A DNA stretch of 64,000 nt from Cyanomargarita calcarea GSE-NOS-MK-12-04C (lineage in GTDB: Bacteria; Cyanobacteriota; Cyanobacteriia; Cyanobacteriales; Nostocaceae): assembly GCA_019359595.1 (NCBI GenBank), contig JAHHGZ010000001.1:1-64000 (forward strand), written 5' to 3'. This document shows positions 1 to 64,000 of the stretch, piece by piece (position 1 is the first letter of the stretch; every line of letters starts with the position of its first letter). Made by a program: the position numbers and the translations under genes. Below the pieces are notes generated by a model. It saw only the letters and a list, made by a program, of their open reading frames with translations. It was not told the DNA's origin and made no database searches.

Positions 1-87
1 ATCTGAGAGTTCAACCCGTGAGGGCTGGTAAGTATATGTACGGACTATTCACCGTGATTCTACTTACAACGAATCGCACTTTGCAAG

Positions 88-118
88 CCTACACTGTACC
101 CGAAGGCGTCAGTGTAGG
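88..118. repeat. Small palindrome ending the parE relic
   Basis: Nine-base inverted arms CCTACACTG / CAGTGTAGG enclose a 13-base loop. It lies just beyond the frameshifted part of the toxin relic at 132-233, and no recognisable toxin sequence follows it. A similar palindrome sits at 55178-55204 beside the rubredoxin gene, so this may be a small dispersed repeat. Confidence 0.5.
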
Positions 119-131
119 TAGTTGACCAGCA

Positions 132-233
132 TCAATAAAACGAGTTGCTCAAGAGTGGGTTTTCACGACTAATAAACTGGTTAATTTCCTTAATATCAAG
201 CCGAGCTTGGACGGTAAAAACGTAGCGATTCAT
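132..233 (-). pseudogene. ParE/RelE-type toxin relic, frameshifted
   Basis: The frame opens with an ATG that overlaps the stop of the upstream antitoxin gene (ATGA), the usual coupling of ParD/ParE pairs. The first 33 codons read MNRYVFTVQARLDIKEIN and onward, typical of a ParE N-terminus, then reach a TGA. In another frame the same DNA around 125-150 encodes ATRFIDAGQ, which continues the ParE fold, so a small indel broke the gene. After that the similarity stops at a palindrome (88-118). A full ParE toxin is about 90-100 residues, so most of it is gone. The relic should not give an active toxin. Confidence 0.7.
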
Positions 234-499
234 TCCCGTTTACCTTTGGATATTTGACGAATATCTTCGCGTAATTCTCTAAATACCTCTTCACCATCAA
301 TTACTTCTCCTCTATCGCCTTGCTCTATCCCAACAGCAATTTCTGAGCGAAGTGTAATAAGTCGCGCTTCACGAATGCGGTCGCGTTCCTCTAGTAGTCG
401 CAATGCTTCACGTACAACCTCACTCGCGGATAAATACCTACCACTTTTGACTTTTTCGTGAACTAACTGCTCAAGCTCAGGTGTCAGTGATACGTTCAT
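230..499 (-). CDS. ParD-like ribbon-helix-helix antitoxin
   Basis: An 89-residue protein. Residues 1-45 form a ribbon-helix-helix DNA-binding region with the ParD signature YLSASEVVREALRLLEERD; the charged C-terminal half is the part that normally binds ParE. Such antitoxins repress their own operon and neutralise a ParE gyrase-directed toxin. The downstream toxin frame starts within its stop codon but is frameshifted and truncated, so this is an orphan antitoxin. The family call is firm; whether it still has a role (autoregulation or protection against other ParE toxins) is inference. Confidence 0.85.
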   Translation of the reverse strand: MNVSLTPELEQLVHEKVKSGRYLSASEVVREALRLLEERDRIREARLITLRSEIAVGIEQGDRGEVIDGEEVFRELREDIRQISKGKRE

Positions 500-559
500 A
501 GGTTTTCGTTATTCAATTTGAATTTATAGCTTTAATTCTGCCACCGATAGCAAAGCTTG

Positions 560-1462
560 TCAAAGTTTGTTATTGATGAAGACAGCCTCTCTTGCTTGCA
601 GCCACTCTTGGGGGATGCTTTCGACACCTGCAGATAAAGCTACAATACCCCCAACGATCGCACAAGTCGTATCTCTATCTCCCAAGCCACTGACAGTTAA
701 CCAAAGTGCTTCTTCGTAGCTGTTCAGGTGTTGGGCAGCACACCATAGAGCAAAGGGTATCGTGTCTTGTGCGGACACAAAAGAACCATTTCCCAGGATA
801 GAAGCCGCTGAATCTACGGTTATATTTGGCGATAAATCGCGAGCGAGGACGATTTTGGAACTTACCTCACTTTCTGGAACATAAGGCAAAAGCAAGTTTA
901 AAAATTCTGCCTTACTGGGTAAAGAATTTTGCAACCTGCTAGCAAAAGCCGCCGCCACAGCAACAGCGATCGCTCCTGCAATTGCTTCTGGATGAGTGTG
1001 AGTGACTTCAGCACTCGCCTTGGCTTGGCTGACAACCATATCTATATCATCAGCAAAATAAGCACCTACAGGTGCAACTCGCATTGCACCACCATTGCCG
1101 TAAGAACCCTGTCCCTGAAATAAACTGCTTGCTACTTCCTGCCAAGATATTCCATCTTTAATCCTCGCCATAAATCCATGCATTGCTGCACCGTACTTGC
1201 GCTCTTGATCGTATAGTTGAACAAAACTTTGTACCAAACTTTCTTGGTTAATTTCTCCAAACTCTTGCAAAGTTAACACTACCGACAGCGCCATCTGGGT
1301 ATCGTCGGTGTAATACCAAGGGGAGGAAGGAATAGCACGGGCTGCAATCATGCTTTCTGCTACATCTGGATGGAGAAAAAAGCAGTCTCCAAATGCATCT
1401 CCTACAGATAAGCCGAAAAGTGAACATTCAGCACGGATGAGGTGAGGATTGTTGGTTTGCAC
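560..1462 (-). CDS. ADP-ribosylglycohydrolase family protein
   Basis: 300 residues, the usual size of the DraG/ARH family, which removes ADP-ribose from proteins or other acceptors using two metal ions. Metal-binding motifs are visible: GDAFGD at residues 21-26, YTDDTQ at 51-56, and GLGDRDTT near 259-266, where the two Asp are the classical second metal set. Translation begins with GTG at 1462; no in-frame ATG precedes the first conserved motif. In nitrogen fixers DraG reactivates nitrogenase reductase, but no DraT or nif gene is nearby, so the substrate here is unknown. It appears to be a single-gene unit. Confidence 0.9.
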   Translation of the reverse strand: MQTNNPHLIRAECSLFGLSVGDAFGDCFFLHPDVAESMIAARAIPSSPWYYTDDTQMALSVVLTLQEFGEINQESLVQSFVQLYDQERKYGAAMHGFMARIKDGISWQEVASSLFQGQGSYGNGGAMRVAPVGAYFADDIDMVVSQAKASAEVTHTHPEAIAGAIAVAVAAAFASRLQNSLPSKAEFLNLLLPYVPESEVSSKIVLARDLSPNITVDSAASILGNGSFVSAQDTIPFALWCAAQHLNSYEEALWLTVSGLGDRDTTCAIVGGIVALSAGVESIPQEWLQAREAVFINNKL

Positions 1463-1520
1463 AGCTAACTCAACAGTTTTTTATGTATTCAATTATAATA
1501 CAAAGAAACACATTGCAGAC

Positions 1521-2150
1521 TCACGCAACCGAGTCAAAAACCTGTTGCGCAGTTAGGTTTAAATTGGGGAAAGTAGGCGACACAATCCGGTCTGTACCTC
1601 TAAACGGGGTCATTTGATATTCCCCGTCGATTAATTCGCACACGAAAATTGTAGGCTGCTTGGGGTTGCCGATAAATTTCCGTCCGCCCAACGCAGCGTA
1701 ATCTACAATCCAGTATTCGGGGATGCCCATACCTTCATAATTCCCAAACTTATCGTAGTAATCGTCACGCCAGTTGGTTGAAACGACTTCGACCACTAAG
1801 GGGACGGACGCGGGTAAGGATACGGTTGATTGCTTATCCCACAAAGGTTCATTTACAACGTTGTCGTAATTTAGTACCAAAATATCAGGGGAATAGGCTG
1901 AGTCGTTATCGGGTGTTTTTACAAACGCAGTTTTCGGGATGCGGTAGGGTAGTCCCATTTGCAAAAATTGAAAAGTTATTTGTGCAGCTAAAAATCCGAC
2001 AACACCCTCATGTTTGCCTGTTGGTGGCGGCATCTCGATTATCACTCCTTTGTGCAGTTCGTAGCGTATTTGTGAGTTTTCTGGATACCATTCGATAAAT
2101 TCATCGAAGGTAACTAGTTTTAGTTCGGCTTGTGTTTGTGTTTGGGTCAT
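1521..2150 (-). CDS. Uma2 family putative endonuclease
   Basis: 209 residues of the Uma2 (DUF820) family, a PD-(D/E)XK nuclease-like fold greatly expanded in filamentous cyanobacteria. Visible elements are YSPDILVL (motif Asp), PLVVEVVST (motif Glu) and GIPEYWIVDY near the C-terminus. Biological function is not established for most members. ATG start at 2150 and full-length, unlike the broken family member at 17141-17775. It lies 58 bases downstream of the glycohydrolase start, in the same direction but probably transcribed separately. This is one of three Uma2 loci in the window. Confidence 0.9.
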   Translation of the reverse strand: MTQTQTQAELKLVTFDEFIEWYPENSQIRYELHKGVIIEMPPPTGKHEGVVGFLAAQITFQFLQMGLPYRIPKTAFVKTPDNDSAYSPDILVLNYDNVVNEPLWDKQSTVSLPASVPLVVEVVSTNWRDDYYDKFGNYEGMGIPEYWIVDYAALGGRKFIGNPKQPTIFVCELIDGEYQMTPFRGTDRIVSPTFPNLNLTAQQVFDSVA

Positions 2151-2371
2151 AAGTTACCACCTCCACATATATTTGACTTTACCATCCTAGTAGTTCAGGA
2201 GCAGGGTGTTCTCCACCTTTCATAAACTAGCGAATCATAATCTATACTGTGTCTGCTAGTGAATAAATTTAATTTTAAAAGTATCATAGACTACAAAAAT
2301 TTCAACGAACTGACAAGTCAGCGCTTGCGCTATCGCTATGCAGGAAAAAAACTTTTTGGTTTACTGAATCT

Positions 2372-3490
2372 ATGAAACGTTCAAATCGTCGTGCTTGGTT
2401 AGGAGCGATCGCCCTCTCATTTTTAGTTATACTGAGTCTGATATTAGCCCCCGGTAATAACAGAATTAATAGCGGTTCTACTTATAACCGCTCACCTGAT
2501 GGTTATGGTGCTTGGTATGCTTTTATGCAAGAACATGGTACTAATATCACGCGCTTTGCAAAGCCTTTTAAATCTTTAAAAGCAGAAAAAACTCCTGTGA
2601 CTCTTTTGCGAGTTAACAGTCAATTGCTTGAGCCGATAATTTTACCAGAAGAAAAAGAATGGCTAGAAAATGGCAATACTCTAATAATTTTGGGTGTACG
2701 CGACTCTGTAACTGCTGCCAACTTTAGCACCATGCAGAAATCTTCCTCGGGAGATGTCAAAATTGAGACGCGGCGACGGGGAAAAATTCAGACTGGGGAA
2801 GAATTGCTTTTAGGCGATCGCTTCGGGGCTGTGGTCTGGCAACAAAAATTTGGTCAAGGAAAGGTAATTTTTTCTACCACTCCCCATTTAGCGGCCAATG
2901 CCTACCAAGAGAATTTAAGTAATTTTAATTATTTAGCTGATTTGTTAGGTAAAAAAAATAACTTATTATTAGTCGATGAATATCTCCACGGTTACAAAGA
3001 TGCTGCTGTGAGGCAAGAAGAAGGGCAAGGAAACTTAATCAGTTATTTCTCTAAAACTCCAGTCTTTCCAGCATTATTGCAGGTAGGCGTTTTGCTATTG
3101 GTGCTAATTTGGGCGCTGAATCAACGTTTTGGGAAAGAAGTTACTTTATATACGCCAGTAGTGGATAATAGTGAAGCTTACATCCAAGCGTTAGCACAAG
3201 TGTTGCAAAAAGCGGGTAAGACTGACTTTGTTGTCGAAATGGTGGCTAAAGAAGAACAAGTGCAATTGCAACTCGCTTTAGGATTAGGAAGAATTCCTCT
3301 CGAACACCAAGCATTAGTAACCGCTTGGGTACAGCAAACAGGTACTCAAGCGACAGAACTGGATAAACTGTTGCGTTTGCGAAATAGAAAAACTCCCATG
3401 AGTGAACGAGACTTGATAAGCTGGTTGGGGAAATGGCAAACCCTGAGGGAAGTTCAAAATTCTACTCTCAACCGCTCGAAAGGTGCCTGA
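2372..3490 (+). CDS. DUF4350 domain-containing membrane protein
   Basis: 372 residues. One membrane segment lies near the N-terminus (about 9-26), followed by an extracytoplasmic DUF4350 region with the motif RSPDGYGAWYAFMQEHG, a second membrane segment around 232-250 (LQVGVLLLVLIWALNQRFG), and a cytoplasmic tail. DUF4350 has a GATase-like fold without proven activity. It begins a set with MoxR (22 bases downstream) and DUF58, an arrangement seen across bacteria in which a MoxR ATPase acts on membrane or envelope partners. ATG start; no strong Shine-Dalgarno is evident. Confidence 0.85.
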   Translation: MKRSNRRAWLGAIALSFLVILSLILAPGNNRINSGSTYNRSPDGYGAWYAFMQEHGTNITRFAKPFKSLKAEKTPVTLLRVNSQLLEPIILPEEKEWLENGNTLIILGVRDSVTAANFSTMQKSSSGDVKIETRRRGKIQTGEELLLGDRFGAVVWQQKFGQGKVIFSTTPHLAANAYQENLSNFNYLADLLGKKNNLLLVDEYLHGYKDAAVRQEEGQGNLISYFSKTPVFPALLQVGVLLLVLIWALNQRFGKEVTLYTPVVDNSEAYIQALAQVLQKAGKTDFVVEMVAKEEQVQLQLALGLGRIPLEHQALVTAWVQQTGTQATELDKLLRLRNRKTPMSERDLISWLGKWQTLREVQNSTLNRSKGA

Positions 3491-3512
3491 TACGCAATTA
3501 TTTTTATAAGAA

Positions 3513-4463
3513 ATGAATGAAACTTATCCTGTATTAACTCGCCTTGATAAAGCACTTAACCAAGTAGTTGTCGGACAATCTTCCCTGATACAGCAACTTT
3601 TGATTGCGTTGTTAGCGGGTGGACATGTGATTTTGGAGGGAGTACCGGGTACAGGTAAAACCCTTTTGGTGAAAGTACTGGCGCAGTTAATCCAAGCTGA
3701 GTTTCGTCGGATACAACTTACACCGGATGTTTTACCTTCGGATATTACTGGTACGAATATTTTTGATTTAAATACCCGTAACTTCACCTTGAAAAAAGGA
3801 CCAGTTTTTACCGAAGTGTTGCTAGCGGATGAGATTAACCGCACTCCCCCGAAAACACAAGCAGCCTTATTGGAAGCGATGGAAGAAATGCAAGTAACCT
3901 TGGATGGTGAAAGCCTGCCACTACCAGAATTATTTTGGGCGATCGCCACCCAAAATCCCCTAGAATTTGAAGGCACATATCCCTTACCAGAAGCACAACT
4001 AGACAGATTTTTGTTTAAGCTGGTAGTAGATTATCCCGATGCGGCGGCTGAGAAGCAAATGATACTTAACCGTCAGTCTGGGTTTGCAGCTCGACGCTTG
4101 GATATAGCCAAGATTAAGCCAGTGGCCACAGTAGCACAGCTTTTGGAAGTGCGGCAAGCAGTCAAAGAAGTTAAGGTATCGGAAGCGATAATTGATTATT
4201 TACTGGCGGTAGTCAAAGCATCGCGACAACACCCAGATTTAGCATTAGGTGCATCACCTCGTGCTGCAGGTGCTTGGTTTACGACATCTCAGTCGGCAGC
4301 GTTGTTAGCAGGACGGGATTTTGTGACACCGGATGATGTCAAAGCTGTTGCACCTCCCTTGCTACGCCATCGCTTTATTTTGAAAGCAGAAGCAATGTTG
4401 GATGGTTTGCAAATGGATGGAGTAGTTGCATCGTTACTCAATCAAGTCCCAGTACCGAGGTGA
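3513..4463 (+). CDS. MoxR family AAA+ ATPase
   Basis: 316 residues. Walker A GVPGTGKT is at residues 43-50; Walker B is VLLADEINRTPPKTQ near 103-117; sensor ATQNPLEFEGTYPLPEAQLDRF and the C-terminal AAA lid follow. MoxR proteins act as chaperone-like ATPases that often insert metals or activate VWA/DUF58 partners. It directly follows the DUF4350 gene and precedes a DUF58 gene, the standard MoxR partner, although about 430 bases of repeats separate MoxR from DUF58 here. The family assignment is secure; the client is not known. Confidence 0.95.
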   Translation: MNETYPVLTRLDKALNQVVVGQSSLIQQLLIALLAGGHVILEGVPGTGKTLLVKVLAQLIQAEFRRIQLTPDVLPSDITGTNIFDLNTRNFTLKKGPVFTEVLLADEINRTPPKTQAALLEAMEEMQVTLDGESLPLPELFWAIATQNPLEFEGTYPLPEAQLDRFLFKLVVDYPDAAAEKQMILNRQSGFAARRLDIAKIKPVATVAQLLEVRQAVKEVKVSEAIIDYLLAVVKASRQHPDLALGASPRAAGAWFTTSQSAALLAGRDFVTPDDVKAVAPPLLRHRFILKAEAMLDGLQMDGVVASLLNQVPVPR

Positions 4464-4468
4464 AAAGA

Positions 4469-4512
4469 GTTAGGAGTTAGGAGTTAGGAATTAGGAGTTA
4501 GGAGTTAGGAGT
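4469..4512. repeat. GTTAGGA heptamer tandem repeats
   Basis: About six consecutive near-identical heptamers right after the MoxR stop codon, of the short tandemly repeated type known from Nostocales genomes. The same heptamer recurs at 10256-10315, 18788-19118, 45225-45305, 48111-48130 and inside recJ. Confidence 0.85.
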
Positions 4513-4574
4513 ACGGCTGTTAAGGTGACTCAATCAAGAGTGCAAAATACCTAATCTTTACTCTTAACTTTGCG

Positions 4575-4633
4575 TTCTTCGTTACTTCGCGGTTCAAATA
4601 GATATTTTTTTTGAACCGCGAAGTAACGAAGAA
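4575..4633. repeat. Perfect 24-bp-arm hairpin
   Basis: The arms 4575-4598 and 4610-4633 are exact reverse complements (left arm begins TTCTTCGTTACTTCGCGG) around an 11-base AT-rich loop. It may work as a terminator in either direction or be a mobile palindromic repeat. It is too long and too perfect to be chance. Confidence 0.85.
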
Positions 4634-4775
4634 GCGAAGAAAAGACTATTTTACAGCTTACACCTTAATAGCCGTAGAGTTAGGAGCTAATTCATATCTT
4701 GCTTTTTGCGTATAAACCACATATATACAATTTTATAAGTTATGAAAAATACAATAAAATTAAACCATTATTTCC

Positions 4776-4823
4776 AGTCCATTAAAATGGACTTGTGCTA
4801 TTAGAAAGGGACTTATAGTCCCT
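4776..4823. repeat. Two-hairpin dispersed element, copy 1
   Basis: First hairpin AGTCCATTAAAATGGACT (4776-4793), then a short linker, then AGGGAC/GTCCCT (4807-4823). Related copies with the linker GCTATAAGACAGGGA are at 29204-29251 (opposite strand) and 48969-49009. The 18-base palindrome is repeated exactly at 40719-40736. Confidence 0.75.
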
Positions 4824-4895
4824 AGCTGGCGGGTAGGGCGTTAATCGATTTACCTGGGTAATAAAAGTGATGATTTTGACTTCTAACTTGAAAAT

Positions 4896-6218
4896 ATGAT
4901 TCCTTCTAAAAAAGCTTATTTATTATTAGTATTGGGCATTATCATCGCCCCAAGTTTAGCAATCTTTTTTGGTATACCGACGAGTATCACGCTAACCTTA
5001 TTATATGATGTCGTAGTGTTGGGATTAATGGTTGTGGATGGTTTGCGAGTCCGCAGTCATCGTGTGCAAGTTTCACGAGAATTACCACCACGATTATCAA
5101 TTGGGCGAGAGAACCCAGTTCTGATAACGGTAAATAGTAACACCAACACAGTCATTCAAATCCGCGACTATTACCCAGCTAGTTTTGGCGTGTCTGTACC
5201 GACATTACAGACCCCTATTGAAAGTAACCGCACCCAAGAATTAACTTACACAGTCAACCCAACTTCTCGGGGAGAATTTTCTTGGGGAGATATCCAGGTA
5301 AGGCAACTTGGTGCTTGGGGGTTGGCGTGGGATGATTGGAAAATTCTCCAAAGTTTGAAAGTCAAAGTTTATCCAGATTTGTTGAGTTTGCGATCGCTCT
5401 CGATTCGTCTGACATTACAATCATCTGGGGCGATGCGACAATTTCGCTTGAATGGTATTGGTACAGAATTTGCCGAATTGCGAAACTATCGCAGCGGTGA
5501 CGATTTACGCTTTATTGACTGGAAAGCTACCGCTCGTCGCATCAGTGCTTATGGTAATGCAGCACCATTGGTAAGAGTTCTAGAACCAGAACAAGAGCAA
5601 ACCTTAATGATTTTACTCGATCGCGGAAGATTGATGACCGCAAAAGTGCAGGGTTTGCAGCGATTTGACTGGGGTTTGAATGCTACTTTATCCCTCGCAT
5701 TAGCAGGATTGCATCGAGGCGATCGCGTTGGTGTTGGTGTATTTGACCGCCTTCTTCATACGTGGATTCCCCCAGAACGCGGTCAACAACACCTGAGTCA
5801 TCTAATTGACTGTCTCACCCCAATTCAACCAGTCCTCCAAGAATCTGACTATTTGGGTGCGGTAACTAATCTTGTGCAGCGACAAACCCGCAGGGCGCTT
5901 GTAGTTGTAATTACTGACATAGTTGACGTTACTGCCTCTACCGAACTCCTTGGCGCACTCTCCAAATTAGCACCACGCTATCTACCATTTTCCGTCACCT
6001 TGCGCGACCCGCAAGTAGATAAACTAGCACGCAACCCCACCGTAGATGCTACAGCGGCCTATACCCGTGCAGTAGCATTAGATTTATTAGCACAGCGCCA
6101 AGTCGCATTCGCTCAACTAAAACAAAAAGGTGTGTTAGTACTGGATGCACCAGCAAATCAAATCACCGACCAATTAGTAGACAGGTATTTGCAATTAAAA
6201 GCACGGAATCAACTTTAA
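4896..6218 (+). CDS. DUF58 domain-containing protein
   Basis: 440 residues. Two N-terminal membrane segments (about 5-25 and 30-45) precede an extracytoplasmic or peripheral beta domain, then the DUF58 signature SGDDLRFIDWKATARR (about 200-215) and a VWA-like domain with ILLDRGRLM. DUF58 proteins are typical partners of MoxR ATPases. ATG start. The stop codon abuts a composite repeat beginning at 6219. The context (MoxR, DUF4350, SpoIIM-like, RDD) suggests a membrane-associated complex. Confidence 0.9.
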   Translation: MIPSKKAYLLLVLGIIIAPSLAIFFGIPTSITLTLLYDVVVLGLMVVDGLRVRSHRVQVSRELPPRLSIGRENPVLITVNSNTNTVIQIRDYYPASFGVSVPTLQTPIESNRTQELTYTVNPTSRGEFSWGDIQVRQLGAWGLAWDDWKILQSLKVKVYPDLLSLRSLSIRLTLQSSGAMRQFRLNGIGTEFAELRNYRSGDDLRFIDWKATARRISAYGNAAPLVRVLEPEQEQTLMILLDRGRLMTAKVQGLQRFDWGLNATLSLALAGLHRGDRVGVGVFDRLLHTWIPPERGQQHLSHLIDCLTPIQPVLQESDYLGAVTNLVQRQTRRALVVVITDIVDVTASTELLGALSKLAPRYLPFSVTLRDPQVDKLARNPTVDATAAYTRAVALDLLAQRQVAFAQLKQKGVLVLDAPANQITDQLVDRYLQLKARNQL

Positions 6219-6322
6219 AGGAAGAAGGAAGAAGGAAGAAGGAAGAAGGAAGAAGGTTTATATATGTGGATTGGAACCCCAACTCAAAACGGGTGACCCC
6301 GATCGGAGTCGGGGTATTAAAC
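6219..6322 (+). repeat. Composite intergenic repeat, copy A
   Basis: GAAGGAA heptamers lead into GGTTTATATATGTGGAT, then a variable part with AACTCAAAACG, a CCCCGA/TCGGGG stem and the end GTCGGGGTATTAAAC. Copies B (18841-18986, same orientation) and C (52224-52310, opposite strand) share this order. No coding content. Confidence 0.8.
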
Positions 6323-6381
6323 AGAACAGCGAGGATAATACCTGCAAATAGCCACCAAGCCTGTAAGCCCAAGAAGCAAGA

Positions 6382-7338
6382 TTAATTACTCCGCTTCCGA
6401 CTGCAGTACAACACCAAAAACACAAACAACCCCATCCCCACCAAATACTTAAACGCATCTGGAATAATCGGACTGGGAGAGAAAAAACCCTCAATCGTAC
6501 CAGCAATAATTAACATCGGTACAATCCCAAATACCAACTGTACGGCCTGGGAACCATACAATTTCAAGGCCTCACTACGGCGATATCTACCAGGAAATAA
6601 AATAGCCTTGGCAATTAAAAATCCCGCTCCTCCTGCAAAAAAAATCGCGGGTAATTCCAAGGAACCGTGGGGAAATACAAACCCCCAAAAAGGATAAGCA
6701 AGTTTATTTTGACCTACCAATGCCGCAATCGCACCAATTGATAAACCATTCAACACCATCAGAAAAGTTGTATATGCCCCAGCTGTTATCCCACCAGCAA
6801 CAGCGCCAAATGATACAGTTATATTGTTAATCGCGATGCCGCTAGATGCTAGTGGTTCAACCCCAACTATTGACCCCATCCACAATTTATGCTCATCTCT
6901 AACTTTGGTAATTAAGTTTTCGGGTACTATCAGCGACATAAATGTTGGGTCTTGCCAAGCGTACCACCAAGCGACTAATGCCCCCACAATAAATAAGGTG
7001 GTAGCAAAAGCGATATAGGGGAAAGTCTGCTGCACCACAGATGGCAATCCCCAACGGTAGAAATCCACCACTGCTTGCCATTCCTGTCGCCGTGAACCTT
7101 GATAAATCTGCGTATATGCGCGAGTTGTTAAGGTTTGTAAACTTTGGATCAAAGTATTGCCCAGTTGTTGGGTACGCGCACGGGCTAAATCTGCTGTTAC
7201 GGAACGATATAAACTAGCTAATTCTCGAATTTCCCCGGCACAAAGCGTATGCAACCCTTTTTTTTCCAGTTGTCTTAACAGGGTAGAAAGACGCTGCCAA
7301 TTTGCTTCTCGTCGGGAAATCCAACGTTGAATATTCAT
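6382..7338 (-). CDS. SpoIIM-like (stage II sporulation protein M family) membrane protein
   Basis: 318 residues. The N-terminal ~90 residues are cytoplasmic and match the family start (ISRREANWQRLSTLLRQLE). Several membrane segments follow (about 97-120, 170-200, 210-240, 260-285 and 290-313) with the FPHGSLELPAIFFAG motif of the SpoIIM family. In non-sporulating bacteria this family is found with RDD and MoxR/DUF58 genes, as here. It is transcribed away from the next membrane gene (start 7416), so the 77-base gap must hold divergent promoters. The exact function is unknown. Confidence 0.88.
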   Translation of the reverse strand: MNIQRWISRREANWQRLSTLLRQLEKKGLHTLCAGEIRELASLYRSVTADLARARTQQLGNTLIQSLQTLTTRAYTQIYQGSRRQEWQAVVDFYRWGLPSVVQQTFPYIAFATTLFIVGALVAWWYAWQDPTFMSLIVPENLITKVRDEHKLWMGSIVGVEPLASSGIAINNITVSFGAVAGGITAGAYTTFLMVLNGLSIGAIAALVGQNKLAYPFWGFVFPHGSLELPAIFFAGGAGFLIAKAILFPGRYRRSEALKLYGSQAVQLVFGIVPMLIIAGTIEGFFSPSPIIPDAFKYLVGMGLFVFLVLYCSRKRSN

Positions 7339-7415
7339 AAAATTTCGGAATACTGTATAAAACTTACCTTAAGATAACCTCATCAAACCCGTACTTTATT
7401 TAAAAATTTGCCATT

Positions 7416-8276
7416 ATGTCTTTTAATTCCGGTTCACCAAGTCCAATACAACCGCTGAGTCTGGGTAATGTTGTCAGTGCGGGACTGCGGTTGTATCGCT
7501 CTCATCTAAAGTCATATCTTAGCCTGTCAGCGATCGCCTATTTGTGGGTACTTGTGCCAGTATATGGCTGGGCAAAATGTGCGGCAACTTTAAGTTTGAT
7601 ATCTCGCTTGGCTTTTGGTGAATTAGTCAATCAACCGGAAACTGTAGAAGGGGGACGTCGTTTCATCAATTCCCGTGTCTGGCAGTTTTTGGTGATGACT
7701 TTGCTAATGTTTCTTATTAGTATTGGTTTAACTATAGTTCTGATAATTCCCTTTTCTGTTTTGTTCGGGGTTATTATCGGTTTTACTGCTGTGAGTTCAG
7801 CGAGTGGTACTACGCCAAGCCCAACGATTATCCTGCTAGTAGCACTATTAACCCTTCTGGCAATTCCACTTTTTCTCATCGCTTTAATGTGGGTACAGGC
7901 ACGATTTTTTGTTGTTGAAGTTCCACTTGCCGTCGAAGATAATGTTGATGGAACATCGACAATTAGCCGCAGTTGGGATTTAACAAAAGGACATGTATGG
8001 CGAATTATTGGAATTTTGTTTGTTGGTTATTTAATTACTTTACCCATACAACTACCCTTTAGTATCCTGAGTATAATTATTCAAGGAATTTTACAACGTT
8101 TGGCTCAAGAAAATAGCGCTTATACATTTCTTTCCTCCGTATGCAGTTTAGTTCTTACCTTATTGAGTGCCACATTAGTAGTACCTTTTTGGCAGGCAAT
8201 CAAAGCTGTAGTTTATTATGACTTGCGAAGCCGTCGTGAAGGGTTAGGTTTGAAGTTACGCGATTATGAGGTTTAA
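7416..8276 (+). CDS. Polytopic membrane protein of the DUF58/RDD cluster
   Basis: 286 residues with about six hydrophobic segments (near 35-55, 87-115, 125-155, 195-222 and 238-265). The start is PLSLGNVVSAGLRLYRSHLKSY, as in proteins often labelled glycerophosphodiesterase membrane-domain or DUF975-like. No catalytic residues are seen. It is divergent from the SpoIIM-like gene and precedes an RDD gene in the same direction, with a hairpin between them (8307-8344). It is probably part of the same membrane module; the label is a family resemblance only. Confidence 0.75.
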   Translation: MSFNSGSPSPIQPLSLGNVVSAGLRLYRSHLKSYLSLSAIAYLWVLVPVYGWAKCAATLSLISRLAFGELVNQPETVEGGRRFINSRVWQFLVMTLLMFLISIGLTIVLIIPFSVLFGVIIGFTAVSSASGTTPSPTIILLVALLTLLAIPLFLIALMWVQARFFVVEVPLAVEDNVDGTSTISRSWDLTKGHVWRIIGILFVGYLITLPIQLPFSILSIIIQGILQRLAQENSAYTFLSSVCSLVLTLLSATLVVPFWQAIKAVVYYDLRSRREGLGLKLRDYEV

Positions 8277-8306
8277 AGGAAAAGGATTCTAGATTTTGGA
8301 TTACCT

Positions 8307-8344
8307 ACACAAAGCCGCAGTCTTACACTATGAGGGCTTTGTGT
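8307..8344 (+). terminator. Hairpin after the membrane protein gene
   Basis: Ten-base arms ACACAAAGCC / GGCTTTGTGT with an 18-base loop, 30 bases past the stop codon. No clear T run follows, so termination is only plausible. Confidence 0.45.
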
Positions 8345-8499
8345 AACTAGCGAAATTAGGATTTTGGATTTTGGAGAAAAACTACTCTACCGAACTCCTT
8401 GGCACTCATTAAAAAGTTAAAACTCAAAATAATTGTTTTTACTTTTTAATTCTCTTCATTCAACTTTCAAAAAATAAATTTTTAATTGTTTAATTACTT

Positions 8500-9294
8500 A
8501 TGCATTTATTTAATCGTGTCAAATTTCGCACTCCAGAAAGTGTAGAATTGGAATTTACTCTCGCAGGAATAGGTAGTCGTACACTTGCTCTGATAATTGA
8601 TTATCATATTCTGACCTTGATTCTAACGCTGTTTGTCGCTGTTTGGGCAGTAGTTTCAGTTCAGTTATCTAGTTTTTTGACCGATATTTTTGGTGCAAAA
8701 ATTGGTTTGTGGCTGATAGCGATCGCCTTTCTTCTCGGTTTCCTTATTTATGCTGGTTATTTTGTAATTTTTGAAACATTATGGCAAGGTCAAACTCCTG
8801 GTAAACGCTTTGCAAAAATTCGGGTTGTTAGAGATAATGGTAGACCGATTGGACTGCAACAAGCAACTCTCCGGGCTTTGCTCAGAGCAATTGACGAATC
8901 TTTGTTTATTGGGGCTTTTTTAATTATTTTTGGTCGTAAGGAAAAGCGTTTGGGTGATTTAGCCGCCGGTACAATTGTAATTCAAACCCAAATACTCACG
9001 GAAAAAGAAGATTTTATTATTTCAGAACAAGCAAAATCATATTACGAGCAATTGCTACCAATCGCCGATCTATCAGCATTATTGCCAGATGATTTTGCTG
9101 TGATCCGTGAATATTTACTACGACGACAAGCGATGTCACAAAAAGCCAGAGTTTCACTTGCTTTAGAATTAGCTCTTCAAGCGAAAGCGATTATTAAACT
9201 AGAAAAATTACCAGAAGCTGTCACTCCTGATATGTTTTTAGAAGCAGTTTACCTCGCTTATCAAGAATCATCCGATTTTAGATTTAGGATTTAG
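8500..9294 (+). CDS. RDD family membrane protein
   Basis: 264 residues. The family signature TLALIIDYHILTLILT (about 28-43) contains the Asp of the RDD motif; segments around 30-55, 70-92 and 130-150 are membrane-spanning, and QGQTPGKRFAKIRVV is the conserved loop. The C-terminal ~90 residues are soluble and helical. RDD proteins are proposed transporters or ion exchangers, mostly untested. The last codons (RFRI, stop) are formed by TAGGATT repeats, so the C-terminus has been reshaped by the intergenic repeat. Confidence 0.9.
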   Translation: MHLFNRVKFRTPESVELEFTLAGIGSRTLALIIDYHILTLILTLFVAVWAVVSVQLSSFLTDIFGAKIGLWLIAIAFLLGFLIYAGYFVIFETLWQGQTPGKRFAKIRVVRDNGRPIGLQQATLRALLRAIDESLFIGAFLIIFGRKEKRLGDLAAGTIVIQTQILTEKEDFIISEQAKSYYEQLLPIADLSALLPDDFAVIREYLLRRQAMSQKARVSLALELALQAKAIIKLEKLPEAVTPDMFLEAVYLAYQESSDFRFRI

Positions 9295-9385
9295 GATTTG
9301 GGATTTAGGATTTTTGTTGGGTTTCCCGACAACAATCCAACCTACAAATACTAAAATCCCAAATCTAAAATCAAAAATCTAAACT
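9283..9385. repeat. TAGGATT repeats forming an inverted array between convergent genes
   Basis: TAGGATT-type heptamers at 9283-9315 face their reverse complement at 9350-9385, with GTTGGGTTTCCCGACAAC in the middle. The two ends supply the last codons of both the RDD protein and the DUF1868 protein. The array may also act as a bidirectional terminator. Confidence 0.75.
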
Positions 9386-10213
9386 GGGCCAATCTGGTTC
9401 GCGATCGTACCGGATTGTATTGTCAAATTTTCGCACTTCAGCACGCTCCACCACGAATTCAGGTGAACTCAATAACCATTTCTGATTCAATTGGGAAAGC
9501 ATGGTGCCGAGGCGATCGCGGTCTAAATTAGGTGAAATCTCACCAAAATAACCTAATGTCACATGAGCAGTAAAATGATATTGCTGTTCAATTCCCAATG
9601 CAATTAATTTCTGATTTTGATAAATAGTCCGGCGCAAATTCACAATCTGCTCGTAGCAGCTTTCATCTTGCGGCACTAAGCAAACACCTAAAGCCCTTGG
9701 CAGCACCATCAACCCCAGCACTTGCCAGCGAATTGGTTTAGCCTTGCTGTTACTTGATCGTTGATATTGCTGGAAAATGTCAGCAAAACATGACCTTAAC
9801 TCCTTTTCAAAGTCGGAATTTGCCGTGCAAGCGTCGCGAAAAGCACTATCCCGAATTAAATCTGCCACCGTCACATGAAAGCGAGCAGGAGGTACAGGCA
9901 CAATCAAATCAGGCTCCAGAGGTAACTGTAACAGTTCCTGCTGGTAAATCTGCAAAGTAGCATAGAAATCAGCGTTTTTAGAATCTTCTTCTGAAACTGG
10001 TGTAATTACCGTATATCCAGGAAAGGGAACAGCTTCTCGAACTCCATCTGGTGTGGGGTGAAACTTAGAAGATTCCCGGATATGCTGGACTTGGGATCTA
10101 TAAGCTTCTGGCAGCGTCATTCGCGCTACCCGATTTAAATAAGTTTGGTAGTTGTCGTCCAATCTTCTTAGCCTCGCGCTCTCACTTGATAGATTGTAGG
10201 CAACATTACACAC
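9371..10213 (-). CDS. DUF1868 / 2H phosphoesterase-like protein
   Basis: 280 residues. Two HxT motifs are visible: RFHVTVADLIRD in the middle and FTAHVTLGYFGE near 215-226, the double-histidine signature of 2H phosphoesterases (RNA ligase/cyclic phosphodiesterase fold). The DUF1868 family begins with such text as YQTYLNRVARMTLPEAYRSQ. Members may act on 2',3'-cyclic or similar phosphodiesters; the substrate is unknown. Translation starts at GTG (10213). The last residues fall within the inverted repeat shared with the convergent RDD gene. Confidence 0.82.
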   Translation of the reverse strand: MCNVAYNLSSESARLRRLDDNYQTYLNRVARMTLPEAYRSQVQHIRESSKFHPTPDGVREAVPFPGYTVITPVSEEDSKNADFYATLQIYQQELLQLPLEPDLIVPVPPARFHVTVADLIRDSAFRDACTANSDFEKELRSCFADIFQQYQRSSNSKAKPIRWQVLGLMVLPRALGVCLVPQDESCYEQIVNLRRTIYQNQKLIALGIEQQYHFTAHVTLGYFGEISPNLDRDRLGTMLSQLNQKWLLSSPEFVVERAEVRKFDNTIRYDREPDWPSLDF

Positions 10214-10255
10214 ATTAACGGCATGATGTTAAAACTATTTAGCTTTTAATTCAAT

Positions 10256-10384
10256 AGTTAGGAGCTAGAAGTTAGAAGTTAGGAGTTAGGAGTTAGGAGT
10301 TAGGAGTTAGAAGTTATTAAATTAATTCTCCCCCTGCCCCCTTCCCCCTTCCCCCTGCCCCCTGCCCCCTGTCCCCTGTCCCCT
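10256..10384. repeat. GTTAGGA and CCCCTGC heptamer repeats
   Basis: Two adjoining tandem arrays: GTTAGGA/GTTAGAA (10256-10315) and a C-rich CCCCTGC/CCCCTTC array (10330-10384) that runs right up to the holA start codon. The C-rich array occupies the ribosome-binding position. Confidence 0.85.
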
Positions 10385-10389
10385 TCCCT

Positions 10390-11379
10390 ATGCCTATCTA
10401 CGTCTACTGGGGTGAAAATGATTTTGCCATCGAAAAAGAGGTTGTGGCTTTGCGATCGCGCGTTCTCGACGAACTCTGGAATAGTTTTAACTACACTCTA
10501 TTCGGACAAGATACACCCGATGCTGTTGTCCAAGGGTTAAATGAAGCTATGACACCACCATTTGGCGGTGGTGGTCGTTTGGTGTGGTTGGTGAATACTA
10601 CTCTATGCCAGCAATGCCCAGAACCTCTGTTAGTAGAGTTGCAGCGCACTCTATCTGTAATTCCCGAAAACTCATTTTTATTGCTCACCAGTCGCAACAA
10701 ACCAGATGAACGGCTCAAATCCACTAAATTAATCAAACAATTCGCTACAGAATTCCGAGCATTTGACCTGATTTCACCTTGGGAAACTGAACTTTTGGTC
10801 GAGTCTGTCAATCAAGCTGCTCAAACAGTGGGAGTGAAACTTACAACCAGAAGCGCGAAACTTTTAGCGGAATCAGTAGGAAATGATACCCGTTTATTAT
10901 ATAATGAGTTAGAAAAGTTACTGCTTTATGCTGGAAATAATAATAAACCTTTAGATGTAGATGCTGTCAGTGAATTAGTCAGAAATACAAATCAAAATAG
11001 CTTACAGCTGGCAACAGCAATTCTTTGTGGGGATACAGGCAAAGCGATCGCCTTGGTGACGGATCTAATTAATGCGGACGAACCAGGTTTACGGATAGTT
11101 GCGACTCTAATTGGGCAATTTAGGACTTGGTTGTGGGTAAAGATAGTAACCGAAAGTGGTGAGAGGAATCCAGTTGCGATCGCTCAAGCTGCTGATGTGC
11201 GCAACCATTATCGCATTAAACATCTACAGCAAGAAATCAGGCTTATTTCTTCTGGGCAACTTATTGCTTGTTTACCTATACTGTTAGAGTTAGAAGTCAG
11301 CCTCAAGCAAGGAGCTACAGAGATGCCAACACTTCAGACAAAAGTCATCGAACTTTGCCAATTATGTAGAGGAAATTGA
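10390..11379 (+). CDS. holA: DNA polymerase III subunit delta
   Basis: 329 residues, the size of HolA, the clamp-loader subunit that opens the beta sliding clamp. The N-terminus MPIYVYWGENDFAIEKEVVALR is the family start, and the AAA-like core contains PWETELLVESVNQ and the LLYNELEKLLLYAG helix; the C-terminal collar domain follows. No Walker A is expected in delta. ATG start. The Shine-Dalgarno position is taken by a CCCCTGC repeat array rather than an AG-rich site, which may weaken translation or mean the gene relies on leaderless or S1-type initiation. Confidence 0.93.
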   Translation: MPIYVYWGENDFAIEKEVVALRSRVLDELWNSFNYTLFGQDTPDAVVQGLNEAMTPPFGGGGRLVWLVNTTLCQQCPEPLLVELQRTLSVIPENSFLLLTSRNKPDERLKSTKLIKQFATEFRAFDLISPWETELLVESVNQAAQTVGVKLTTRSAKLLAESVGNDTRLLYNELEKLLLYAGNNNKPLDVDAVSELVRNTNQNSLQLATAILCGDTGKAIALVTDLINADEPGLRIVATLIGQFRTWLWVKIVTESGERNPVAIAQAADVRNHYRIKHLQQEIRLISSGQLIACLPILLELEVSLKQGATEMPTLQTKVIELCQLCRGN

Positions 11380-11485
11380 CAATAAAGATAAAGATTTAAT
11401 TAATGGAACGTTTCTGGAACTTCTCCCTCCTAAAATGATTCAGAGTTATTAACATATCCCTACTGTAGTTATTTCCAAACAGCAA

Positions 11486-11962
11486 ATGGCGAAATTCTAC
11501 CATTCTTTTTCTGTGACTCGCTGGCGACAAATGCCTTTTTACTCTATCTTCTTAGGCCTTATTGCCATTAATTGCTTGGTTTCTAGTACGTTGATTTATA
11601 GTACCAAAGTTGCTGCTCAAGCTCCATCAATCAATGATGCTGAAATGATGAACTACGCTCGCTCTCTCTTGAGAATGGAGCCTGCACGTCAACAAGCTTT
11701 GCAAGAAATTAAGAAAATTATTGGTGACGGAGACGTTCCCCCGATTATTTGTAACGATTCCAATAGCATTACTAAACTCCCAGAGAAAGCTAGAGGTATC
11801 GCAGTGAATTACTGTCAGCGCTCTCAAAAAATCGTTGAAGAGAATCAATTGAGCATCGATCGTTTCAATGGCATTACAATGCAGTTACAAAATAATGAAG
11901 ACTTAAAAGGGCAAATTTACAATAGATTACTTCGTCTACAGAAAAGTCCTAACTCTCCGTAG
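11486..11962 (+). CDS. DUF4168-like exported protein
   Basis: 158 residues. A signal-like segment (about 15-42, MPFYSIFLGLIAINCLV) ends near VAAQAPS. The mature part carries the DUF4168 pattern of cyanobacterial proteins: EPARQQALQEIKKIIGDG, a C-bearing loop, NYCQRSQKIVEENQLSIDRFNGIT, and a terminal helix. Two conserved Cys could form a disulfide. The role is unknown. ATG start; a second Met at residue 17 would shorten the signal sequence. A strong hairpin follows at 12005. Confidence 0.8.
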   Translation: MAKFYHSFSVTRWRQMPFYSIFLGLIAINCLVSSTLIYSTKVAAQAPSINDAEMMNYARSLLRMEPARQQALQEIKKIIGDGDVPPIICNDSNSITKLPEKARGIAVNYCQRSQKIVEENQLSIDRFNGITMQLQNNEDLKGQIYNRLLRLQKSPNSP

Positions 11963-12004
11963 CTCATTTTTCCTTCTTAATAAAAATTATCTTTCTGAAA
12001 AATT

Positions 12005-12032
12005 ACTACCCCCGAAATTCTTTGGGGGTAGT
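12005..12032. terminator. Hairpin between convergent genes
   Basis: Nine-base GC-rich arms ACTACCCCC / GGGGGTAGT with a ten-base loop. It lies between the ends of the DUF4168 gene (+) and the LuxR gene (-), so it could serve both. Confidence 0.65.
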
Positions 12033-12085
12033 TGAGTATTTTAACATAAAATCAAGATGAAATTTTGGGTGAAGATTCATTTCAT

Positions 12086-12757
12086 TCAACTTCCACAAAA
12101 CGCTTGTCGTTTGGCGTGAATGTTTTTCATATGCTTCTTGACTGTATTTAGGCTAATGTAAAGGCGATCGGCAATTTCTTTGTAGCTCCAGTTAGCTCGA
12201 TAAAGAAGCCAAATTTCAGACTCTCGTGGTGTTAATTCATATTTGATGACATCTACTTGAACCGCATTTTTTAAAGACTCATATCGGTTTTCAATTGTCA
12301 CTAACAAACATGGCTGCGAAAATTGCTGCAAATCGAGCCATCTCACCCGAATCAGAAAAATACTTGACTTATCTAACACAATTTCATTATAAAGAATCAT
12401 TATTTTATCGGCAAAAAAACTCCGACTTTCAATTAATGATTGGCAAATATGCCAAATGTCAGACGGCACAAAATTTAGAGTGGAACGAGATTGATTCATC
12501 TGACAACAAATGCGATATGCACTAGCGTTGGCATGAACCAGTTCGCCTGTTTCTGTTAATATTAAAATTCCATCTTGCAAGCCTTCAATTACTTCTTGAA
12601 AAAAATAAGCTTGCTGCGAACTTGATTTTCGTGATTTAACGACTGTTTTATTTGATGTATCTTTTAGGGCTATCATATTAGGTGATTTAATGTTCACCCA
12701 CTGTGTTTGCTTTTGGTTGTTAACCCTTAATCGCAAGCACATTGAGTTATTTAACAC
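12086..12757 (-). CDS. LuxR/NarL-type transcriptional regulator with PAS-like sensor region
   Basis: 223 residues. The middle (about 50-150) looks like a PAS sensor: FQEVIEGLQDGILILTETGE is a typical PAS start. The C-terminus has a LuxR helix-turn-helix, LTPRESEIWLLYR then YKEIADRLYISLNTVKKHMKNIH. There is no receiver domain. The frame opens at a GTG (12757); ATG codons at 12742 and 12676 are alternatives. No ligand or target can be read from the sequence. Transcribed alone. Confidence 0.85.
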   Translation of the reverse strand: MLNNSMCLRLRVNNQKQTQWVNIKSPNMIALKDTSNKTVVKSRKSSSQQAYFFQEVIEGLQDGILILTETGELVHANASAYRICCQMNQSRSTLNFVPSDIWHICQSLIESRSFFADKIMILYNEIVLDKSSIFLIRVRWLDLQQFSQPCLLVTIENRYESLKNAVQVDVIKYELTPRESEIWLLYRANWSYKEIADRLYISLNTVKKHMKNIHAKRQAFCGS

Positions 12758-13113
12758 AATTCAAATACAACTGTTTAACACTCTATTTCGGATACCTTTT
12801 ATATATAGAGTATGTTACGGTGACTTGAAGTATACTTTTTTACCTCAATTTTAACTTCGCGTGCCGTAATTCACATCTTGCACATTCACCAGCCCTGAGG
12901 AATGAGATTGAAGTTTCAAGTCAGGTCAACTGCATAAGAAGCAAAGACACTACCCTATTAAATAAAAACACTTATAGCGTTTCCTAGTCTGCTGAAGTAC
13001 AAATTTATCTGCATCCATCCTATAACGAAGCAGTTAATTCAATATGCTGTACCTCAAGACGGTGGGAATCGCTATATATGTTTACATCTAATTTAATAAA
13101 GGAGAAAATTTAT
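12758..13113. other. Gene-free interval
   Basis: 355 AT-rich bases. No convincing reading frame, repeat family or RNA structure was seen. It should hold the promoters of the LuxR gene (-) and the 67-residue protein (+). Confidence 0.5.
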
Positions 13114-13317
13114 ATGTCAATTTGGCTATCAATAGCGCTGATTTCTTATTGTTTGGGAGCCGTCATCCAATGGCTCCAACTTAAGCAAAAATTCCAGGAA
13201 TTGGATGAATACACTAATTTTCCAATTATTTGGGTAGCAAAATTGATCGCAGTATTTGGTTGCTTTATAGAGGCTTTGATGTGGCCTTACAGCCTGATTC
13301 TAAACGACGAATACTAA
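13114..13317 (+). CDS. Small membrane protein, 67 aa
   Basis: Two hydrophobic segments: residues 3-20 (IWLSIALISYCLGAVIQW) and about 38-58 (IIWVAKLIAVFGCFIEALMW). The start at 13114 is preferred over the longer frame because AAAGGAG (13098-13104) lies nine bases upstream. Not recognised as a named family. It stands alone between a regulator and a helicase relic. Confidence 0.65.
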   Translation: MSIWLSIALISYCLGAVIQWLQLKQKFQELDEYTNFPIIWVAKLIAVFGCFIEALMWPYSLILNDEY

Positions 13318-13344
13318 CTCTGAAGCGATCTTATGTGTCCAGGC

Positions 13345-13690
13345 TCAAGTTTGGAGAACGAACCCCATTCGCAGTATAGTAGCGCAAAGACTATGAAATG
13401 TTTTGATAGTGAGGCGGCGAAATTTATCGGGATATCTCTGCGCTAACCTTTCACTCATTTCTTTGGCAGCACGATTGGTGAATGTCAGGCAAAGAATTTT
13501 TTCAGCAGGAATACCGCTTTTTATTCCCTGTACAACTCGCTCTCTTGAGAACAAGAGTTTTGCCAGTACCAACAGGAGCAAGTACCAGGATTGCTCCTTT
13601 GATATGGTTGATGATTTTCTGTTGTTCTGAATTAGGAGTGTATTGAGGCACAGGTTCGAGATAGTCCGTGGGGTATTTTTTCTTTGTTAA
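13345..13690 (-). pseudogene. UvrD/Rep-type helicase N-terminal relic
   Basis: Read from 13690 down, one frame gives TPNSEQQKIINHIKGA and the Walker A APVGTGKT; after a frameshift near 13555-13570, another frame continues with GIKSGIPAEKILCLTFTNRAAKEMSERLA and TIKTFHSLCATILRM, the Ia/Ib motifs of superfamily 1 helicases. It then stops. Only about 110 of the usual 650-750 residues remain, and there is a stop upstream without a usable start. It is a dead fragment of a DNA helicase. Confidence 0.8.
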
Positions 13691-13938
13691 ACTACATCAT
13701 GACGCGCTTTTAAGCACGAAATGACACTCTTTTCTCCAAAAATGCGATTTAGTTACGACCATACACACCACTATTGGTCTGTCATATTTTTCAGAGCGTC
13801 TAACCTTATTCAGTGCAAGACTTAATTGTGGAACAAAGAAGATCCCACCGAAGAAACTGACAATGAACCACAAAAGTAGAAGCCGTAAAGCATACAGGCA
13901 AGTTATAATTCTCTTGCGGATAAGCGTAACAAAAATTT

Positions 13939-14268
13939 ATGAGTAACCCACTTGTGCAAGCCTTTTTTGTCGGTAGAGCGGTAGCTGAAGTCCTGAATGA
14001 ACGTCTGGAACTTGCTTTCACAGACGCTTTGAGCGAAGTTGGCAAATTTGATGCCGAAGCGAAAGAACAACTCCGCCAGTTCACAGAAGAAGTGATGGAG
14101 CGTGCCAACCGGGTGGCAGAAGCTGCTGGTAGTAGCACATACCCCACCGGGAGTAGCTCAACCGGCTCAGATTCAACTGATGTACAAGCAACGGTTGATG
14201 AACTGCGAGCAGAAATTGCCCTATTGAGAAACGAATTGCATTCATATCGCAGCAGTTCCGCTAGTTAA
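13939..14268 (+). CDS. Conserved cyanobacterial protein (DUF6825-like)
   Basis: 109 residues: an amphipathic helical N-terminus (NPLVQAFFVGRAVAEVLNER), a second helix pair with FDAEAKEQLRQFTEEVMERA, a Ser/Thr/Gly-rich linker (about 66-80) and a coiled-coil C-terminus (VDELRAEIALLRNELHSY). No signal peptide or catalytic motif. I recall this architecture from conserved proteins of cyanobacteria and plastids, but the function is unknown to me. It lies upstream of the ABC1 kinase gene, separated by repeats. Confidence 0.8.
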   Translation: MSNPLVQAFFVGRAVAEVLNERLELAFTDALSEVGKFDAEAKEQLRQFTEEVMERANRVAEAAGSSTYPTGSSSTGSDSTDVQATVDELRAEIALLRNELHSYRSSSAS

Positions 14269-14340
14269 TAGTTGGTAGTTAGTGGTTATTAGTTAGTGAT
14301 TAAACAACTAACAAATAACAACTATCAACTATCAAAAATC
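14269..14340. repeat. TAGTTRG heptamers in inverted array
   Basis: TAGTTGG/TAGTTAG units (14269-14300) face their reverse complement (CAACTAACAAATAACAAC region, 14307-14338). The palindromic layout may allow a long hairpin behind the small gene. Confidence 0.7.
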
Positions 14341-14401
14341 ATTTAACAATCAGAGTGTCTAATATTCTGCTGACGTTAAAAGCCAGCGGTACGCAATACA
14401 T

Positions 14402-16087
14402 ATGGAAAAAGGTTATTCAGACAAGGCATACCGTTGGAATCGCGAAAACTACTCTAGTAGGCGGCGATTTTTTGACATTTGGTCGTTTGTTCTGATTTTA
14501 ATGTTCAAGCTTTGGCGCTTGAACAAATCTTGGAGTTATGCAGGTGGTGCTACTGAAGCAAAAAAAACTTCAAGACGTAAGGTACAAGCGGTTTGGATTC
14601 GCAGCACTCTATTAGATTTGGGACCAACTTTTATTAAGGTTGGGCAATTGTTTTCCACTCGTGCGGATATTTTCCCCAGCGAATATGTGGAAGAATTAGC
14701 AAAGTTGCAAGATAAAGTTCCGGCTTTTAGCTACGAGCAGGTAGAAAAAATTGTCGAGCAAGAATTAAGCAAGAAAATTCCCGAACTTTTTCATAGTTTT
14801 GAACAGATTCCTTTAGCTGCTGCCAGTTTGGGACAAGTTCATAAAGCTGTGTTACATTCCGGTGAATCTGTTGTTGTTAAAGTCCAACGTCCTGCACTCA
14901 AACAACTTTTTGAAATCGATTTAAAAATTCTTAAGGGAATTACCCGCTACTTTCAAAATCATCCTAAATGGGGAAAGGGGCGAGATTGGCTCGGTATATA
15001 TGAAGAATGTTGCCGCATTCTTTGGGAAGAAATTGATTACTTAAATGAAGGTCGCAATGCTGACCAGTTTCGCCGGAATTTCCGCGCTTACGATTGGGTG
15101 AAAGTTCCCCGTGTTTACTGGCGTTACGCCTCGCCCCGCGTGCTAACATTAGAGTATGCCCCTGGTATCAAGATTAGCCAGTATGAGGCATTAGAAGCAG
15201 CGGGTTTGGATCGAAAGGCTTTAGCGCGTCAAGGAGCGGAAGCTTACATGGTACAACTGCTAAACAATGGCTTTTTCCACGCCGACCCCCACCCTGGTAA
15301 CATTGCGGTGAGTGGTGAAGGCGCTCTAATATTTTATGACTTTGGAATGATGGGTCGCATCCAGTCCAACGTGCGGGAAGGACTGATGGAAACCTTGTTT
15401 GGCATTGCTTCCAAAGATGGCGATCGCGTGGTGAAGTCTCTGATCGATTTGGGAGCGATCGCGCCAACGGATGATATGGGTCCGGTGCGACGTTCCGTAC
15501 AATATATGCTGGATCACTTCATGGATCAGCCGTTTGAAAACCAATCAGTGGCTGCGATCAGTGAGGATCTTTACGAAATAGCTTATAATCAGCCATTTAG
15601 ATTTCCTGCTACCTTCACATTTGTGATGCGAGCCTTCTCAACCCTAGAAGGAGTAGGCAAAGGATTAGATCCAGAATTTAACTTTATGGAAGTCGCCAAA
15701 CCATATGCAATGCAGCTTATGACCAATACAAATGGCTCTGAGGGGAATAGCTTCTTGAATGAATTAAGTCGGCAAGCAGCACAGGTAAGTAGTACCGCAT
15801 TGGGATTACCACGTAGACTTGAAGATACACTAGATAAACTAGAGCGGGGAGATGTGCGCGTGCGCGTGCGGTCTATAGAAACAGAGCGGCTAATGCGCAG
15901 ACAAAGCAATATTCAGCTTTCCACAACTTATGGGCTGATAATCAGTGGTTTTACCCTTTCAGCCACGATTTTATTAGTTAATCATTATGTATGGTTAGCA
16001 CTTATTGCCGGTTTAATCGCCGCTGGTGTTACAGGGTTGCTCCTTAGATTACTTTTGCGTCTTGACCGCTATGACCGTATGTATTAA
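14402..16087 (+). CDS. ABC1/UbiB (AarF) family atypical kinase
   Basis: 561 residues. Family hallmarks: LGPTFIKVGQLFSTRADIFP (the KxGQ motif), AAASLGQVHKAVL with the ALA/SLGQ loop in place of a glycine loop, VVVKVQRP lysine, the HADPHPGNI catalytic loop and the YDFGMMG metal site. Two C-terminal membrane segments (about 508-555). ABC1 kinases in cyanobacteria and plastids act on prenyl-quinone and tocopherol metabolism and photosystem stress. Here it is followed 16 bases later by a PP2C phosphatase, which suggests linked control; that is inference. Confidence 0.95.
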   Translation: MEKGYSDKAYRWNRENYSSRRRFFDIWSFVLILMFKLWRLNKSWSYAGGATEAKKTSRRKVQAVWIRSTLLDLGPTFIKVGQLFSTRADIFPSEYVEELAKLQDKVPAFSYEQVEKIVEQELSKKIPELFHSFEQIPLAAASLGQVHKAVLHSGESVVVKVQRPALKQLFEIDLKILKGITRYFQNHPKWGKGRDWLGIYEECCRILWEEIDYLNEGRNADQFRRNFRAYDWVKVPRVYWRYASPRVLTLEYAPGIKISQYEALEAAGLDRKALARQGAEAYMVQLLNNGFFHADPHPGNIAVSGEGALIFYDFGMMGRIQSNVREGLMETLFGIASKDGDRVVKSLIDLGAIAPTDDMGPVRRSVQYMLDHFMDQPFENQSVAAISEDLYEIAYNQPFRFPATFTFVMRAFSTLEGVGKGLDPEFNFMEVAKPYAMQLMTNTNGSEGNSFLNELSRQAAQVSSTALGLPRRLEDTLDKLERGDVRVRVRSIETERLMRRQSNIQLSTTYGLIISGFTLSATILLVNHYVWLALIAGLIAAGVTGLLLRLLLRLDRYDRMY

Positions 16088-16103
16088 TTATCAGGGAAAA
16101 ATT

Positions 16104-16829
16104 ATGAAAATTTCCTTTAAGGGTCACACCGACCCGGGACTTATTCGTTCTTCTAATCAAGATGCCCACTATATGGATTTGGAGGGTCGATTTTTTATTG
16201 TCGCCGATGGCATGGGTGGTCATGCGGGAGGTGAAGAGGCAAGTCGGATTGCTACCCAACAAATTAAGGACTATTTAGTTGCAAACTGGGATTCTTCCAA
16301 TTCCGGACAGGATTTGTTAAAGCAAGCTTTCCTGCAAGCAAATGAAGCAATTTTGCTCGACCAGCAAAATTATCTCGAACGTGCTGATATGGGTACAACC
16401 GCTGTGGTAGTGCTTTTTCGCGACAAAGAATCATCCTGGGTAGCTCATGTCGGTGATTCTCGGTTGTATCGCTTCCGGGAGTCAGAATTAAAACAAGTCA
16501 CTGAAGACCATACCTGGGTAGCACGCGCCCTGAAAGTTGGTGACATTACACCAGACGAAGCCCGAATGCATCCCTTCCGTCACGTCCTTTCTCGTTGTTT
16601 AGGGCGTGAAGACCTCCATCAAGTCGATGTGGAAGCATTAGATGTAAAAGTTGGCGATCGCCTGTTATTGTGCAGCGACGGTTTAACTGAAGAACTTGTC
16701 CAAGAGAAGATTGCTCTTTGCTTACAAGAGGATGGAATGCTCGATAAAGTTGCCCTCTCTCTAGTTGAGGCAGCTAAAGAACAAGGCGGACATGATAATA
16801 TTACTGTCGTCCTCGTCGCGGTTGAGTAG
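16104..16829 (+). CDS. PP2C family Ser/Thr protein phosphatase
   Basis: 241 residues from ATG 16104; the longer frame from 16026 overlaps the ABC1 gene and adds no family sequence, so the shorter start is chosen. Metal-binding motifs are complete: SNQDAHY, VADGMGGHAGGEEAS, HVGDSRLYRF, CSDGLTEEL and GHDNITVVLV. This is the small bacterial Stp/PrpC type that reverses Hanks-type kinases, such as the hybrid kinase of this window. It sits 16 bases after the ABC1 kinase and is probably cotranscribed with it. Confidence 0.95.
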   Translation: MKISFKGHTDPGLIRSSNQDAHYMDLEGRFFIVADGMGGHAGGEEASRIATQQIKDYLVANWDSSNSGQDLLKQAFLQANEAILLDQQNYLERADMGTTAVVVLFRDKESSWVAHVGDSRLYRFRESELKQVTEDHTWVARALKVGDITPDEARMHPFRHVLSRCLGREDLHQVDVEALDVKVGDRLLLCSDGLTEELVQEKIALCLQEDGMLDKVALSLVEAAKEQGGHDNITVVLVAVE

Positions 16830-17140
16830 GAGCTAAAGGTAAAATTCTCCATGAAATATCGACGTGTTGGTGACAGATAAGAAGCAAAATTAGCGCTATC
16901 TCTTAGCTTGGGGATATACGAACGAAGTCCGCAGTCAGGCGGACTAAATCGTTCTAGTCGGCGTCGGCAGACTTTTCTCGCATAGCCTCAGCATTTCATG
17001 ACAAAGGGCGATATCTGCTACCACGACTCCAGACATGTCAGCATTTTTACTGACAAGAGACTATATACACACTTTTATACAAATTGCTAATATTCAATAA
17101 CAACTCAGTCGGCTGCTCCATATAAACGCAGTGGCAACGA
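16830..17140. other. Gene-free interval with minor hairpins
   Basis: Contains GTCCGC/GCGGAC (about 16927-16943) and a weak TGTCAG/CTGACA hairpin (17036-17055). No gene, no larger repeat. Confidence 0.5.
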
Positions 17141-17775
17141 TCAATTTAAACCTTGCTCAAATTCGTCGATACACTGAAGCGAATTTGTAATTAAAACGCA
17201 TCGTTCTAGCAATGAAATGTCCAACTCTGGCAAAAACTCACTTGCAGTAATGCGCTCATATCCATAGGTATCTACAAATTGCTTGAGTGTTTCTTCTCGT
17301 AAATGGTATAAACTAAGTCCATTGCTTTTCCACATCCAAACTTCTTTTACACCAAGACGCCGATAAATCTCCAATTTATCAATATTACCGCTAGTAATAT
17401 TTACTTCTATAGCAATATCTGGGACACTTTTTTCTTCTCCTATGCAATAACATTCATCTGGTTCGGCACCAGTTTTTTTAGCTTTATTTCTAAAAGTAGT
17501 ACTCCCCATAGGTATACAGTTAATGCGCTTTCTATACATATAATGTTCTAGCAACATAGCCAGATTTTTTTTGTTTTTTCATGCCTAATTGACGGTGACA
17601 CAATTTCTAATACTCCATCCAAGTAGGTAACATGGTAATGAGAGTTATCCTCTAGTTTAGCTAGCAGTCCCTCATAATTTTCCCAACTTACCCCGCTAGT
17701 GGTAAACCTTTCTTCCGGGTCATGTCCGTGTACCAGTTCTGATTTTTCTATGAGTTCTTTGAGGCTACCAACCAC
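17141..17775 (-). pseudogene. Uma2 family gene split by a homopolymer frameshift
   Basis: The N-terminal part (17548-17775, GTG start) reads SGVSWENYEGLLAKLEDN and LEIVSPSIRHEKTKK; the C-terminal part (17141-17557) reads MLLEHYMYRKRIN, PDIAIEVNITSGNIDKLEIY and GVKEVWMW, which together give one complete Uma2 protein of about 208 residues. The break is at an eight-A run (17565-17572, T on the plus strand); one more A would restore NLAMLLEHY in frame. It may be a real mutation, slippage-controlled expression, or a sequencing error. Confidence 0.85.
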
Positions 17776-17906
17776 AGTATTTCTCCTTTATGCTGTCATT
17801 TGACTCATTTTCAGCGCTGTATGCGATGCCATCGCTTGGCTTTTCATTCCCCCTTCAAACGGCAATTTACCGAATACGCTGTGGGTACATAATATCAGAT
17901 GCGATT

Positions 17907-18785
17907 TTAAGAAATAGGCTCAAAAACCATTGCGGGAATTAACACAGCATCTTCTGATTTACCAATTCCCAAAAAACCTCCATCTTCTTGGTACACTCGC
18001 ACTAACCCTGAAATATCAAGATTTACAGGAATTTTTTGACCTTGACGCCATTTTTTAGCATCATCTGCTGGTAAACAACAGATGCAAAGATGCTGTAAAG
18101 GTGCATCTGGGGAAATTGGTTGAAATGTCCCGGCTTCCAGTTGTGCTTCTAAATCTGTTAGGGTAATGCTATTTGTTAAATTAAACCCACTACTAACGGT
18201 GCGTTGTAATCCTGCTAGCGTGCCGTTAGTTTCTAATACCGTACCTAAATCGCGAGCGATCGCCCGAATATATGTCCCTCCACCACAGGCTATTTCAACA
18301 TCCAATTCCGGAAAATCGCCTTCTCGCCAGTCTAAAATTTCTATTTTAAATACTTCCACCATCCGCGATGGCACTTGTACGTTTTCGCCTTTACGTGCCA
18401 AATCATACAAACGTTTGCCATCAACTTGAATGGCGCTGTAACTGGGGGGAATTTGCTCAATCTGACCCTCAAATTGCCTCATGGCAGTTTTCACTGTTTC
18501 TAAACTCAAGCCAGCACAAGCTTGGGAGACGATTATTTCCCCTTCCAAGTCATCGGTTGTTGTCCGTACACCCAAGCGGATAGTGGCTTTATAAGCTTTG
18601 TCTGATGATAAATACTGCAAAAGTCGAGTTGCTTTACCAAGTGCGATTGGTAACACCCCAGTAGCACATGGATCTAAAGTGCCGGCGTGCCCGACTCGTT
18701 TGAGACGCAGAAATCTCCGCGTTTTTGCAACGCAGTCGTGAGAAGTCCAGCCAAATGGTTTATCGAGATTTAAGAAGCCTTGCAA
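17907..18785 (-). CDS. truB: tRNA pseudouridine(55) synthase
   Basis: 292 residues. GFLNLDKPFGWTSHDCV (3-19) and GHAGTLDPCATGVLPIALG with catalytic Asp38 identify TruB, which makes pseudouridine 55 in the T loop of tRNAs. The AYKATIRLG, GGGTYIRAIARDLG and C-terminal RNA-binding region are present. The start is TTG at 18785: the frame has a stop codon a few codons upstream and no ATG or GTG between, and MQGFLNLDKP is the family start. No good Shine-Dalgarno is visible before it; a repeat array follows directly upstream. Confidence 0.95.
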   Translation of the reverse strand: MQGFLNLDKPFGWTSHDCVAKTRRFLRLKRVGHAGTLDPCATGVLPIALGKATRLLQYLSSDKAYKATIRLGVRTTTDDLEGEIIVSQACAGLSLETVKTAMRQFEGQIEQIPPSYSAIQVDGKRLYDLARKGENVQVPSRMVEVFKIEILDWREGDFPELDVEIACGGGTYIRAIARDLGTVLETNGTLAGLQRTVSSGFNLTNSITLTDLEAQLEAGTFQPISPDAPLQHLCICCLPADDAKKWRQGQKIPVNLDISGLVRVYQEDGGFLGIGKSEDAVLIPAMVFEPIS

Positions 18786-18787
18786 GG

Positions 18788-19118
18788 GAAAAGTTAGGAG
18801 TTATGAGTTATGAATTATTTTAACTCCTAACCTCAAAATGAAGGAAGAAGGAAGAAGGAAGAAGGAAGAAGGAGGTTTATATATCTGGATTCAGACAAGG
18901 CGTTTTTGTGCGGGAAACTTCCAAGAGCAAACACGCTGCCCTAACTAAAAACTGGCGAAGAAAGATGTTTGTCGGGGTATTAAAAAGTTTATTCTAGGAT
19001 AAATTTTAACTCCCAACTCCCAACTCCTAACTCCTAACTCCTAACTCCTAACTCCTAACTCCCAACTCCTAACTCCCAACTCCTAACTCCTAACTCCCAA
19101 CTCCTAACTCCCAACTTT
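18788..19118. repeat. Repeat-filled gap: composite copy B plus heptamer arrays
   Basis: Between truB and the hydrolase gene. It has GTTAGGA units (18788-18835), the composite element copy B (18841-18986: GAAGGAA array, GGTTTATATATCTGGAT, end GTCGGGGTATTAAA), and a long run of CTCCTAA/CTCCCAA heptamers (19008-19116). No gene. Confidence 0.85.
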
Positions 19119-19120
19119 AC

Positions 19121-20836
19121 CTACGGTTTGACTTCTTTTATCTCTCCATTTAGAGCTTGTGCCAATTCCGTTGATGTCAGAGACTGAACGAGACTCAAAC
19201 CGACAGGCTGACTGGAAACACTTTTGGCGTAAGCAGCGTTAAGGTAGGGGAGATATTTTGAGGTGCCGGCAATATATGTTTCAAAAAAGGGCAAACTCAA
19301 GACATTCATGTAACGTCGTGCAAGGCTTGGATTATCCCCAACTACCTCCGAAGGTAATGCGACTTGTTCGCTACCTTGTTTACCTTTGCCAATTGCAGAA
19401 AAGTGCGTGGCACCGGTAAGCATGACAAGATACTTTTGGGAATTAGCAATCCAAGAAAAAGGGCGAATTTGTTCGTATATAGCTGGTGCAACGGTATCAT
19501 CACTGCTGCCAACTATCATCACAGGCACTTGAATTTGCTTTAAGCTAGCTTCGCCAAAAATACTGCTGGTAATTGGGTTAACTGCGATCGCCGCCTTGAC
19601 TCTATTATCCTGGAAATTATATTCTTGGGGGTTATCTTTGCCACGCAGTTCCAATACCCGACATTGAAGCAGTAATGATACATTCCAGGTGTCTTTGAGT
19701 GTCTGTGGTTGACAGTCTTTTTGCAATTGCTCAAAGTTTATCTTCGCACCAGCTAAAGCCAAAGCTGTATAACCACCAAAGGATTGCCCAAATACTCCAA
19801 CTTGTTGCAGGTTCAACCGTCCCTTAAACCGCGAATCAGACTGACTGGCTTTCTCCATCTGATCCAGTATATATTTCACATCCAAAGGTCGATTGATAAA
19901 TTCATCTGGTTGTGCAACATCACTAGTGCTTCCTGCTAATAGCGATCGCAATTGTTTGGCATCGCTACCTGGATGATTGGGAAGCACGACGGCAAAGCCG
20001 TGGGAAGCTAGATGAGTGGCTAAATAGTCAAAGTTGCTGCTATCAGAACCCAAACCGTGAGAAATCACGATTACTGGTGCAGATCCCGGTCGGTTGGTAA
20101 GATAAACATCAGTCAGTAAAAACCGCTTGCGTGGGGTGTCGAAAAACCTCAACTCCACTTTTTGCGATGCATACCTTCCTTTTCTTTTTAAATCTGGCAA
20201 TTGCGAGAAATTGACTGGCCCAGCGATCGCGGCTTCTGTATCTGACTTTTGTCTAACTGCGGCGATCGCTTTGTCTGTCTCACTAACAAGTTTTTCCAGT
20301 TCTGATGCTATTCCCAACGTCCGTGCCAAATCAATATGGATGCTGGAACTGGGATACTTCCGCAACAAATTCAACAGCGATAAGCCTTGCGGTTCTGCTG
20401 CGGCTAAAATCAACGCTGAACGTAAAGCATAAAATCCCGGTTGTTCTTGCCGAGAGTCGGTTTTCACGACTTCTCCCAACCGTCGCAGCATAAATTCGCC
20501 TTGCGACGTATAAAGAAATTGAGAAACTGCTACCGCATTTACCTTGATTGGACTCAGTAAAACCCGCCGTAACTCTACTAATTGCGCTGGTTTTAAGTAG
20601 TGCGTATAAACTTCTAAGTCTTCATTAATTACTCCTTTGGTAGCAAAATCTTCTAAAGCAGTCACGGAAATTGAACGTTCTAAAGCCGAATAAGATGCAT
20701 AAATTCGCTCTGCCGCTAGGACTGAATTGCTCAATCCAAATATTGGCAGCAGCATTGATAAAACCAGCCACAGAGAATTTCTTCTCAGGGCGCTGGTCAA
20801 CGTACCAAACAAGCTTTTCATCGCTCCACTATGCAC
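19121..20836 (-). CDS. DUF1400-containing alpha/beta hydrolase
   Basis: 571 residues; an ATG at 20821 (residue 6) is as likely as the GTG at 20836. A signal peptide runs to about SVLAAE. The DUF1400 region (about 43-165, ISVTALEDFATKGVI and LKPAQLVELRRVLL) is a cyanobacterial domain found before hydrolases. The hydrolase domain has VISHGLGSDSSNF (oxyanion HG), nucleophile GQSFGGYTAL, an Asp near GSSDDTV and His in GATHFSAIG. It is probably an exported esterase/lipase-like enzyme of unknown substrate. Heptamer repeats begin right after the stop codon. Confidence 0.9.
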   Translation of the reverse strand: MHSGAMKSLFGTLTSALRRNSLWLVLSMLLPIFGLSNSVLAAERIYASYSALERSISVTALEDFATKGVINEDLEVYTHYLKPAQLVELRRVLLSPIKVNAVAVSQFLYTSQGEFMLRRLGEVVKTDSRQEQPGFYALRSALILAAAEPQGLSLLNLLRKYPSSSIHIDLARTLGIASELEKLVSETDKAIAAVRQKSDTEAAIAGPVNFSQLPDLKRKGRYASQKVELRFFDTPRKRFLLTDVYLTNRPGSAPVIVISHGLGSDSSNFDYLATHLASHGFAVVLPNHPGSDAKQLRSLLAGSTSDVAQPDEFINRPLDVKYILDQMEKASQSDSRFKGRLNLQQVGVFGQSFGGYTALALAGAKINFEQLQKDCQPQTLKDTWNVSLLLQCRVLELRGKDNPQEYNFQDNRVKAAIAVNPITSSIFGEASLKQIQVPVMIVGSSDDTVAPAIYEQIRPFSWIANSQKYLVMLTGATHFSAIGKGKQGSEQVALPSEVVGDNPSLARRYMNVLSLPFFETYIAGTSKYLPYLNAAYAKSVSSQPVGLSLVQSLTSTELAQALNGEIKEVKP

Positions 20837-21121
20837 GGTGATGTAGTTTGAGGAGGCGTTAGCTATGGCAGTTTTTCGGACACCCTGGAAATTTTGAAAT
20901 TATTCGCCTCAGGATTAGAAATTTTTCGGACTTTTTATCTAGTAGAAATTTCTTCTTTTAATAGGCTGATTTACCTACCAAAAAAATAAATTTAATTAAC
21001 TAGATTTTGGCAACTCCGTCATCATAACAAATAAAAAATTAACCTGCCTCAGTATTTTAAAAACAATCGTCAAGAACCGATGAATTTGTTTAAAGACACC
21101 GTAAATGCACCGAAATAAAAA

Positions 21122-22045
21122 TTATTGTGAACTCGTTTTACCTAAGGCGATCGCCACCGATCCTGATACAACTAAAACGGCTCCTGCAATTCCAGTTAAC
21201 GTCAGATGTTCTGGCGCAATGAGGCTTGGTGTGACTACTGATACAACCTCAATCGAGATTAAAGTTACAATGGGGGCAGAAGCTATCACTGCACTGACTC
21301 GGGATGCTTCCCAATGTTCTAATGATTCAGCGAAAGCACCATAAGCAATGAGGGTATTTAAAGCACAAAAAAATAAGATTCCAGAATCAAAACTATTAAG
21401 TGTCAAAATTGTATTTACAGTAGTAAATGGAGTGAATAATAAAGCACATAGTCCATAAATAATGAGCATTATGTGAGCAGAAGATAAAGTTTGCAATAAC
21501 TGTTTTTGTGCCAGAGCGTAAACAGCCCAAGTTATTGCACCTAATACAATTAAGCCAGTGCCAAAAAGATATTTACTTTGTGCAATAATTAAATTTGTTA
21601 ATTGTTCGTGGAAAAATAAAATAAACCCAAAAACTAGGACGCTGACACCAATCCACTGACGGATTGTATAACGTTCCTTAAAAACAATTAAACCACCAAA
21701 GCCTAATAAAACAGGAGCTAATTGAATGATAACTTCTGCGTTAGCGGGAGAAGTTAGTGCTAAACCTTTGAGAAAAAGAATATAATTGCTAGCCAGAAAT
21801 AAAGTGGCGATCGCTAACAATTTCCATGACGTAGAACGCAATTGCTCAACTGTTGGTAATTTTTTCCGGATGGCTAAATAAATAGCTAGTAAAGTAAAGG
21901 ATGCCAAAAGACGAAACCAAGTAACCGTGTAAACATCAAGTTTTTCTAAGATTACTTTCAAAGCTATGGGTAGAATTCCCCATAACAAAACTGTTAACAG
22001 CGATAATGCTAGCCCTAACTGCCAGCGTCCGGAACTTTGATGCAT
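21122..22045 (-). CDS. EamA/DMT family transporter
   Basis: 307 residues with ten predicted membrane segments in two EamA repeats, e.g. LGLALSLLTVLLWGILPIAL at the N-terminus and the second repeat from LFGTGLIVLGAITWAVYALAQ. DMT transporters export amino acids, nucleosides or drugs; the substrate is not predictable. ATG start. It is followed by a gene-poor 285-base gap and preceded by GTTAGTT-type repeats separating it from the acetyltransferase gene. Confidence 0.9.
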   Translation of the reverse strand: MHQSSGRWQLGLALSLLTVLLWGILPIALKVILEKLDVYTVTWFRLLASFTLLAIYLAIRKKLPTVEQLRSTSWKLLAIATLFLASNYILFLKGLALTSPANAEVIIQLAPVLLGFGGLIVFKERYTIRQWIGVSVLVFGFILFFHEQLTNLIIAQSKYLFGTGLIVLGAITWAVYALAQKQLLQTLSSAHIMLIIYGLCALLFTPFTTVNTILTLNSFDSGILFFCALNTLIAYGAFAESLEHWEASRVSAVIASAPIVTLISIEVVSVVTPSLIAPEHLTLTGIAGAVLVVSGSVAIALGKTSSQ

Positions 22046-22046
22046 A

Positions 22047-22150
22047 TTTATTTATTAGTTGTTGGTTGTTAGTTGTTAGTTGTTGGTTGTTGGTTATTAG
22101 AAAGTACCATTAACTGTTAACCACTAACTACTAACCGTTAACCACGAACC
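22047..22150. repeat. GTTAGTT/GTTGGTT heptamer array
   Basis: Heptamers on one arm (22055-22100) and their reverse complement on the other (22108-22145, TTAACCACTAACTACTAACC region), again an inverted arrangement. Confidence 0.75.
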
Positions 22151-22151
22151 A

Positions 22152-23324
22152 TTAAAAATGGTCTGCCATCCAAGGGGAAGAATCTGCGAATATTTGAGCA
22201 GCAGTAGAGATTGCAGTTTCTGTACCTTCCAATTGTCCCATTACTTGTAACTCAGAAGGGGCAAACAAATTTGTGTAGAGTGGTGCTAATCCTCTAATGT
22301 CAAGCTGTAACTCACCTTTGCCCCCTTTTGTAACTTCACCGCGTCCATTGGCGACAGATAGAATAAATTTACCGTTGTTTTCCGCTATCAAGTCATCTCT
22401 AACTTCTAAATGCAATTCCCCTTGGATTCCTTCTGGATAACCCCGCTTCTCTAACGCTTTTTGTACATTTACCACCCTGAGGAGCCAGCGTTCCACAAAC
22501 CGAGGCTTAACAGTTTGTTCAAGCAGCAGTAATGTCAGAGAATCGATAGCAGAACCCTTCCATCGTACTTGATCAATTTGCGAGCGATGGCTGGCTAAAA
22601 AAGCCCAGAAAGTTTGTACAGCAGCAGTTGTGACAACTACCCAATCCTTGACTTGAATATAGTCACTAGCCTCACTTCGCTTTTGACTGAAGATAATATA
22701 ACCTTGGGGTTGCTCTACAGTACCGATAAGATAAGCGTAAATCTTTTCATCTTTATCTCTAAATATTGCTGGAGTCCAGATAGATGAATGCCGATCTAAA
22801 TTTCCATTATTCAGCCGAGCTTGATGAAGATATAACTCATGAAAAACTTCACAATCTACAGGAACAGCTTTCATTTGCAAAGGCTGTTCTAGAATTTGGA
22901 TACTATTCGTAGGAATTTCCCAACCGCAAGCACTACCAGCTTGTTCATACCCCACTTTCCGATACAACCGTTGCGTCGCTGGATAAAGAACGGAGATTGG
23001 TACACCTTTACTATGCAGTTCCTTAACGGTATCTTGCATTAAGGCGATCGCAGCCCCAGAACCTCGATATTCTGGAGCAATACCAACTCCAGCAATTCCC
23101 GTCATCGGTACCAGTAAACCACCCCACCACTGCCCCATTGGAATAGTCGCCAATCCACCGACAATTTGCCCCGACCTACGGATAACACGAAGATTCTCTA
23201 AGCCAATGCGGTTAAAGTAATTTTCGTTTTCACCGGGTTCGACAAAACATTGGTCGAGGATATATCCTAGCTGCTGAATATCTTCTGGATTGCTAGGAGT
23301 GCTGTAGTCAAATTTAGGCGTCAT
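22152..23324 (-). CDS. Eis-like GNAT N-acetyltransferase with SCP2-like C-domain
   Basis: 390 residues from ATG 23324; a longer frame starts with TTG at 23351 but adds no family sequence. The N-terminal GNAT domain has GIAGVGIAPEYRGSGAAIALM (acetyl-CoA loop, V/I-x-P-x-x-R-G-x-G), the middle holds a second GNAT-like fold, and the C-terminal ~100 residues (GELHLEVRDDLIAENNGKF) resemble a sterol-carrier-like domain, the three-domain plan of Eis proteins. Those acetylate amines, including aminoglycosides. The natural substrate here is unknown. Confidence 0.88.
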   Translation of the reverse strand: MTPKFDYSTPSNPEDIQQLGYILDQCFVEPGENENYFNRIGLENLRVIRRSGQIVGGLATIPMGQWWGGLLVPMTGIAGVGIAPEYRGSGAAIALMQDTVKELHSKGVPISVLYPATQRLYRKVGYEQAGSACGWEIPTNSIQILEQPLQMKAVPVDCEVFHELYLHQARLNNGNLDRHSSIWTPAIFRDKDEKIYAYLIGTVEQPQGYIIFSQKRSEASDYIQVKDWVVVTTAAVQTFWAFLASHRSQIDQVRWKGSAIDSLTLLLLEQTVKPRFVERWLLRVVNVQKALEKRGYPEGIQGELHLEVRDDLIAENNGKFILSVANGRGEVTKGGKGELQLDIRGLAPLYTNLFAPSELQVMGQLEGTETAISTAAQIFADSSPWMADHF

Positions 23325-23551
23325 ACAATTTATCGCCCTAGTAGTATGCAACTACAAGCAGATTACAGCAAGTGGTACATCAGCGCTTCACCCGATTGGA
23401 GGATGTCAATAATCTTTATATTAGGTAAATAAAAAAGATTAGTATCAACTAATTCAGAATTTTTAGGCGAAACTAGAGAAGGTGACAGGAGTAAGAACGA
23501 GTTAGGTTGAGAGTTATGTCTTGTGAAAAATATCAATTTTTGAGGTAAAAA

Positions 23552-23749
23552 ATGGAAACTACAACTAGCAAACAAGAGTTATTAAAATTAATTCATGAGT
23601 ATCTAAATATCGCACCTCAAAACACTTTAGAAAAAGTTTTAGAACTGCTAGAAGATGAGGAAGATATTAGAGATGCCCGTGCCGAAATAGCAGATGCAAA
23701 AATAAATGGAACAGTATCTTGGGAAGAGTATAAGAGAGAAACCGCGTGA
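23552..23749 (+). CDS. Antitoxin of a RelE-type module
   Basis: 65 residues, helical and acidic (LELLEDEEDIRDARAEIADAK), ending ISWEEYKRE-like as in antitoxins paired with small RelE toxins. The last codons overlap the toxin start by four bases (GTGA). The N-terminus is not a classical ribbon-helix-helix or AbrB fold. The partner and overlap carry the assignment. Confidence 0.8.
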   Translation: METTTSKQELLKLIHEYLNIAPQNTLEKVLELLEDEEDIRDARAEIADAKINGTVSWEEYKRETA

Positions 23750-24012
23750 CTTATCAAATTCAATTTACTAAGGGTGTATTAAGGCAACTCAAGAAACTAC
23801 GATTAGATGTTAAAGAACGAATTGAGGCAAAAATTCAAGATTTAGCCATAGAACCCCGTCCAAACGGGGTTAAAAAACTTGAGGACGAAGACGGTTTATA
23901 TCGTATTCGAGTAGGCGATTATCGAGTTATTTATCAAATATTAGATGATATTTTATTAGTAAGTATTGTTAAAGTTAAACACCGTAGGGAAGTTTATAGA
24001 GATAAAAATTAA
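23746..24012 (+). CDS. RelE/ParE family toxin
   Basis: 88 residues, standard RelE size. YQIQFTKGVLRQLKKL at the start and LYRIRVGDYRVIYQILDD near the end are family signatures; basic and complete. RelE toxins cut mRNA on the ribosome; the exact activity of this one is not proven. Translation begins at GTG (23746) inside the antitoxin stop region, giving coupled synthesis. This is the only intact toxin-antitoxin pair in the window. A hairpin follows at 24054. Confidence 0.9.
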   Translation: MTYQIQFTKGVLRQLKKLRLDVKERIEAKIQDLAIEPRPNGVKKLEDEDGLYRIRVGDYRVIYQILDDILLVSIVKVKHRREVYRDKN

Positions 24013-24053
24013 TGGCGTTGCTGAATCCAGATATAAATTGCTAAATTTACCCT

Positions 24054-24084
24054 CACCCTAGTCCCCAGGGAGAGGACTAGGGTG
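24054..24084. terminator. Hairpin after the RelE module
   Basis: Eleven-base perfect arms CACCCTAGTCC / GGACTAGGGTG with a nine-base loop, between the toxin gene end and the convergent Uma2 gene end. It probably stops both transcripts or is a dispersed palindrome. Confidence 0.6.
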
Positions 24085-24089
24085 CTGAT

Positions 24090-24857
24090 TCACGTCAGAT
24101 CGTCTGGATTGACTCCCAACTCGCGCAACTTAGCCGCGAATGCCTCAGCCCGTTGGCGTTCCTGTTCAGCCCTTTGACGTTCTTGTTCAGCCCGTTGACG
24201 TTCCTGTTCGACCTGTTCGGAACTCCACAGCAACAAATTGCCAGCCCCATCCCACCAGCGCAGCCAGTTCATCGTTTGCCCAAGACGCTCCCCCGACCAA
24301 ATCCCTAGAAACAGATCCAACTCTGGTATCCACACTCTTCCTTGGGCATCGGCATCTAACAAAATGTAGCGTCCATTTTGCAAGCATCGCACTTCTAGAC
24401 TGGGTTCGTAGGGATCGTAAGTTACATAGGTAGGTACTTGTAGAATTCGTTCGTAGAAGTGAAGTTTACCGTAGGGTGGAGTCGATCGCACTGAAAGTTC
24501 GCCGCCCTCGGCTTCGGAAAGAAACTCCATAACAACGGCAACAGGTGTACCCTCTAGGTTGGGGGTGTAGCTGCGGCGAATAGTACCCTCTGCCACAGGA
24601 TGAACCTGGGGTACATAGAGCCAGTCGGGTGCTTTGACCACAATTTTTTTATTCACTGTAGCGACTAGCCCGAAATTTGAGCCGATTAACATCTCTGGCT
24701 GGATGCGTCCGGCAGCTCCCAAGGCATCAGTGAGGGCGGCAGCAAGGGGCGGTTGTTGAATATTTTCCACAGGGTCGTCCGGTAACACGAAGTCGGCTGG
24801 CAAGGCTTCCCATGTAACCGTTGGTTCTGTTTTGATGGATGTGATTTGTAAAACCAT
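24090..24857 (-). CDS. Uma2 family putative endonuclease with coiled-coil tail
   Basis: 255 residues. The core has PVAVVMEFLSEAEGG, YEPSLEVRCLQNGRYILLD and WIPELDLFLGIW, a Uma2 subtype common in cyanobacteria. The C-terminus carries tandem QERQRAE repeats (about 214-240) that form a heptad-like coiled coil, followed by AAKLRELGVNPDDL, a tail shared by many Uma2 proteins. The repeats are encoded by near-identical 21-base units, so copy number may vary between strains. ATG start. Confidence 0.9.
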   Translation of the reverse strand: MVLQITSIKTEPTVTWEALPADFVLPDDPVENIQQPPLAAALTDALGAAGRIQPEMLIGSNFGLVATVNKKIVVKAPDWLYVPQVHPVAEGTIRRSYTPNLEGTPVAVVMEFLSEAEGGELSVRSTPPYGKLHFYERILQVPTYVTYDPYEPSLEVRCLQNGRYILLDADAQGRVWIPELDLFLGIWSGERLGQTMNWLRWWDGAGNLLLWSSEQVEQERQRAEQERQRAEQERQRAEAFAAKLRELGVNPDDLT

Positions 24858-25009
24858 CAGATAGCCTCAACCAGAGATTTTTCAGCGCATTCTTTTTTGC
24901 ATATCTCCAGTGTACCAAAATGCGTGGCTTCAAATCCTCTACTTCTATTGAACGCAATCGAGAATTGTGACAATCCCGCATCTTGAAGAGAGGGGATTGT
25001 CAATAAATG

Positions 25010-25576
25010 TTACAGTTTCACGTCAGGAGGAAGAATCACTTTATTTATGACATGAATTATGCCGTTGCTAGCCTTGATATCTGCTTTTGTAACCCTTGCA
25101 CCACCCACAAACACGCTACCTTTTTTTACCTGAATGTTAACTGGGCTGCCTTCAACAGTGGGAACTGAGCCAGGTTTAATGCTTTTAGAATCAATTGCAC
25201 CAGAAACCACATGGTAGCTCAGAATTTTTTGCAAGGTTGTTTTGTTTTCTGGCTGGAGCAGTTTTTCCAAAGTGCCTTTTGGTAAAGCGGCAAATGCAGC
25301 ATTCGTAGGTGCAAATACGGTAAATGGACCACTACCAGAAAGCGTTTCTACAAGACCTGCTGCTTTCAAAGCTTTTACTAGGGTTGTAAAAGATTTGTTG
25401 CTGCTGGCAATATCGACAATTGTACCTGCACTCGCTGCGGGAGCTGCAGTTGTAGGTTTAGGCGATGTTGTAGTACGAGGTGCAGCTAGAGTTGGTACGC
25501 TGACTAGAAGACTCGTTACAGCGATAGCAATACTAGCTGTTTTAGCAAATAAACGTCGAGATTGTTGCATATTCAT
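25010..25576 (-). CDS. Secreted fasciclin (FAS1) domain protein
   Basis: 188 residues. A signal peptide (about 1-32, [19 protein letters not shown]) is followed by a Pro/Thr/Ala-rich linker and one FAS1 domain: [26 protein letters not shown] then [15 protein letters not shown] and [14 protein letters not shown]1 domains mediate surface adhesion. Single-domain secreted forms are frequent in cyanobacteria and often multi-copy. Upstream is a 517-base gene-free region likely to hold its promoter. Confidence 0.95.
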
Positions 25577-26093
25577 GGGAGTACACTTTTGTTAACACTA
25601 AATAATCTATGTGGATATTCTTTAATAAAATCTGAATATCCACTTATTTCTGATTGAGTCACTCAAAGTTTTGAGAAAATTGCCTTCTATCTGGACAATT
25701 AGGATGGGCTACTCGCTAGTTTTGTCCACCAGATATGTTTTGACATTTCACACTCACAAACAAGGCAAAATTAACTGGTAAGGTCATTCCTTACTCCCTA
25801 AAACTCGTTATATGAGAGAGAAAATGGCTGCGAATACAGGTTTTTTATCGTATTTGCACCCTGAAATTATACCTAGATTATAAATCCCTATGTTAAAATT
25901 TGCAACAACTTTTCACGATTGATATTCATAAAGGCTAAATTTAAATGCTTTACCTTCCGCTACATAATTCACACCAGGGCTTTTATTTGAGGCTTTAGAT
26001 CCCCGACAACTTTTGCGAAGTCAGGGATCTGCTTGCCTATATAGCAGTTAGCAAAATCCCCTAGGGGCGTGTAGTTCATTGAAGCGAAAACCG
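25577..26093. other. Gene-free interval
   Basis: Between fasciclin and ligA. The only structure seen is a hairpin element at 25997-26030 near the ligA end; otherwise AT-rich DNA with no supported gene. Confidence 0.55.
25997..26030. repeat. CCCGACAACTTTT hairpin element, copy 1
   Basis: AGATCCC / GGGATCT arms around CGACAACTTTTGCGAAGTCA. A second copy with the same inner core is at 59601-59634. It is 64 bases past the ligA stop and could act as its terminator. Confidence 0.65.
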
Positions 26094-28166
<2,073 letters not shown>

Positions 28167-28244
28167 TTATATTCGTTCGTCCAATATAAGCATTTTGCGT
28201 TTGCTATGGCATCCCCAAAATGCAGGAATAGTACATTTTAACTA

Positions 28245-29198
28245 ATGGATGAAATTTTGAAAACCGTATCCCCAATAATCATCGGACACCGTGGCGCTAG
28301 TGGCTACCGTCCGGAACATACTTTAGCAGCTTATGAGTTAGCGGTTGAGATGGGGGCTGATTATATTGAACCTGATTTGGTTTCAACTCAAGATGGGGTT
28401 TTGATTGCACGTCATGAAAATGAGATTTCTGAAACCACTGATATTGCCAATCATCCGGAGTTTGCTCATCGGAAAACAGCAAAATCTATTGATGGTATAA
28501 GTTTCACCGGTTGGTTTACTGAAGATTTTACCTTGGCGGAGTTAAAGACACTGCGGGTGAAAGAGCGAATTCCTGAAATCCGTCCGCAAAATTCTCGGTT
28601 TGATGGATTGTTTGAAATTCCGACTTTTCAAGAAGTTATTAATTTGGCGAAGCGTAAAAGTATGGAAACGGGACGGACTATTGGAATATATCCAGAAACC
28701 AAGCACCCGAGTTATTTTAAATCGATTGATTTAGGGTTGGAAGAACCTCTGCTGATGACTTTACAAGCAAACGGTTACAACGGAGAAAATGCACCTGTTT
28801 TTATCCAATCTTTTGAAGTTACAAATTTGAAACAATTAGCGACAAAAAGTGATTTACCACTAGTGCAATTAATCAGCGATCGCGGCAAGCCTTATGATTT
28901 TATTGTGAGCGGTGATAGTCGGACATATGAAGATTTACTTCCAAAAGCAGGGTTAAGAGAAATTTCGGAATATGCTCGGGCAATTGGTGTTAATAAAAAT
29001 TTGATTTTAACGCAAATAATTAATGATGCTCATGCAGTTAACTTGTTAGTTCATGCATGGACTTTCCGGAATGAAGATTGCTTTTTGCCACTTGAGTTTC
29101 AAGGAAATCCTCAAGGAGAATATGAAAGATTTTTTCGGTTAGGGATTGATGGTGTATTTAGCGATAATCCTGATACAGCAAGAAGAAGTTTGGATTAA
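28245..29198 (+). CDS. Glycerophosphodiester phosphodiesterase
   Basis: 317 residues. The N-terminus has the GDPD signature GHRGASGYRPEHTLAAYELAVEMGADYIE with the metal and catalytic His/Glu, then STQDGVLIARHENEI and IYPETKHP, ending GIDGVFSDNPDTAR. There is no signal peptide, so it should be cytoplasmic, releasing glycerol 3-phosphate from deacylated lipids. ATG start; divergent from ligA, with the upstream gap holding both promoters. Downstream lies a repeat-rich region. Confidence 0.95.
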   Translation: MDEILKTVSPIIIGHRGASGYRPEHTLAAYELAVEMGADYIEPDLVSTQDGVLIARHENEISETTDIANHPEFAHRKTAKSIDGISFTGWFTEDFTLAELKTLRVKERIPEIRPQNSRFDGLFEIPTFQEVINLAKRKSMETGRTIGIYPETKHPSYFKSIDLGLEEPLLMTLQANGYNGENAPVFIQSFEVTNLKQLATKSDLPLVQLISDRGKPYDFIVSGDSRTYEDLLPKAGLREISEYARAIGVNKNLILTQIINDAHAVNLLVHAWTFRNEDCFLPLEFQGNPQGEYERFFRLGIDGVFSDNPDTARRSLD

Positions 29199-29203
29199 AA
29201 AGC

Positions 29204-29251
29204 CAGGGAATTAATTCCCTGTCTTATAGCTAAAGTCGTCTAAAGACGACT
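29204..29251 (-). repeat. Two-hairpin dispersed element, copy 2
   Basis: CAGGGAATTAATTCCCTG (29204-29221), linker TCTTATAGCTAA, then AGTCGTCTAAAGACGACT (29234-29251). Read on the minus strand it has the same order as copies at 4776 and 48969. Being six bases from the phosphodiesterase stop codon, the first hairpin may end that transcript. Confidence 0.8.
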
Positions 29252-29313
29252 GAATTAGTAGCAAATATAACGTAGTTACAATATCGTTCACGAAGAAAGA
29301 AGGAAGAAGTACC

Positions 29314-29335
29314 CACATGAGCACTCATGTGGGAT
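29314..29335. repeat. Perfect 10-bp-arm palindrome
   Basis: CCCACATGAG and CTCATGTGGG separated by CA, followed by ATTGAAAC. A single copy only. Confidence 0.6.
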
Positions 29336-29478
29336 TGAAACAAGGACACTGTTTTTCTTCTCTGCGAGACACTACGTGAACGCGCTACAAAGGACTGGAA
29401 AAACATCTTTTTTTTACTGAAGCTCTAAACTCAGAACGCGCATTTTTATTAGCTATTCCTTCTTCCAACTTCGGTTCT

Positions 29479-29589
29479 TATACCGTTTCTTTGTGAAGCT
29501 GCATATATTACCCCCCTGTAGTCCCCCCTTGCCAAGGGGGGACTACAGGGGGGTCTTGATTATGTGCATCTTCATACAGAATTGGTATT
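29479..29589. mobile_element. MITE-like long palindrome
   Basis: The centre (29510-29554) is an exact inverted repeat with 22-bp arms and a single middle base (ACCCCCCTGTAGTCCCCC on the left). The flanks continue as an imperfect inverted repeat: ATACCGTTTCTTTGTGAAG on the left against ATACCAATTCTGTATGAAG read from the right, so the whole ~110-bp unit has terminal inverted repeats. No reading frame. This is the structure of a non-autonomous miniature element. Confidence 0.75.
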
Positions 29590-29658
29590 ACTTCAACATC
29601 ATTTGTAAGGAGGCAAGCCAAATTTAAACATTTGGTATGCTCTAATTTTATCATTTAA

Positions 29659-30768
29659 TCATGTTTGCACGGCAAAATCCTCTGGATCGATTCCCCAATT
29701 TACCCAAGCGATCGCCTCCCTTGCTGATACTACATCAGGTGGTACGCGCAATGCATGAATGTATTTTGTACTCGGGCAAGTCATCTTTAACAGATAAATT
29801 GGCTCAATATCAACTTCGTTATCAATTTTTAATAAAGTATATTCTTGATAAGAATCTAACTCATTCGCTCCTAATTCTTGGATAATCCGAGCGTAGCCAA
29901 TACCTTGAATTAACACCCGTCGCAGTTCGGCGTTATCTTCTTCTAAAAGCCATTTAGCTTTCCAGAGGTTCGGGTGTACTTTACCATATTTTTCAGGTAA
30001 GCTGGTACCATGAAAAGCATACAGACTGTAACCGTCTGCGAATTGGAGGGCAGGTTCCCCTTCTCTGTGTAGTTGTTGTTCGCTGTCGAAGTGGAGTTTT
30101 GTTGGGCGATCGCATATGACTACTACCCTTTGATAAGGAAAAATCCAACCGGAATTTTCACCTAAAAGTTGAAATACTTGCCATAGCTTTTGGTTGGTAT
30201 CGAAATTTAATATGGAAGTCAAAAAGTCAAACCAACAGCAATAACTGCATAAAGCTACAGGATGTATAAAGTTCTTGTCGTAAAGTTTTCCTAACTCGTC
30301 TCGGAGTTGCAAGCAAATATTTCTAGCCAATTCTTCATCTATTTGAGACTCTAAATCTTCCGCTATCCTGGACTGTAATTCTTCTTCCAAGTATTGATTT
30401 TCTGAGGATAGTTCCCACCATAATCTTCCGGAAATTTCAAAACCGATATTTCTCGGTTTTTTAGCGGTTTTTGTGGAAAATTTATTCAACAACCAGGAAG
30501 GAAACCCGGAAAATCCAAATGTTTTTGCCTCAATAATTAAATGTTGCAATTGGGGTAAAGTTGTACTCATCGCCTCATAGGGACTATCACAGAAAAAAAT
30601 CTCAGGTTTTGGAAAACCAAGCAAATTATAAGCTTCTTTTATCGCAACAGCAGCTTTTTCTCTATCAATTCGCTCAGTAGAAAGGGCGATATTTGTCCAT
30701 TTTTCTCTATAACCTGGAATTAACGCTGCCTGCTCTGGAGTAAGCTTTTTAATCTTTTTTTGCGACAT
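29659..30768 (-). CDS. DUF6745-like protein of unknown function
   Basis: 369 residues from ATG 30768 (adjacent ATG at 30771); the frame extends to a TTG at 30858, but the extra 30 residues look non-native. The family start LTPEQAALIPGYREKWTNIALSTERIDREKA and the motif EIFFCDSPYEA are those of DUF6745 proteins. The C-terminal half includes an aromatic motif (YSLYAFHGTSLPEKYG) and TCPSTKYIHALRVPP ending with VNWGIDPEDF. No membrane segments. Some relatives lie in leucine-rich-repeat or plant-like proteins, but the biochemical role is unknown. Confidence 0.78.
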   Translation of the reverse strand: MSQKKIKKLTPEQAALIPGYREKWTNIALSTERIDREKAAVAIKEAYNLLGFPKPEIFFCDSPYEAMSTTLPQLQHLIIEAKTFGFSGFPSWLLNKFSTKTAKKPRNIGFEISGRLWWELSSENQYLEEELQSRIAEDLESQIDEELARNICLQLRDELGKLYDKNFIHPVALCSYCCWFDFLTSILNFDTNQKLWQVFQLLGENSGWIFPYQRVVVICDRPTKLHFDSEQQLHREGEPALQFADGYSLYAFHGTSLPEKYGKVHPNLWKAKWLLEEDNAELRRVLIQGIGYARIIQELGANELDSYQEYTLLKIDNEVDIEPIYLLKMTCPSTKYIHALRVPPDVVSAREAIAWVNWGIDPEDFAVQT

Positions 30769-30771
30769 CAT

Positions 30772-31318
30772 ACAGAGGTATGGGTAAATATATCTATTGC
30801 CAAAATAACTCCAGTAAAGAAATTCCGCTAGAGTACCTGTCAATTTTATATATTCCAATCATTTGAGATATCGCCAGGAAATAAATGTTTATTTTATTTA
30901 AGATTTAATTTATTGATACCAATTTGTGATTCTAATTTTTCTTATTTTTAGTTTCACTTTCAGGCTTCCAATCTGATATCCAGAAATAATATTAAGTCCA
31001 TTTTCTCACCAGAATGCCCCTGCTAAATCTACTCCCAGCAACGAATTTGAATTTGAAATGATGCCATATCTATCAGATCCATTTTCTGACACCGTTGAGC
31101 GACGAGTACTTGGTTCGGGCAAGTCTTCGCTGACGGCAATAAGCATGCAAATGACACACTATTTTTTATGAAGTCTTTTTAGAAGAAACAGCAATTATTT
31201 AAATTTAACAGGGATAATCGCCCGTAAACAGCTTTTGATAATTTACGTGATTTCCGCATTTACTATTCAATTAGGGTATAGATAAAATTAAGTAATTAAC
31301 ATTGGAGATTTTTCATAA
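30772..31318. other. Gap carrying a gene relic
   Basis: No complete gene. The interesting part is the KAS III relic at 31015-31136; the rest is AT-rich DNA that must contain the promoter of the gene at 31319. Confidence 0.65.
31015..31136 (+). pseudogene. Relic of a second KAS III-like gene
   Basis: This stretch aligns without gaps to 31450-31571 of the intact KAS III-like gene, in the same orientation, 435 bases upstream. I count about 11 differences in 114 bases compared by eye; most fall at third codon positions, and the frame (AKSTPSNEFEFEMMPYLSDP) stays open. That pattern points to a diverged paralogue under coding constraint before it was deleted, rather than a recent duplication. No start, active site or C-terminus remains. 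Confidence 0.85.
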
Positions 31319-32413
31319 GTGCATAATCCAGTAGGTATTCGCTCGCTCGCTGTAAGCTTTCCAAGCATAATTCGTACAAACGATTATTACAAAGAAAATT
31401 ACCCTGAGTTGATTGCTAAAGCTGAGAAAAAAAGCTTGGCAAAGTTATTTACGCCTGCTAAATCTACTCCCAGCAACGAGTTTGAATTGGAAATGATGCC
31501 ATATCTGTCAGATCCATTTCGTGGCACCGTTGAGCGGCGAGTACTTGGTTCGGGTGAGTCTTCCCTAACCCTGGAATATCGCGCAGCCAAGGAGGCCCTC
31601 AACGCAGCAAAGTTTTCCCCCAATGACGTAGACCTCCTGATCGTCTCCTCATTATTACCCGAACAAATTGGATTTGGTAATGCGGCCTTCATTGCTCGTC
31701 AACTGGGACTAGGATGTGGTGCATGGAACCTTGATGCAACCTGCGGCAGTACCCCAGTAGCCCTCTCTACTGCCTGTGCCTTAGTACAAGCAGGAGCCTA
31801 CCGCAATGTGCTGGTAGTAATTTCTTGCACTTACTCTCGCCTTGTCGATGAGAATGATACTCTCTCATGGTTTTTCAGCGACGGCGCAGGAGCTTTCATG
31901 GTTGCTCCACTGGAAGTAAACCAAGGCATCTTAGGCACAAAGACAGTTAATACCAGTGCCTTGTGTAACCAATTCTCTGTCAAAGTTAAAGAGGATGAGC
32001 AAGGCAATCCTCGTCTTCGCTTACGGATTGCCAATAACACCAACAAGGTAATCGGTGAAACGGCTACGAAGCTTTTGCGTACATGTTGTGAAGGTGCTGT
32101 CGAAAAAGCCGGCGTCACCTTAGATGAAATTGATTTTTTCATTTTCAATACACCCACAGCTTGGTTTTCAAGCTTTTGTATACGTGTATTGGGCATCAAC
32201 CCAGAGCGCACAATCAACCTTTACCCTCTTTATGCCAACATTGGACCAGCACTGAGTCTAGCCAATCTGTACCATGCGGCACAGATGGCTAAGATTCGCG
32301 AAAATGACTTGGTGCTAATGTATGGCTTTGGTGCAGCCAGTAGTGCTTCTGCAAGCGTAATGCGCTGGGGCGATGTGGCGCTAGGTCCTGTTCCCCTTAA
32401 TGAATGTCATTAA
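31319..32413 (+). CDS. KAS III-like (3-oxoacyl-ACP synthase III) enzyme
   Basis: 364 residues, thiolase fold, GTG start at 31319 with GGAG about 11 bases upstream. The family start GIRSLAVSFPSIIRTNDYY is intact and the nucleophile is Cys142 in DATCGSTPVAL. Where FabH has the catalytic His in PHQAN, this protein has NTPTAW, so the His seems replaced by Asn; the later Asn (YANIGPAL) is kept. It may be a specialised condensing or acyl-transfer enzyme rather than housekeeping FabH. It converges with a ThDP enzyme gene, and a second KAS III relic lies upstream. Confidence 0.85.
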   Translation: MHNPVGIRSLAVSFPSIIRTNDYYKENYPELIAKAEKKSLAKLFTPAKSTPSNEFELEMMPYLSDPFRGTVERRVLGSGESSLTLEYRAAKEALNAAKFSPNDVDLLIVSSLLPEQIGFGNAAFIARQLGLGCGAWNLDATCGSTPVALSTACALVQAGAYRNVLVVISCTYSRLVDENDTLSWFFSDGAGAFMVAPLEVNQGILGTKTVNTSALCNQFSVKVKEDEQGNPRLRLRIANNTNKVIGETATKLLRTCCEGAVEKAGVTLDEIDFFIFNTPTAWFSSFCIRVLGINPERTINLYPLYANIGPALSLANLYHAAQMAKIRENDLVLMYGFGAASSASASVMRWGDVALGPVPLNECH

Positions 32414-32573
32414 CTGGATAATAGTGAACGACCGCATTAATTATGAAGGGTTATCAGAAACCTGGTTTTTAGCCATTGTGACTTATCAAAACTAATCTGG
32501 TTGACTACTAGCTTTCTTAGAAATTTGACATGGTTTTGATACCAATTTTTCCCCGATATATTATAAACGCACA

Positions 32574-32610
32574 CCTGTGGAGCCAAGACGATACTTCTTG
32601 GCTCCACAGG
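32574..32610. terminator. Bidirectional terminator between KAS III and ThDP genes
   Basis: Perfect 15-base arms (CCTGTGGAGCCAAGA and its complement) with a seven-base loop, between the two convergent stop codons. Confidence 0.75.
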
Positions 32611-32655
32611 CTTAGATAAAGCAATAGTTCGGTTTTTGTGTGCCGATCTATTTGT

Positions 32656-34446
32656 TCACAAATAACAATTACCTCGAAGATTCTGAACACGCGGATTAAG
32701 CCCGATAATCTGCGTAGCGTCTACTGGTACTTCAACTAAAATAGACTGAGGGTTAGAGTTGTAGCAGGCATCCATAATTTCCGACAAATTGCTCAAGTCT
32801 GGTTTTACCCGATAGCCATCCCAACCGTGGGCTTTAGCCGCTGCGACAAAATCAATACTTGGTAGATGAGAATGATAGCGTTTGCTATCGAGTCCTGGAA
32901 TAATCGATGGCGCACCTTGTTCAATTATTCCGTAGCAACTGTTATTAATGATGAATAAACGTAAGCCAAGCTGACTTGCATCGGCGATCGCACCTCCATA
33001 CAAGCGCCAACAGCCATCACCAGAAAAGATAAAAGTATGCAGTCTCGGATTACTAAGCTTTGCGCCACAACCAAGTCCAAAAGCACCACCCATCGCCGAG
33101 CCATGATACATAGAGTAAAACCTAATATTAGGGTGGCGGCGTTGCATAAGATATGGGCGGTCTTTGTAGGTCATGCAAACATCATCAAAACCAATGCTAT
33201 TGGGTTGCCAGCACTGCCCCAATTGTTCGTAGAAGGATACTAAATCCACAGTATCTGGATGTACTGTACGAGAAATAGTGCGGGTGTTGAGGCTTTGATT
33301 ATCAGGCATTAAGGAATCTTGATACTCAAATTTTGGCAGTCGATTTAACACTTCCTTAAGGACTAGAGCAATATCACCATGCACTTTCTGGTACTTAAAA
33401 GCTACGCGGTGCTGAAAATTTCCGTTTTGATGACCGTAAGGCTTCTCAAAATTAGTCAAGTGCCATACAGACCCTGCACGTATTTGCTCGCAATTGAGAA
33501 CATACTCATAAGGGTCAAACCCGATCGCAATCAGAAGGTCATCCGCATTTATACTTTTCCAAAGCTTTAGCGCCCGGTCGTTACCACCAAACATAATGTG
33601 TCCGTATCCATAGGGATTCGTTTCACTAACGACATTAGCACCATTGACAGACCATACAATAGGCGATGACAACCGATACGATAGCTCGTCGATGAGGCTG
33701 TTGCAAAGCTCGTATCTTGCTGCTTCTTCACCAACATACAAGATGATTCGCTTGGATGGTGGGTATGAAGCGAGTTGGCTGACCAATGCATCAATATCCA
33801 AGCAATTGATTTCGCTTTTTGGCAGCACAGGAGGGAAGGATAGTAAATTAATATCTACATCTTGTTGCATGATGTCTGGGTGAAATGCAATGACTACTGG
33901 TCGTGACTCGCTCAAAATCTTTTGAACCATCCATAGTTTTTCTTTAATGACACTTAGGTCATCAATAATCACGCAACCATCACCCAACTCTGCTTGCAAC
34001 TGAGGAATCAAGTTCATTCCATATTCGGAAACATCCTGCAAAGGTGCCTTACCATGCACTTGGGTTGAGTTCAAGGCTACGAGATATACTGCTGGTATAT
34101 TATGCAGTTTCGCCTCAGTTAAACCACACAAACCCAATTTTGTTGCCGCCCCGGTTGTCAAAAGTGTTGCTGCCGGGACACCTGTTGCCAAATAATGACC
34201 AATGGGAACGAAACCAGCAATATATTCATTCATGGTCAACATTCGTGACATTTCATCACAAAGCTGATCAAGATGATTGACTGGCAATAGATGTTGTGCG
34301 ACCTTAATCACGCCACCACCGTTGACACCAGCATAATGCTTGATTCCCCATCGTCGAAGAATTTCGATTAAAGCAAAATTGCAAGAAACTAATTTGCTAG
34401 AACTATTATTTAAAGGAGATTTTGTTGTAAGTAACATAGCTGACAT
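32656..34446 (-). CDS. ThDP-dependent decarboxylase/synthase-like enzyme
   Basis: 596 residues with the three-domain plan of acetolactate-synthase-like enzymes. The N-terminal PYR domain has GVNGGGVIKVAQHL and a Glu in TMNEYIAGF that should activate the cofactor; the central domain is less conserved; the C-terminal PP domain has the diphosphate motif GDGCWRLYGGA followed by IINNSCYGI (GDG...NN). Such enzymes decarboxylate 2-oxoacids or ligate aldehydes. No small regulatory subunit is nearby, so valine/isoleucine synthesis is unlikely. The convergent KAS III-like gene suggests a secondary pathway. ATG start. Confidence 0.85.
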   Translation of the reverse strand: MSAMLLTTKSPLNNSSSKLVSCNFALIEILRRWGIKHYAGVNGGGVIKVAQHLLPVNHLDQLCDEMSRMLTMNEYIAGFVPIGHYLATGVPAATLLTTGAATKLGLCGLTEAKLHNIPAVYLVALNSTQVHGKAPLQDVSEYGMNLIPQLQAELGDGCVIIDDLSVIKEKLWMVQKILSESRPVVIAFHPDIMQQDVDINLLSFPPVLPKSEINCLDIDALVSQLASYPPSKRIILYVGEEAARYELCNSLIDELSYRLSSPIVWSVNGANVVSETNPYGYGHIMFGGNDRALKLWKSINADDLLIAIGFDPYEYVLNCEQIRAGSVWHLTNFEKPYGHQNGNFQHRVAFKYQKVHGDIALVLKEVLNRLPKFEYQDSLMPDNQSLNTRTISRTVHPDTVDLVSFYEQLGQCWQPNSIGFDDVCMTYKDRPYLMQRRHPNIRFYSMYHGSAMGGAFGLGCGAKLSNPRLHTFIFSGDGCWRLYGGAIADASQLGLRLFIINNSCYGIIEQGAPSIIPGLDSKRYHSHLPSIDFVAAAKAHGWDGYRVKPDLSNLSEIMDACYNSNPQSILVEVPVDATQIIGLNPRVQNLRGNCYL

Positions 34447-34820
34447 TTATACTGCTAAATTTCAATTGAAAAGTAAAAAAAAACTTTGTAACGCCTTCAA
34501 AGAAGGTAATTCAACACACTAAAATGTCGCTAATTGCGATTTCAATATTTTTCATTTTATTAGTCTTTGAGTTTCGTTTGCCAAAGATGAGTTAAAACTC
34601 TAGAAGGTACTATATAAATAGTATTTTATTAAACCCTGATATTTATGAAATACAGTTTAATTATTCAAGCGCTAATATGAAATAAACCTAAAAATTAACC
34701 CGTTTATTATAATTTTTTTAAGTACATTTACTGGGAAGAAACTATAAAAAATAATGTGATAAAAAGAAACCCTATTTATTTAATAAATCGGGTTTCAGAG
34801 TTCCTATTTATCATGTATAA
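34447..34820. other. AT-rich gap
   Basis: Upstream of the ThDP gene and downstream of the hybrid kinase. Contains the terminator at 34766-34796; no gene seen. Confidence 0.55.
34766..34796 (-). terminator. Terminator of the hybrid kinase gene
   Basis: GAAACCC arms plus ATTTATT/AATAAAT with one mismatch; on the minus strand the stem is followed by TTTCTTTTTAT, a typical intrinsic terminator 24 bases after the stop codon. Confidence 0.75.
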
Positions 34821-37800
34821 CTACTCAAGAGGGATGGATATTACAAAAGAAGCTCCTTGTCCTGGTACAGAATTCACCTCAATTGTTCCACCGTGTTTTT
34901 CGACTACAATTTGATAGGCGATCGCCAGTCCCAATCCTGTTCCCTTGCCAACAGGTTTGGTAGTAAACAGATGGTCAAAGATTCTTGCTCTAACTTCTTC
35001 TGACATCCCTACTCCATTGTCCTGAATGCTAATCGCAACCTGCTTTTTGTTATTATTTATTTTGGTAGTTATTGTTATCCGATTGGGACTAGCCTCGATT
35101 TCACCAAAACTGCGTCCGGTATTTGATTCGTCCAATGCATCAATGCCATTGGCAAGCAAGTTCATAAACACTTGATTAAGTTGTCCTGGGAAACAATGAA
35201 TTTCTGGCAAATCATCATAGTTTTTCATCACTTCAATTTCAGGACGAATCTCTGAAGCTTTTAAGCGATGTTTGAGAATCATCAGGGTGCTGTCAATACC
35301 TTCATGGATATTGAAGGGTATTTTTTTGTCAGTATCTGCTCTAGAGAAAGTACGCAAACTGATGCTCATGTCACAAATACGATCCGCAGCTTGGTGCATT
35401 GAAGAAATTAATTTAGGCAAGTCATCTTGCACATAATCCAAATCTATCGCTTTAATTTCCTTTGCAATTTCTACGACTGGGTTAGGATAATACTTTTTAT
35501 ATAGGTCAATTAATTTAAACAAATCTTGTACATACTCCCGTGCAGGTTGTAAATTACCAACGAGAGAACCAATTGGGTTGTTGATTTCATGTCCTATACC
35601 TGACACTAAATTTCCCAACGCAGACATTTTTTCATTTTGTATTAGTTGCAATTGGGCGTGTTTCAGGTCTTCAAAGGAGCGTTCTAACTGCTGGGAATAA
35701 TCTTGAGATTGTTGATAGAGACGGGCATTCTCTAAGGAAATTGCAGCCTGGGAACAAAGTAAATTGAGGACTAAAAGTCTATCATCAGTAAATGCCCCGA
35801 CAGTGAGATTATTTTCCAAATATAAAATAGCAATCAACTTTCCTTGATTGAGAATCGGGTTGCATAACAAGCTTTTCGGTTGTTGCTCAAGAATATAGGG
35901 ATCGTTAAAATTATCAATATCTGCAACAGCGTCATCATTAAACATGACATACTCTTGCGTACGAGAGACATAGTTGATTAAATTAATAGGAATATCTTGA
36001 CTTTCTTCGACTGGAATTGATTGCAATACTGTTGTGATTGTCTTCGCAGCCAAACCAATAGCTTCAATTACCCATTCGCTCTTATTGGGCATCATGAGAA
36101 CACCTTTCGATGCGCCAGCATTCTCAATTAAAACTTGCATTAAATTGATGAGCAATTTATCAATTTGGATTTCGCTACTGATAGTCTGACTCGCTTTGAC
36201 AAAACTTATCAAATCTAGTGATTCTGAAATGATTGTACTGCTGGTGATTGTTTGATCAGTGCGACTGCTGATAGAAATAGTTTCTTGGGTATTTAAGTAA
36301 ACTTTTTCCCTTTGTTGGATGGGGGCGACTAATTGGGGATAGCGTTTTTCTAAATCATTTACTTTGGCTAATGCTCCCCACCGTGCATAGCAGTAATAAG
36401 CATTAATTAAGTAGGTTTGAGCAATCGTTTCTTTACCCCATTCGAGGTAGAATTTCGCAGCGAGTTCATTGGCAAGTGCTTCTTCTTGAAGATATTCATT
36501 TTGTTTAGCAAGAGCAATGGCTTTGTCGTAATAGTCCATTGCCACAACTTTTTCACCCAGAATCCGCTGCTGTTCTGCCTCAACAAGATAATATTTATGC
36601 AGAAAATTCATTGGGGCATGATTTGCCCAATGTTTCATTTTTTCCTGATTATAATTTACTTTTTCTAAAATCTGATTCTGCTCCGGCGATGTCACTTCAA
36701 AATATACTGCCAACTTCACAAGCGAATCATAAAAATAAAAGGCAGGGTAAATTAACAAACCCGTTAAGGCAGGAAGATATTTTTCTACTTCTACTGAATA
36801 TTCTAAAGCTAATGGTAAATTACCAACTAAATAATTCAACGTAAATTTATTGAAATATACCATGCCTATTGCCGTTATATCATTCATTGCTTCATGAATC
36901 GGTAACATGACTTGTTCATCATACACTTTGCCAATTAAACAACATACGTCTTGGCTTGGATTCATCAAATTTAAAACGGTTTGCTGCCAAATTTGCACAT
37001 ACCCAAGGCCGGTTTTTTGTTTAAGAAGCTTGAGCGTTTCACAATATGTTCCCATTTCACGCTCAAGTCCTGTTAATTCTTTACCTGTTAAATAACAACC
37101 AAAAGAATAATTATGTAACGCATAGGCAGCAAATTCTAAATCACCAGTTTGTAATCCGATTTGATAAACTTCTTGCAATGGTCTTAAGAAGTTTCGGGCA
37201 TGATTTTTCCAATGTCCAACCAAGCTGTTATAAAGAAGTAAAGTTTGAGCTTGTAGTGAAGTGGCATTAGTTTTGGACAATACATTTAGAGATAGTTGGG
37301 CAAATTCATAACCGACATCGATATTACCTACTACGCTGCATAAAAGAAAACCATAAGTACAATAACCATTTGCCGACAGTCCTGTATTACCATACTGGAT
37401 CGACAAATCAACCAACTTCAACGTAATTAAAGGTACAAATTCGGGACAACCGAGATAGGCCGCAGAGAACGTACTTGATAAGATACGCATGGCTGCTAAA
37501 ATTTTTAGGTCGGTCATTTCTGGCAGATTAATTAAATCTGCAATTTTTTTATTAGTTAATTGTTCTGCTGTTGCTTGAAATGCTTGTTGAATATCAGATT
37601 TAGTTGGTGCTTCTGGAAATTTTATATCGATTAATTTGAGAACATTAAAAGCTATTGTTAAGGCTTCTATTAGTTTATTCTGTACGATACAAGCTTGGAT
37701 TTTTATTTCATAAACCCTGACTTTATCTAGAAGGGTTGCCCCAAAATTAATAACTTTTTCTGCGAATCTGTCCATCTCTTCAAAGTCACCACAGAGATAG

Positions 37801-40217
37801 GCCGCATCACAAGCTTCTTCATGTAATGCCAAGCAGAGAGAATACTGATGCCAACTATCTACTCCAAGAATTTCTAATCCCAAACTGAAATGCTTCATTG
37901 CAGCCGTATAAGCAGTAGAAGACTTCGCTTTCCGTCCAGCAATTAAATTCAAGTGTGCTAGTTTATCCAGTTCTTCCTGCGTGTTGATTAACTCCACACC
38001 GTAATTCAACTGGTTAACAATATCAAAAATTCTCTCTTCCTGTTTGGCTGTAGGTGTGTTCTTCAACAAAAGTTGACCAATCTTTAAGTGTGTTGACTTT
38101 TTCTGAACTTCAGGAATGAGAGAATAAGCCGCTTGCTGTACGCGGTCGTGCAGAAATTTATAATTAATTTTTACTTGTGTATCGTTTTTAGGACTATTAT
38201 TTGATGATTCATCTTGAAAAAACTTATAAACTTCATTCGCAGGAATTAGAAGTCCTTCTTGCAATGCCTTCCATAATTCAGATGCAGTTTCCGATTGAGA
38301 TTTATTATTGACAATAGCAAGAGTCGCTAAATCAAATTGGTTACCGATACAAGCACCAAATTTCAGCACTTCTTGGGTGCTAATTGGCAATTTTTTTAAC
38401 TGAATTGCCATGAACTCTACTACATCAGTGGAAAGTGCTAATTGTTTAAGTGTAGAAAGTTCACATTGCCAATAATACTGTTCAAAGTTGAAGATAATTA
38501 GTCCATCTTCGTATAGTGATCTTATAAATTGGTTGCTAAAAAAAGGATTTCCACTGGTTTTTTGATGAACTAGCAAAGCTAGTGGGAAAGCGACCTCTAG
38601 AGAACATTTTAGAGTATCGCTAAGTAAATTATTTAAGTTAGTTGTAGACAAAGCATTGAGTGTTATTATGTTAACTTGTGCTTGATTTTTTCTAATTTCC
38701 TCTAATGTCAGCATTAGTGGATGGGCGAGTAATACTTCGTTATCTCGATAGGCACCAATTAGGAGTAAATGTTGCGTATTACTTTCACACATCAGCAATT
38801 CTATCAATTTCAAAGATGCTAAGTCAGCCCATTGTAAGTCATCGATAAAAATTACTAAAGGATGTTTTTTTGCTGTAAAAACCTGAATGAATTTTTGAAA
38901 TAATAAATTAAAGCGATTAGTGACTGCACTGCCAGAAATTTCAGCAACAGGAGGCTGTTTACCGATAATTTTTTCAAGTTCGGGAATTACCTCAATAATT
39001 ACCTGACCTTGCTCACCTAATGCTGCTAAAATTTGATTTCTCCATTCCTGGAGTTGAGCATTGCTTTCACTTAATAATTGTTCCATCAAATCCCGAAAAG
39101 CCTGCACAAATGCCGCTAAGGGAATATTGCGTTGAAATTGGTCATATTTACCTTTGATAAAATAACCCCGCTGCCGCACGATAGGTTTGTGAACTTCATT
39201 GACAACGGCAGTTTTACCAATTCCAGAAAAACCCGCTACCAACATCATTTCACGATTCCCTGCTGCTACACGGTCAAAGGCAGCAAGAAGAGTTTTAACT
39301 TCGGTTTCACGACCATACAGTTTTTCAGGAATAGCAAAACAGTCGGAGATATCCCTACTTCCTAACTCAAAAGATTCAAATTTTCCAATTTTTTGGTATG
39401 TCTGCCAACAAGCTTCTAAGTCATATTTCAACCCCAAAGCACTCTGGTAGCGGTCTTCAGCATTTTTCGCCATCAGCTTGGCAATAATGTCAGAAAGAAT
39501 GAGAGGAATATCGGGATTTATACTGTGAACCGAAGGGGGCTGCTTTGCTATATGGCAGTATACTAACTCCATTGCATCATCACTTGTAAAGGGTAACTGT
39601 CCTGTAAGCAGTTCAAACAAGGTGATACCTAATGAGTAAAAATCACTACGCCAATCGATACCCCGGTTCATGCGTCCAGTTTGTTCGGGGGAGATATAAG
39701 CGAGGGTACCTTCTAAGACGTTAGGATATCTTAAGGTTTGTGTTTCTCTCGGAAGTAGAGAGGCAATACTAAAGTCAATCAGTTTTATTTGCTTTGTAAT
39801 TGGGTTAATTAAAATATTGGCGGGTTTGATATCTTTATGAATTACTCGGTTGCGATACAGTCCTTCAAGAGTTGTAATAATTTGTATAGCTATGTGAAAA
39901 AACTCATCGAAGAAATTGGGGTTTTTCCCCACTTGGCACTCTTTTAGCGAAATTCCCCCAAAATCTTCCATCACCAGTGCATAACTGTTATGGTAAGGTT
40001 CCAAGCTATAGGTTTTGATTACACCAGGAAGATCGATATTTTTAGCAATACTATATTGGTTGCGAAACTGAACCAGTTCGCTAAAGGTGGGATATTCGTG
40101 TCGCAGCAGTTTAATTACAACTGGTTCATCATCCGATTCCTTAATACCCCGATATACCAGAGTTTTAGTGCCTGAATAAATTTGGTCAAGGAATTGATAA
40201 CCAGAGAGTTTCATCAT
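34821..40217 (-). CDS. Giant Ser/Thr kinase - AAA ATPase - GAF - histidine kinase hybrid
   Basis: 1798 residues. Domains in order: Hanks-type kinase (about 8-270) with VIKLL lysine, HKDIKPANIL loop, IDFSIAS (DFS in place of DFG) and YISPEQTGR; an AAA/STAND ATPase with Walker A GFSGIGKT (about 329-336) and Walker B LVIFIDDLQWAD; a long helical TPR-like middle (about 700-1330); a GAF domain (about 1365-1525); a histidine kinase with phospho-acceptor His near 1543 in GHEINNP and the ATPase box GTGLGLAIAY. These hybrids are typical of filamentous cyanobacteria. All catalytic motifs look intact. No response regulator is adjacent. Confidence 0.95.
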   Translation of the reverse strand: MMKLSGYQFLDQIYSGTKTLVYRGIKESDDEPVVIKLLRHEYPTFSELVQFRNQYSIAKNIDLPGVIKTYSLEPYHNSYALVMEDFGGISLKECQVGKNPNFFDEFFHIAIQIITTLEGLYRNRVIHKDIKPANILINPITKQIKLIDFSIASLLPRETQTLRYPNVLEGTLAYISPEQTGRMNRGIDWRSDFYSLGITLFELLTGQLPFTSDDAMELVYCHIAKQPPSVHSINPDIPLILSDIIAKLMAKNAEDRYQSALGLKYDLEACWQTYQKIGKFESFELGSRDISDCFAIPEKLYGRETEVKTLLAAFDRVAAGNREMMLVAGFSGIGKTAVVNEVHKPIVRQRGYFIKGKYDQFQRNIPLAAFVQAFRDLMEQLLSESNAQLQEWRNQILAALGEQGQVIIEVIPELEKIIGKQPPVAEISGSAVTNRFNLLFQKFIQVFTAKKHPLVIFIDDLQWADLASLKLIELLMCESNTQHLLLIGAYRDNEVLLAHPLMLTLEEIRKNQAQVNIITLNALSTTNLNNLLSDTLKCSLEVAFPLALLVHQKTSGNPFFSNQFIRSLYEDGLIIFNFEQYYWQCELSTLKQLALSTDVVEFMAIQLKKLPISTQEVLKFGACIGNQFDLATLAIVNNKSQSETASELWKALQEGLLIPANEVYKFFQDESSNNSPKNDTQVKINYKFLHDRVQQAAYSLIPEVQKKSTHLKIGQLLLKNTPTAKQEERIFDIVNQLNYGVELINTQEELDKLAHLNLIAGRKAKSSTAYTAAMKHFSLGLEILGVDSWHQYSLCLALHEEACDAAYLCGDFEEMDRFAEKVINFGATLLDKVRVYEIKIQACIVQNKLIEALTIAFNVLKLIDIKFPEAPTKSDIQQAFQATAEQLTNKKIADLINLPEMTDLKILAAMRILSSTFSAAYLGCPEFVPLITLKLVDLSIQYGNTGLSANGYCTYGFLLCSVVGNIDVGYEFAQLSLNVLSKTNATSLQAQTLLLYNSLVGHWKNHARNFLRPLQEVYQIGLQTGDLEFAAYALHNYSFGCYLTGKELTGLEREMGTYCETLKLLKQKTGLGYVQIWQQTVLNLMNPSQDVCCLIGKVYDEQVMLPIHEAMNDITAIGMVYFNKFTLNYLVGNLPLALEYSVEVEKYLPALTGLLIYPAFYFYDSLVKLAVYFEVTSPEQNQILEKVNYNQEKMKHWANHAPMNFLHKYYLVEAEQQRILGEKVVAMDYYDKAIALAKQNEYLQEEALANELAAKFYLEWGKETIAQTYLINAYYCYARWGALAKVNDLEKRYPQLVAPIQQREKVYLNTQETISISSRTDQTITSSTIISESLDLISFVKASQTISSEIQIDKLLINLMQVLIENAGASKGVLMMPNKSEWVIEAIGLAAKTITTVLQSIPVEESQDIPINLINYVSRTQEYVMFNDDAVADIDNFNDPYILEQQPKSLLCNPILNQGKLIAILYLENNLTVGAFTDDRLLVLNLLCSQAAISLENARLYQQSQDYSQQLERSFEDLKHAQLQLIQNEKMSALGNLVSGIGHEINNPIGSLVGNLQPAREYVQDLFKLIDLYKKYYPNPVVEIAKEIKAIDLDYVQDDLPKLISSMHQAADRICDMSISLRTFSRADTDKKIPFNIHEGIDSTLMILKHRLKASEIRPEIEVMKNYDDLPEIHCFPGQLNQVFMNLLANGIDALDESNTGRSFGEIEASPNRITITTKINNNKKQVAISIQDNGVGMSEEVRARIFDHLFTTKPVGKGTGLGLAIAYQIVVEKHGGTIEVNSVPGQGASFVISIPLE

Positions 40218-40664
40218 ATCTGCCTTCTGGGTAGATGGTAATTGGTGGTAAAGGTATTATTCCCATTCACAGAAGAAAACATTCAACGCCATGCTGTGTA
40301 TGTCTACCTTTTTCCATCAAGATTCGCTTAATTTAGCGCATCCGCGTCGGTTTATGCTTGTGTAGCTCCAGCTTTCTAGCCTGCGGCTGATTAATTGGTA
40401 TAAAGTGGAGAGCCAACGTCTGGAACAAAAAGCCTTACCCTTCTGGGGCTTGTCATTTGAAGGGTCTGTTGCGGGTGCTCACCTGAATACACTTAGGAAT
40501 TTTGCGATAAAATGTAAATATCAATACTCAGTATTAATCGCGAACCTCCCGATCGCCAGGGACTCTAAGTCGAATGGCACGCTTGTTAGCTCACATCTTG
40601 CACCAGGATATGGTCAATACAAAAATAACTAAGTATTTATAGATTCTTTGACTGCGCTCCTATC

Positions 40665-40709
40665 CGTCAGGGACTTATCTTACTGCCATTCGACTCTAAG
40701 TCCCTGACG
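40665..40709. repeat. Hairpin with 13-bp arms
   Basis: CGTCAGGGACTTA (40665-40677) and TAAGTCCCTGACG (40697-40709) around a 19-base loop. The same GACAGGGACTT text occurs near 48999. Confidence 0.7.
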
Positions 40710-40718
40710 AGTCGCGAA

Positions 40719-40736
40719 AGTCCATTAAAATGGACT
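40719..40736. repeat. Palindrome identical to 4776-4793
   Basis: AGTCCATTAAAATGGACT, an exact second copy of the first hairpin of the two-hairpin element. Confidence 0.8.
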
Positions 40737-40922
40737 GAAAAACATACAATCAAATATGTGATTTGTATAACTGAAAAATTGCAAATCTGTGGTTTTTGCT
40801 TAAAGGTGCATTCCGGTCAGATCAGGTGCAAAGAATACTTTTCGGACGTCGTGAAAACCGGGTTGACCATTCCCTACAGGAACAGCGTAAGTCAATTTTT
40901 ACACTCAGTAATTATCTATATA

Positions 40923-40950
40923 AAAACCTTCTCAATACTGAGAAGGTTTT
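40923..40950 (-). terminator. Terminator of the 25-residue peptide gene
   Basis: AAAACCTTCTCA / TGAGAAGGTTTT, 12-bp perfect arms with a four-base loop, 35 bases past the small gene's stop codon; a T-rich end follows on the minus strand. Confidence 0.65.
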
Positions 40951-40985
40951 ATAAAGTTTTATTAAAAAAATATTCTGAACCAACA

Positions 40986-41063
40986 TTAAAAAATACTCAT
41001 GATAGTGATGATGCCAGCACTGGTAATCATGACCATAACTCCCATAGCTATAGATACATTCAT
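40986..41063 (-). CDS. Candidate 25-residue hydrophobic peptide
   Basis: The frame reads MNVSIAMGVMVMITSAGI and ends TIMSIF, essentially one membrane-spanning helix without charges. AAGGA (41073-41077) lies nine bases before the ATG, an ideal ribosome site, and a clean intrinsic terminator follows (40923-40950). It resembles in size the tiny subunits of photosynthetic complexes, but I do not recognise it as any of them. The evidence is signals plus composition; homologues are needed to confirm it. Confidence 0.5.
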   Translation of the reverse strand: MNVSIAMGVMVMITSAGIITIMSIF

Positions 41064-41342
41064 TTTTTTAGATCCTTTTTACTTATCTTTGTTATTTTCA
41101 CAATATCAGCCTCAGTAAATATATCTATTTAAACAACGCAAAACTTAAGTTAATGTAAAGTATCTTAACAATTATGAGAGTAGTTTAATATGCGCGAACT
41201 AAAGTATTCCACTGTTCTCCGGGGTAATCAAGCAAACATCCCTGGAACTCACCAACAGCAAAATCTATGGAAATGGTGTTTTGGTGCTTCATTATCGTGT
41301 AAGAATGTAACCGATGCAACTAACACAACCATTGGACTTTCT

Positions 41343-41825
41343 ATGGTAGAACATAATCCAGTGACGGACAAAGCCCCATCGGAGGCGACTATCGCATTAC
41401 GGGAAATCACTAAGGAAAACCTTTCAGATATCCTCAAGCTAAAAGTCGGTAATCATCAACAACAATTCGTTGCTTCCAATGCTGTGTCTATTGCCCAAGC
41501 TCATTTTTCACAGGAAGTTGCTTGGTTTCGAGCAATTTATGCAGACGAAGTACCAGTTGGTTTTCTGATGTTGGAAGACGATCCAGATAATGCATCCTAC
41601 TATCTTTGGCGCTTCATGATAGACGAACGTTTCCAGAAACGTGGATTTGGAAAACGTGCTTTGAAATTATTAATTGAGCATGTCAAAACACGTCCTGGGG
41701 TGACAGCTTTACTAACAAGTTGTGTTCCTGGAGAGGGAAGTCCCGGTAAATTTTATGAGAAGGTTGGGTTTATGTATACAGGTCACGTAGAAGATGAGGA
41801 ATTAGTGATGCGTCTTGAATTTTAA
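41343..41825 (+). CDS. GNAT family N-acetyltransferase
   Basis: 160 residues from ATG 41343; the frame also opens at 41190, adding 51 residues (including LWKWCFGASLSCKN) that look foreign to the fold. The GNAT core starts at IALREITKENLSDILKL, with YLWRFMIDERFQKRGFGKRAL as the acetyl-CoA loop and FYEKVGFMYTGHVEDEE at the end. It resembles spermine/spermidine acetyltransferases of the BltD/PaiA kind, but the substrate is not predictable. Which start is used is unresolved. Confidence 0.85.
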   Translation: MVEHNPVTDKAPSEATIALREITKENLSDILKLKVGNHQQQFVASNAVSIAQAHFSQEVAWFRAIYADEVPVGFLMLEDDPDNASYYLWRFMIDERFQKRGFGKRALKLLIEHVKTRPGVTALLTSCVPGEGSPGKFYEKVGFMYTGHVEDEELVMRLEF

Positions 41826-41873
41826 AATTTTCTGGTGACCATTTAAGCTATCTTAAAGCAATGAGATAAATTT

Positions 41874-43127
41874 ATGATTAAAATCCTTCATCTTTCCGAC
41901 ATCCATATGGGGAGCGGCTTTTCCCACGGACGCATCAACTCTGAAACAGGATTAAATACACGATTAGAGGATTTTGTCAACACTTTGTCTCAGTGTATTG
42001 ACAGAGCGCTAGCAGAACCAGTGGATTTAGTGATATTTGGTGGTGATGCCTTCCCAGATGCTACCCCACCGCCCTACGTACAAGAAGCTTTTGCCAGTCA
42101 GTTTCGCCGCCTGGTGGATGCCGAAATACCGACAGTATTGCTGGTGGGTAATCATGACCAACATTCCCAAGGGCAAGGTGGAGCGAGTTTGTGCATTTAC
42201 CGCACCTTAGGAGTACCTGGTTTTATTGTCGGCGATCGCGTAACTACTCACCGTATCCAAACTCGCAGTGGGGCTGTGCAAGTTATTACCTTACCTTGGC
42301 TGACTCGTTCGGCATTGATGACTCGCCAAGATACTGAAGGTTTATCAATGGCGGAAGTTAACGAATTGCTAACAGAACGGCTGCGAGTTGTTTTGGAGGG
42401 AGAAGTTCGCCGTCTTGACCCGGAAGTCCCAACCGTGATGCTAGCACACTTGATGGCGGATAATGCAAACTTGGGAGCCGAGCGCTTTTTGGCTGTGGGC
42501 AAGGGTTTTACATTACCTTTATCCTTACTGACACGACCCTGTTTTGATTATGTAGCTTTGGGACACGTCCACAAACACCAGAACTTGAACAAGTCGAACG
42601 ATCCACCAGTAATCTATCCAGGGAGTATTGAACGGGTAGATTTTAGTGAAGAGAAGGAAGACAAAGGCTATGTAATGGTGGAATTGGAGAGGGGTAGCGT
42701 GGAGTGGAAATTTTGTCCCTTATCGGCGCGAGTGTTCCGTACCATAGAAGTGGATGTATCGAAAGCCGAAGACCCACAATCACTAATATTGAAAGCGATC
42801 GCCAAACATAATATCGAAGATGCGGTTGTCAGATTAATTTACAAACTCCGCTCCGAACAGTTGGATTTAATCGAGAACTCGATACTACATGATGCTTTAA
42901 CTTCAGCACACACGTACACCATTCAACCAGAATTGGTCAGTCAGTTAGCTCGACCCCGCGTTCCAGAATTGACTGCCAGTAGTAGCATAGACCCAATGGA
43001 TGCGCTAAAAACGTACTTAAATAACCGCGAAGACCTGAAAGAAATTGCCACATCAATGATGGAAGCAGCACATAAATTGTTAACAGATGATGTTCCAATT
43101 TGGTTAAAAGGTGCAGCGAACGAATAG
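41874..43127 (+). CDS. SbcD-like DNA repair exonuclease subunit
   Basis: 417 residues. Calcineurin-type metal motifs are all visible: LHLSDIHMG at the N-terminus, VIFGGDAFPD, VGNHDQ, MLAHLMAD and LGHVHKHQ. SbcD/Mre11 cuts hairpin and blocked DNA ends with the SMC-like ATPase SbcC. No sbcC gene follows; instead there is a terminator and an SDR gene. The palindrome load of this genome makes such a nuclease relevant. ATG start, 48 bases after the acetyltransferase. Confidence 0.9.
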   Translation: MIKILHLSDIHMGSGFSHGRINSETGLNTRLEDFVNTLSQCIDRALAEPVDLVIFGGDAFPDATPPPYVQEAFASQFRRLVDAEIPTVLLVGNHDQHSQGQGGASLCIYRTLGVPGFIVGDRVTTHRIQTRSGAVQVITLPWLTRSALMTRQDTEGLSMAEVNELLTERLRVVLEGEVRRLDPEVPTVMLAHLMADNANLGAERFLAVGKGFTLPLSLLTRPCFDYVALGHVHKHQNLNKSNDPPVIYPGSIERVDFSEEKEDKGYVMVELERGSVEWKFCPLSARVFRTIEVDVSKAEDPQSLILKAIAKHNIEDAVVRLIYKLRSEQLDLIENSILHDALTSAHTYTIQPELVSQLARPRVPELTASSSIDPMDALKTYLNNREDLKEIATSMMEAAHKLLTDDVPIWLKGAANE

Positions 43128-43751
43128 ACATCTGGTGTCCAAGAAAAAAGACCCCTCTCCATAGCTTGCTTCCCCATTGCGTTAGCGAACCGTAGGGTAG
43201 GGGTACTACGGGCAAAGAAAAGTCGAGTTGTTACCACTGTAAGGTATTACCTGTAACAGCATTTTCATCAAACTTCATCTATGACACCAAGCCGGGTTTT
43301 AGCAAAACTCGGTTTTTTCATCTTCTATTTTTTATTATAAAATAAAGGCAATATGTTATGCGTTTGATAGCTATCAGTTAAGCACTCACCACATCTAGTT
43401 TGCATATTTAAGATTCTTATAACTCTTGTGTGGTAAAGCTCTCCAACTCACCCGAACCCCTACAATCGGTTTTTAGTTGCGTGCAATACAGAAGACAAAA
43501 CGTTATATGTAAAACATCTTTTTTGTTCATAGCGCTATATTTAATTTCCTATAATCAGCCTACAAAGCACATAATATTAATAGATATTAATTTAGTTTAA
43601 AATAATAGTTGCTAAGTTGAAATACCCACTCTATTTGAAACTAGAAAATAATTTTAAGCTTAATAGCGAAAAAAATGAAAATAGGCTAACATTTTTGAGA
43701 AGTAGTCAGTTATAACTGATTAATTATTGCAGCGAAAAAAAACAATATTTT
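43128..43751. other. Gap after the SbcD-like gene
   Basis: 624 bases. Apart from the terminator at 43292-43318 and a short GC-rich patch with GCGTTAGCGAAC (about 43181-43193) no element or gene is supported. The AT-rich last 250 bases should contain the SDR promoter. Confidence 0.5.
43292..43318 (+). terminator. Intrinsic terminator
   Basis: CCGGGTTTT / AAAACTCGG (one G-U pair) with a three-base loop and a six-T tail, 165 bases after the SbcD-like gene. Confidence 0.75.
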
Positions 43752-44603
43752 ATGACCCAAAGTTATCAGGCACAAATCAAGCGAACTGCTCTTGTTACTG
43801 GAGCAGCTAGTGGAATTGGCTACGAATTAGCGTGTATTTTTGCCTTGAATGGTTACAATCTTGTTTTAGTAGATCGACTAGAACAAAATCTCCTCCAAAT
43901 AGCAGATAAATTTTCAGAAAAATATGGTATTAGTATCAAAGCTATTACCAAAGATTTATCCAAATCAACAGCACCAGAAGAAATTCTAAACGAATTGCAA
44001 CTGGAATCCATTCATATAGATATCCTGGTCAACAATGCTGGATTTGGTAACTATGGATTGTTTAGCGAAACTGACCTCGCTACTGAATTGGAAATGCTAC
44101 AAGTTAATATGGTCTGCCTCACCCATTTAACTAAGTTATTTCTGAGATACATGGTCAAAGAAGGCTATGGGAAGATATTAAATGTTTCCTCAGCAGCGGC
44201 ATTTCAACCAGGACCTTTGATGGCGGTTTACTTTGCAACTAAAGCCTATATCTTATCTTTTTCAGAGGCGATCGCTAACGAATTAGAGGGCACAGGTGTT
44301 AGTGTGACTGTTCTTTGTCCAGGAGCAACAAAAACTGCTTTTCATCAACAAACTGGTGTCGCAGGTGTAGAAGCTGTCAAAGACAATAAAATGATGGATG
44401 CAGCTACAGTCGCAAAAATTGGCTATTCCGGTTTGATGGAGAATAAAACAGTTGTGATTCCAGGCTTAAAAAATAAGTTACTCGCAGAATCTGTGAGATT
44501 TACACCGAGAAAGCTGGTCACAAAAATAGTTAGAAGTATGCAGGAAGTCAAAGATAAAAATTTGAAAAGGGGTGTCAAGAGATTTGCCCAAGGTGATGCG
44601 TAG
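43752..44603 (+). CDS. Short-chain dehydrogenase/reductase
   Basis: 283 residues. NAD(P)-binding TGAASGIGYELA near 16-27, NNAGFGNYG, the Ser in NVSSAAAFQ and the catalytic Y-x-x-x-K in YFATKAYILSFSEAIANEL identify a classical SDR of the DltE/YqjQ-like group. The C-terminal ~60 residues are basic. Substrate unknown. ATG start; it seems to be a single-gene unit. Confidence 0.93.
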   Translation: MTQSYQAQIKRTALVTGAASGIGYELACIFALNGYNLVLVDRLEQNLLQIADKFSEKYGISIKAITKDLSKSTAPEEILNELQLESIHIDILVNNAGFGNYGLFSETDLATELEMLQVNMVCLTHLTKLFLRYMVKEGYGKILNVSSAAAFQPGPLMAVYFATKAYILSFSEAIANELEGTGVSVTVLCPGATKTAFHQQTGVAGVEAVKDNKMMDAATVAKIGYSGLMENKTVVIPGLKNKLLAESVRFTPRKLVTKIVRSMQEVKDKNLKRGVKRFAQGDA

Positions 44604-44792
44604 GGCTGGGCTTAATAAATATGTTCGGTAATGGTTATAAAGCTTGCTGAATAACCCGTCTCTGGTTGTGCGGGTATGGGTGAGGCAAAAAAATATTTCT
44701 GCAAGATGTCTTTGTAATTCTGGAAAATATACTGAAGCTTGACAGCACCCCAGTCGGGTACTCTTCAAGAATAAGTATAAAAAACTTTTTTC

Positions 44793-45218
44793 ATGTCTAA
44801 AATTTTGCCAGTTTTCTTCGTCGCAGCTACCTTAGTCCTCACTTCAAGCCAATATCCCAGCCCCTTGCTTGCTGGTACTTGTGCTTCTAAATGCGGCCCA
44901 CAACCACTTCAATTTACACCCGGTAAGCGCATCCGAGTAGAAGTATTAAATGCCACGACAGGGTTAGTAAAAATCGAGAAAGTGGATCTCACCGGTCCAA
45001 TTCCGTTACGTCCCAAACAGGAATTACGCTTAGAAAATGGAGACGGCACAGAACCAAATGTATCTCTGGTATTTTGGGATGAGATGGGGTTACCTCTAAA
45101 AGCGACTGTTTCTAAACCCAATTTTGGGACACTGCGGATAGAAATTCGTCCTAACAATCGTGCCCCAGGCGATCGCTCGGTTGAAATTCTTGATGATGGT
45201 CGCGTAAATATCCTTTAA
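44793..45218 (+). CDS. Exported cyanobacterial protein, 141 aa
   Basis: A signal peptide (about 1-27, VFFVAATLVLTSSQYPSPLLA) ends before GTCASKCGPQPLQFTPG; two Cys near the mature N-terminus could be disulfide-bonded. The remainder looks like a beta-sandwich (RIRVEVLNATTGLVKIEKV) with a conserved REDLRPKQ-like acidic/basic surface. No catalytic motif. I recognise it only as a conserved hypothetical type. GTTAGGA-type repeats separate it from recJ. Confidence 0.75.
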   Translation: MSKILPVFFVAATLVLTSSQYPSPLLAGTCASKCGPQPLQFTPGKRIRVEVLNATTGLVKIEKVDLTGPIPLRPKQELRLENGDGTEPNVSLVFWDEMGLPLKATVSKPNFGTLRIEIRPNNRAPGDRSVEILDDGRVNIL

Positions 45219-45224
45219 AAAGAT

Positions 45225-45305
45225 CCGAGTTATGAGGTATTAGTTATTAGTTAAGAGTTTTAGATTCCTAACTCCTAACACCAGAAACTCCTAACTCATA
45301 ACTCT
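45225..45305. repeat. GTTAGGA-type repeats before recJ
   Basis: TTAGTTA units then their reverse complement (CTCCTAA, 45271-45300), an inverted arrangement that ends four bases before the recJ GTG and so occupies its ribosome-binding region. Confidence 0.75.
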
Positions 45306-45309
45306 TACC

Positions 45310-47382
45310 GTGCAAGAGCAAATCTCACAATCTCGGCGCTTACCTAACCAACGGTGGCAAATTTACCCACAAAAGCCTGAATTGGCGCAAAAACTGGCAG
45401 AAAGTATCCAACTTTCACCTGCCATCGGTCAATTGCTAATTAATCGTGGTTTTGATACAGAAGACCAAGCACAAGGTTTTTTAAATCCAGAGTCCCTGAT
45501 TTTGCCTTCACCGTTAGAGGATTTTTCAGATTTGGCGGTGAGTTTGGAATTGTTACATAATGCGATCGCTACACAGGAAAAAATCGCCATTTGCGGTGAC
45601 TATGATGCTGATGGCATGACTAGTACCGCTTTACTGTTGCGTAGCCTTCGTTGGTTGGGCGCACAAGTATCTTATGCCATTCCCAGCCGGATGAAGGATG
45701 GCTATGGTATTAATAAACGAATTGTGGAAGAATTTCACAGTGAAGGCATAGGATTAATTCTCACTGTAGATAACGGTATTTCAGCTTACGAACCCATCAA
45801 ACGGGCTAGAGAACTCGGTCTAAAAGTTATTGTCACCGACCATCACGACATTCCGCAACAACTTCCCCCAGCTAACGCCATCCTCAATCCCAAACTAATA
45901 GCCGAATCTTCACCATATCGCAGTGTTGCAGGTGTGGGTGTCGCTTACATCTTAGCGGTATCCCTTGCACAACAAATGCGACAATCTCAAGGTTTGGTTA
46001 AGCCACTGCTGGAACTGTTTACTTTGGGAACAATTGCTGATTTAGCCCCTTTAACTGGTGTCAACCGTCGCTGGGTAAAACGCGGTTTGCAGCAGCTACC
46101 CAAGTCGAAATTAGCGGGAGTGCAAGCGTTGATTCAGATGGCCGGAGTGCAGCCAATGGGGGGACAAGGAGAGCAGGGGGGACAAGGGGAAAATAAAATT
46201 CCTAACTCATCACTCCTAACTCCTAACTCTTCCTCTTCCCTAAAACCTGAGGATATCGGGTTTCGTTTGGGGCCGCGAATTAATGCTATTGGTAGGATTG
46301 GGGACCCTGAAATCATCATTGATTTACTGACTACTGATGATATGGGGATTGCTTTGGAGCGAGCAATGCAGTGCGAAGCTACGAATAAACTCCGTCAGGA
46401 AATGTGTCAGGAAATCGAAATAGAGGCGATCGCCAATGTTGAGGCTAATTTTGTCAACTCTCTACACAAAGACCGTGTATTAGTTGTTGTACAAGATAAT
46501 TGGCACCACGGTGTGATCGGGATTGTCGCTTCTCGCTTGGTAGAACGCTATGGTGTACCTGTATTTATTGGTACTTATGAAGATGAGGGACACATTCGCG
46601 GTTCTGCACGCTCAATTCCGGAGTTTCATGTTTTTGAAGCTTTGGAATATTGTCACGATTTGCTAGGTAAGTTTGGCGGACATAAAGCAGCCGGCGGATT
46701 TTCTCTCCCTGGAGCAAATTTAACAGCGTTGCGATCGCGTTTGAGTGAATTCGCCAATCAATGTCTGGAACTCCACCACCTGAAACCGTTACTTAAAATT
46801 GACGCTGAAACTAACCTGAGCCAAATCAACGAACATCTCTACCAACAGCTTAATGCACTTCATCCCTGTGGGATGGATAATCCCGACCCCATCTTTTGGA
46901 CACCCAATGTCCAAGTCCTTGAGCAGAAAATAGTTGGTAAGGGTCACATTAAAGTCACAGTGGCACAAACTATCGATAACCAACAGTATAAAATTAAAGC
47001 GATCGCTTGGCGTTGGGGCGACTACTTCCAATTACCGCCATTTATTGATATTGCTTACAAACTGCGAGAAAATCACTTTAATGGCAACACCAGCATTGAG
47101 TTAGAATTGCTTGGTGCTAGGCTTCCTAAACGGTCTAACCAATCCAAAACAAGTTTTGAACTTAGAGGATGCGATTACACTTGCGGCTTTTATCAAAACG
47201 GTTCTGCACGGGAATTAAGAATCAAAAATTCTGAAAGTAAAATTTTAGCTGTCCAACTAGGACATACAGTTGGTTTACTCGGAAGCAATCGTGAAGACGC
47301 GAAAGAAGTTAATATTTCAGAACCCCAGTATGACAGCATTATCCAAGCTGCACTGGAGGCATTGAGATCGGTTAACAGTTAA
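45310..47382 (+). CDS. recJ: Single-stranded-DNA exonuclease RecJ
   Basis: 690 residues, GTG start. DHH-family motifs: GDYDADGMTSTALL, TVDNGISAYEP, VTDHHDIPQQ, VAGVGVAYILA and the DHHA1 GKFGGHKAAGGFSL; the OB-fold and C-terminal domain follow. RecJ degrades 5' single-stranded DNA in recombination and repair. Residues ~279-306 are an odd Gly/Gln then Ser/Asn-rich insert encoded by the same heptamers that fill intergenic DNA, in frame between IQMAGVQP and KPEDIGFRLG. The rest looks intact, so the enzyme is probably active. Confidence 0.95.
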   Translation: MQEQISQSRRLPNQRWQIYPQKPELAQKLAESIQLSPAIGQLLINRGFDTEDQAQGFLNPESLILPSPLEDFSDLAVSLELLHNAIATQEKIAICGDYDADGMTSTALLLRSLRWLGAQVSYAIPSRMKDGYGINKRIVEEFHSEGIGLILTVDNGISAYEPIKRARELGLKVIVTDHHDIPQQLPPANAILNPKLIAESSPYRSVAGVGVAYILAVSLAQQMRQSQGLVKPLLELFTLGTIADLAPLTGVNRRWVKRGLQQLPKSKLAGVQALIQMAGVQPMGGQGEQGGQGENKIPNSSLLTPNSSSSLKPEDIGFRLGPRINAIGRIGDPEIIIDLLTTDDMGIALERAMQCEATNKLRQEMCQEIEIEAIANVEANFVNSLHKDRVLVVVQDNWHHGVIGIVASRLVERYGVPVFIGTYEDEGHIRGSARSIPEFHVFEALEYCHDLLGKFGGHKAAGGFSLPGANLTALRSRLSEFANQCLELHHLKPLLKIDAETNLSQINEHLYQQLNALHPCGMDNPDPIFWTPNVQVLEQKIVGKGHIKVTVAQTIDNQQYKIKAIAWRWGDYFQLPPFIDIAYKLRENHFNGNTSIELELLGARLPKRSNQSKTSFELRGCDYTCGFYQNGSARELRIKNSESKILAVQLGHTVGLLGSNREDAKEVNISEPQYDSIIQAALEALRSVNS
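46156..46241 (+). repeat. Heptamer repeat inside recJ
   Basis: GGGGGGACAAGG units followed by CTCCTAA heptamers, identical in kind to the arrays at 10256-10384 and 19008-19116, but inside the recJ reading frame and preserving it. Confidence 0.8.
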
Positions 47383-47413
47383 CCGTTCACAGTTAACTGT
47401 TAACTCAGTAATT

Positions 47414-47533
47414 TTACATATTACCGTTGCGAAATGCCAGTACAAAAATCACTACTGGCCCAGAGAGCATAATTAATCCAACACACACTAGTTGAAAAAT
47501 TACTTCCCAATTGATATTTGCTAAAGCTTCCAT
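47414..47533 (-). CDS. psb30: Photosystem II protein Psb30 (Ycf12)
   Basis: 39 residues beginning [19 protein letters not shown], one membrane helix, ending VLAFRNGNM. This matches Psb30/Ycf12, a small PSII core subunit next to cytochrome b559. A strong GGGAGG (47539-47544) precedes the ATG. The GDT1-type manganese transporter genes lie close by on the other strand, both linked to photosystem II biology, which may be coincidence. Confidence 0.9.
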
Positions 47534-47753
47534 TTTGCCTCCCAGTAGACCTAAAAGATTATATAACTCAGATGTCAATCTCGAAATCGATCATATCCGG
47601 CGATCGCCTCTACAATTTAATTTATTTAACAAAACTATAAGAAAAAACATCAAAACGTAAAATACCTTACTGGGTAAGGGGTAAAGGGGCAATGTCATTA
47701 ACCTTTCCTTTACCCTTCAGTTAACCCAACAATCAACAACCAACAATTAAACA

Positions 47754-48104
47754 ATGGCTACTTGGCAATGTATAAAGCACTGTGGAGCCTGCTGTCATCT
47801 TGACCCAGCAGACCGTCCAGAGTTAGGAGAGTATTTATTACCAGATGAATTGGAGCTATATCTGAGCATGGTAGGCGAAGATGGATGGTGTGTTAACTTA
47901 GACCAAAAAACGCGAGAATGTCGCATCTACGCCAATCGTCCGCGCTTCTGTCGTGTAGAAGTAGAGGTGTTCGGTGATATGTATGGTATTGAGCCTGAAG
48001 AATTGAATGACTTTGCCATTGACTGCTGTCGTCAGCAAATAGAAGCAGTTTATGGCGATCGCAGTTTGGAAATGTTGCGCTTTGACTCTACCGTCGGAGT
48101 TTGA
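47754..48104 (+). CDS. YkgJ family cysteine-cluster protein
   Basis: 116 residues. CIKHCGACCHLDP at 6-18 gives the CxxxCxxCC motif; later ECRIYANRPRFCRVE and DCCRQQ supply the other Cys of the YkgJ (UPF0153) zinc or iron-sulfur binding domain. Function unproven. It is followed about 100 bases on by two half-size manganese exporters in the same direction, and a functional link is possible. Confidence 0.9.
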   Translation: MATWQCIKHCGACCHLDPADRPELGEYLLPDELELYLSMVGEDGWCVNLDQKTRECRIYANRPRFCRVEVEVFGDMYGIEPEELNDFAIDCCRQQIEAVYGDRSLEMLRFDSTVGV

Positions 48105-48204
48105 AGAGTTTGGAGTTAGGAGTTAGGAGCGGGTTGCTATTTGTAACTAAAAATGAGAAAATGAGAAGAATATGAAAACCACATAGGGACAAGAACTACT
48201 GCCC

Positions 48205-48576
48205 GTGAAACTCGACACTGCGCCATTAAACCCATTACTAAGTAACGACTGTGACTTAATATCACCAATAGTTGCGGATATACCTGAAAAACGCGAATCG
48301 GCAGCAGTAGTTTTTGGCACTACCTTCATTACGATTTTTCTGGCAGAGATTGGCGATAAAACTCAGTTGTCTACGCTGTTAATGAGTGCCCAATCTCATG
48401 CACCGTGGGTAGTATTTGCTGGTTCTGCGGCTGCTTTGATAACCACGAGTGCCTTAGGTGTGCTTTTGGGTAGTTGGATTGCCGGTCGGATGAATCCTAA
48501 AACTGTAGAAAAAGCATCAGGAGTTATGTTGCTGGTGATTTCGGTGATGCTGTTTTGGGATGTCCTACAGGGTTAA
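48205..48576 (+). CDS. GDT1/TMEM165 half-size manganese exporter, first subunit
   Basis: 123 residues, GTG start. The hallmark E-x-G-D-K-T-Q is at residues 48-54 (EIGDKTQ), followed by two further membrane segments, giving three in all. Full-length GDT1 proteins contain two such halves; here they are separate adjacent genes and must pair. Cyanobacterial GDT1 proteins export Mn2+ from the cytoplasm (Mnx in Synechocystis; I recall similar split pairs in Anabaena). The N-terminal 30 residues are hydrophilic. Confidence 0.92.
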   Translation: MKLDTAPLNPLLSNDCDLISPIVADIPEKRESAAVVFGTTFITIFLAEIGDKTQLSTLLMSAQSHAPWVVFAGSAAALITTSALGVLLGSWIAGRMNPKTVEKASGVMLLVISVMLFWDVLQG

Positions 48577-48580
48577 AACA

Positions 48581-48871
48581 ATGAACTGGCATCTTTTAGG
48601 ATTAAGTTTTATTACAGTTTTTTTATCAGAACTAGGTGACAAAAGTCAGTTAGCAGCGATCGCTCTTTCTGGTCGTTCCAAATCAACTTTTGCGGTATTC
48701 CTTGGCACATCAGGCGCATTATTGCTGACAAGCCTTCTGGGAGCATTGGCGGGGGGAGCCGTGTCAGAATTGCTACCCACACGCATATTGAAGGCGATCG
48801 CGGCTGTGGGGTTTGCCATCCTTGCTATCCGCTTACTCTGGTTCAATAAGGAAGTGGAAGATGTTGGATAA
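48581..48871 (+). CDS. GDT1/TMEM165 half-size manganese exporter, second subunit
   Basis: 96 residues from ATG 48581, four bases after the first subunit's stop; an overlapping upstream start at 48560 is less likely. ELGDKSQ at residues 17-23 is the second E-x-G-D motif, with three membrane segments. The two genes form a translationally close pair, expected to make an antiparallel heterodimer moving Mn2+ (or Ca2+). Confidence 0.92.
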   Translation: MNWHLLGLSFITVFLSELGDKSQLAAIALSGRSKSTFAVFLGTSGALLLTSLLGALAGGAVSELLPTRILKAIAAVGFAILAIRLLWFNKEVEDVG

Positions 48872-48968
48872 TATCGCATCAATTCTTGCATCTATCTAGT
48901 ATGTGTAAATCACTAATTACATATTATTGAGTAACTTATTCGACATTAAAAACGTGATTTTTTAATAG

Positions 48969-49009
48969 TCCTCTTATAGAGGACTTTGGCTATAAGACAG
49001 GGACTTTGA
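48969..49009 (+). repeat. Two-hairpin dispersed element, copy 3
   Basis: AGTCCTCTTATAGAGGACT (48969-48987) then TTGGCTATAAGACAGGGACT. The second hairpin is incomplete here. Shares the linker with 29204-29251. Confidence 0.75.
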
Positions 49010-49123
49010 GGAGAATGCCGGACGTGAGCGCAGTCGATAAATCTGTGAATACTTAGTTTTTTTTGTGTTTTAGGTTTTAGCCGATGCGAGTTGTCCAGTT
49101 AACCATTTTTTATTAAACCCACC

Positions 49124-50068
49124 CTACGGCAAGCTCTCAGAATTACCTTTTGTCTGCCAGTCTCCTTGAAGTCCAAGTAAACCTGCAAATGTCCCCGCAC
49201 CTCGATAGAGATTCAACAAAGCTTGAGCAAGTGCAGATTTGCCCCGCAATACCCCAGGAATCATTAAAATAATTCCTATAATCATTAAAGCAATTCCCTT
49301 AAAGAATCTCATTACCTGAAGCTTTGCGGAAGGGTATAAGTCTCTTTCAAATAAACTGTATGAACTCCAACCCCAATAAGCACGTTCTAGTATCCATTTA
49401 AGATTAGTGCGAGACTTGGGTATCCATTCAGTCACAACTGCTTCATCTGCCCAGACGATTTTATTTCCTGCTTTGTGCAGTCTCATAAATAAATGCGTAT
49501 CTTCTGAACCTTTGATAGCATAACGCTCATCAAAAATCGGTTTTAGCGGATGGAGTATTTGAGTGCGAATCAGGACATTATTTGTAAATGCAGTCTGCTT
49601 TTGGTGCCCGGTTGGGAAATGTTTTGGTTCAAAAAACTTACCCTTTTTTATCCATTCCGGAACATGATTATCCTCAAAATGGGCATTAACTGGGCCTGCC
49701 ACTACATCTGCTTTATACTCTTCTTGAACTAACAATAACTCTTCGATCCAATTAGGTTCGGGGACTTCATCATCATCAATAATTGCGATGAAATCACTAC
49801 TAAGAGAGACATTAGCAATCGTTCTATTGCGAGCATAAGTAACACCTTGGATTGGCTCTACATCATATTTTAATGACCACTGAAAATTTTCTTTGATACT
49901 TTCACAAAAATCTCGTGCTGACCCTGATGAATCATTATCAACAACAATCACCTCTAGATTAGGACGTTGAACTTTGTTGAAGCTCAATTGATTAATCCCA
50001 TCTAGCAAGCGTTTCAATCCATCCGGACGTTTATAAGTTGCTATACATATAGACACTAAAAAAGTCAT
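49124..50068 (-). CDS. Glycosyltransferase family 2
   Basis: 314 residues. GT2 fold: VSICIATYKRPDGLKRLLDG, VIVVDNDSSGSARDFCE, ARNRTIANVSLSSDFIAIIDDDEVPE (metal-binding DDD) and the acceptor-side DERYAIKGSEDTHLFMRLHKAG. A C-terminal membrane helix (about 258-276, GIALMIIGIILMIPGVL) anchors it. It transfers a sugar from a nucleotide donor. Last gene of a three-gene run, 16 bases after the epimerase stop. Confidence 0.93.
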   Translation of the reverse strand: MTFLVSICIATYKRPDGLKRLLDGINQLSFNKVQRPNLEVIVVDNDSSGSARDFCESIKENFQWSLKYDVEPIQGVTYARNRTIANVSLSSDFIAIIDDDEVPEPNWIEELLLVQEEYKADVVAGPVNAHFEDNHVPEWIKKGKFFEPKHFPTGHQKQTAFTNNVLIRTQILHPLKPIFDERYAIKGSEDTHLFMRLHKAGNKIVWADEAVVTEWIPKSRTNLKWILERAYWGWSSYSLFERDLYPSAKLQVMRFFKGIALMIIGIILMIPGVLRGKSALAQALLNLYRGAGTFAGLLGLQGDWQTKGNSESLP

Positions 50069-50084
50069 ATCTTCCCCACAACTA

Positions 50085-51119
50085 TTAAGAAATCGATGGT
50101 GTCAAATATTGCACTTCCAATAAGTCGGCATCGCTACAACTGCGCTCAAGTGCGGTGTCGAGTGAATATCTGGGATTCCAGTTCAAAGTTTTTTTTGCAC
50201 AAGCATTACTGTATTGAAGCGGCTTAAACCTGGCATGCAGCCTCGTCGGTATAAATATGCCTGGTACTTTTGCCTGCCCCTTCAGCACTATTTTGTTGTA
50301 CATCGAAATCGTTGAGGCTACCAAGCTCATGACTGGCCAACTGATGGGAATCATCCGGGGCACAGAGTCCATACGTTCAGCCACCTTCTTGCCATAGACA
50401 CTTTGAGTAGGTAAGTTGTCATCAACGATATTTAGGGTTTGACCAATTGCCTCATCACGTTCTGCAGCACTGACAATTGCATCAGCACAGTTTTCGACAT
50501 AAGTCAATGGCATAATTGCATGAGAGCCGATTTTTAACCAGAGGTTGTCAGTCAATTTTCCTCCAAGACCGCTATTCCAGAGGTTATCTTTTCCATAGAT
50601 TATTCCGGGACGAACAATAGTTACTCGTGCCTTAGAATTTTGCTCAAACTCGCGGACGAGTTCTTCCTGAATTAGCTTGGTTTGGGCGTATTCATCCCGC
50701 CCGATGGGATTGGGTTCCAGGGGTGAATCTTCAGTAATTGTTCCGCCTGATGGGGTGTTGAAATAGTCATAAACCGAGAAGGTACTGATGTCAATCAGCC
50801 GACTCACATTCGTCTCAATCATGGCATTGAGCAAGTTTTCGGTCGCAATAACTGTGCCAGCAAATTGCGTATAAAAGTCACCTTCTTTCACGGCTGCCAA
50901 ATGAATGACCGCATCCACACCCCGGACGGCATCAACAATACCATCTTTCCGTCGCAAATCTATCCGGATTAACTTTAGGCTTGGGTGATTGTGCCATGCT
51001 AGGCGCTTTTCATCACTAGATGGTCGCACAACCGCACGCACTTCATGTCCTCGTCGCAGTGCTTCAGCAACGACATACTTTCCTAGAAACCCGGACGCAC
51101 CTGTTAGTAATAATTTCAT
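50085..51119 (-). CDS. NAD-dependent sugar epimerase/dehydratase
   Basis: 344 residues, extended SDR. TGASGFLGKYVVAEALRRG is the nucleotide loop, VDAVIHLAA and the catalytic Y-x-x-x-K (YAQTKLIQEEL) are present. It overlaps the upstream oxidoreductase by four bases (ATGA), showing translational coupling. Likely modifies a nucleotide sugar or lipid-linked sugar used by the GT2 enzyme downstream. Confidence 0.93.
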   Translation of the reverse strand: MKLLLTGASGFLGKYVVAEALRRGHEVRAVVRPSSDEKRLAWHNHPSLKLIRIDLRRKDGIVDAVRGVDAVIHLAAVKEGDFYTQFAGTVIATENLLNAMIETNVSRLIDISTFSVYDYFNTPSGGTITEDSPLEPNPIGRDEYAQTKLIQEELVREFEQNSKARVTIVRPGIIYGKDNLWNSGLGGKLTDNLWLKIGSHAIMPLTYVENCADAIVSAAERDEAIGQTLNIVDDNLPTQSVYGKKVAERMDSVPRMIPISWPVMSLVASTISMYNKIVLKGQAKVPGIFIPTRLHARFKPLQYSNACAKKTLNWNPRYSLDTALERSCSDADLLEVQYLTPSIS

Positions 51120-52168
51120 ATTCGATTCGCCTCTGATAATAACGCATTAACTAATCGATTTGTCCGCTCCATATCTTCAAAACTGATTGGTGGTGCTTTA
51201 CCATCAATTAGTGCTTCATAGGTTTTGTCTAAAAGAAGATGCAAACCTTCGTAGGGCGTTTTTTGCATAATCTTGCGACGAAAGTTAGTAAATGTTGCCC
51301 CAATTAAATCGCATCCGTTGACAAAATGATTAACTAACGGGGATAGCAACTCCCCAGCACGGGGTATGACACAACGGAGGTACGGCTGAAACAAATCAGT
51401 TTCTGCATAACCTTTTGAACCTCGCACTATCACGGCAAAACAATTGGGTGACGTATGACAGCTGAATCGAATCCGAGCATGTGCTGAACCTCCGATTACG
51501 ATCGCATCAAGATCGTCATACCGAAACAAGTCTCCACCACCGTGATTGCTCCATGCAGCGCTAACCCGATCGAAATCTGGGATGAAGCGTACGGTCAAAG
51601 AACATAAGTGTGTGATAAAATCATGAATTACTCCAGCCGGAAGTTTATGAATAGGATTAGGTAAGTTTTCGTCTGCGAATACTCCACCATCACGAACGTC
51701 AAGCGCTATCCGGACTTCAACTTCCTGTACCTCACCGAGAATGTTATCTGCAATTAATTTCTCAATAGCGAGGATTGGCCCGTTAAAACAGTAGTTTTGA
51801 TTTTCTATCAGCCAGCGGTTATGAGACTGCGCAAGAGTGTAAAGTTCTTTAAATTCATCGTAGGTCGGTGCAATCGGCTTTTCACAGAATACGTGGACAT
51901 CGGCTTTTAGGCAGTCTGAAGCTATCTGCTTGTGGGTGTGAGGTGGAGTCAAAATGTGTACAAAATCAGGCTTGACATCCGAAAGCATTTGGCGATAGTC
52001 GGTGTAAGCCAAGTCAGCACCAAACCGTTTCTGTGCATAAGAAGCAGAGGCTTTTGAAAGGTCGCAAACACTAACCAGATGTGTACGCTCGGATTTCGTA
52101 AGAAAGCTGAGATGCTCTTTGGATATTGCCCCTGTGCCAATTACTGCTGTTTTAATTTTTGTTGGCAT
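51116..52168 (-). CDS. Gfo/Idh/MocA family oxidoreductase
   Basis: 350 residues from ATG 52168, which has AAGGAG nine bases upstream; the longer frame starts with a TTG at 52216. AVIGTGAISKEHLSFL is the Rossmann loop and VFCEKPIAPTYDEF contains the conserved E-K-P. First gene of the sugar operon with the epimerase and GT2. Substrate unknown. A composite repeat lies just upstream and may hold or displace the promoter. Confidence 0.93.
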   Translation of the reverse strand: MPTKIKTAVIGTGAISKEHLSFLTKSERTHLVSVCDLSKASASYAQKRFGADLAYTDYRQMLSDVKPDFVHILTPPHTHKQIASDCLKADVHVFCEKPIAPTYDEFKELYTLAQSHNRWLIENQNYCFNGPILAIEKLIADNILGEVQEVEVRIALDVRDGGVFADENLPNPIHKLPAGVIHDFITHLCSLTVRFIPDFDRVSAAWSNHGGGDLFRYDDLDAIVIGGSAHARIRFSCHTSPNCFAVIVRGSKGYAETDLFQPYLRCVIPRAGELLSPLVNHFVNGCDLIGATFTNFRRKIMQKTPYEGLHLLLDKTYEALIDGKAPPISFEDMERTNRLVNALLSEANRI

Positions 52169-52223
52169 TAATACTTGACTCCTTCCGTGATTGATGTTTT
52201 GTAAAATTATCCGCAAGTAAGGG

Positions 52224-52310
52224 GTTTAATACCCCGACCTTATATAGGTCGCTCGTTTTGAGTTCGGGCCCCGTATCCACATATATAAACCTGCTCCTTC
52301 TTCCTTCTTC
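52224..52310 (-). repeat. Composite intergenic repeat, copy C
   Basis: On the minus strand: GAAGGAA units, GGTTTATATATGTGGAT, AACTCAAAACG, end GTCGGGGTATTAAAC. Closest to copy A at 6219-6322. Confidence 0.8.
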
Positions 52311-52497
52311 AAGTCGAGGCTGACGCAGAAAGATTTTTTAGTTTAGACACACTTTATAAATGAATGATACACGCGAACCCAGATTTAGCTGTGCTATCCA
52401 TCACACCCTCGGTCTTCGTGCTAGATAATAGCTGTTTCTGGTTGAAAAAAACCTAGTAATTATATTTTTACCAGGCAATAATTGATACACACAGAAA

Positions 52498-52523
52498 AAC
52501 CGCTTTCTTAAAAGAAAGCGGGT
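52498..52523 (-). terminator. Terminator of the 163-residue membrane gene
   Basis: AACCGCTTTCTT / AAGAAAGCGGGTT stem, two-base loop, followed on the minus strand by a T run. Confidence 0.75.
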
Positions 52524-52551
52524 TCATTAAAGGTTAAATTTTTCTTCCGAC

Positions 52552-53043
52552 TCAAAATTCCTTAACACACCATCTCAAAAGAGTGCCACCTGCTACCAGC
52601 TTGGCTGCTTCCAACATCCAGTAACCACCATGCAACAGATTCATATTTGCAGGAATTTCTGTTGATGTCTGAAATAAGTTCAACTGCAACCCAATGGCAG
52701 ACATTTGCGGTGTCAAGAAATAAGTATCAAGCAAACAGACAGCTAACAACAGGGCAGATAAAGCGATCGCACCAATATGCCACTCAGATTGTCTGTTGCC
52801 CAAAGCCAATACACCAGTTAACACCAAGCCGGCTGCCAATAATTCAATCCGATTAAAATTCCAGAAAATTGTATAGCCTGCGGTTGCAAAACCCGATTGG
52901 GTCATCATCCCGGAAAAATAAAGGCTGGGCATGATTATCCAGTCTAAAACCAAGCTCGCACTCAGCCAGAAGCCCAGAGTTAACATCAGCGCTGTCAGCA
53001 TCGGCGATCGCTTGAATTCAACTCTGGAAGAAATAGTATTCAT
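52552..53043 (-). CDS. Membrane protein, 163 aa, possibly DUF4149-like
   Basis: Four membrane segments (about 15-38, 60-80, 90-108 and 140-158). The start ALMLTLGFWLSASLVLDWIIMPSL and the later NFNRIELLAAGLVL resemble cyanobacterial DUF4149/TMEM205-like proteins, a resemblance I hold with moderate trust. No catalytic residues. ATG start; own terminator. Confidence 0.72.
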   Translation of the reverse strand: MNTISSRVEFKRSPMLTALMLTLGFWLSASLVLDWIIMPSLYFSGMMTQSGFATAGYTIFWNFNRIELLAAGLVLTGVLALGNRQSEWHIGAIALSALLLAVCLLDTYFLTPQMSAIGLQLNLFQTSTEIPANMNLLHGGYWMLEAAKLVAGGTLLRWCVKEF

Positions 53044-53405
53044 AATGAATAATTGCGGTGTAATTTATATAGCTATAGTGTCTAACTTTTACAGTAACTT
53101 TGACAACAAATATAAATTATCTTTTACAAAGTAGTCGTAGCTTAAAGAATATAACTATTATTGCTAATTATTAATAATACTTGTTAAGTAAATTCATTAT
53201 TGCCGCCATTGGAAAACTTGGGTATTAATTTCTACGCCTCTATAACGGAGTATCAAACTAGGGCAGGTTAATCGGCAGGCGATACACAACGTTCTGCTAT
53301 TTCTTTAACTACCGTAAGGAATTGGCGCAGCAAGATCGAATCGGTGGGGGAAAGCTGTAACAAAGACTTGATATCTGACCGTAGTCTTACTTTGATGCCC
53401 GTAGC
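53044..53405. other. Gene-free interval
   Basis: 362 bases. The part just before 53406 is in frame with the fragment below only for seven codons before a stop; no other feature. Confidence 0.45.
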
Positions 53406-53606
53406 ATGAAGCACCCGATTTGGTTGAGTTTGCATGCAGAATTAGAGGTGAATCATTTTCAAGATTCTATTCGTCCGGTGCTGACTCGCTACGATGGGGA
53501 TTCAACCAAACTAACTAGCGTAATCAAAGCCGTCGAGCGTGGGATCGACCGACACGTTCAATACTTCGAGGATCTGCTGTATGAGTACGAATCCCAAGCG
53601 AGATAG
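53406..53606 (+). pseudogene. Short fragment, perhaps of a diiron (heme-oxygenase-like) enzyme
   Basis: 66 residues beginning KHPIWLSLHAELEVNHFQDS and ending VERGIDRHVQYFEDLLYEY. The HxELExxH-like pattern and final helix recall the C-terminal end of heme-oxygenase-fold diiron proteins, which are about 200 residues or longer. The upstream frame closes after seven codons, so this is likely a remnant, though a short real gene is possible. Low certainty. Confidence 0.4.
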
Positions 53607-53649
53607 GAACCAATCAACCGAAATAGAGGTCTTCGGCATAGGAAAATTA

Positions 53650-53700
53650 ACAAAATACAAACTCCCACATAAATTCTTTCTGCGGGAGTTTGTATTTTGT
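53650..53700. terminator. Hairpin with 17-bp arms
   Basis: ACAAAATACAAACTCCC and its exact complement (53684-53700), 17-base loop. First of two consecutive strong hairpins. Confidence 0.7.
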
Positions 53701-53712
53701 CTCGCAATTCCA

Positions 53713-53763
53713 CTACAACCAATGAGAGTACTGATATGGTTGCAGTACTCTCATTGGTTGTAG
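53713..53763. terminator. Hairpin with 20-bp arms
   Basis: Left arm 53713-53732 (CTACAACCAATGAGAG and on) and its exact complement 53744-53763, 11-base loop. It ends seven bases before the stop codon of the next minus-strand gene and probably terminates it. Confidence 0.75.
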
Positions 53764-53769
53764 ATGGTA

Positions 53770-54426
53770 TTAGCCGCGCTCATCAGTTTCTTCTGCCATT
53801 ACTAGCTGCCCTTCCTTGTATGCTTGCCTGAGAGCGATCGCCTCTGCGACAATATGCTGAACGCTCAAACCTTCCTCATCCATCATTCTTTGCAAGGTAG
53901 TCCCAGTTTGCTCATCCGTCTCGTGAATGGGTGGAATTTGGCAGTAGCGTCCACCATTTTTTGTCCGTCGCCAAATACTGGGTTTTTCAGGTTTTTGTTG
54001 TTTGGTCGGATGCTGCTTTCTAATTAGAGAACGGACTGCATCTTGGGTGATTGTGTTTAAAGAAAGAAGAGCGTCGAGTACGGACTTATACTTCTTGCTG
54101 TTTTCTGCTAGCTGATATATAGTCCGAGGCTCAACTTTCGCTAAATCTTGTGGGGAAAACCTACCAAATGCGATCGCTATTTTAAGATACTTTTCTTCCT
54201 CACCTTTCCAGCCCTGGTCAAAAAGTAGCTTCTTGTACTCGGAACGCGATCGCTTATTTTTTTGGTCGGCTAACCAGAAGGCATGATGTAGAATTGTTTC
54301 GGTGGCATCAGCGAGAAGAAGGAAAGAAAAATGTTCACTCCTCTTCCTCTTACTTCCACCCACAGGAACTTCAAGGTGTTTTTGAGAGTCAGTTTGGGCT
54401 GCTACTGCGTCTTGCACTGGTGTCAT
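53770..54426 (-). CDS. Protein of unknown function, 218 aa
   Basis: Soluble, helical, strongly charged. A central part (SRSEYKKLLFDQGWKGEEEK) and a segment QDLAKVEPRTIYQLAENSKKY look like a partitioning- or DNA-binding-like helical domain, but I do not recognise a named family. The Lys-rich linker (about 135-150) precedes a C-terminal segment with GLSVQHIVAEAIALRQAY. ATG start. Strong hairpins follow the gene. Confidence 0.65.
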   Translation of the reverse strand: MTPVQDAVAAQTDSQKHLEVPVGGSKRKRSEHFSFLLLADATETILHHAFWLADQKNKRSRSEYKKLLFDQGWKGEEEKYLKIAIAFGRFSPQDLAKVEPRTIYQLAENSKKYKSVLDALLSLNTITQDAVRSLIRKQHPTKQQKPEKPSIWRRTKNGGRYCQIPPIHETDEQTGTTLQRMMDEEGLSVQHIVAEAIALRQAYKEGQLVMAEETDERG

Positions 54427-54850
54427 AATAATATTAGCCTAATACTAGGGTCTTTCAAACAAGGCGATATTTCACGACAAACTGCAAACTGCGCTCGTCG
54501 CTAATCGAAGGCGTGAAAATAAATTTATCTTTTAGAACAATTGTACTACTTTAGCGAAAAGATAAATCCCAAAAGATACTTAACTTTTGGGTAATATGAT
54601 AAAAATTTTATACAGCCCCCTAAATCCCCCAGAATTGGGGGATTTTGAATTTTATTCTCGAACATAATTGGGGGTAGGGGGGCTTTCGAGTCGCACCCAT
54701 CAAAATTAATGTGGTGGAGTATTAATAGGTGAAATAAAAGCGACTACGAAAATGCCCTGAAACTTAACTTAACTTATGACTATTTTTAATAAATTTTGAG
54801 GCAAAGTTTGTTACAATTCGGTGTCTTCTGATTTCAAAAAGAGTTAATAA
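54427..54850. other. Gap with a MITE-like palindrome
   Basis: 424 bases. Holds the palindromic element 54614-54684; otherwise AT-rich with no gene. Confidence 0.6.
54614..54684. repeat. G/C-run palindromic repeat
   Basis: AGCCCCCT (left) and AGGGGGGCT (right) as outer arms with an inner AAATCCCCC / GGGGGATTT hairpin. A repeat type frequent in filamentous cyanobacteria. Confidence 0.7.
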
Positions 54851-55135
54851 GTGAGTTATTACGATTTCGATAATCATTTTTGGTCACCAAAGACAGTTTG
54901 CGGTCAGTCAGCACCAAAAAAGCCATGCCCAAAAATGGCTTGTAGAAAGATACTAATAGGAATTTTGCCGTTATTCTGTATCGCTGTTTGGACTTTGGCG
55001 CTGCATCAGATATCAGTCGTGCCCAATAACGATAATCAAAGTAGAAGTTCTGCAAATGCTGGCAAACCTAATAATTCGAGTCTTTTATTGAAAAGGGAGC
55101 GGTTAAAAATGTATTTATCCGTGCAACAGGAATAG
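54851..55135 (+). CDS. Doubtful small membrane protein, 94 aa
   Basis: GTG start with AAAAGAG seven bases upstream. It has a Cys-rich N-terminus, one membrane segment (about 34-52, ILIGILPLFCIAVWTLAL) and a Ser/Asn-rich tail. No known family. Composition is plausible for a protein, but there is no supporting context, so it may be chance. Confidence 0.35.
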   Translation: MSYYDFDNHFWSPKTVCGQSAPKKPCPKMACRKILIGILPLFCIAVWTLALHQISVVPNNDNQSRSSANAGKPNNSSLLLKRERLKMYLSVQQE

Positions 55136-55177
55136 CCCAAATCAGAAGCAATAGCCGGATTGTCGAGGAGACACACA

Positions 55178-55204
55178 CCTACACCGTACCGAGTACGGTG
55201 TAGG
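55178..55204. terminator. Hairpin after the rubredoxin gene
   Basis: CCTACACCGTAC / GTACGGTGTAGG with a three-base loop, within an outer ACACCT/AGGTGT match. Six bases past the rubredoxin stop on the minus strand. Similar to the palindrome at 88-118. Confidence 0.65.
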
Positions 55205-55209
55205 AGGTG

Positions 55210-55377
55210 TCACTCTTCTATCAATTCAAAATCCTCTTTTGCTGCACCGCAAACCGGACATACCCAGTCTTCTGGTATTTTTTCAAAAGGGGTTCCTGGT
55301 TCTATTCCACCATCAGGATCGCCTACTTCTGGATCGTATTCATAACCGCAGACGCTACATACATACTTATTGGACAT
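55210..55377 (-). CDS. Rubredoxin
   Basis: 55 residues. Two C-x-x-C knuckles, CSVCG at 7-11 and CPVCG at 40-44, bind one iron; [20 protein letters not shown] and WVCPVCG are standard rubredoxin text. There is no C-terminal membrane anchor, so this is the soluble electron carrier, not the membrane-anchored RubA needed for photosystem assembly. AGGGGA precedes the ATG. It faces the subtilase end and is probably its own unit. Confidence 0.95.
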
Positions 55378-55493
55378 ATTCCCCTGCCTGTTAAATTGTC
55401 TATTTTGATAGCAGAATAGCTTATTTCTTATGGCGTTGCATAACTATGGAATCAATCGTAGAGACAATTCATTAATTGCCTCTAAATGCAAAA

Positions 55494-57200
55494 TCACGTT
55501 CCGAGCTTTGTTTTCAAAACTTCAGATACACCCTGTGATAACAACATCTCCCGCAAAAGTTCCAAATTTATTGGCTTTGATGACTCATCATCTGTTTGAC
55601 TACGCAGAGATGCTGCAAATTGCTTGTAAAGCTCCGGGGTTGCAGCCAAGTAAAAAGCTAACTCTTGTCCCACCTCTTTCAATCGCTTTGGTAATTCTGT
55701 TTCTGTTGTGTGCAAAAGTTGGGCAAGACGGGATTGAAGACTCAGATCGTCTCGAATCGTTCCGACAAAATTAGCTTTTGGTTGAGTGTCTAATAATTGC
55801 GGCTCGAATAAATGAGCAAAGGTATTAATCCCATTATCTATAGACGAGTGTTGTGATAGTGCAAACCCTGGTGCAATGACTGATTGAGTCACATTGTCAG
55901 GTAGCGGTGCCGCAAGTAGTTTCTCTGCATTCACAATACCTTCACCAAATCGACCAGGCTTCCATGTTGGAAATTTATCGCAACTGTCACGCAGAATCTG
56001 ATTAAAGATGAAAGGAATCTTTTCGGCTCCATAACGTTGGATAAGTTGGTCTCGTCCGTGATATGCCAGCCATAAAGCGGCCACACCTGCAACGAATGGG
56101 GCAGAAAATGAAGTGCCAGAACCTTGTTCAACATTATATTGAATTGCACCGTCCTTCTTCCTAACTTTTGCAAACCAAACTGACTCAGCAGGAGCAGTGA
56201 CATCAACTTGAATTCCCGTTGATGAGCCGATCCAAATCTCACGTCGGACATTACTACCAGTAACGGCAATCACTTCATCGTAAGCAGCAGGCCAAACTAC
56301 GTAGGGAATGTATGTTCCAGATGCTGCGACTATAATTACGCCTCGTTTTTGGGCATAAATTATTGCACTCCGCAAGCGCTGATTGGAGAAACCTGTACCC
56401 AGACTGATTGAAATTACATGAACATCTTGGTTGGCTGCGTACTCAATCGCTTCGGCTAAATTGCGTACGCTCAGTAGTACCACTGAGTAAGAAACTCGCA
56501 GGGGTATTAATTTAGCACCAGGTGCCACCCCCGTAACAGCTTTTCCACTCGGATAACTGGCTTGTCCACCTTTGGGGCTGATGATGACACTAGCTGTTGA
56601 TGTGCCATGACCTGGATTGTTTATAATTTCAGTCGGAGGTGTTTCGAGTTCGTCTTTTGCGTCTCTGTCACCCTTGAGAAAATCGTAGCCTACATTCGGG
56701 AGCAGATTCACAAAAATTTCTGGATGTTCCGAATAGCCTGTATCGGGATGCCCAATGATAATTCCATCTCCTGGCAGTTGATTGGAGTCAGGAAAAAAGC
56801 GGGCCCATGTTTCAAAAACTCGAAGTTGTTTGAGACTCCAGTCTAGATCGCTGCTAAGAGCTAAAGCTTTAGTCTCCAAACCTCCAACCAGGGGTCTTGA
56901 TTCTTGTTCCCAATCAGAACGTTCGGTTATGGGAACAGCAAACAGTGGTTCTGCATCCACAACTCCTGGCAGGGAACGGAGATAATAAGTCTTATCCCAA
57001 GCTTCTTTAACTGATAAGCCATCTTGATTGGGAGTTATCTCAAACTCGGTGAGATTGTCCCCAATGGCTTTAACTTTCCAATCGTTACCGAGTGATTGGG
57101 TGACGATTTCCTGACATCTTTGCTCTAACCCAGGTACTACCATTTGGAGAAAAAAACCTTCAAATTTGGCGTCAAAGTCTGGAGGGTTGCTAATATTCAT
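55494..57200 (-). CDS. Subtilisin-like (S8) serine protease
   Basis: 568 residues. Catalytic Asp153 (GHPDTGYSE), His198 (PGHGTSTASV) and Ser364 (GTSFSAPFVAGVAALW) are all present. The usual oxyanion Asn region reads VAASGTYIPYVVWPAAYDEV, with ASGT where AAGN is normal, so the oxyanion Asn seems missing. No signal peptide is seen, and the N-terminal ~110 residues may be a pro-domain. The C-terminal ~140 residues are an extra region of unknown function. ATG start. Activity is uncertain. Confidence 0.88.
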   Translation of the reverse strand: MNISNPPDFDAKFEGFFLQMVVPGLEQRCQEIVTQSLGNDWKVKAIGDNLTEFEITPNQDGLSVKEAWDKTYYLRSLPGVVDAEPLFAVPITERSDWEQESRPLVGGLETKALALSSDLDWSLKQLRVFETWARFFPDSNQLPGDGIIIGHPDTGYSEHPEIFVNLLPNVGYDFLKGDRDAKDELETPPTEIINNPGHGTSTASVIISPKGGQASYPSGKAVTGVAPGAKLIPLRVSYSVVLLSVRNLAEAIEYAANQDVHVISISLGTGFSNQRLRSAIIYAQKRGVIIVAASGTYIPYVVWPAAYDEVIAVTGSNVRREIWIGSSTGIQVDVTAPAESVWFAKVRKKDGAIQYNVEQGSGTSFSAPFVAGVAALWLAYHGRDQLIQRYGAEKIPFIFNQILRDSCDKFPTWKPGRFGEGIVNAEKLLAAPLPDNVTQSVIAPGFALSQHSSIDNGINTFAHLFEPQLLDTQPKANFVGTIRDDLSLQSRLAQLLHTTETELPKRLKEVGQELAFYLAATPELYKQFAASLRSQTDDESSKPINLELLREMLLSQGVSEVLKTKLGT

Positions 57201-57473
57201 GTGAAAGTAGGGTCTAGTGGAAGAAATATTTCAATCTCTAACAGTATAGAATTTCCAATAAAAACAGGACTTACATAGAAGACTTGGGTTGCAAGATCCC
57301 CTCGGGGATCTGTCCCTCACGAGAGAGCGATGAGCGCAAAACCTGCCTTGCGAAATATCGACTTCAATCCTTGAGAAAGATAGGTCACAGTCGTATTTTA
57401 GTTATCTTATTATCTTAGCGACCTTATAATTTCGCGTGCAAAGCGTTGACCGCAATGGCAGGACAAGAAAATC

Positions 57474-59555
57474 ATGATTGAAATAACTCAGTCACAGCGC
57501 TCTACAACTTTGCTCAAACGAGGGTCTAAAGCGATCGCTTTGCTAGTAATTCTTCTCGGATGTTTTGTACTTGTAGGGTGGATGTTTGAAATTGAAGCCA
57601 TCAAGGGTGGCTTTTTGGGCAATGCAGCTGCGATGAAGGTAAACACGGCAATTGGTTTTATTTTATCGGGTTCATCCCTATGGCTGTTGCAGACTCAACC
57701 AGGAACACTTTGGAGCCGTTTTGCAGCCCAAGCGATCGCGATTATTGTGGCATTAATCGGTTTGCTGACTTCAACTCAATACTTATTTGGTTGGGATTTG
57801 GGAATCGACCAGCTAGTATTTCACGATACTTCCCCATCTGCTGGAAAATTTCCTCCTGGGAGGATGGGATTTAATACTTCTGCAAGTTTTGCCTTTATGG
57901 GCGGTGCTTTGTGGTCATCTCGCCAACAGTGCCATAGCTATCGAGTTGCTCAGATACTGACGCTGTTTGTTGGCATTGTAGCATTTCAAACTTTGGTTGG
58001 CTATGCCTATCAGGTTCCATTATTTCAAGGGTTGACAACGTACACCCCACAAATGCCGTTACCAACCGCACTAACGTTCATTATGCTTTGTGGTGCTGTT
58101 TTGAGCGAAAATCCCGAACAAGGAGTAATGCGCTTCTTTGCCAGTACAAACCCTAATTATATTATTACTCGACGGCTCATACTGGCAGCGATTTCTATTC
58201 CTTTGATTTTGGGCTGGGTGATACTTACAGCCCAAAGGAGTGGCTACTTAGATGCAGAATTTGCCCTGACACTACTGATTATTCAAATTATTATCGCCTT
58301 CGCAATCTTGATTTTATTGAATATTGTGGTCGTTGAGCGAATGTCCACAAAACAGCAAGCTGCGCTGCGAGAAAGTGATGAAAGGCTGAGTTTAGCTTTA
58401 GATGCTGCTAAACTGGGGAGTTGGGATTGGAACTTAGTGTGTGGGACTGTTACTTGGTCTGCCCAACACGAGCGCTTGTTTGGCATGGCTTGCGGCAGTT
58501 TCAATGGTACATATCAAGGCTTTCTGGACCGCATTTATCCAGGCGATCGCGAAGGTGTAATCGAAACAATCGAACGTGTCTGGGTAAATCAAGAAGAATA
58601 TAGTCAAGAATTCCGCATTCTTTTAGCTGATAAGAGTATTCGTTGGATTGCCACCAAAGGTCAGTTTGTTTACGATGAAAATGGACGGGCAATTAGAATG
58701 ACCGGTGTGTGCATGGACATCACCGCTACCAAACAATTACAGCAAGAAGAAAAGCAACTATTGGAACTGGAACAAGCTGCTCGTGCTAAGTCCGAGACAG
58801 CAAACCGGATGAAAGATGAGTTCCTTTGTATCTTATCCCATGAACTAAGAACGCCATTAAATTCTATCCTGGGTTGGTCTAAACTGCTCAGGACTCGCTC
58901 CTTAGAGCCGACAAAGGTAACTTATGGGCTAGAAACCATTGAGCGCAATGCCAAAGCGCAGTTTCAAATAGTTGACGATTTGTTGGATGTTTCTCGAATC
59001 ATTCAAGCGAAGCTCTTGTTGGATATCCACGAAATTAATTTGATTTCAGTCATTGATGCAGCTATTGCTACTATGCATCCGGCGTCTGTAGCTAAGAATA
59101 TCAAAATTGAGACTGTTTATAGTCCCTGCGTTAGTACAATCATGGCAGATTTCACTCGCTTGCAGCAGGTGGTTTGGAATCTACTTTCTAATGCGATTAA
59201 ATTCACACCGTCCGGGGGATACGTTAAAGTTTCATTGGAGCAAGTCGGCTCGTCGGTGCATATTTATATTAGCGATACAGGAAAAGGCATTAGTGCCCAG
59301 TTTATCCCCTATGTTTTCGACCGTTTTAGCCAAGAAGATCGGAGCTTGACACGAGCATATGGTGGATTGGGACTGGGATTGGCAATTGTCCGTAGTTTAG
59401 TGGAATTACACGGTGGCACTGTAGATGTGAAAAGTGCTGGAGAAGGTCTAGGTGCAAGATTCTTGGTTAAGCTACCCATCAAGCCTGCCGTAGAAATTAC
59501 TAAAAACATAGAGCTTCAGTCAGATTCAGATTCGGATGATTGTCTTAGATGTTAG
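57474..59555 (+). CDS. Membrane-anchored PAS sensor histidine kinase
   Basis: 693 residues. Seven or eight membrane segments (about 18-290) form an N-terminal sensor of unassigned type, followed by a PAS domain (about 303-430, LDAAKLGSWDWNLVCGTVTW), a HisKA domain with phospho-acceptor His456 in LSHELRTPLNSILGW, and an HATPase domain (VVWNLLSNAIKFTPSGGYV, DTGKGI, GLGLGLAIVRSLVELHGG). No response regulator is adjacent, as is common in cyanobacteria. ATG start. Complete. Confidence 0.93.
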   Translation: MIEITQSQRSTTLLKRGSKAIALLVILLGCFVLVGWMFEIEAIKGGFLGNAAAMKVNTAIGFILSGSSLWLLQTQPGTLWSRFAAQAIAIIVALIGLLTSTQYLFGWDLGIDQLVFHDTSPSAGKFPPGRMGFNTSASFAFMGGALWSSRQQCHSYRVAQILTLFVGIVAFQTLVGYAYQVPLFQGLTTYTPQMPLPTALTFIMLCGAVLSENPEQGVMRFFASTNPNYIITRRLILAAISIPLILGWVILTAQRSGYLDAEFALTLLIIQIIIAFAILILLNIVVVERMSTKQQAALRESDERLSLALDAAKLGSWDWNLVCGTVTWSAQHERLFGMACGSFNGTYQGFLDRIYPGDREGVIETIERVWVNQEEYSQEFRILLADKSIRWIATKGQFVYDENGRAIRMTGVCMDITATKQLQQEEKQLLELEQAARAKSETANRMKDEFLCILSHELRTPLNSILGWSKLLRTRSLEPTKVTYGLETIERNAKAQFQIVDDLLDVSRIIQAKLLLDIHEINLISVIDAAIATMHPASVAKNIKIETVYSPCVSTIMADFTRLQQVVWNLLSNAIKFTPSGGYVKVSLEQVGSSVHIYISDTGKGISAQFIPYVFDRFSQEDRSLTRAYGGLGLGLAIVRSLVELHGGTVDVKSAGEGLGARFLVKLPIKPAVEITKNIELQSDSDSDDCLRC

Positions 59556-59600
59556 ACCTGAAAAACCGATGTAACGGATAATTTATTTGGTGAAACAATA

Positions 59601-59634
59601 AGATTCCCGACAACTTTTACGAAGTCGCGAATCT
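59601..59634. repeat. CCCGACAACTTTT hairpin element, copy 2
   Basis: AGATTCCCGACAACTTTTAC followed by GAAGTCGCGAATCT. Same inner core as 25997-26030 with arm changes that keep most pairing. Confidence 0.65.
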
Positions 59635-59810
59635 CACAACGTGTACATACAAAAACGCTGCCAACACTTATAAATACCCAGAGACTGAAACATCTAAGAT
59701 ACTTATAAATTACAAGTGCCAATTCAAAACAATTAACAATTTCGGCAGGACATGAACGCAGTTAGAAAGATGGGTCGGCACCTGATTCCAAATTCGGAGT
59801 GTTCCAATGA

Positions 59811-59844
59811 AAAAGGGGGTTGTATCTAATACATCCCCTTTATA
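59811..59844 (-). terminator. Terminator of the 131-residue exported protein gene
   Basis: On the minus strand AAAGGGGATGTAT pairs with ATACAACCCCCTTT (one mismatch), then a T run. About 100 bases past the stop codon. Confidence 0.6.
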
Positions 59845-59946
59845 AAGTGCAAATTAAAAATCTGATTTTAAAAGCGACGCCGATAAAATCATCAGCAGTT
59901 AGGTTAGTAGCTCTTGAAAAGTTGAGTACGCCAGTTAGGAACGTGC

Positions 59947-60342
59947 TTACCAGCCTCTAATTATTGACTCACGCAGGATTGCACGAGTACCTCTCTTCAC
60001 GGTCAAGCTTTTGCCTTTGTTCGAGGAAGACACAATATAAGTATAATCGCCATTAACAGCTTCAAAGCGCTGCCCTCTGGATTCTTGCCCATTTACGCTT
60101 AGAGGTAATCGTACAGTTTGACCAGTCTTTTTATTTACGCCTACATAAGTAAGTGGTGAATCACTACCGCAGATACTTACCCAAAAGTTCTTAGTCTCCG
60201 CAGCAACAAATATACTATCTTGTTTGTTGCAAAAGTTACGTACTTCTCTTGCTTCGGCAGTTTGCGTGAAAGGGAGTGAAAGTGAACATACACCAACTAC
60301 AGATAAAACTAAATGGTGCCAAGCTTTTTGACTAAGTTGCAT
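59947..60342 (-). CDS. Exported protein, 131 aa
   Basis: A signal peptide (about 10-30, LVLSVVGVCSLSLPF) ends near TAEAREV. The mature part has two Cys (NFCNKQ and ICGSDS) that may pair, a beta-rich fold (FWVSICGSDSPLTYVG) and a basic tail. No recognised catalytic motif; family unknown to me. ATG start. Confidence 0.72.
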   Translation of the reverse strand: MQLSQKAWHHLVLSVVGVCSLSLPFTQTAEAREVRNFCNKQDSIFVAAETKNFWVSICGSDSPLTYVGVNKKTGQTVRLPLSVNGQESRGQRFEAVNGDYTYIVSSSNKGKSLTVKRGTRAILRESIIRGW

Positions 60343-60808
60343 AATCGATTACTAAGACTGTTTGTTTAATTTGTTACTAACTTCTACAGCGTGCTTCTAA
60401 ATTATTCCGGAAAAGTTAATTAGATTATTCGCGTATCTGCATTTGACTTGTTGCCACCATACAACTATGTGATTCACGAACATACACGTGTAGTTATCGA
60501 CACAAAACTGAAGCTAGAATGTTAAACAGTAATAATACTTATATAGATGTTGACTTAATTTTTCACCGACGGTGCATTAATCGTTTCCAACATCACTTGA
60601 TAAATATGCGTTTGGTCAATCGCACCCTTGACACCAGGAACTAAAAAATCTTATTGAAATTAATAGACTTTTAGTCTCGGCGCAAAAAAAAATATATCTT
60701 TAGAATTCTTGGGAATAAGTGAAGTCATTCTTGGGGGAGATGAATTTTATACGCTTCTTTTTTATCTTATTAAAAGAGAGAAACAAATAAAAATAAAGGT
60801 TCTAAGTA
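60343..60808. other. Gap holding a short gene relic
   Basis: 466 AT-rich bases; apart from the remnant at 60554-60655 no feature. The DUF2382 gene promoter should be at its right end. Confidence 0.5.
60554..60655 (-). pseudogene. C-terminal remnant of an unidentified enzyme
   Basis: 33 codons read DFLVPGVKGAIDQTHIYQVM and end NAPSVKN before a stop; the codon before Asp is also a stop. The sentence-like conservation (IDQTHIYQVM) looks like the C-terminal end of a phosphatase/phosphodiesterase-type protein, but the parent family is not certain. Confidence 0.4.
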
Positions 60809-61705
60809 ATGGTATTGCATAAAATTAGTGAGTTCGATCCTAACTATCTCGACACGATTCAAGGTAATGATATCAAGGGAATGGGTGTTTACACTCAAGG
60901 AACCAACGATAAAATTGGTACAGTTAATGATGCTTTAATCGATGAAAAAGGACAGTTCCGCTATTTAATAGTTGACGTAGGCTTTTGGATTTTTGGCAAA
61001 AAAGTATTGTTACCTCTTGGTCGTACCAGTATCGACTTTAAGGCTGACCGCGCATATACTAGATTGACAAAAGAGCAAGCTGAACAACTACCTGAATATG
61101 AAGAGGGTGCAGCCGTTGATTATGACTATGAAGAGCAAGTGCGTGGTGTTTATCGCGAGCCACAGTTGGAAGCATCAGCACCCCTAGAAGCTGTATCTTC
61201 GGCGGCTGTAGTTCAACCTGTAGCACCTCGGAACATTACTCCCGTTCCTGCTCCTACTTATGACCGAGATACCTACAACTACGACCGAGACGCAGACTTG
61301 TACGATACCACCAGTCATCCAGACCAAACCATCAAGCTGTATGAAGAAAGACTGGTTGCAAACAAAGAACGTCGCAAAACTGGTGAAGTCGCAATTGGCA
61401 AGCACGTTGAAACCGAAACTGCACGGGTTGCTATTGGGTTAGATAAAGAGCGCGTTGTAATTGAGCGCGTTACCCCAGAAAATGCAGGTAAGGCTGTTAC
61501 TTTGGATGCAACTGCTTTTCGTGAGGGTGAAGTTGCCCACATGGATATCTACGAAGAAACTCCCGATATTCACAAAGAAGCTTTCTTGCGTGAAGAAGTG
61601 CGAGTCACAAAAGTAGTAGACCAAGAGACAGTACAAGCCCAAGAGACAATTCGGAAGGAAGAATTAGATATCGACACTGAGGGGCTTTCAGTAGAGAAGC
61701 GATAA
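60809..61705 (+). CDS. PRC-barrel and DUF2382 domain protein
   Basis: 298 residues. N-terminal PRC-barrel (about 20-90, GMGVYTQGTNDKIGTVNDAL and FRYLIVDVGFWIFGKKVLLP), an acidic/Pro linker (about 105-165), then DUF2382 (TIKLYEERLVANKERRKTGEV, ARVAIGLDKERVVIERV, VTKVVDQETVQAQETIRKEELDID). Proteins of this plan are induced by drying or oxidative stress in filamentous cyanobacteria; the role is structural or unknown. ATG start. Probably single. Confidence 0.93.
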   Translation: MVLHKISEFDPNYLDTIQGNDIKGMGVYTQGTNDKIGTVNDALIDEKGQFRYLIVDVGFWIFGKKVLLPLGRTSIDFKADRAYTRLTKEQAEQLPEYEEGAAVDYDYEEQVRGVYREPQLEASAPLEAVSSAAVVQPVAPRNITPVPAPTYDRDTYNYDRDADLYDTTSHPDQTIKLYEERLVANKERRKTGEVAIGKHVETETARVAIGLDKERVVIERVTPENAGKAVTLDATAFREGEVAHMDIYEETPDIHKEAFLREEVRVTKVVDQETVQAQETIRKEELDIDTEGLSVEKR

Positions 61706-61912
61706 AAGCGGCGCGATCGTTGTGGCAGATTTAGATGCGATCTCATTTTGACATTCTCCCACCGCCATATTTTGTAATCAAAATTGGCGGGGGATTGCAA
61801 ACATCACTGCTTGGGCTTCCTATGAACCACGAGTTGATTTTCTTGAGGGATATTTCTTGACCGGATAATATGTCAAGGGGTGTGCAATAATTACGTTTCA
61901 GTTCCCACCCCT

Positions 61913-62119
61913 TTACATCGCATCACGACCAATATCTCGCGACCGTCTGCTCCAACGTGTTGTTAGACCGCGCTTTCTTGACAAACTCACAATTTCTCTA
62001 CCGCTTTCGGCTTGCTCAAGCAGCAAATCAGCAAAGATTGCTTTCAAGTCATGATTGAATGACCGAGAGTACTCTTCACGAATTCGGTGAATCTCTTCTA
62101 CGATTTCATCCTGCAACAT
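61913..62119 (-). CDS. Small protein partner of a PIN-toxin gene
   Basis: 68 residues from ATG 62119 (a TTG two codons upstream is less likely). DEIVEEIHRIREEYSRSFNHDLKAIFADLL and REIVSLSRKRG match the small protein that normally follows PIN-domain (VapC-like) genes and probably acts as antitoxin. The tail after RKRG looks unusual. The start is three bases past the relic toxin stop. As the toxin is deleted, this may be an orphan. Confidence 0.72.
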   Translation of the reverse strand: MLQDEIVEEIHRIREEYSRSFNHDLKAIFADLLLEQAESGREIVSLSRKRGLTTRWSRRSRDIGRDAM

Positions 62120-62121
62120 AA

Positions 62122-62357
62122 TCAACCTTCGAGAAGTTCATAGGGTGTACAAAGAATCGGTAACTCGTATCCAAAATCAAGACTAATCTCTGCCAATTTT
62201 CCCTGAATTTGGGCATTGGCAATGTGCTTGCAATTCCATGTCAGCAGGTAATCCATTCCATGAACGGTCGCAACTGCAATATGAACAGCATCAACTTTTG
62301 AGGGAAGGTTACTGCGTCCCAAGAATTGTTCGTTTCAATATAAACACTTTCACTCAT
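62122..62357 (-). pseudogene. PIN-domain (VapC-like) toxin with internal deletion
   Basis: The 5' end (ATG 62357) reads MSESVYIETN, the start of PIN toxins. After about 10 codons the sequence jumps, in another frame, to LPSKVDAVHIAVATVHGMDYLLTWNCKHIANA, the C-terminal third of the same family. The intervening ~90 residues, including acidic metal-binding residues, are gone. The join lies about 62323-62334. No functional toxin is expected. Confidence 0.75.
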
Positions 62358-62618
62358 ACGCGGCAGATCGTAAGCCCTTCTATTCTAACTCATACTACTG
62401 CTTGCCGTTTCGATGACCTTTCCTTAAATCAAATGATCGCGAAGAGAACCGCTTCTTTAAATCCGTTTATTTTCCTTGATTAAAAGTCATTTAATTTTAG
62501 AAATCATTACCTAATTTTTTCCCTAGAACTCAAGCATTCAATTTCTAGAAGGTCGGCGATCGCTGTGGTAAATTTTTAATAGTGCTGTCTGCTCGCCCCA
62601 TCTCATCAATTCCACACT

Positions 62619-62905
62619 ATGAAAATAGACCGATTGCAGGAACTCAAGCAAAAACTGACCAATGAAGCAGACCTTTCCCAAATCTGGTTGTTTTATATGG
62701 ATCATTTTGCGGATCATCCCGAATTCACTGAACTGGGTGAACCTGCCCATAATGAATATCTAGATGCTGTTCTCCACAAAAGTTGTCAGCAAATGTTTGG
62801 CAGCGCAATAACGATTACTAACTTTTTGCTGATCTACATTGCAAAGCATCAGTTCTTTCATGGACCTTTCCAAGTTGAAGGACGGATTGGTGGTTTGATT
62901 TCTAA
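62619..62905 (+). pseudogene. N-terminal part of a conserved hypothetical protein, truncated
   Basis: About 95 residues: MKIDRLQELKQKLTNEADLS, WLFYMDHFADHPEFTELGEP and FFHGPFQVEGRIGGLI look like a soluble conserved protein. Then the frame changes character to SNRTIPFS, which is membrane-protein text. The parent's C-terminus is missing. No function known. Confidence 0.6.
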
Positions 62906-63277
62906 CCGAACCATTCCATTCAGTACAGGGCACTATATATCATTGCACAGATTCTGGGTGCAATAGTGGCACGTTCCCTGGCTGACTCGATTGGTAATCT
63001 CGCACCGAGTTATCAGTCGGCAAGCGGTTTGGGAGAATTTTTTGGTTTTGGAATTTTGATGATGACTGTTGTCGCTGTCTATGAGAAGAATGTACCAAAG
63101 GCTGGAAGCGGTGTTGCTGTGGGTGCCGCTTTGGTTGCTGGATTGTTAACAACCAAGGGTATCCTCAATCCAGCAGTTGCGATCGCTATGAACCAAACGA
63201 TTTCACCAGCAACTTGGGCTACTATATTGAGCGGTTTTGTGTTCGCAATCTTCTTTAAGCTTCTCTCTGATAAGTAG
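62900..63277 (+). pseudogene. Aquaporin-like (MIP family) C-terminal fragment, frameshifted
   Basis: The first part (NRTIPFS) continues the upstream frame, then after a shift near 62930 a second frame reads ALYIIAQILGAIVARS and on through GILNPAVAIAMNQ, which contains the second NPA box of aquaporins, and ends FAIFFKLLSDK. The N-terminal half with the first NPA box is missing. The downstream frame has an ATG at no good position. Dead fragment. Confidence 0.65.
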
Positions 63278-63305
63278 ATGGTTGGAAATAAATATAATAC
63301 GTTTT

Positions 63306-63395
63306 GTCCGCAGCGTTCGCGTAGCGTCTTGTAGAGAGGAACGCTTCGCTAACGTCGTTCCTCCACCCTACGGGGAGCTACGCAACGCTGCGGAC
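63306..63395. repeat. GC-rich nested palindrome
   Basis: GTCCGCAGCGTT (63306-63317) and AACGCTGCGGAC (63384-63395), with inner GCGTAGC/GCTACGC and AGGAACG/CGTTCCT pairs. A cruciform-capable repeat unlike the surrounding AT-rich DNA. Confidence 0.75.
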
Positions 63396-63554
63396 AGCTT
63401 GCATTTAATTATACTTATCTATTGAGACCTTGAATCCCTTGTAGTTACAATTCATGTGGCTTGCCTCCCGTAGGGTATTGTAACTACTATATTTTCCGGA
63501 TTAACTCAAATATCACTGAATAGAAGTTTAATATAAATTTTTATATCAAAACTT

Positions 63555-63929
63555 ATGGAAATGCCCCAACGTGTATCAATTCGCTACAAAGATAAGTCTT
63601 ACAACATTAATGAAATACGCTTAAAAACCTTCCGAACTGCATTACAAATATGGGAAGAAGAAGCTAAACCTCGAAAAACAGAGCTTTATGAGTTTATATC
63701 ATCTTGCTTGAAACAGGTTGACCGCCAAGACCGTTTTATGTTTTCTCTACTGTTTATCGAATTAACAGACCTTATCCGTAAATCTTCTCTGGAAAGCAGA
63801 ATGCAAGAGATTCTGGTTAAAACAGCTTTTAGGGAGTTTGCTTTCGCGTTAGCGGACTGTGAAGACTCGACAAAAGGCAAGCAGGGAGAGCAGGGTAGAA
63901 AAGAAGCAGGGGGAGGAGAAAAGAACTAA
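63555..63929 (+). CDS. Conserved-looking small protein, 124 aa
   Basis: Soluble and helical: RVSIRYKDKSYNINEIRLKTF, WEEEAKPRKTELYEFISSCL, DRFMFSLLFIELTDLIRKS. The last ~18 residues (KGKQGEQGRKEAGGGEKN) are low-complexity and encoded by G/A-rich repeat-like DNA, as in the recJ insert, so the C-terminus has probably been extended by repeat DNA. Not recognised. ATG start; it ends near the window edge. Confidence 0.6.
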   Translation: MEMPQRVSIRYKDKSYNINEIRLKTFRTALQIWEEEAKPRKTELYEFISSCLKQVDRQDRFMFSLLFIELTDLIRKSSLESRMQEILVKTAFREFAFALADCEDSTKGKQGEQGRKEAGGGEKN

Positions 63930-64000
63930 GTTCCGGCGGAACGTCTCTAGAATATATTTGATTAACTGGACATGATACAATAAGCACTTATAGTGGTTTG

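Follow-up and report, generated by a model that had tools for sequence, protein, structure and literature searches.

A small open reading frame conserved across many cyanobacterial families is predicted to encode a single-pass membrane protein under a promoter of its own

The 64,000-nucleotide stretch of DNA analysed here (the window) carries a small open reading frame (smORF) on its minus strand, which runs for 25 codons from an ATG at 41063 to a stop codon at 40988-40986. The frame, its immediate signals and the neighbouring genes are listed in Table 1. The original prediction, made by reading the letters of the window, had described the frame as the gene of an uncharacterised 25-residue membrane peptide with an ideal ribosome site and a matched terminator, unlikely to have arisen by chance. 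Both signals were recovered: AGGA (41076-41073) lies nine bases upstream of the ATG, and downstream of the stop codon the sequence folds into a hairpin that runs into a T-rich tail. An automated terminator scan of the window reported none at the smORF, though folding shows a clear stem at 40948-40925; the scan probably extended the stem into the flanking A/T pairs, which left it no T-run to count. With a predicted transcription start near 41093, the transcript would extend over about 175 nt to the terminator. Beyond the terminator, the first large gene on the minus strand is that of a multidomain kinase; it begins at 40217, some 700 nt further on. A 27-nt inverted repeat (40553-40579 and 40684-40710, 85% complementary, 104 nt apart) lies between the terminator and the kinase gene. 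The 163-nt element concerned looks like a dispersed MITE-like repeat, since it has 51 matches in its own genome (itself included, the others partial).

Table 1. Features at the smORF locus, in coordinates of the window
Feature	Position	Strand	Basis and remarks
Kinase gene, 1798 aa (Ser/Thr kinase, AAA, GAF and histidine-kinase ATPase domains)	34821-40217	-	
Rho-independent terminator, hairpin AACCTTCTCAGTATTGAGAAGGTT then TTTATATA	40925..40948	-	folding; T-rich tail to ~40917
smORF, 25 aa, product MNVSIAMGVMVMITSAGIITIMSIF, one predicted transmembrane helix	40986..41063	-	sequence, homologues, codon test; helix from 34-aa relative
Ribosome binding site AGGATCT	41070..41076	-	read from sequence
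Extended -10 element TGATATTGT	41100..41108	-	position kept across family; 36 nt between element and ATG
Triple TTAAG-like direct repeat, 10-nt period, TTAAGATACTTTACATTAACTTAAG, putative activator site	41144..41168	-	upstream alignment
GNAT acetyltransferase gene, divergent neighbour of smORF	41190..41825	+	domain search
sbcD-like exonuclease gene, beyond the GNAT gene	41874..43127	+	domain search

The smORF belongs to a family that is, as judged by our searches, conserved across many cyanobacterial families and absent from the libraries searched. With the 25-residue product as query, a search of 60 relatives at E up to 10 returned matches in 32, of which 29 have an E below 0.06. The 32 include 30 of the 36 Nostocaceae genomes searched, with the window's own genome counted. 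Two weak matches within Nostocaceae (G031 and G035) were upheld by a later profile search, which gave no confirmation of a third, outside that family (G056). A scan of named genomes yielded 48 loci, in genera that include Scytonema, Brasilonema, Calothrix, Tolypothrix, Nostoc, Cylindrospermum, Chlorogloeopsis, Aliterella and Gloeocapsopsis. A first profile of 29 sequences picked up relatives in other families, and some of these were added to make a second profile. In a sample of 388 genomes from across the class, the latter matched 71 (E up to 1e-5), at one place each, and 60 of these 71 genomes lie outside Nostocaceae. All 40 members from other families that were fetched with their flanks show a short frame in which an LG[QE]S-like motif precedes a hydrophobic stretch. 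Within the Nostocaceae sample, a profile matched 182 of 217 genomes, with a single match in each of those listed (E up to 1e-4), covering 46 of 56 genera. The 20 listed of the 35 genomes that gave no match are 4.0-6.0 Mb in size; 16 of them belong to one genus, g27, from which there is no match among those listed. Descent is presumably vertical. The family was also considered as mobile cargo, a candidate we rejected as no match was found in 72,556 plasmid or 50,697 phage records, although these were weak searches, run without a positive control and with a hydrophobic query of 34 aa. A similarly weak and uncontrolled search of viral contigs with a short hydrophobic query returned 38 stretches that fitted the search pattern, none of which was confirmed.

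Codon statistics were taken from 78 members, 68 of them distinct, nearly all from Nostocaceae with the addition of Aliterella and Gloeocapsopsis. Over the 68 distinct members, the mean entropies at codon positions 1, 2 and 3 are 0.75, 0.37 and 1.26, and the mean pS of 0.68 compares with a mean pN of 0.22. Synonymous and nonsynonymous sites thus contrast among relatives, with a median dN/dS of 0.225 (Nei-Gojobori type; dS was usable in 817 of 2278 pairs), a pattern by which purifying selection is acting on the family. The original prediction had named the absence of such a contrast as its refutation, and the outcome speaks for the gene. Judged from this protein-like constraint together with conservation across relatives, a chance origin is excluded, in agreement with the original prediction, and the smORF is almost certainly a real protein-coding gene. 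The original reading as an uncharacterised gene for a membrane peptide is supported, with both translation and membrane location being predicted. A reading as non-coding RNA only was ruled out by the codon-position statistics, and the window holds no Rfam match at gathering thresholds.

The length of 25 residues holds for the window copy and fails as the typical length of the family. The usual Nostocaceae product has 34 aa, e.g. MNDFKTPNSLNQSLVMGVLVMLTSAGVITIMNLF, and against this form the window copy carries a 27-nt in-frame deletion that removes nine polar N-terminal codons; upstream of its ATG there is no alternative in-frame start before a stop. None of the 68 members is shorter, the next in length having 31 aa, and the other 67 fall between 31 and 34 aa, while the 40 members from other families range from 31 to 39 aa. 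One further genome of the Nostocaceae sample (G501) has an open frame of 30 codons and so comes close to the window copy in length. The deletion leaves the window copy with its helix core and the conserved C-terminal F.

The N-terminus shared by members of the family is polar and mostly basic; behind it lies a single hydrophobic stretch, which reaches to within a few residues of the C-terminus. AlphaFold2, run on a 34-aa relative as the 25 aa of the window copy are below its length limit, gave a single helix over residues 8-33, with pLDDT of at least 90 in 20 of 34 residues and a pTM of 0.43. By the positive-inside rule, the basic segment of a membrane protein stays on the cytoplasmic side. 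Since K and R are absent from the last 21 residues in all 68 members, and from the part after the GQS-like motif in 34 of the 40 members from other families, an N-in topology is expected, with the basic N-terminus in the cytoplasm and the C-terminus facing the lumen or periplasm. A permutation test on the 68-member set shows the conserved residues clustered on one face of the helix (p = 0.014), but the clustering is not significant outside Nostocaceae (p = 0.21; joint p = 0.07), and we regard the signal as weak. Residue S13 is invariant in the 68-member set, and only there, since it is replaced in seven of ten further copies, by Y in six and by I in one (nine of the ten had been picked for their low scores). 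The six copies with Y (L178, L179, L181, L182, L184 and L185) all come from a single genus, g61, and have REY in place of the pre-helix G-Q/E-S. By eye, their promoter elements are still in place, and so is a hairpin resembling a terminator. A change of partner or of function in these copies is possible.

The neighbourhood of the gene was compared in two sets of 48 loci. In the first, consisting of the named loci, 30 of 48 have a cysH gene (PAPS reductase; one member was checked, as TIGR02057) upstream and on the other strand, directly adjacent in 28, and an sbcD-like gene is found nearby in 27; one or both are present in 37 of 48. At the window locus, sbcD has been retained and the GNAT gene occupies the position of cysH. 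The second set comprises 40 loci from other families and 8 from named genomes. Here a cluster of PHP-domain proteins is found in 23 of 48 loci, always convergent and downstream, and a cluster of LuxR-type response regulators in 17 of 48, directly upstream on the same strand in 10 of the 17; the domains of both clusters rest on one checked member each. A partner by gene neighbourhood was sought in both sets and none was found, and because the neighbours differ between lineages, the context points to no complex. The smORF has thus moved between contexts while its own promoter was kept, which fits an autonomous unit.

The promoter was examined in an upstream alignment of the 68 members and 39 regions from other families, which share two blocks, namely three TTAAG/TTACR-like units at a 10-nt period and an extended -10 element of the form TGATATTnT. 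The mean score of the triple box is 13.5 of 15 in the 68 members, against 11.2 in dinucleotide shuffles, and 12.2 against 10.6 in the 39 other regions. Its spacing is also kept. Among the 68 members, 61 have the start of the box 59-61 nt upstream of the -10. Of the 39 regions from other families, 15 failed on box score or lacked a -10 match, and 22 of the other 24 show this spacing. The downstream end of the unit is conserved too, with a simple terminator rule holding for 41 of 68 members (1.3% of mononucleotide shuffles) and for 22 of 40 members from other families (7.5% of such shuffles).

Which regulator might act at these boxes? They would lie at about -75 to -51 relative to the predicted start; for RpaB bound at HLR1, the text available of a published study gives an activating range of about -66 to -45 (PMC13421787). 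Using the HLR1 consensus from the accessible part of another paper (PMC11633204), the best score at the promoter is 12.8 of 16 against 12.2 in shuffles for the 68 members, and 12.2 against 11.7 for the 39 other regions. The fit to a Pho-box consensus is likewise slightly above shuffles. Since both fits exceed the shuffles only slightly, an OmpR-type regulator at the triple box is a guess from the spacing. A regulon sharing the box was considered and rejected, as the strict pattern has three sites in the window's own genome, one of which is the smORF promoter, whereas the reversed control has 15. When the pattern was relaxed, 21 genomes yielded 16 matches, and the reversed control yielded 11; nine of the 16 are the smORF promoter, and at five of the other seven sites, which were inspected, no family member lies downstream. 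The triple box is nearly private to the smORF promoter, and elsewhere it is no commoner than the reversed control.

We propose, with about an even chance of being right, that the product crosses the membrane once, N-terminus inside, and serves some larger membrane protein as a regulated accessory subunit. The smORF would be transcribed alone and yield a small single-pass membrane protein, its expression being switched on by an OmpR-type response regulator that binds the three boxes spaced at 10 nt. The peptide would insert with its basic N-terminus in the cytoplasm and its C-terminus toward the lumen or periplasm, and the helix face carrying the conserved small residues (S, G and S, plus I and M) would dock onto a larger membrane protein or complex, which the docked peptide would stabilise or tune. 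Many small cyanobacterial subunits are known to stabilise or tune larger complexes in this way. An accessory rather than a core part is suggested because many genomes lack the family. A bolder and decidedly tentative version would see in the family an old microprotein with a near-private promoter element, the dedicated output of one response regulator and a condition-specific subunit of a complex in the thylakoid or plasma membrane. If so, why would it have been missed by existing structures? The species solved may lack the gene, or may have been grown without induction.

Could such a peptide act without any dedicated large partner? A stress peptide that is induced under a given condition and alters membrane properties by itself, as a monomer or homo-oligomer, would also have a dedicated conserved promoter, its small helix residues would permit self-packing, and both the missing stable genomic partner and the 35 of 217 Nostocaceae genomes that manage without the smORF are in line with it. 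However, the position-specific conservation of the helix exceeds what a generic hydrophobic segment would need, and we consider this explanation unlikely, if the best placed of the rivals. A second explanation shifts attention from the peptide to its message, with the transcript of about 175 nt serving as a small RNA that encodes the peptide and has base-pairing with mRNAs as an important second role. The short unit with conserved promoter and terminator, the conserved stretch between stop codon and terminator, and the heterocystous small RNAs that include several predicted to encode small proteins (in the part available of PMC4734099) all speak in its favour, but the constraint on the frame is protein-like, conservation is lower in the leader than in the promoter, and Rfam gave no match in the window at gathering thresholds, so that we hold a dual function to be improbable.

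Type I toxins, small hydrophobic peptides silenced by an antisense RNA, are commonly mobile or multicopy. Only size and hydrophobicity recommend the smORF product as the toxin of such a toxin-antitoxin pair, and its single match per genome, its wide distribution, a common chromosomal neighbourhood in 37 of the 48 named loci and the lack of any plasmid, phage or viral-contig match (in weak searches with a short query and no positive control) make this very improbable. Least credible of all is a leader peptide or upstream frame controlling a downstream gene, for which one could cite the short frame with its own ribosome site and the kinase gene as next large gene on the strand, since the terminator and the dispersed repeat separate the two, and the next gene elsewhere varies and is often convergent. 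The accessory subunit remains our preferred reading. Small membrane proteins are often overlooked by annotation and by family libraries, yet several determine how the energy complexes of cyanobacteria operate. The smORF family, with its conserved residues, its box and spacing, and the lineages that lack the gene, offers a ready handle for functional study.

The original prediction had noted a resemblance to small photosynthetic or stress peptides while recognising none in particular. Consistent with the latter, Pfam, NCBIfam and PHROGs gave no significant match and none above a curated cut-off where one exists, the only rows being NF006248, to which a 34-aa relative scored 15.4 bits (E 0.013) where the cut-off is 92, and phrog_22965 with a 36-aa relative (E 0.38). 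We take the first of these, antiporter subunit B, as a reflection of helix composition, and rejected it. The PDB likewise gave no match at E up to 10, with a single sequence or a profile as query, while a PsbT control matched 32 distinct sequences; on this ground we also rejected the product as a subunit of a known complex. The resemblance therefore holds for general size and type, as to photosynthetic subunits or stress peptides such as SliP4, and does not extend to a sequence match in the PDB. Small subunits of the PsbT, PsbM, PetL and PetM type, found in the photosystems, cytochrome b6f and NDH-1, have 30-40 aa and one helix, and the smORF product is similar to them in size and in its single helix. 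However, core photosynthetic subunits occur in nearly all oxygenic phototrophs, whereas the smORF family is patchy, at 71 of 388 genomes across the class and 182 of 217 in Nostocaceae.

In the literature searched, with supplementary tables (where a Nostoc 7120 orthologue might be listed) outside its scope, we recognised no published description of the family. A proteogenomic study of Nostoc 7120 from 2021 reported 26 novel genes (PMC8557916), and the smORF gene is not mentioned in the sections available of that study or of a review of small proteins (PMC7760959). A 2016 study of small RNAs in heterocystous strains, of which the accessible part was used, describes several transcripts predicted to encode small proteins, among them ncl0160, whose peptide of 23-25 aa has 83 cyanobacterial homologues and is present in all 27 heterocystous strains examined (PMC4734099). 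Both are short conserved cyanobacterial peptides, ncl0160 having been predicted from an sRNA-like transcript. However, when compared by description, the smORF family is mostly 31-39 aa long and was not found in 35 of 217 Nostocaceae genomes, and the two are unlikely to be identical.

A closer parallel in kind may be drawn with SliP4 (formerly HliR1), a protein of 37 aa from Synechocystis sp. PCC 6803 that has a regulated promoter and was first taken for a non-coding RNA, according to the portions available of two papers (PMC5126843; PMC12850537). Its N-terminus reads MSNLIAVAF, and both of its ends, which alone were compared, by eye and from the printed primers, differ from those of the smORF family. 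The available text of the 2016 paper reports no homologues of SliP4 outside Synechocystis (PMC5126843), whereas the smORF family is widespread. Nevertheless, both are small single-pass cyanobacterial membrane proteins, as predicted in the case of the smORF, and each has a dedicated promoter.
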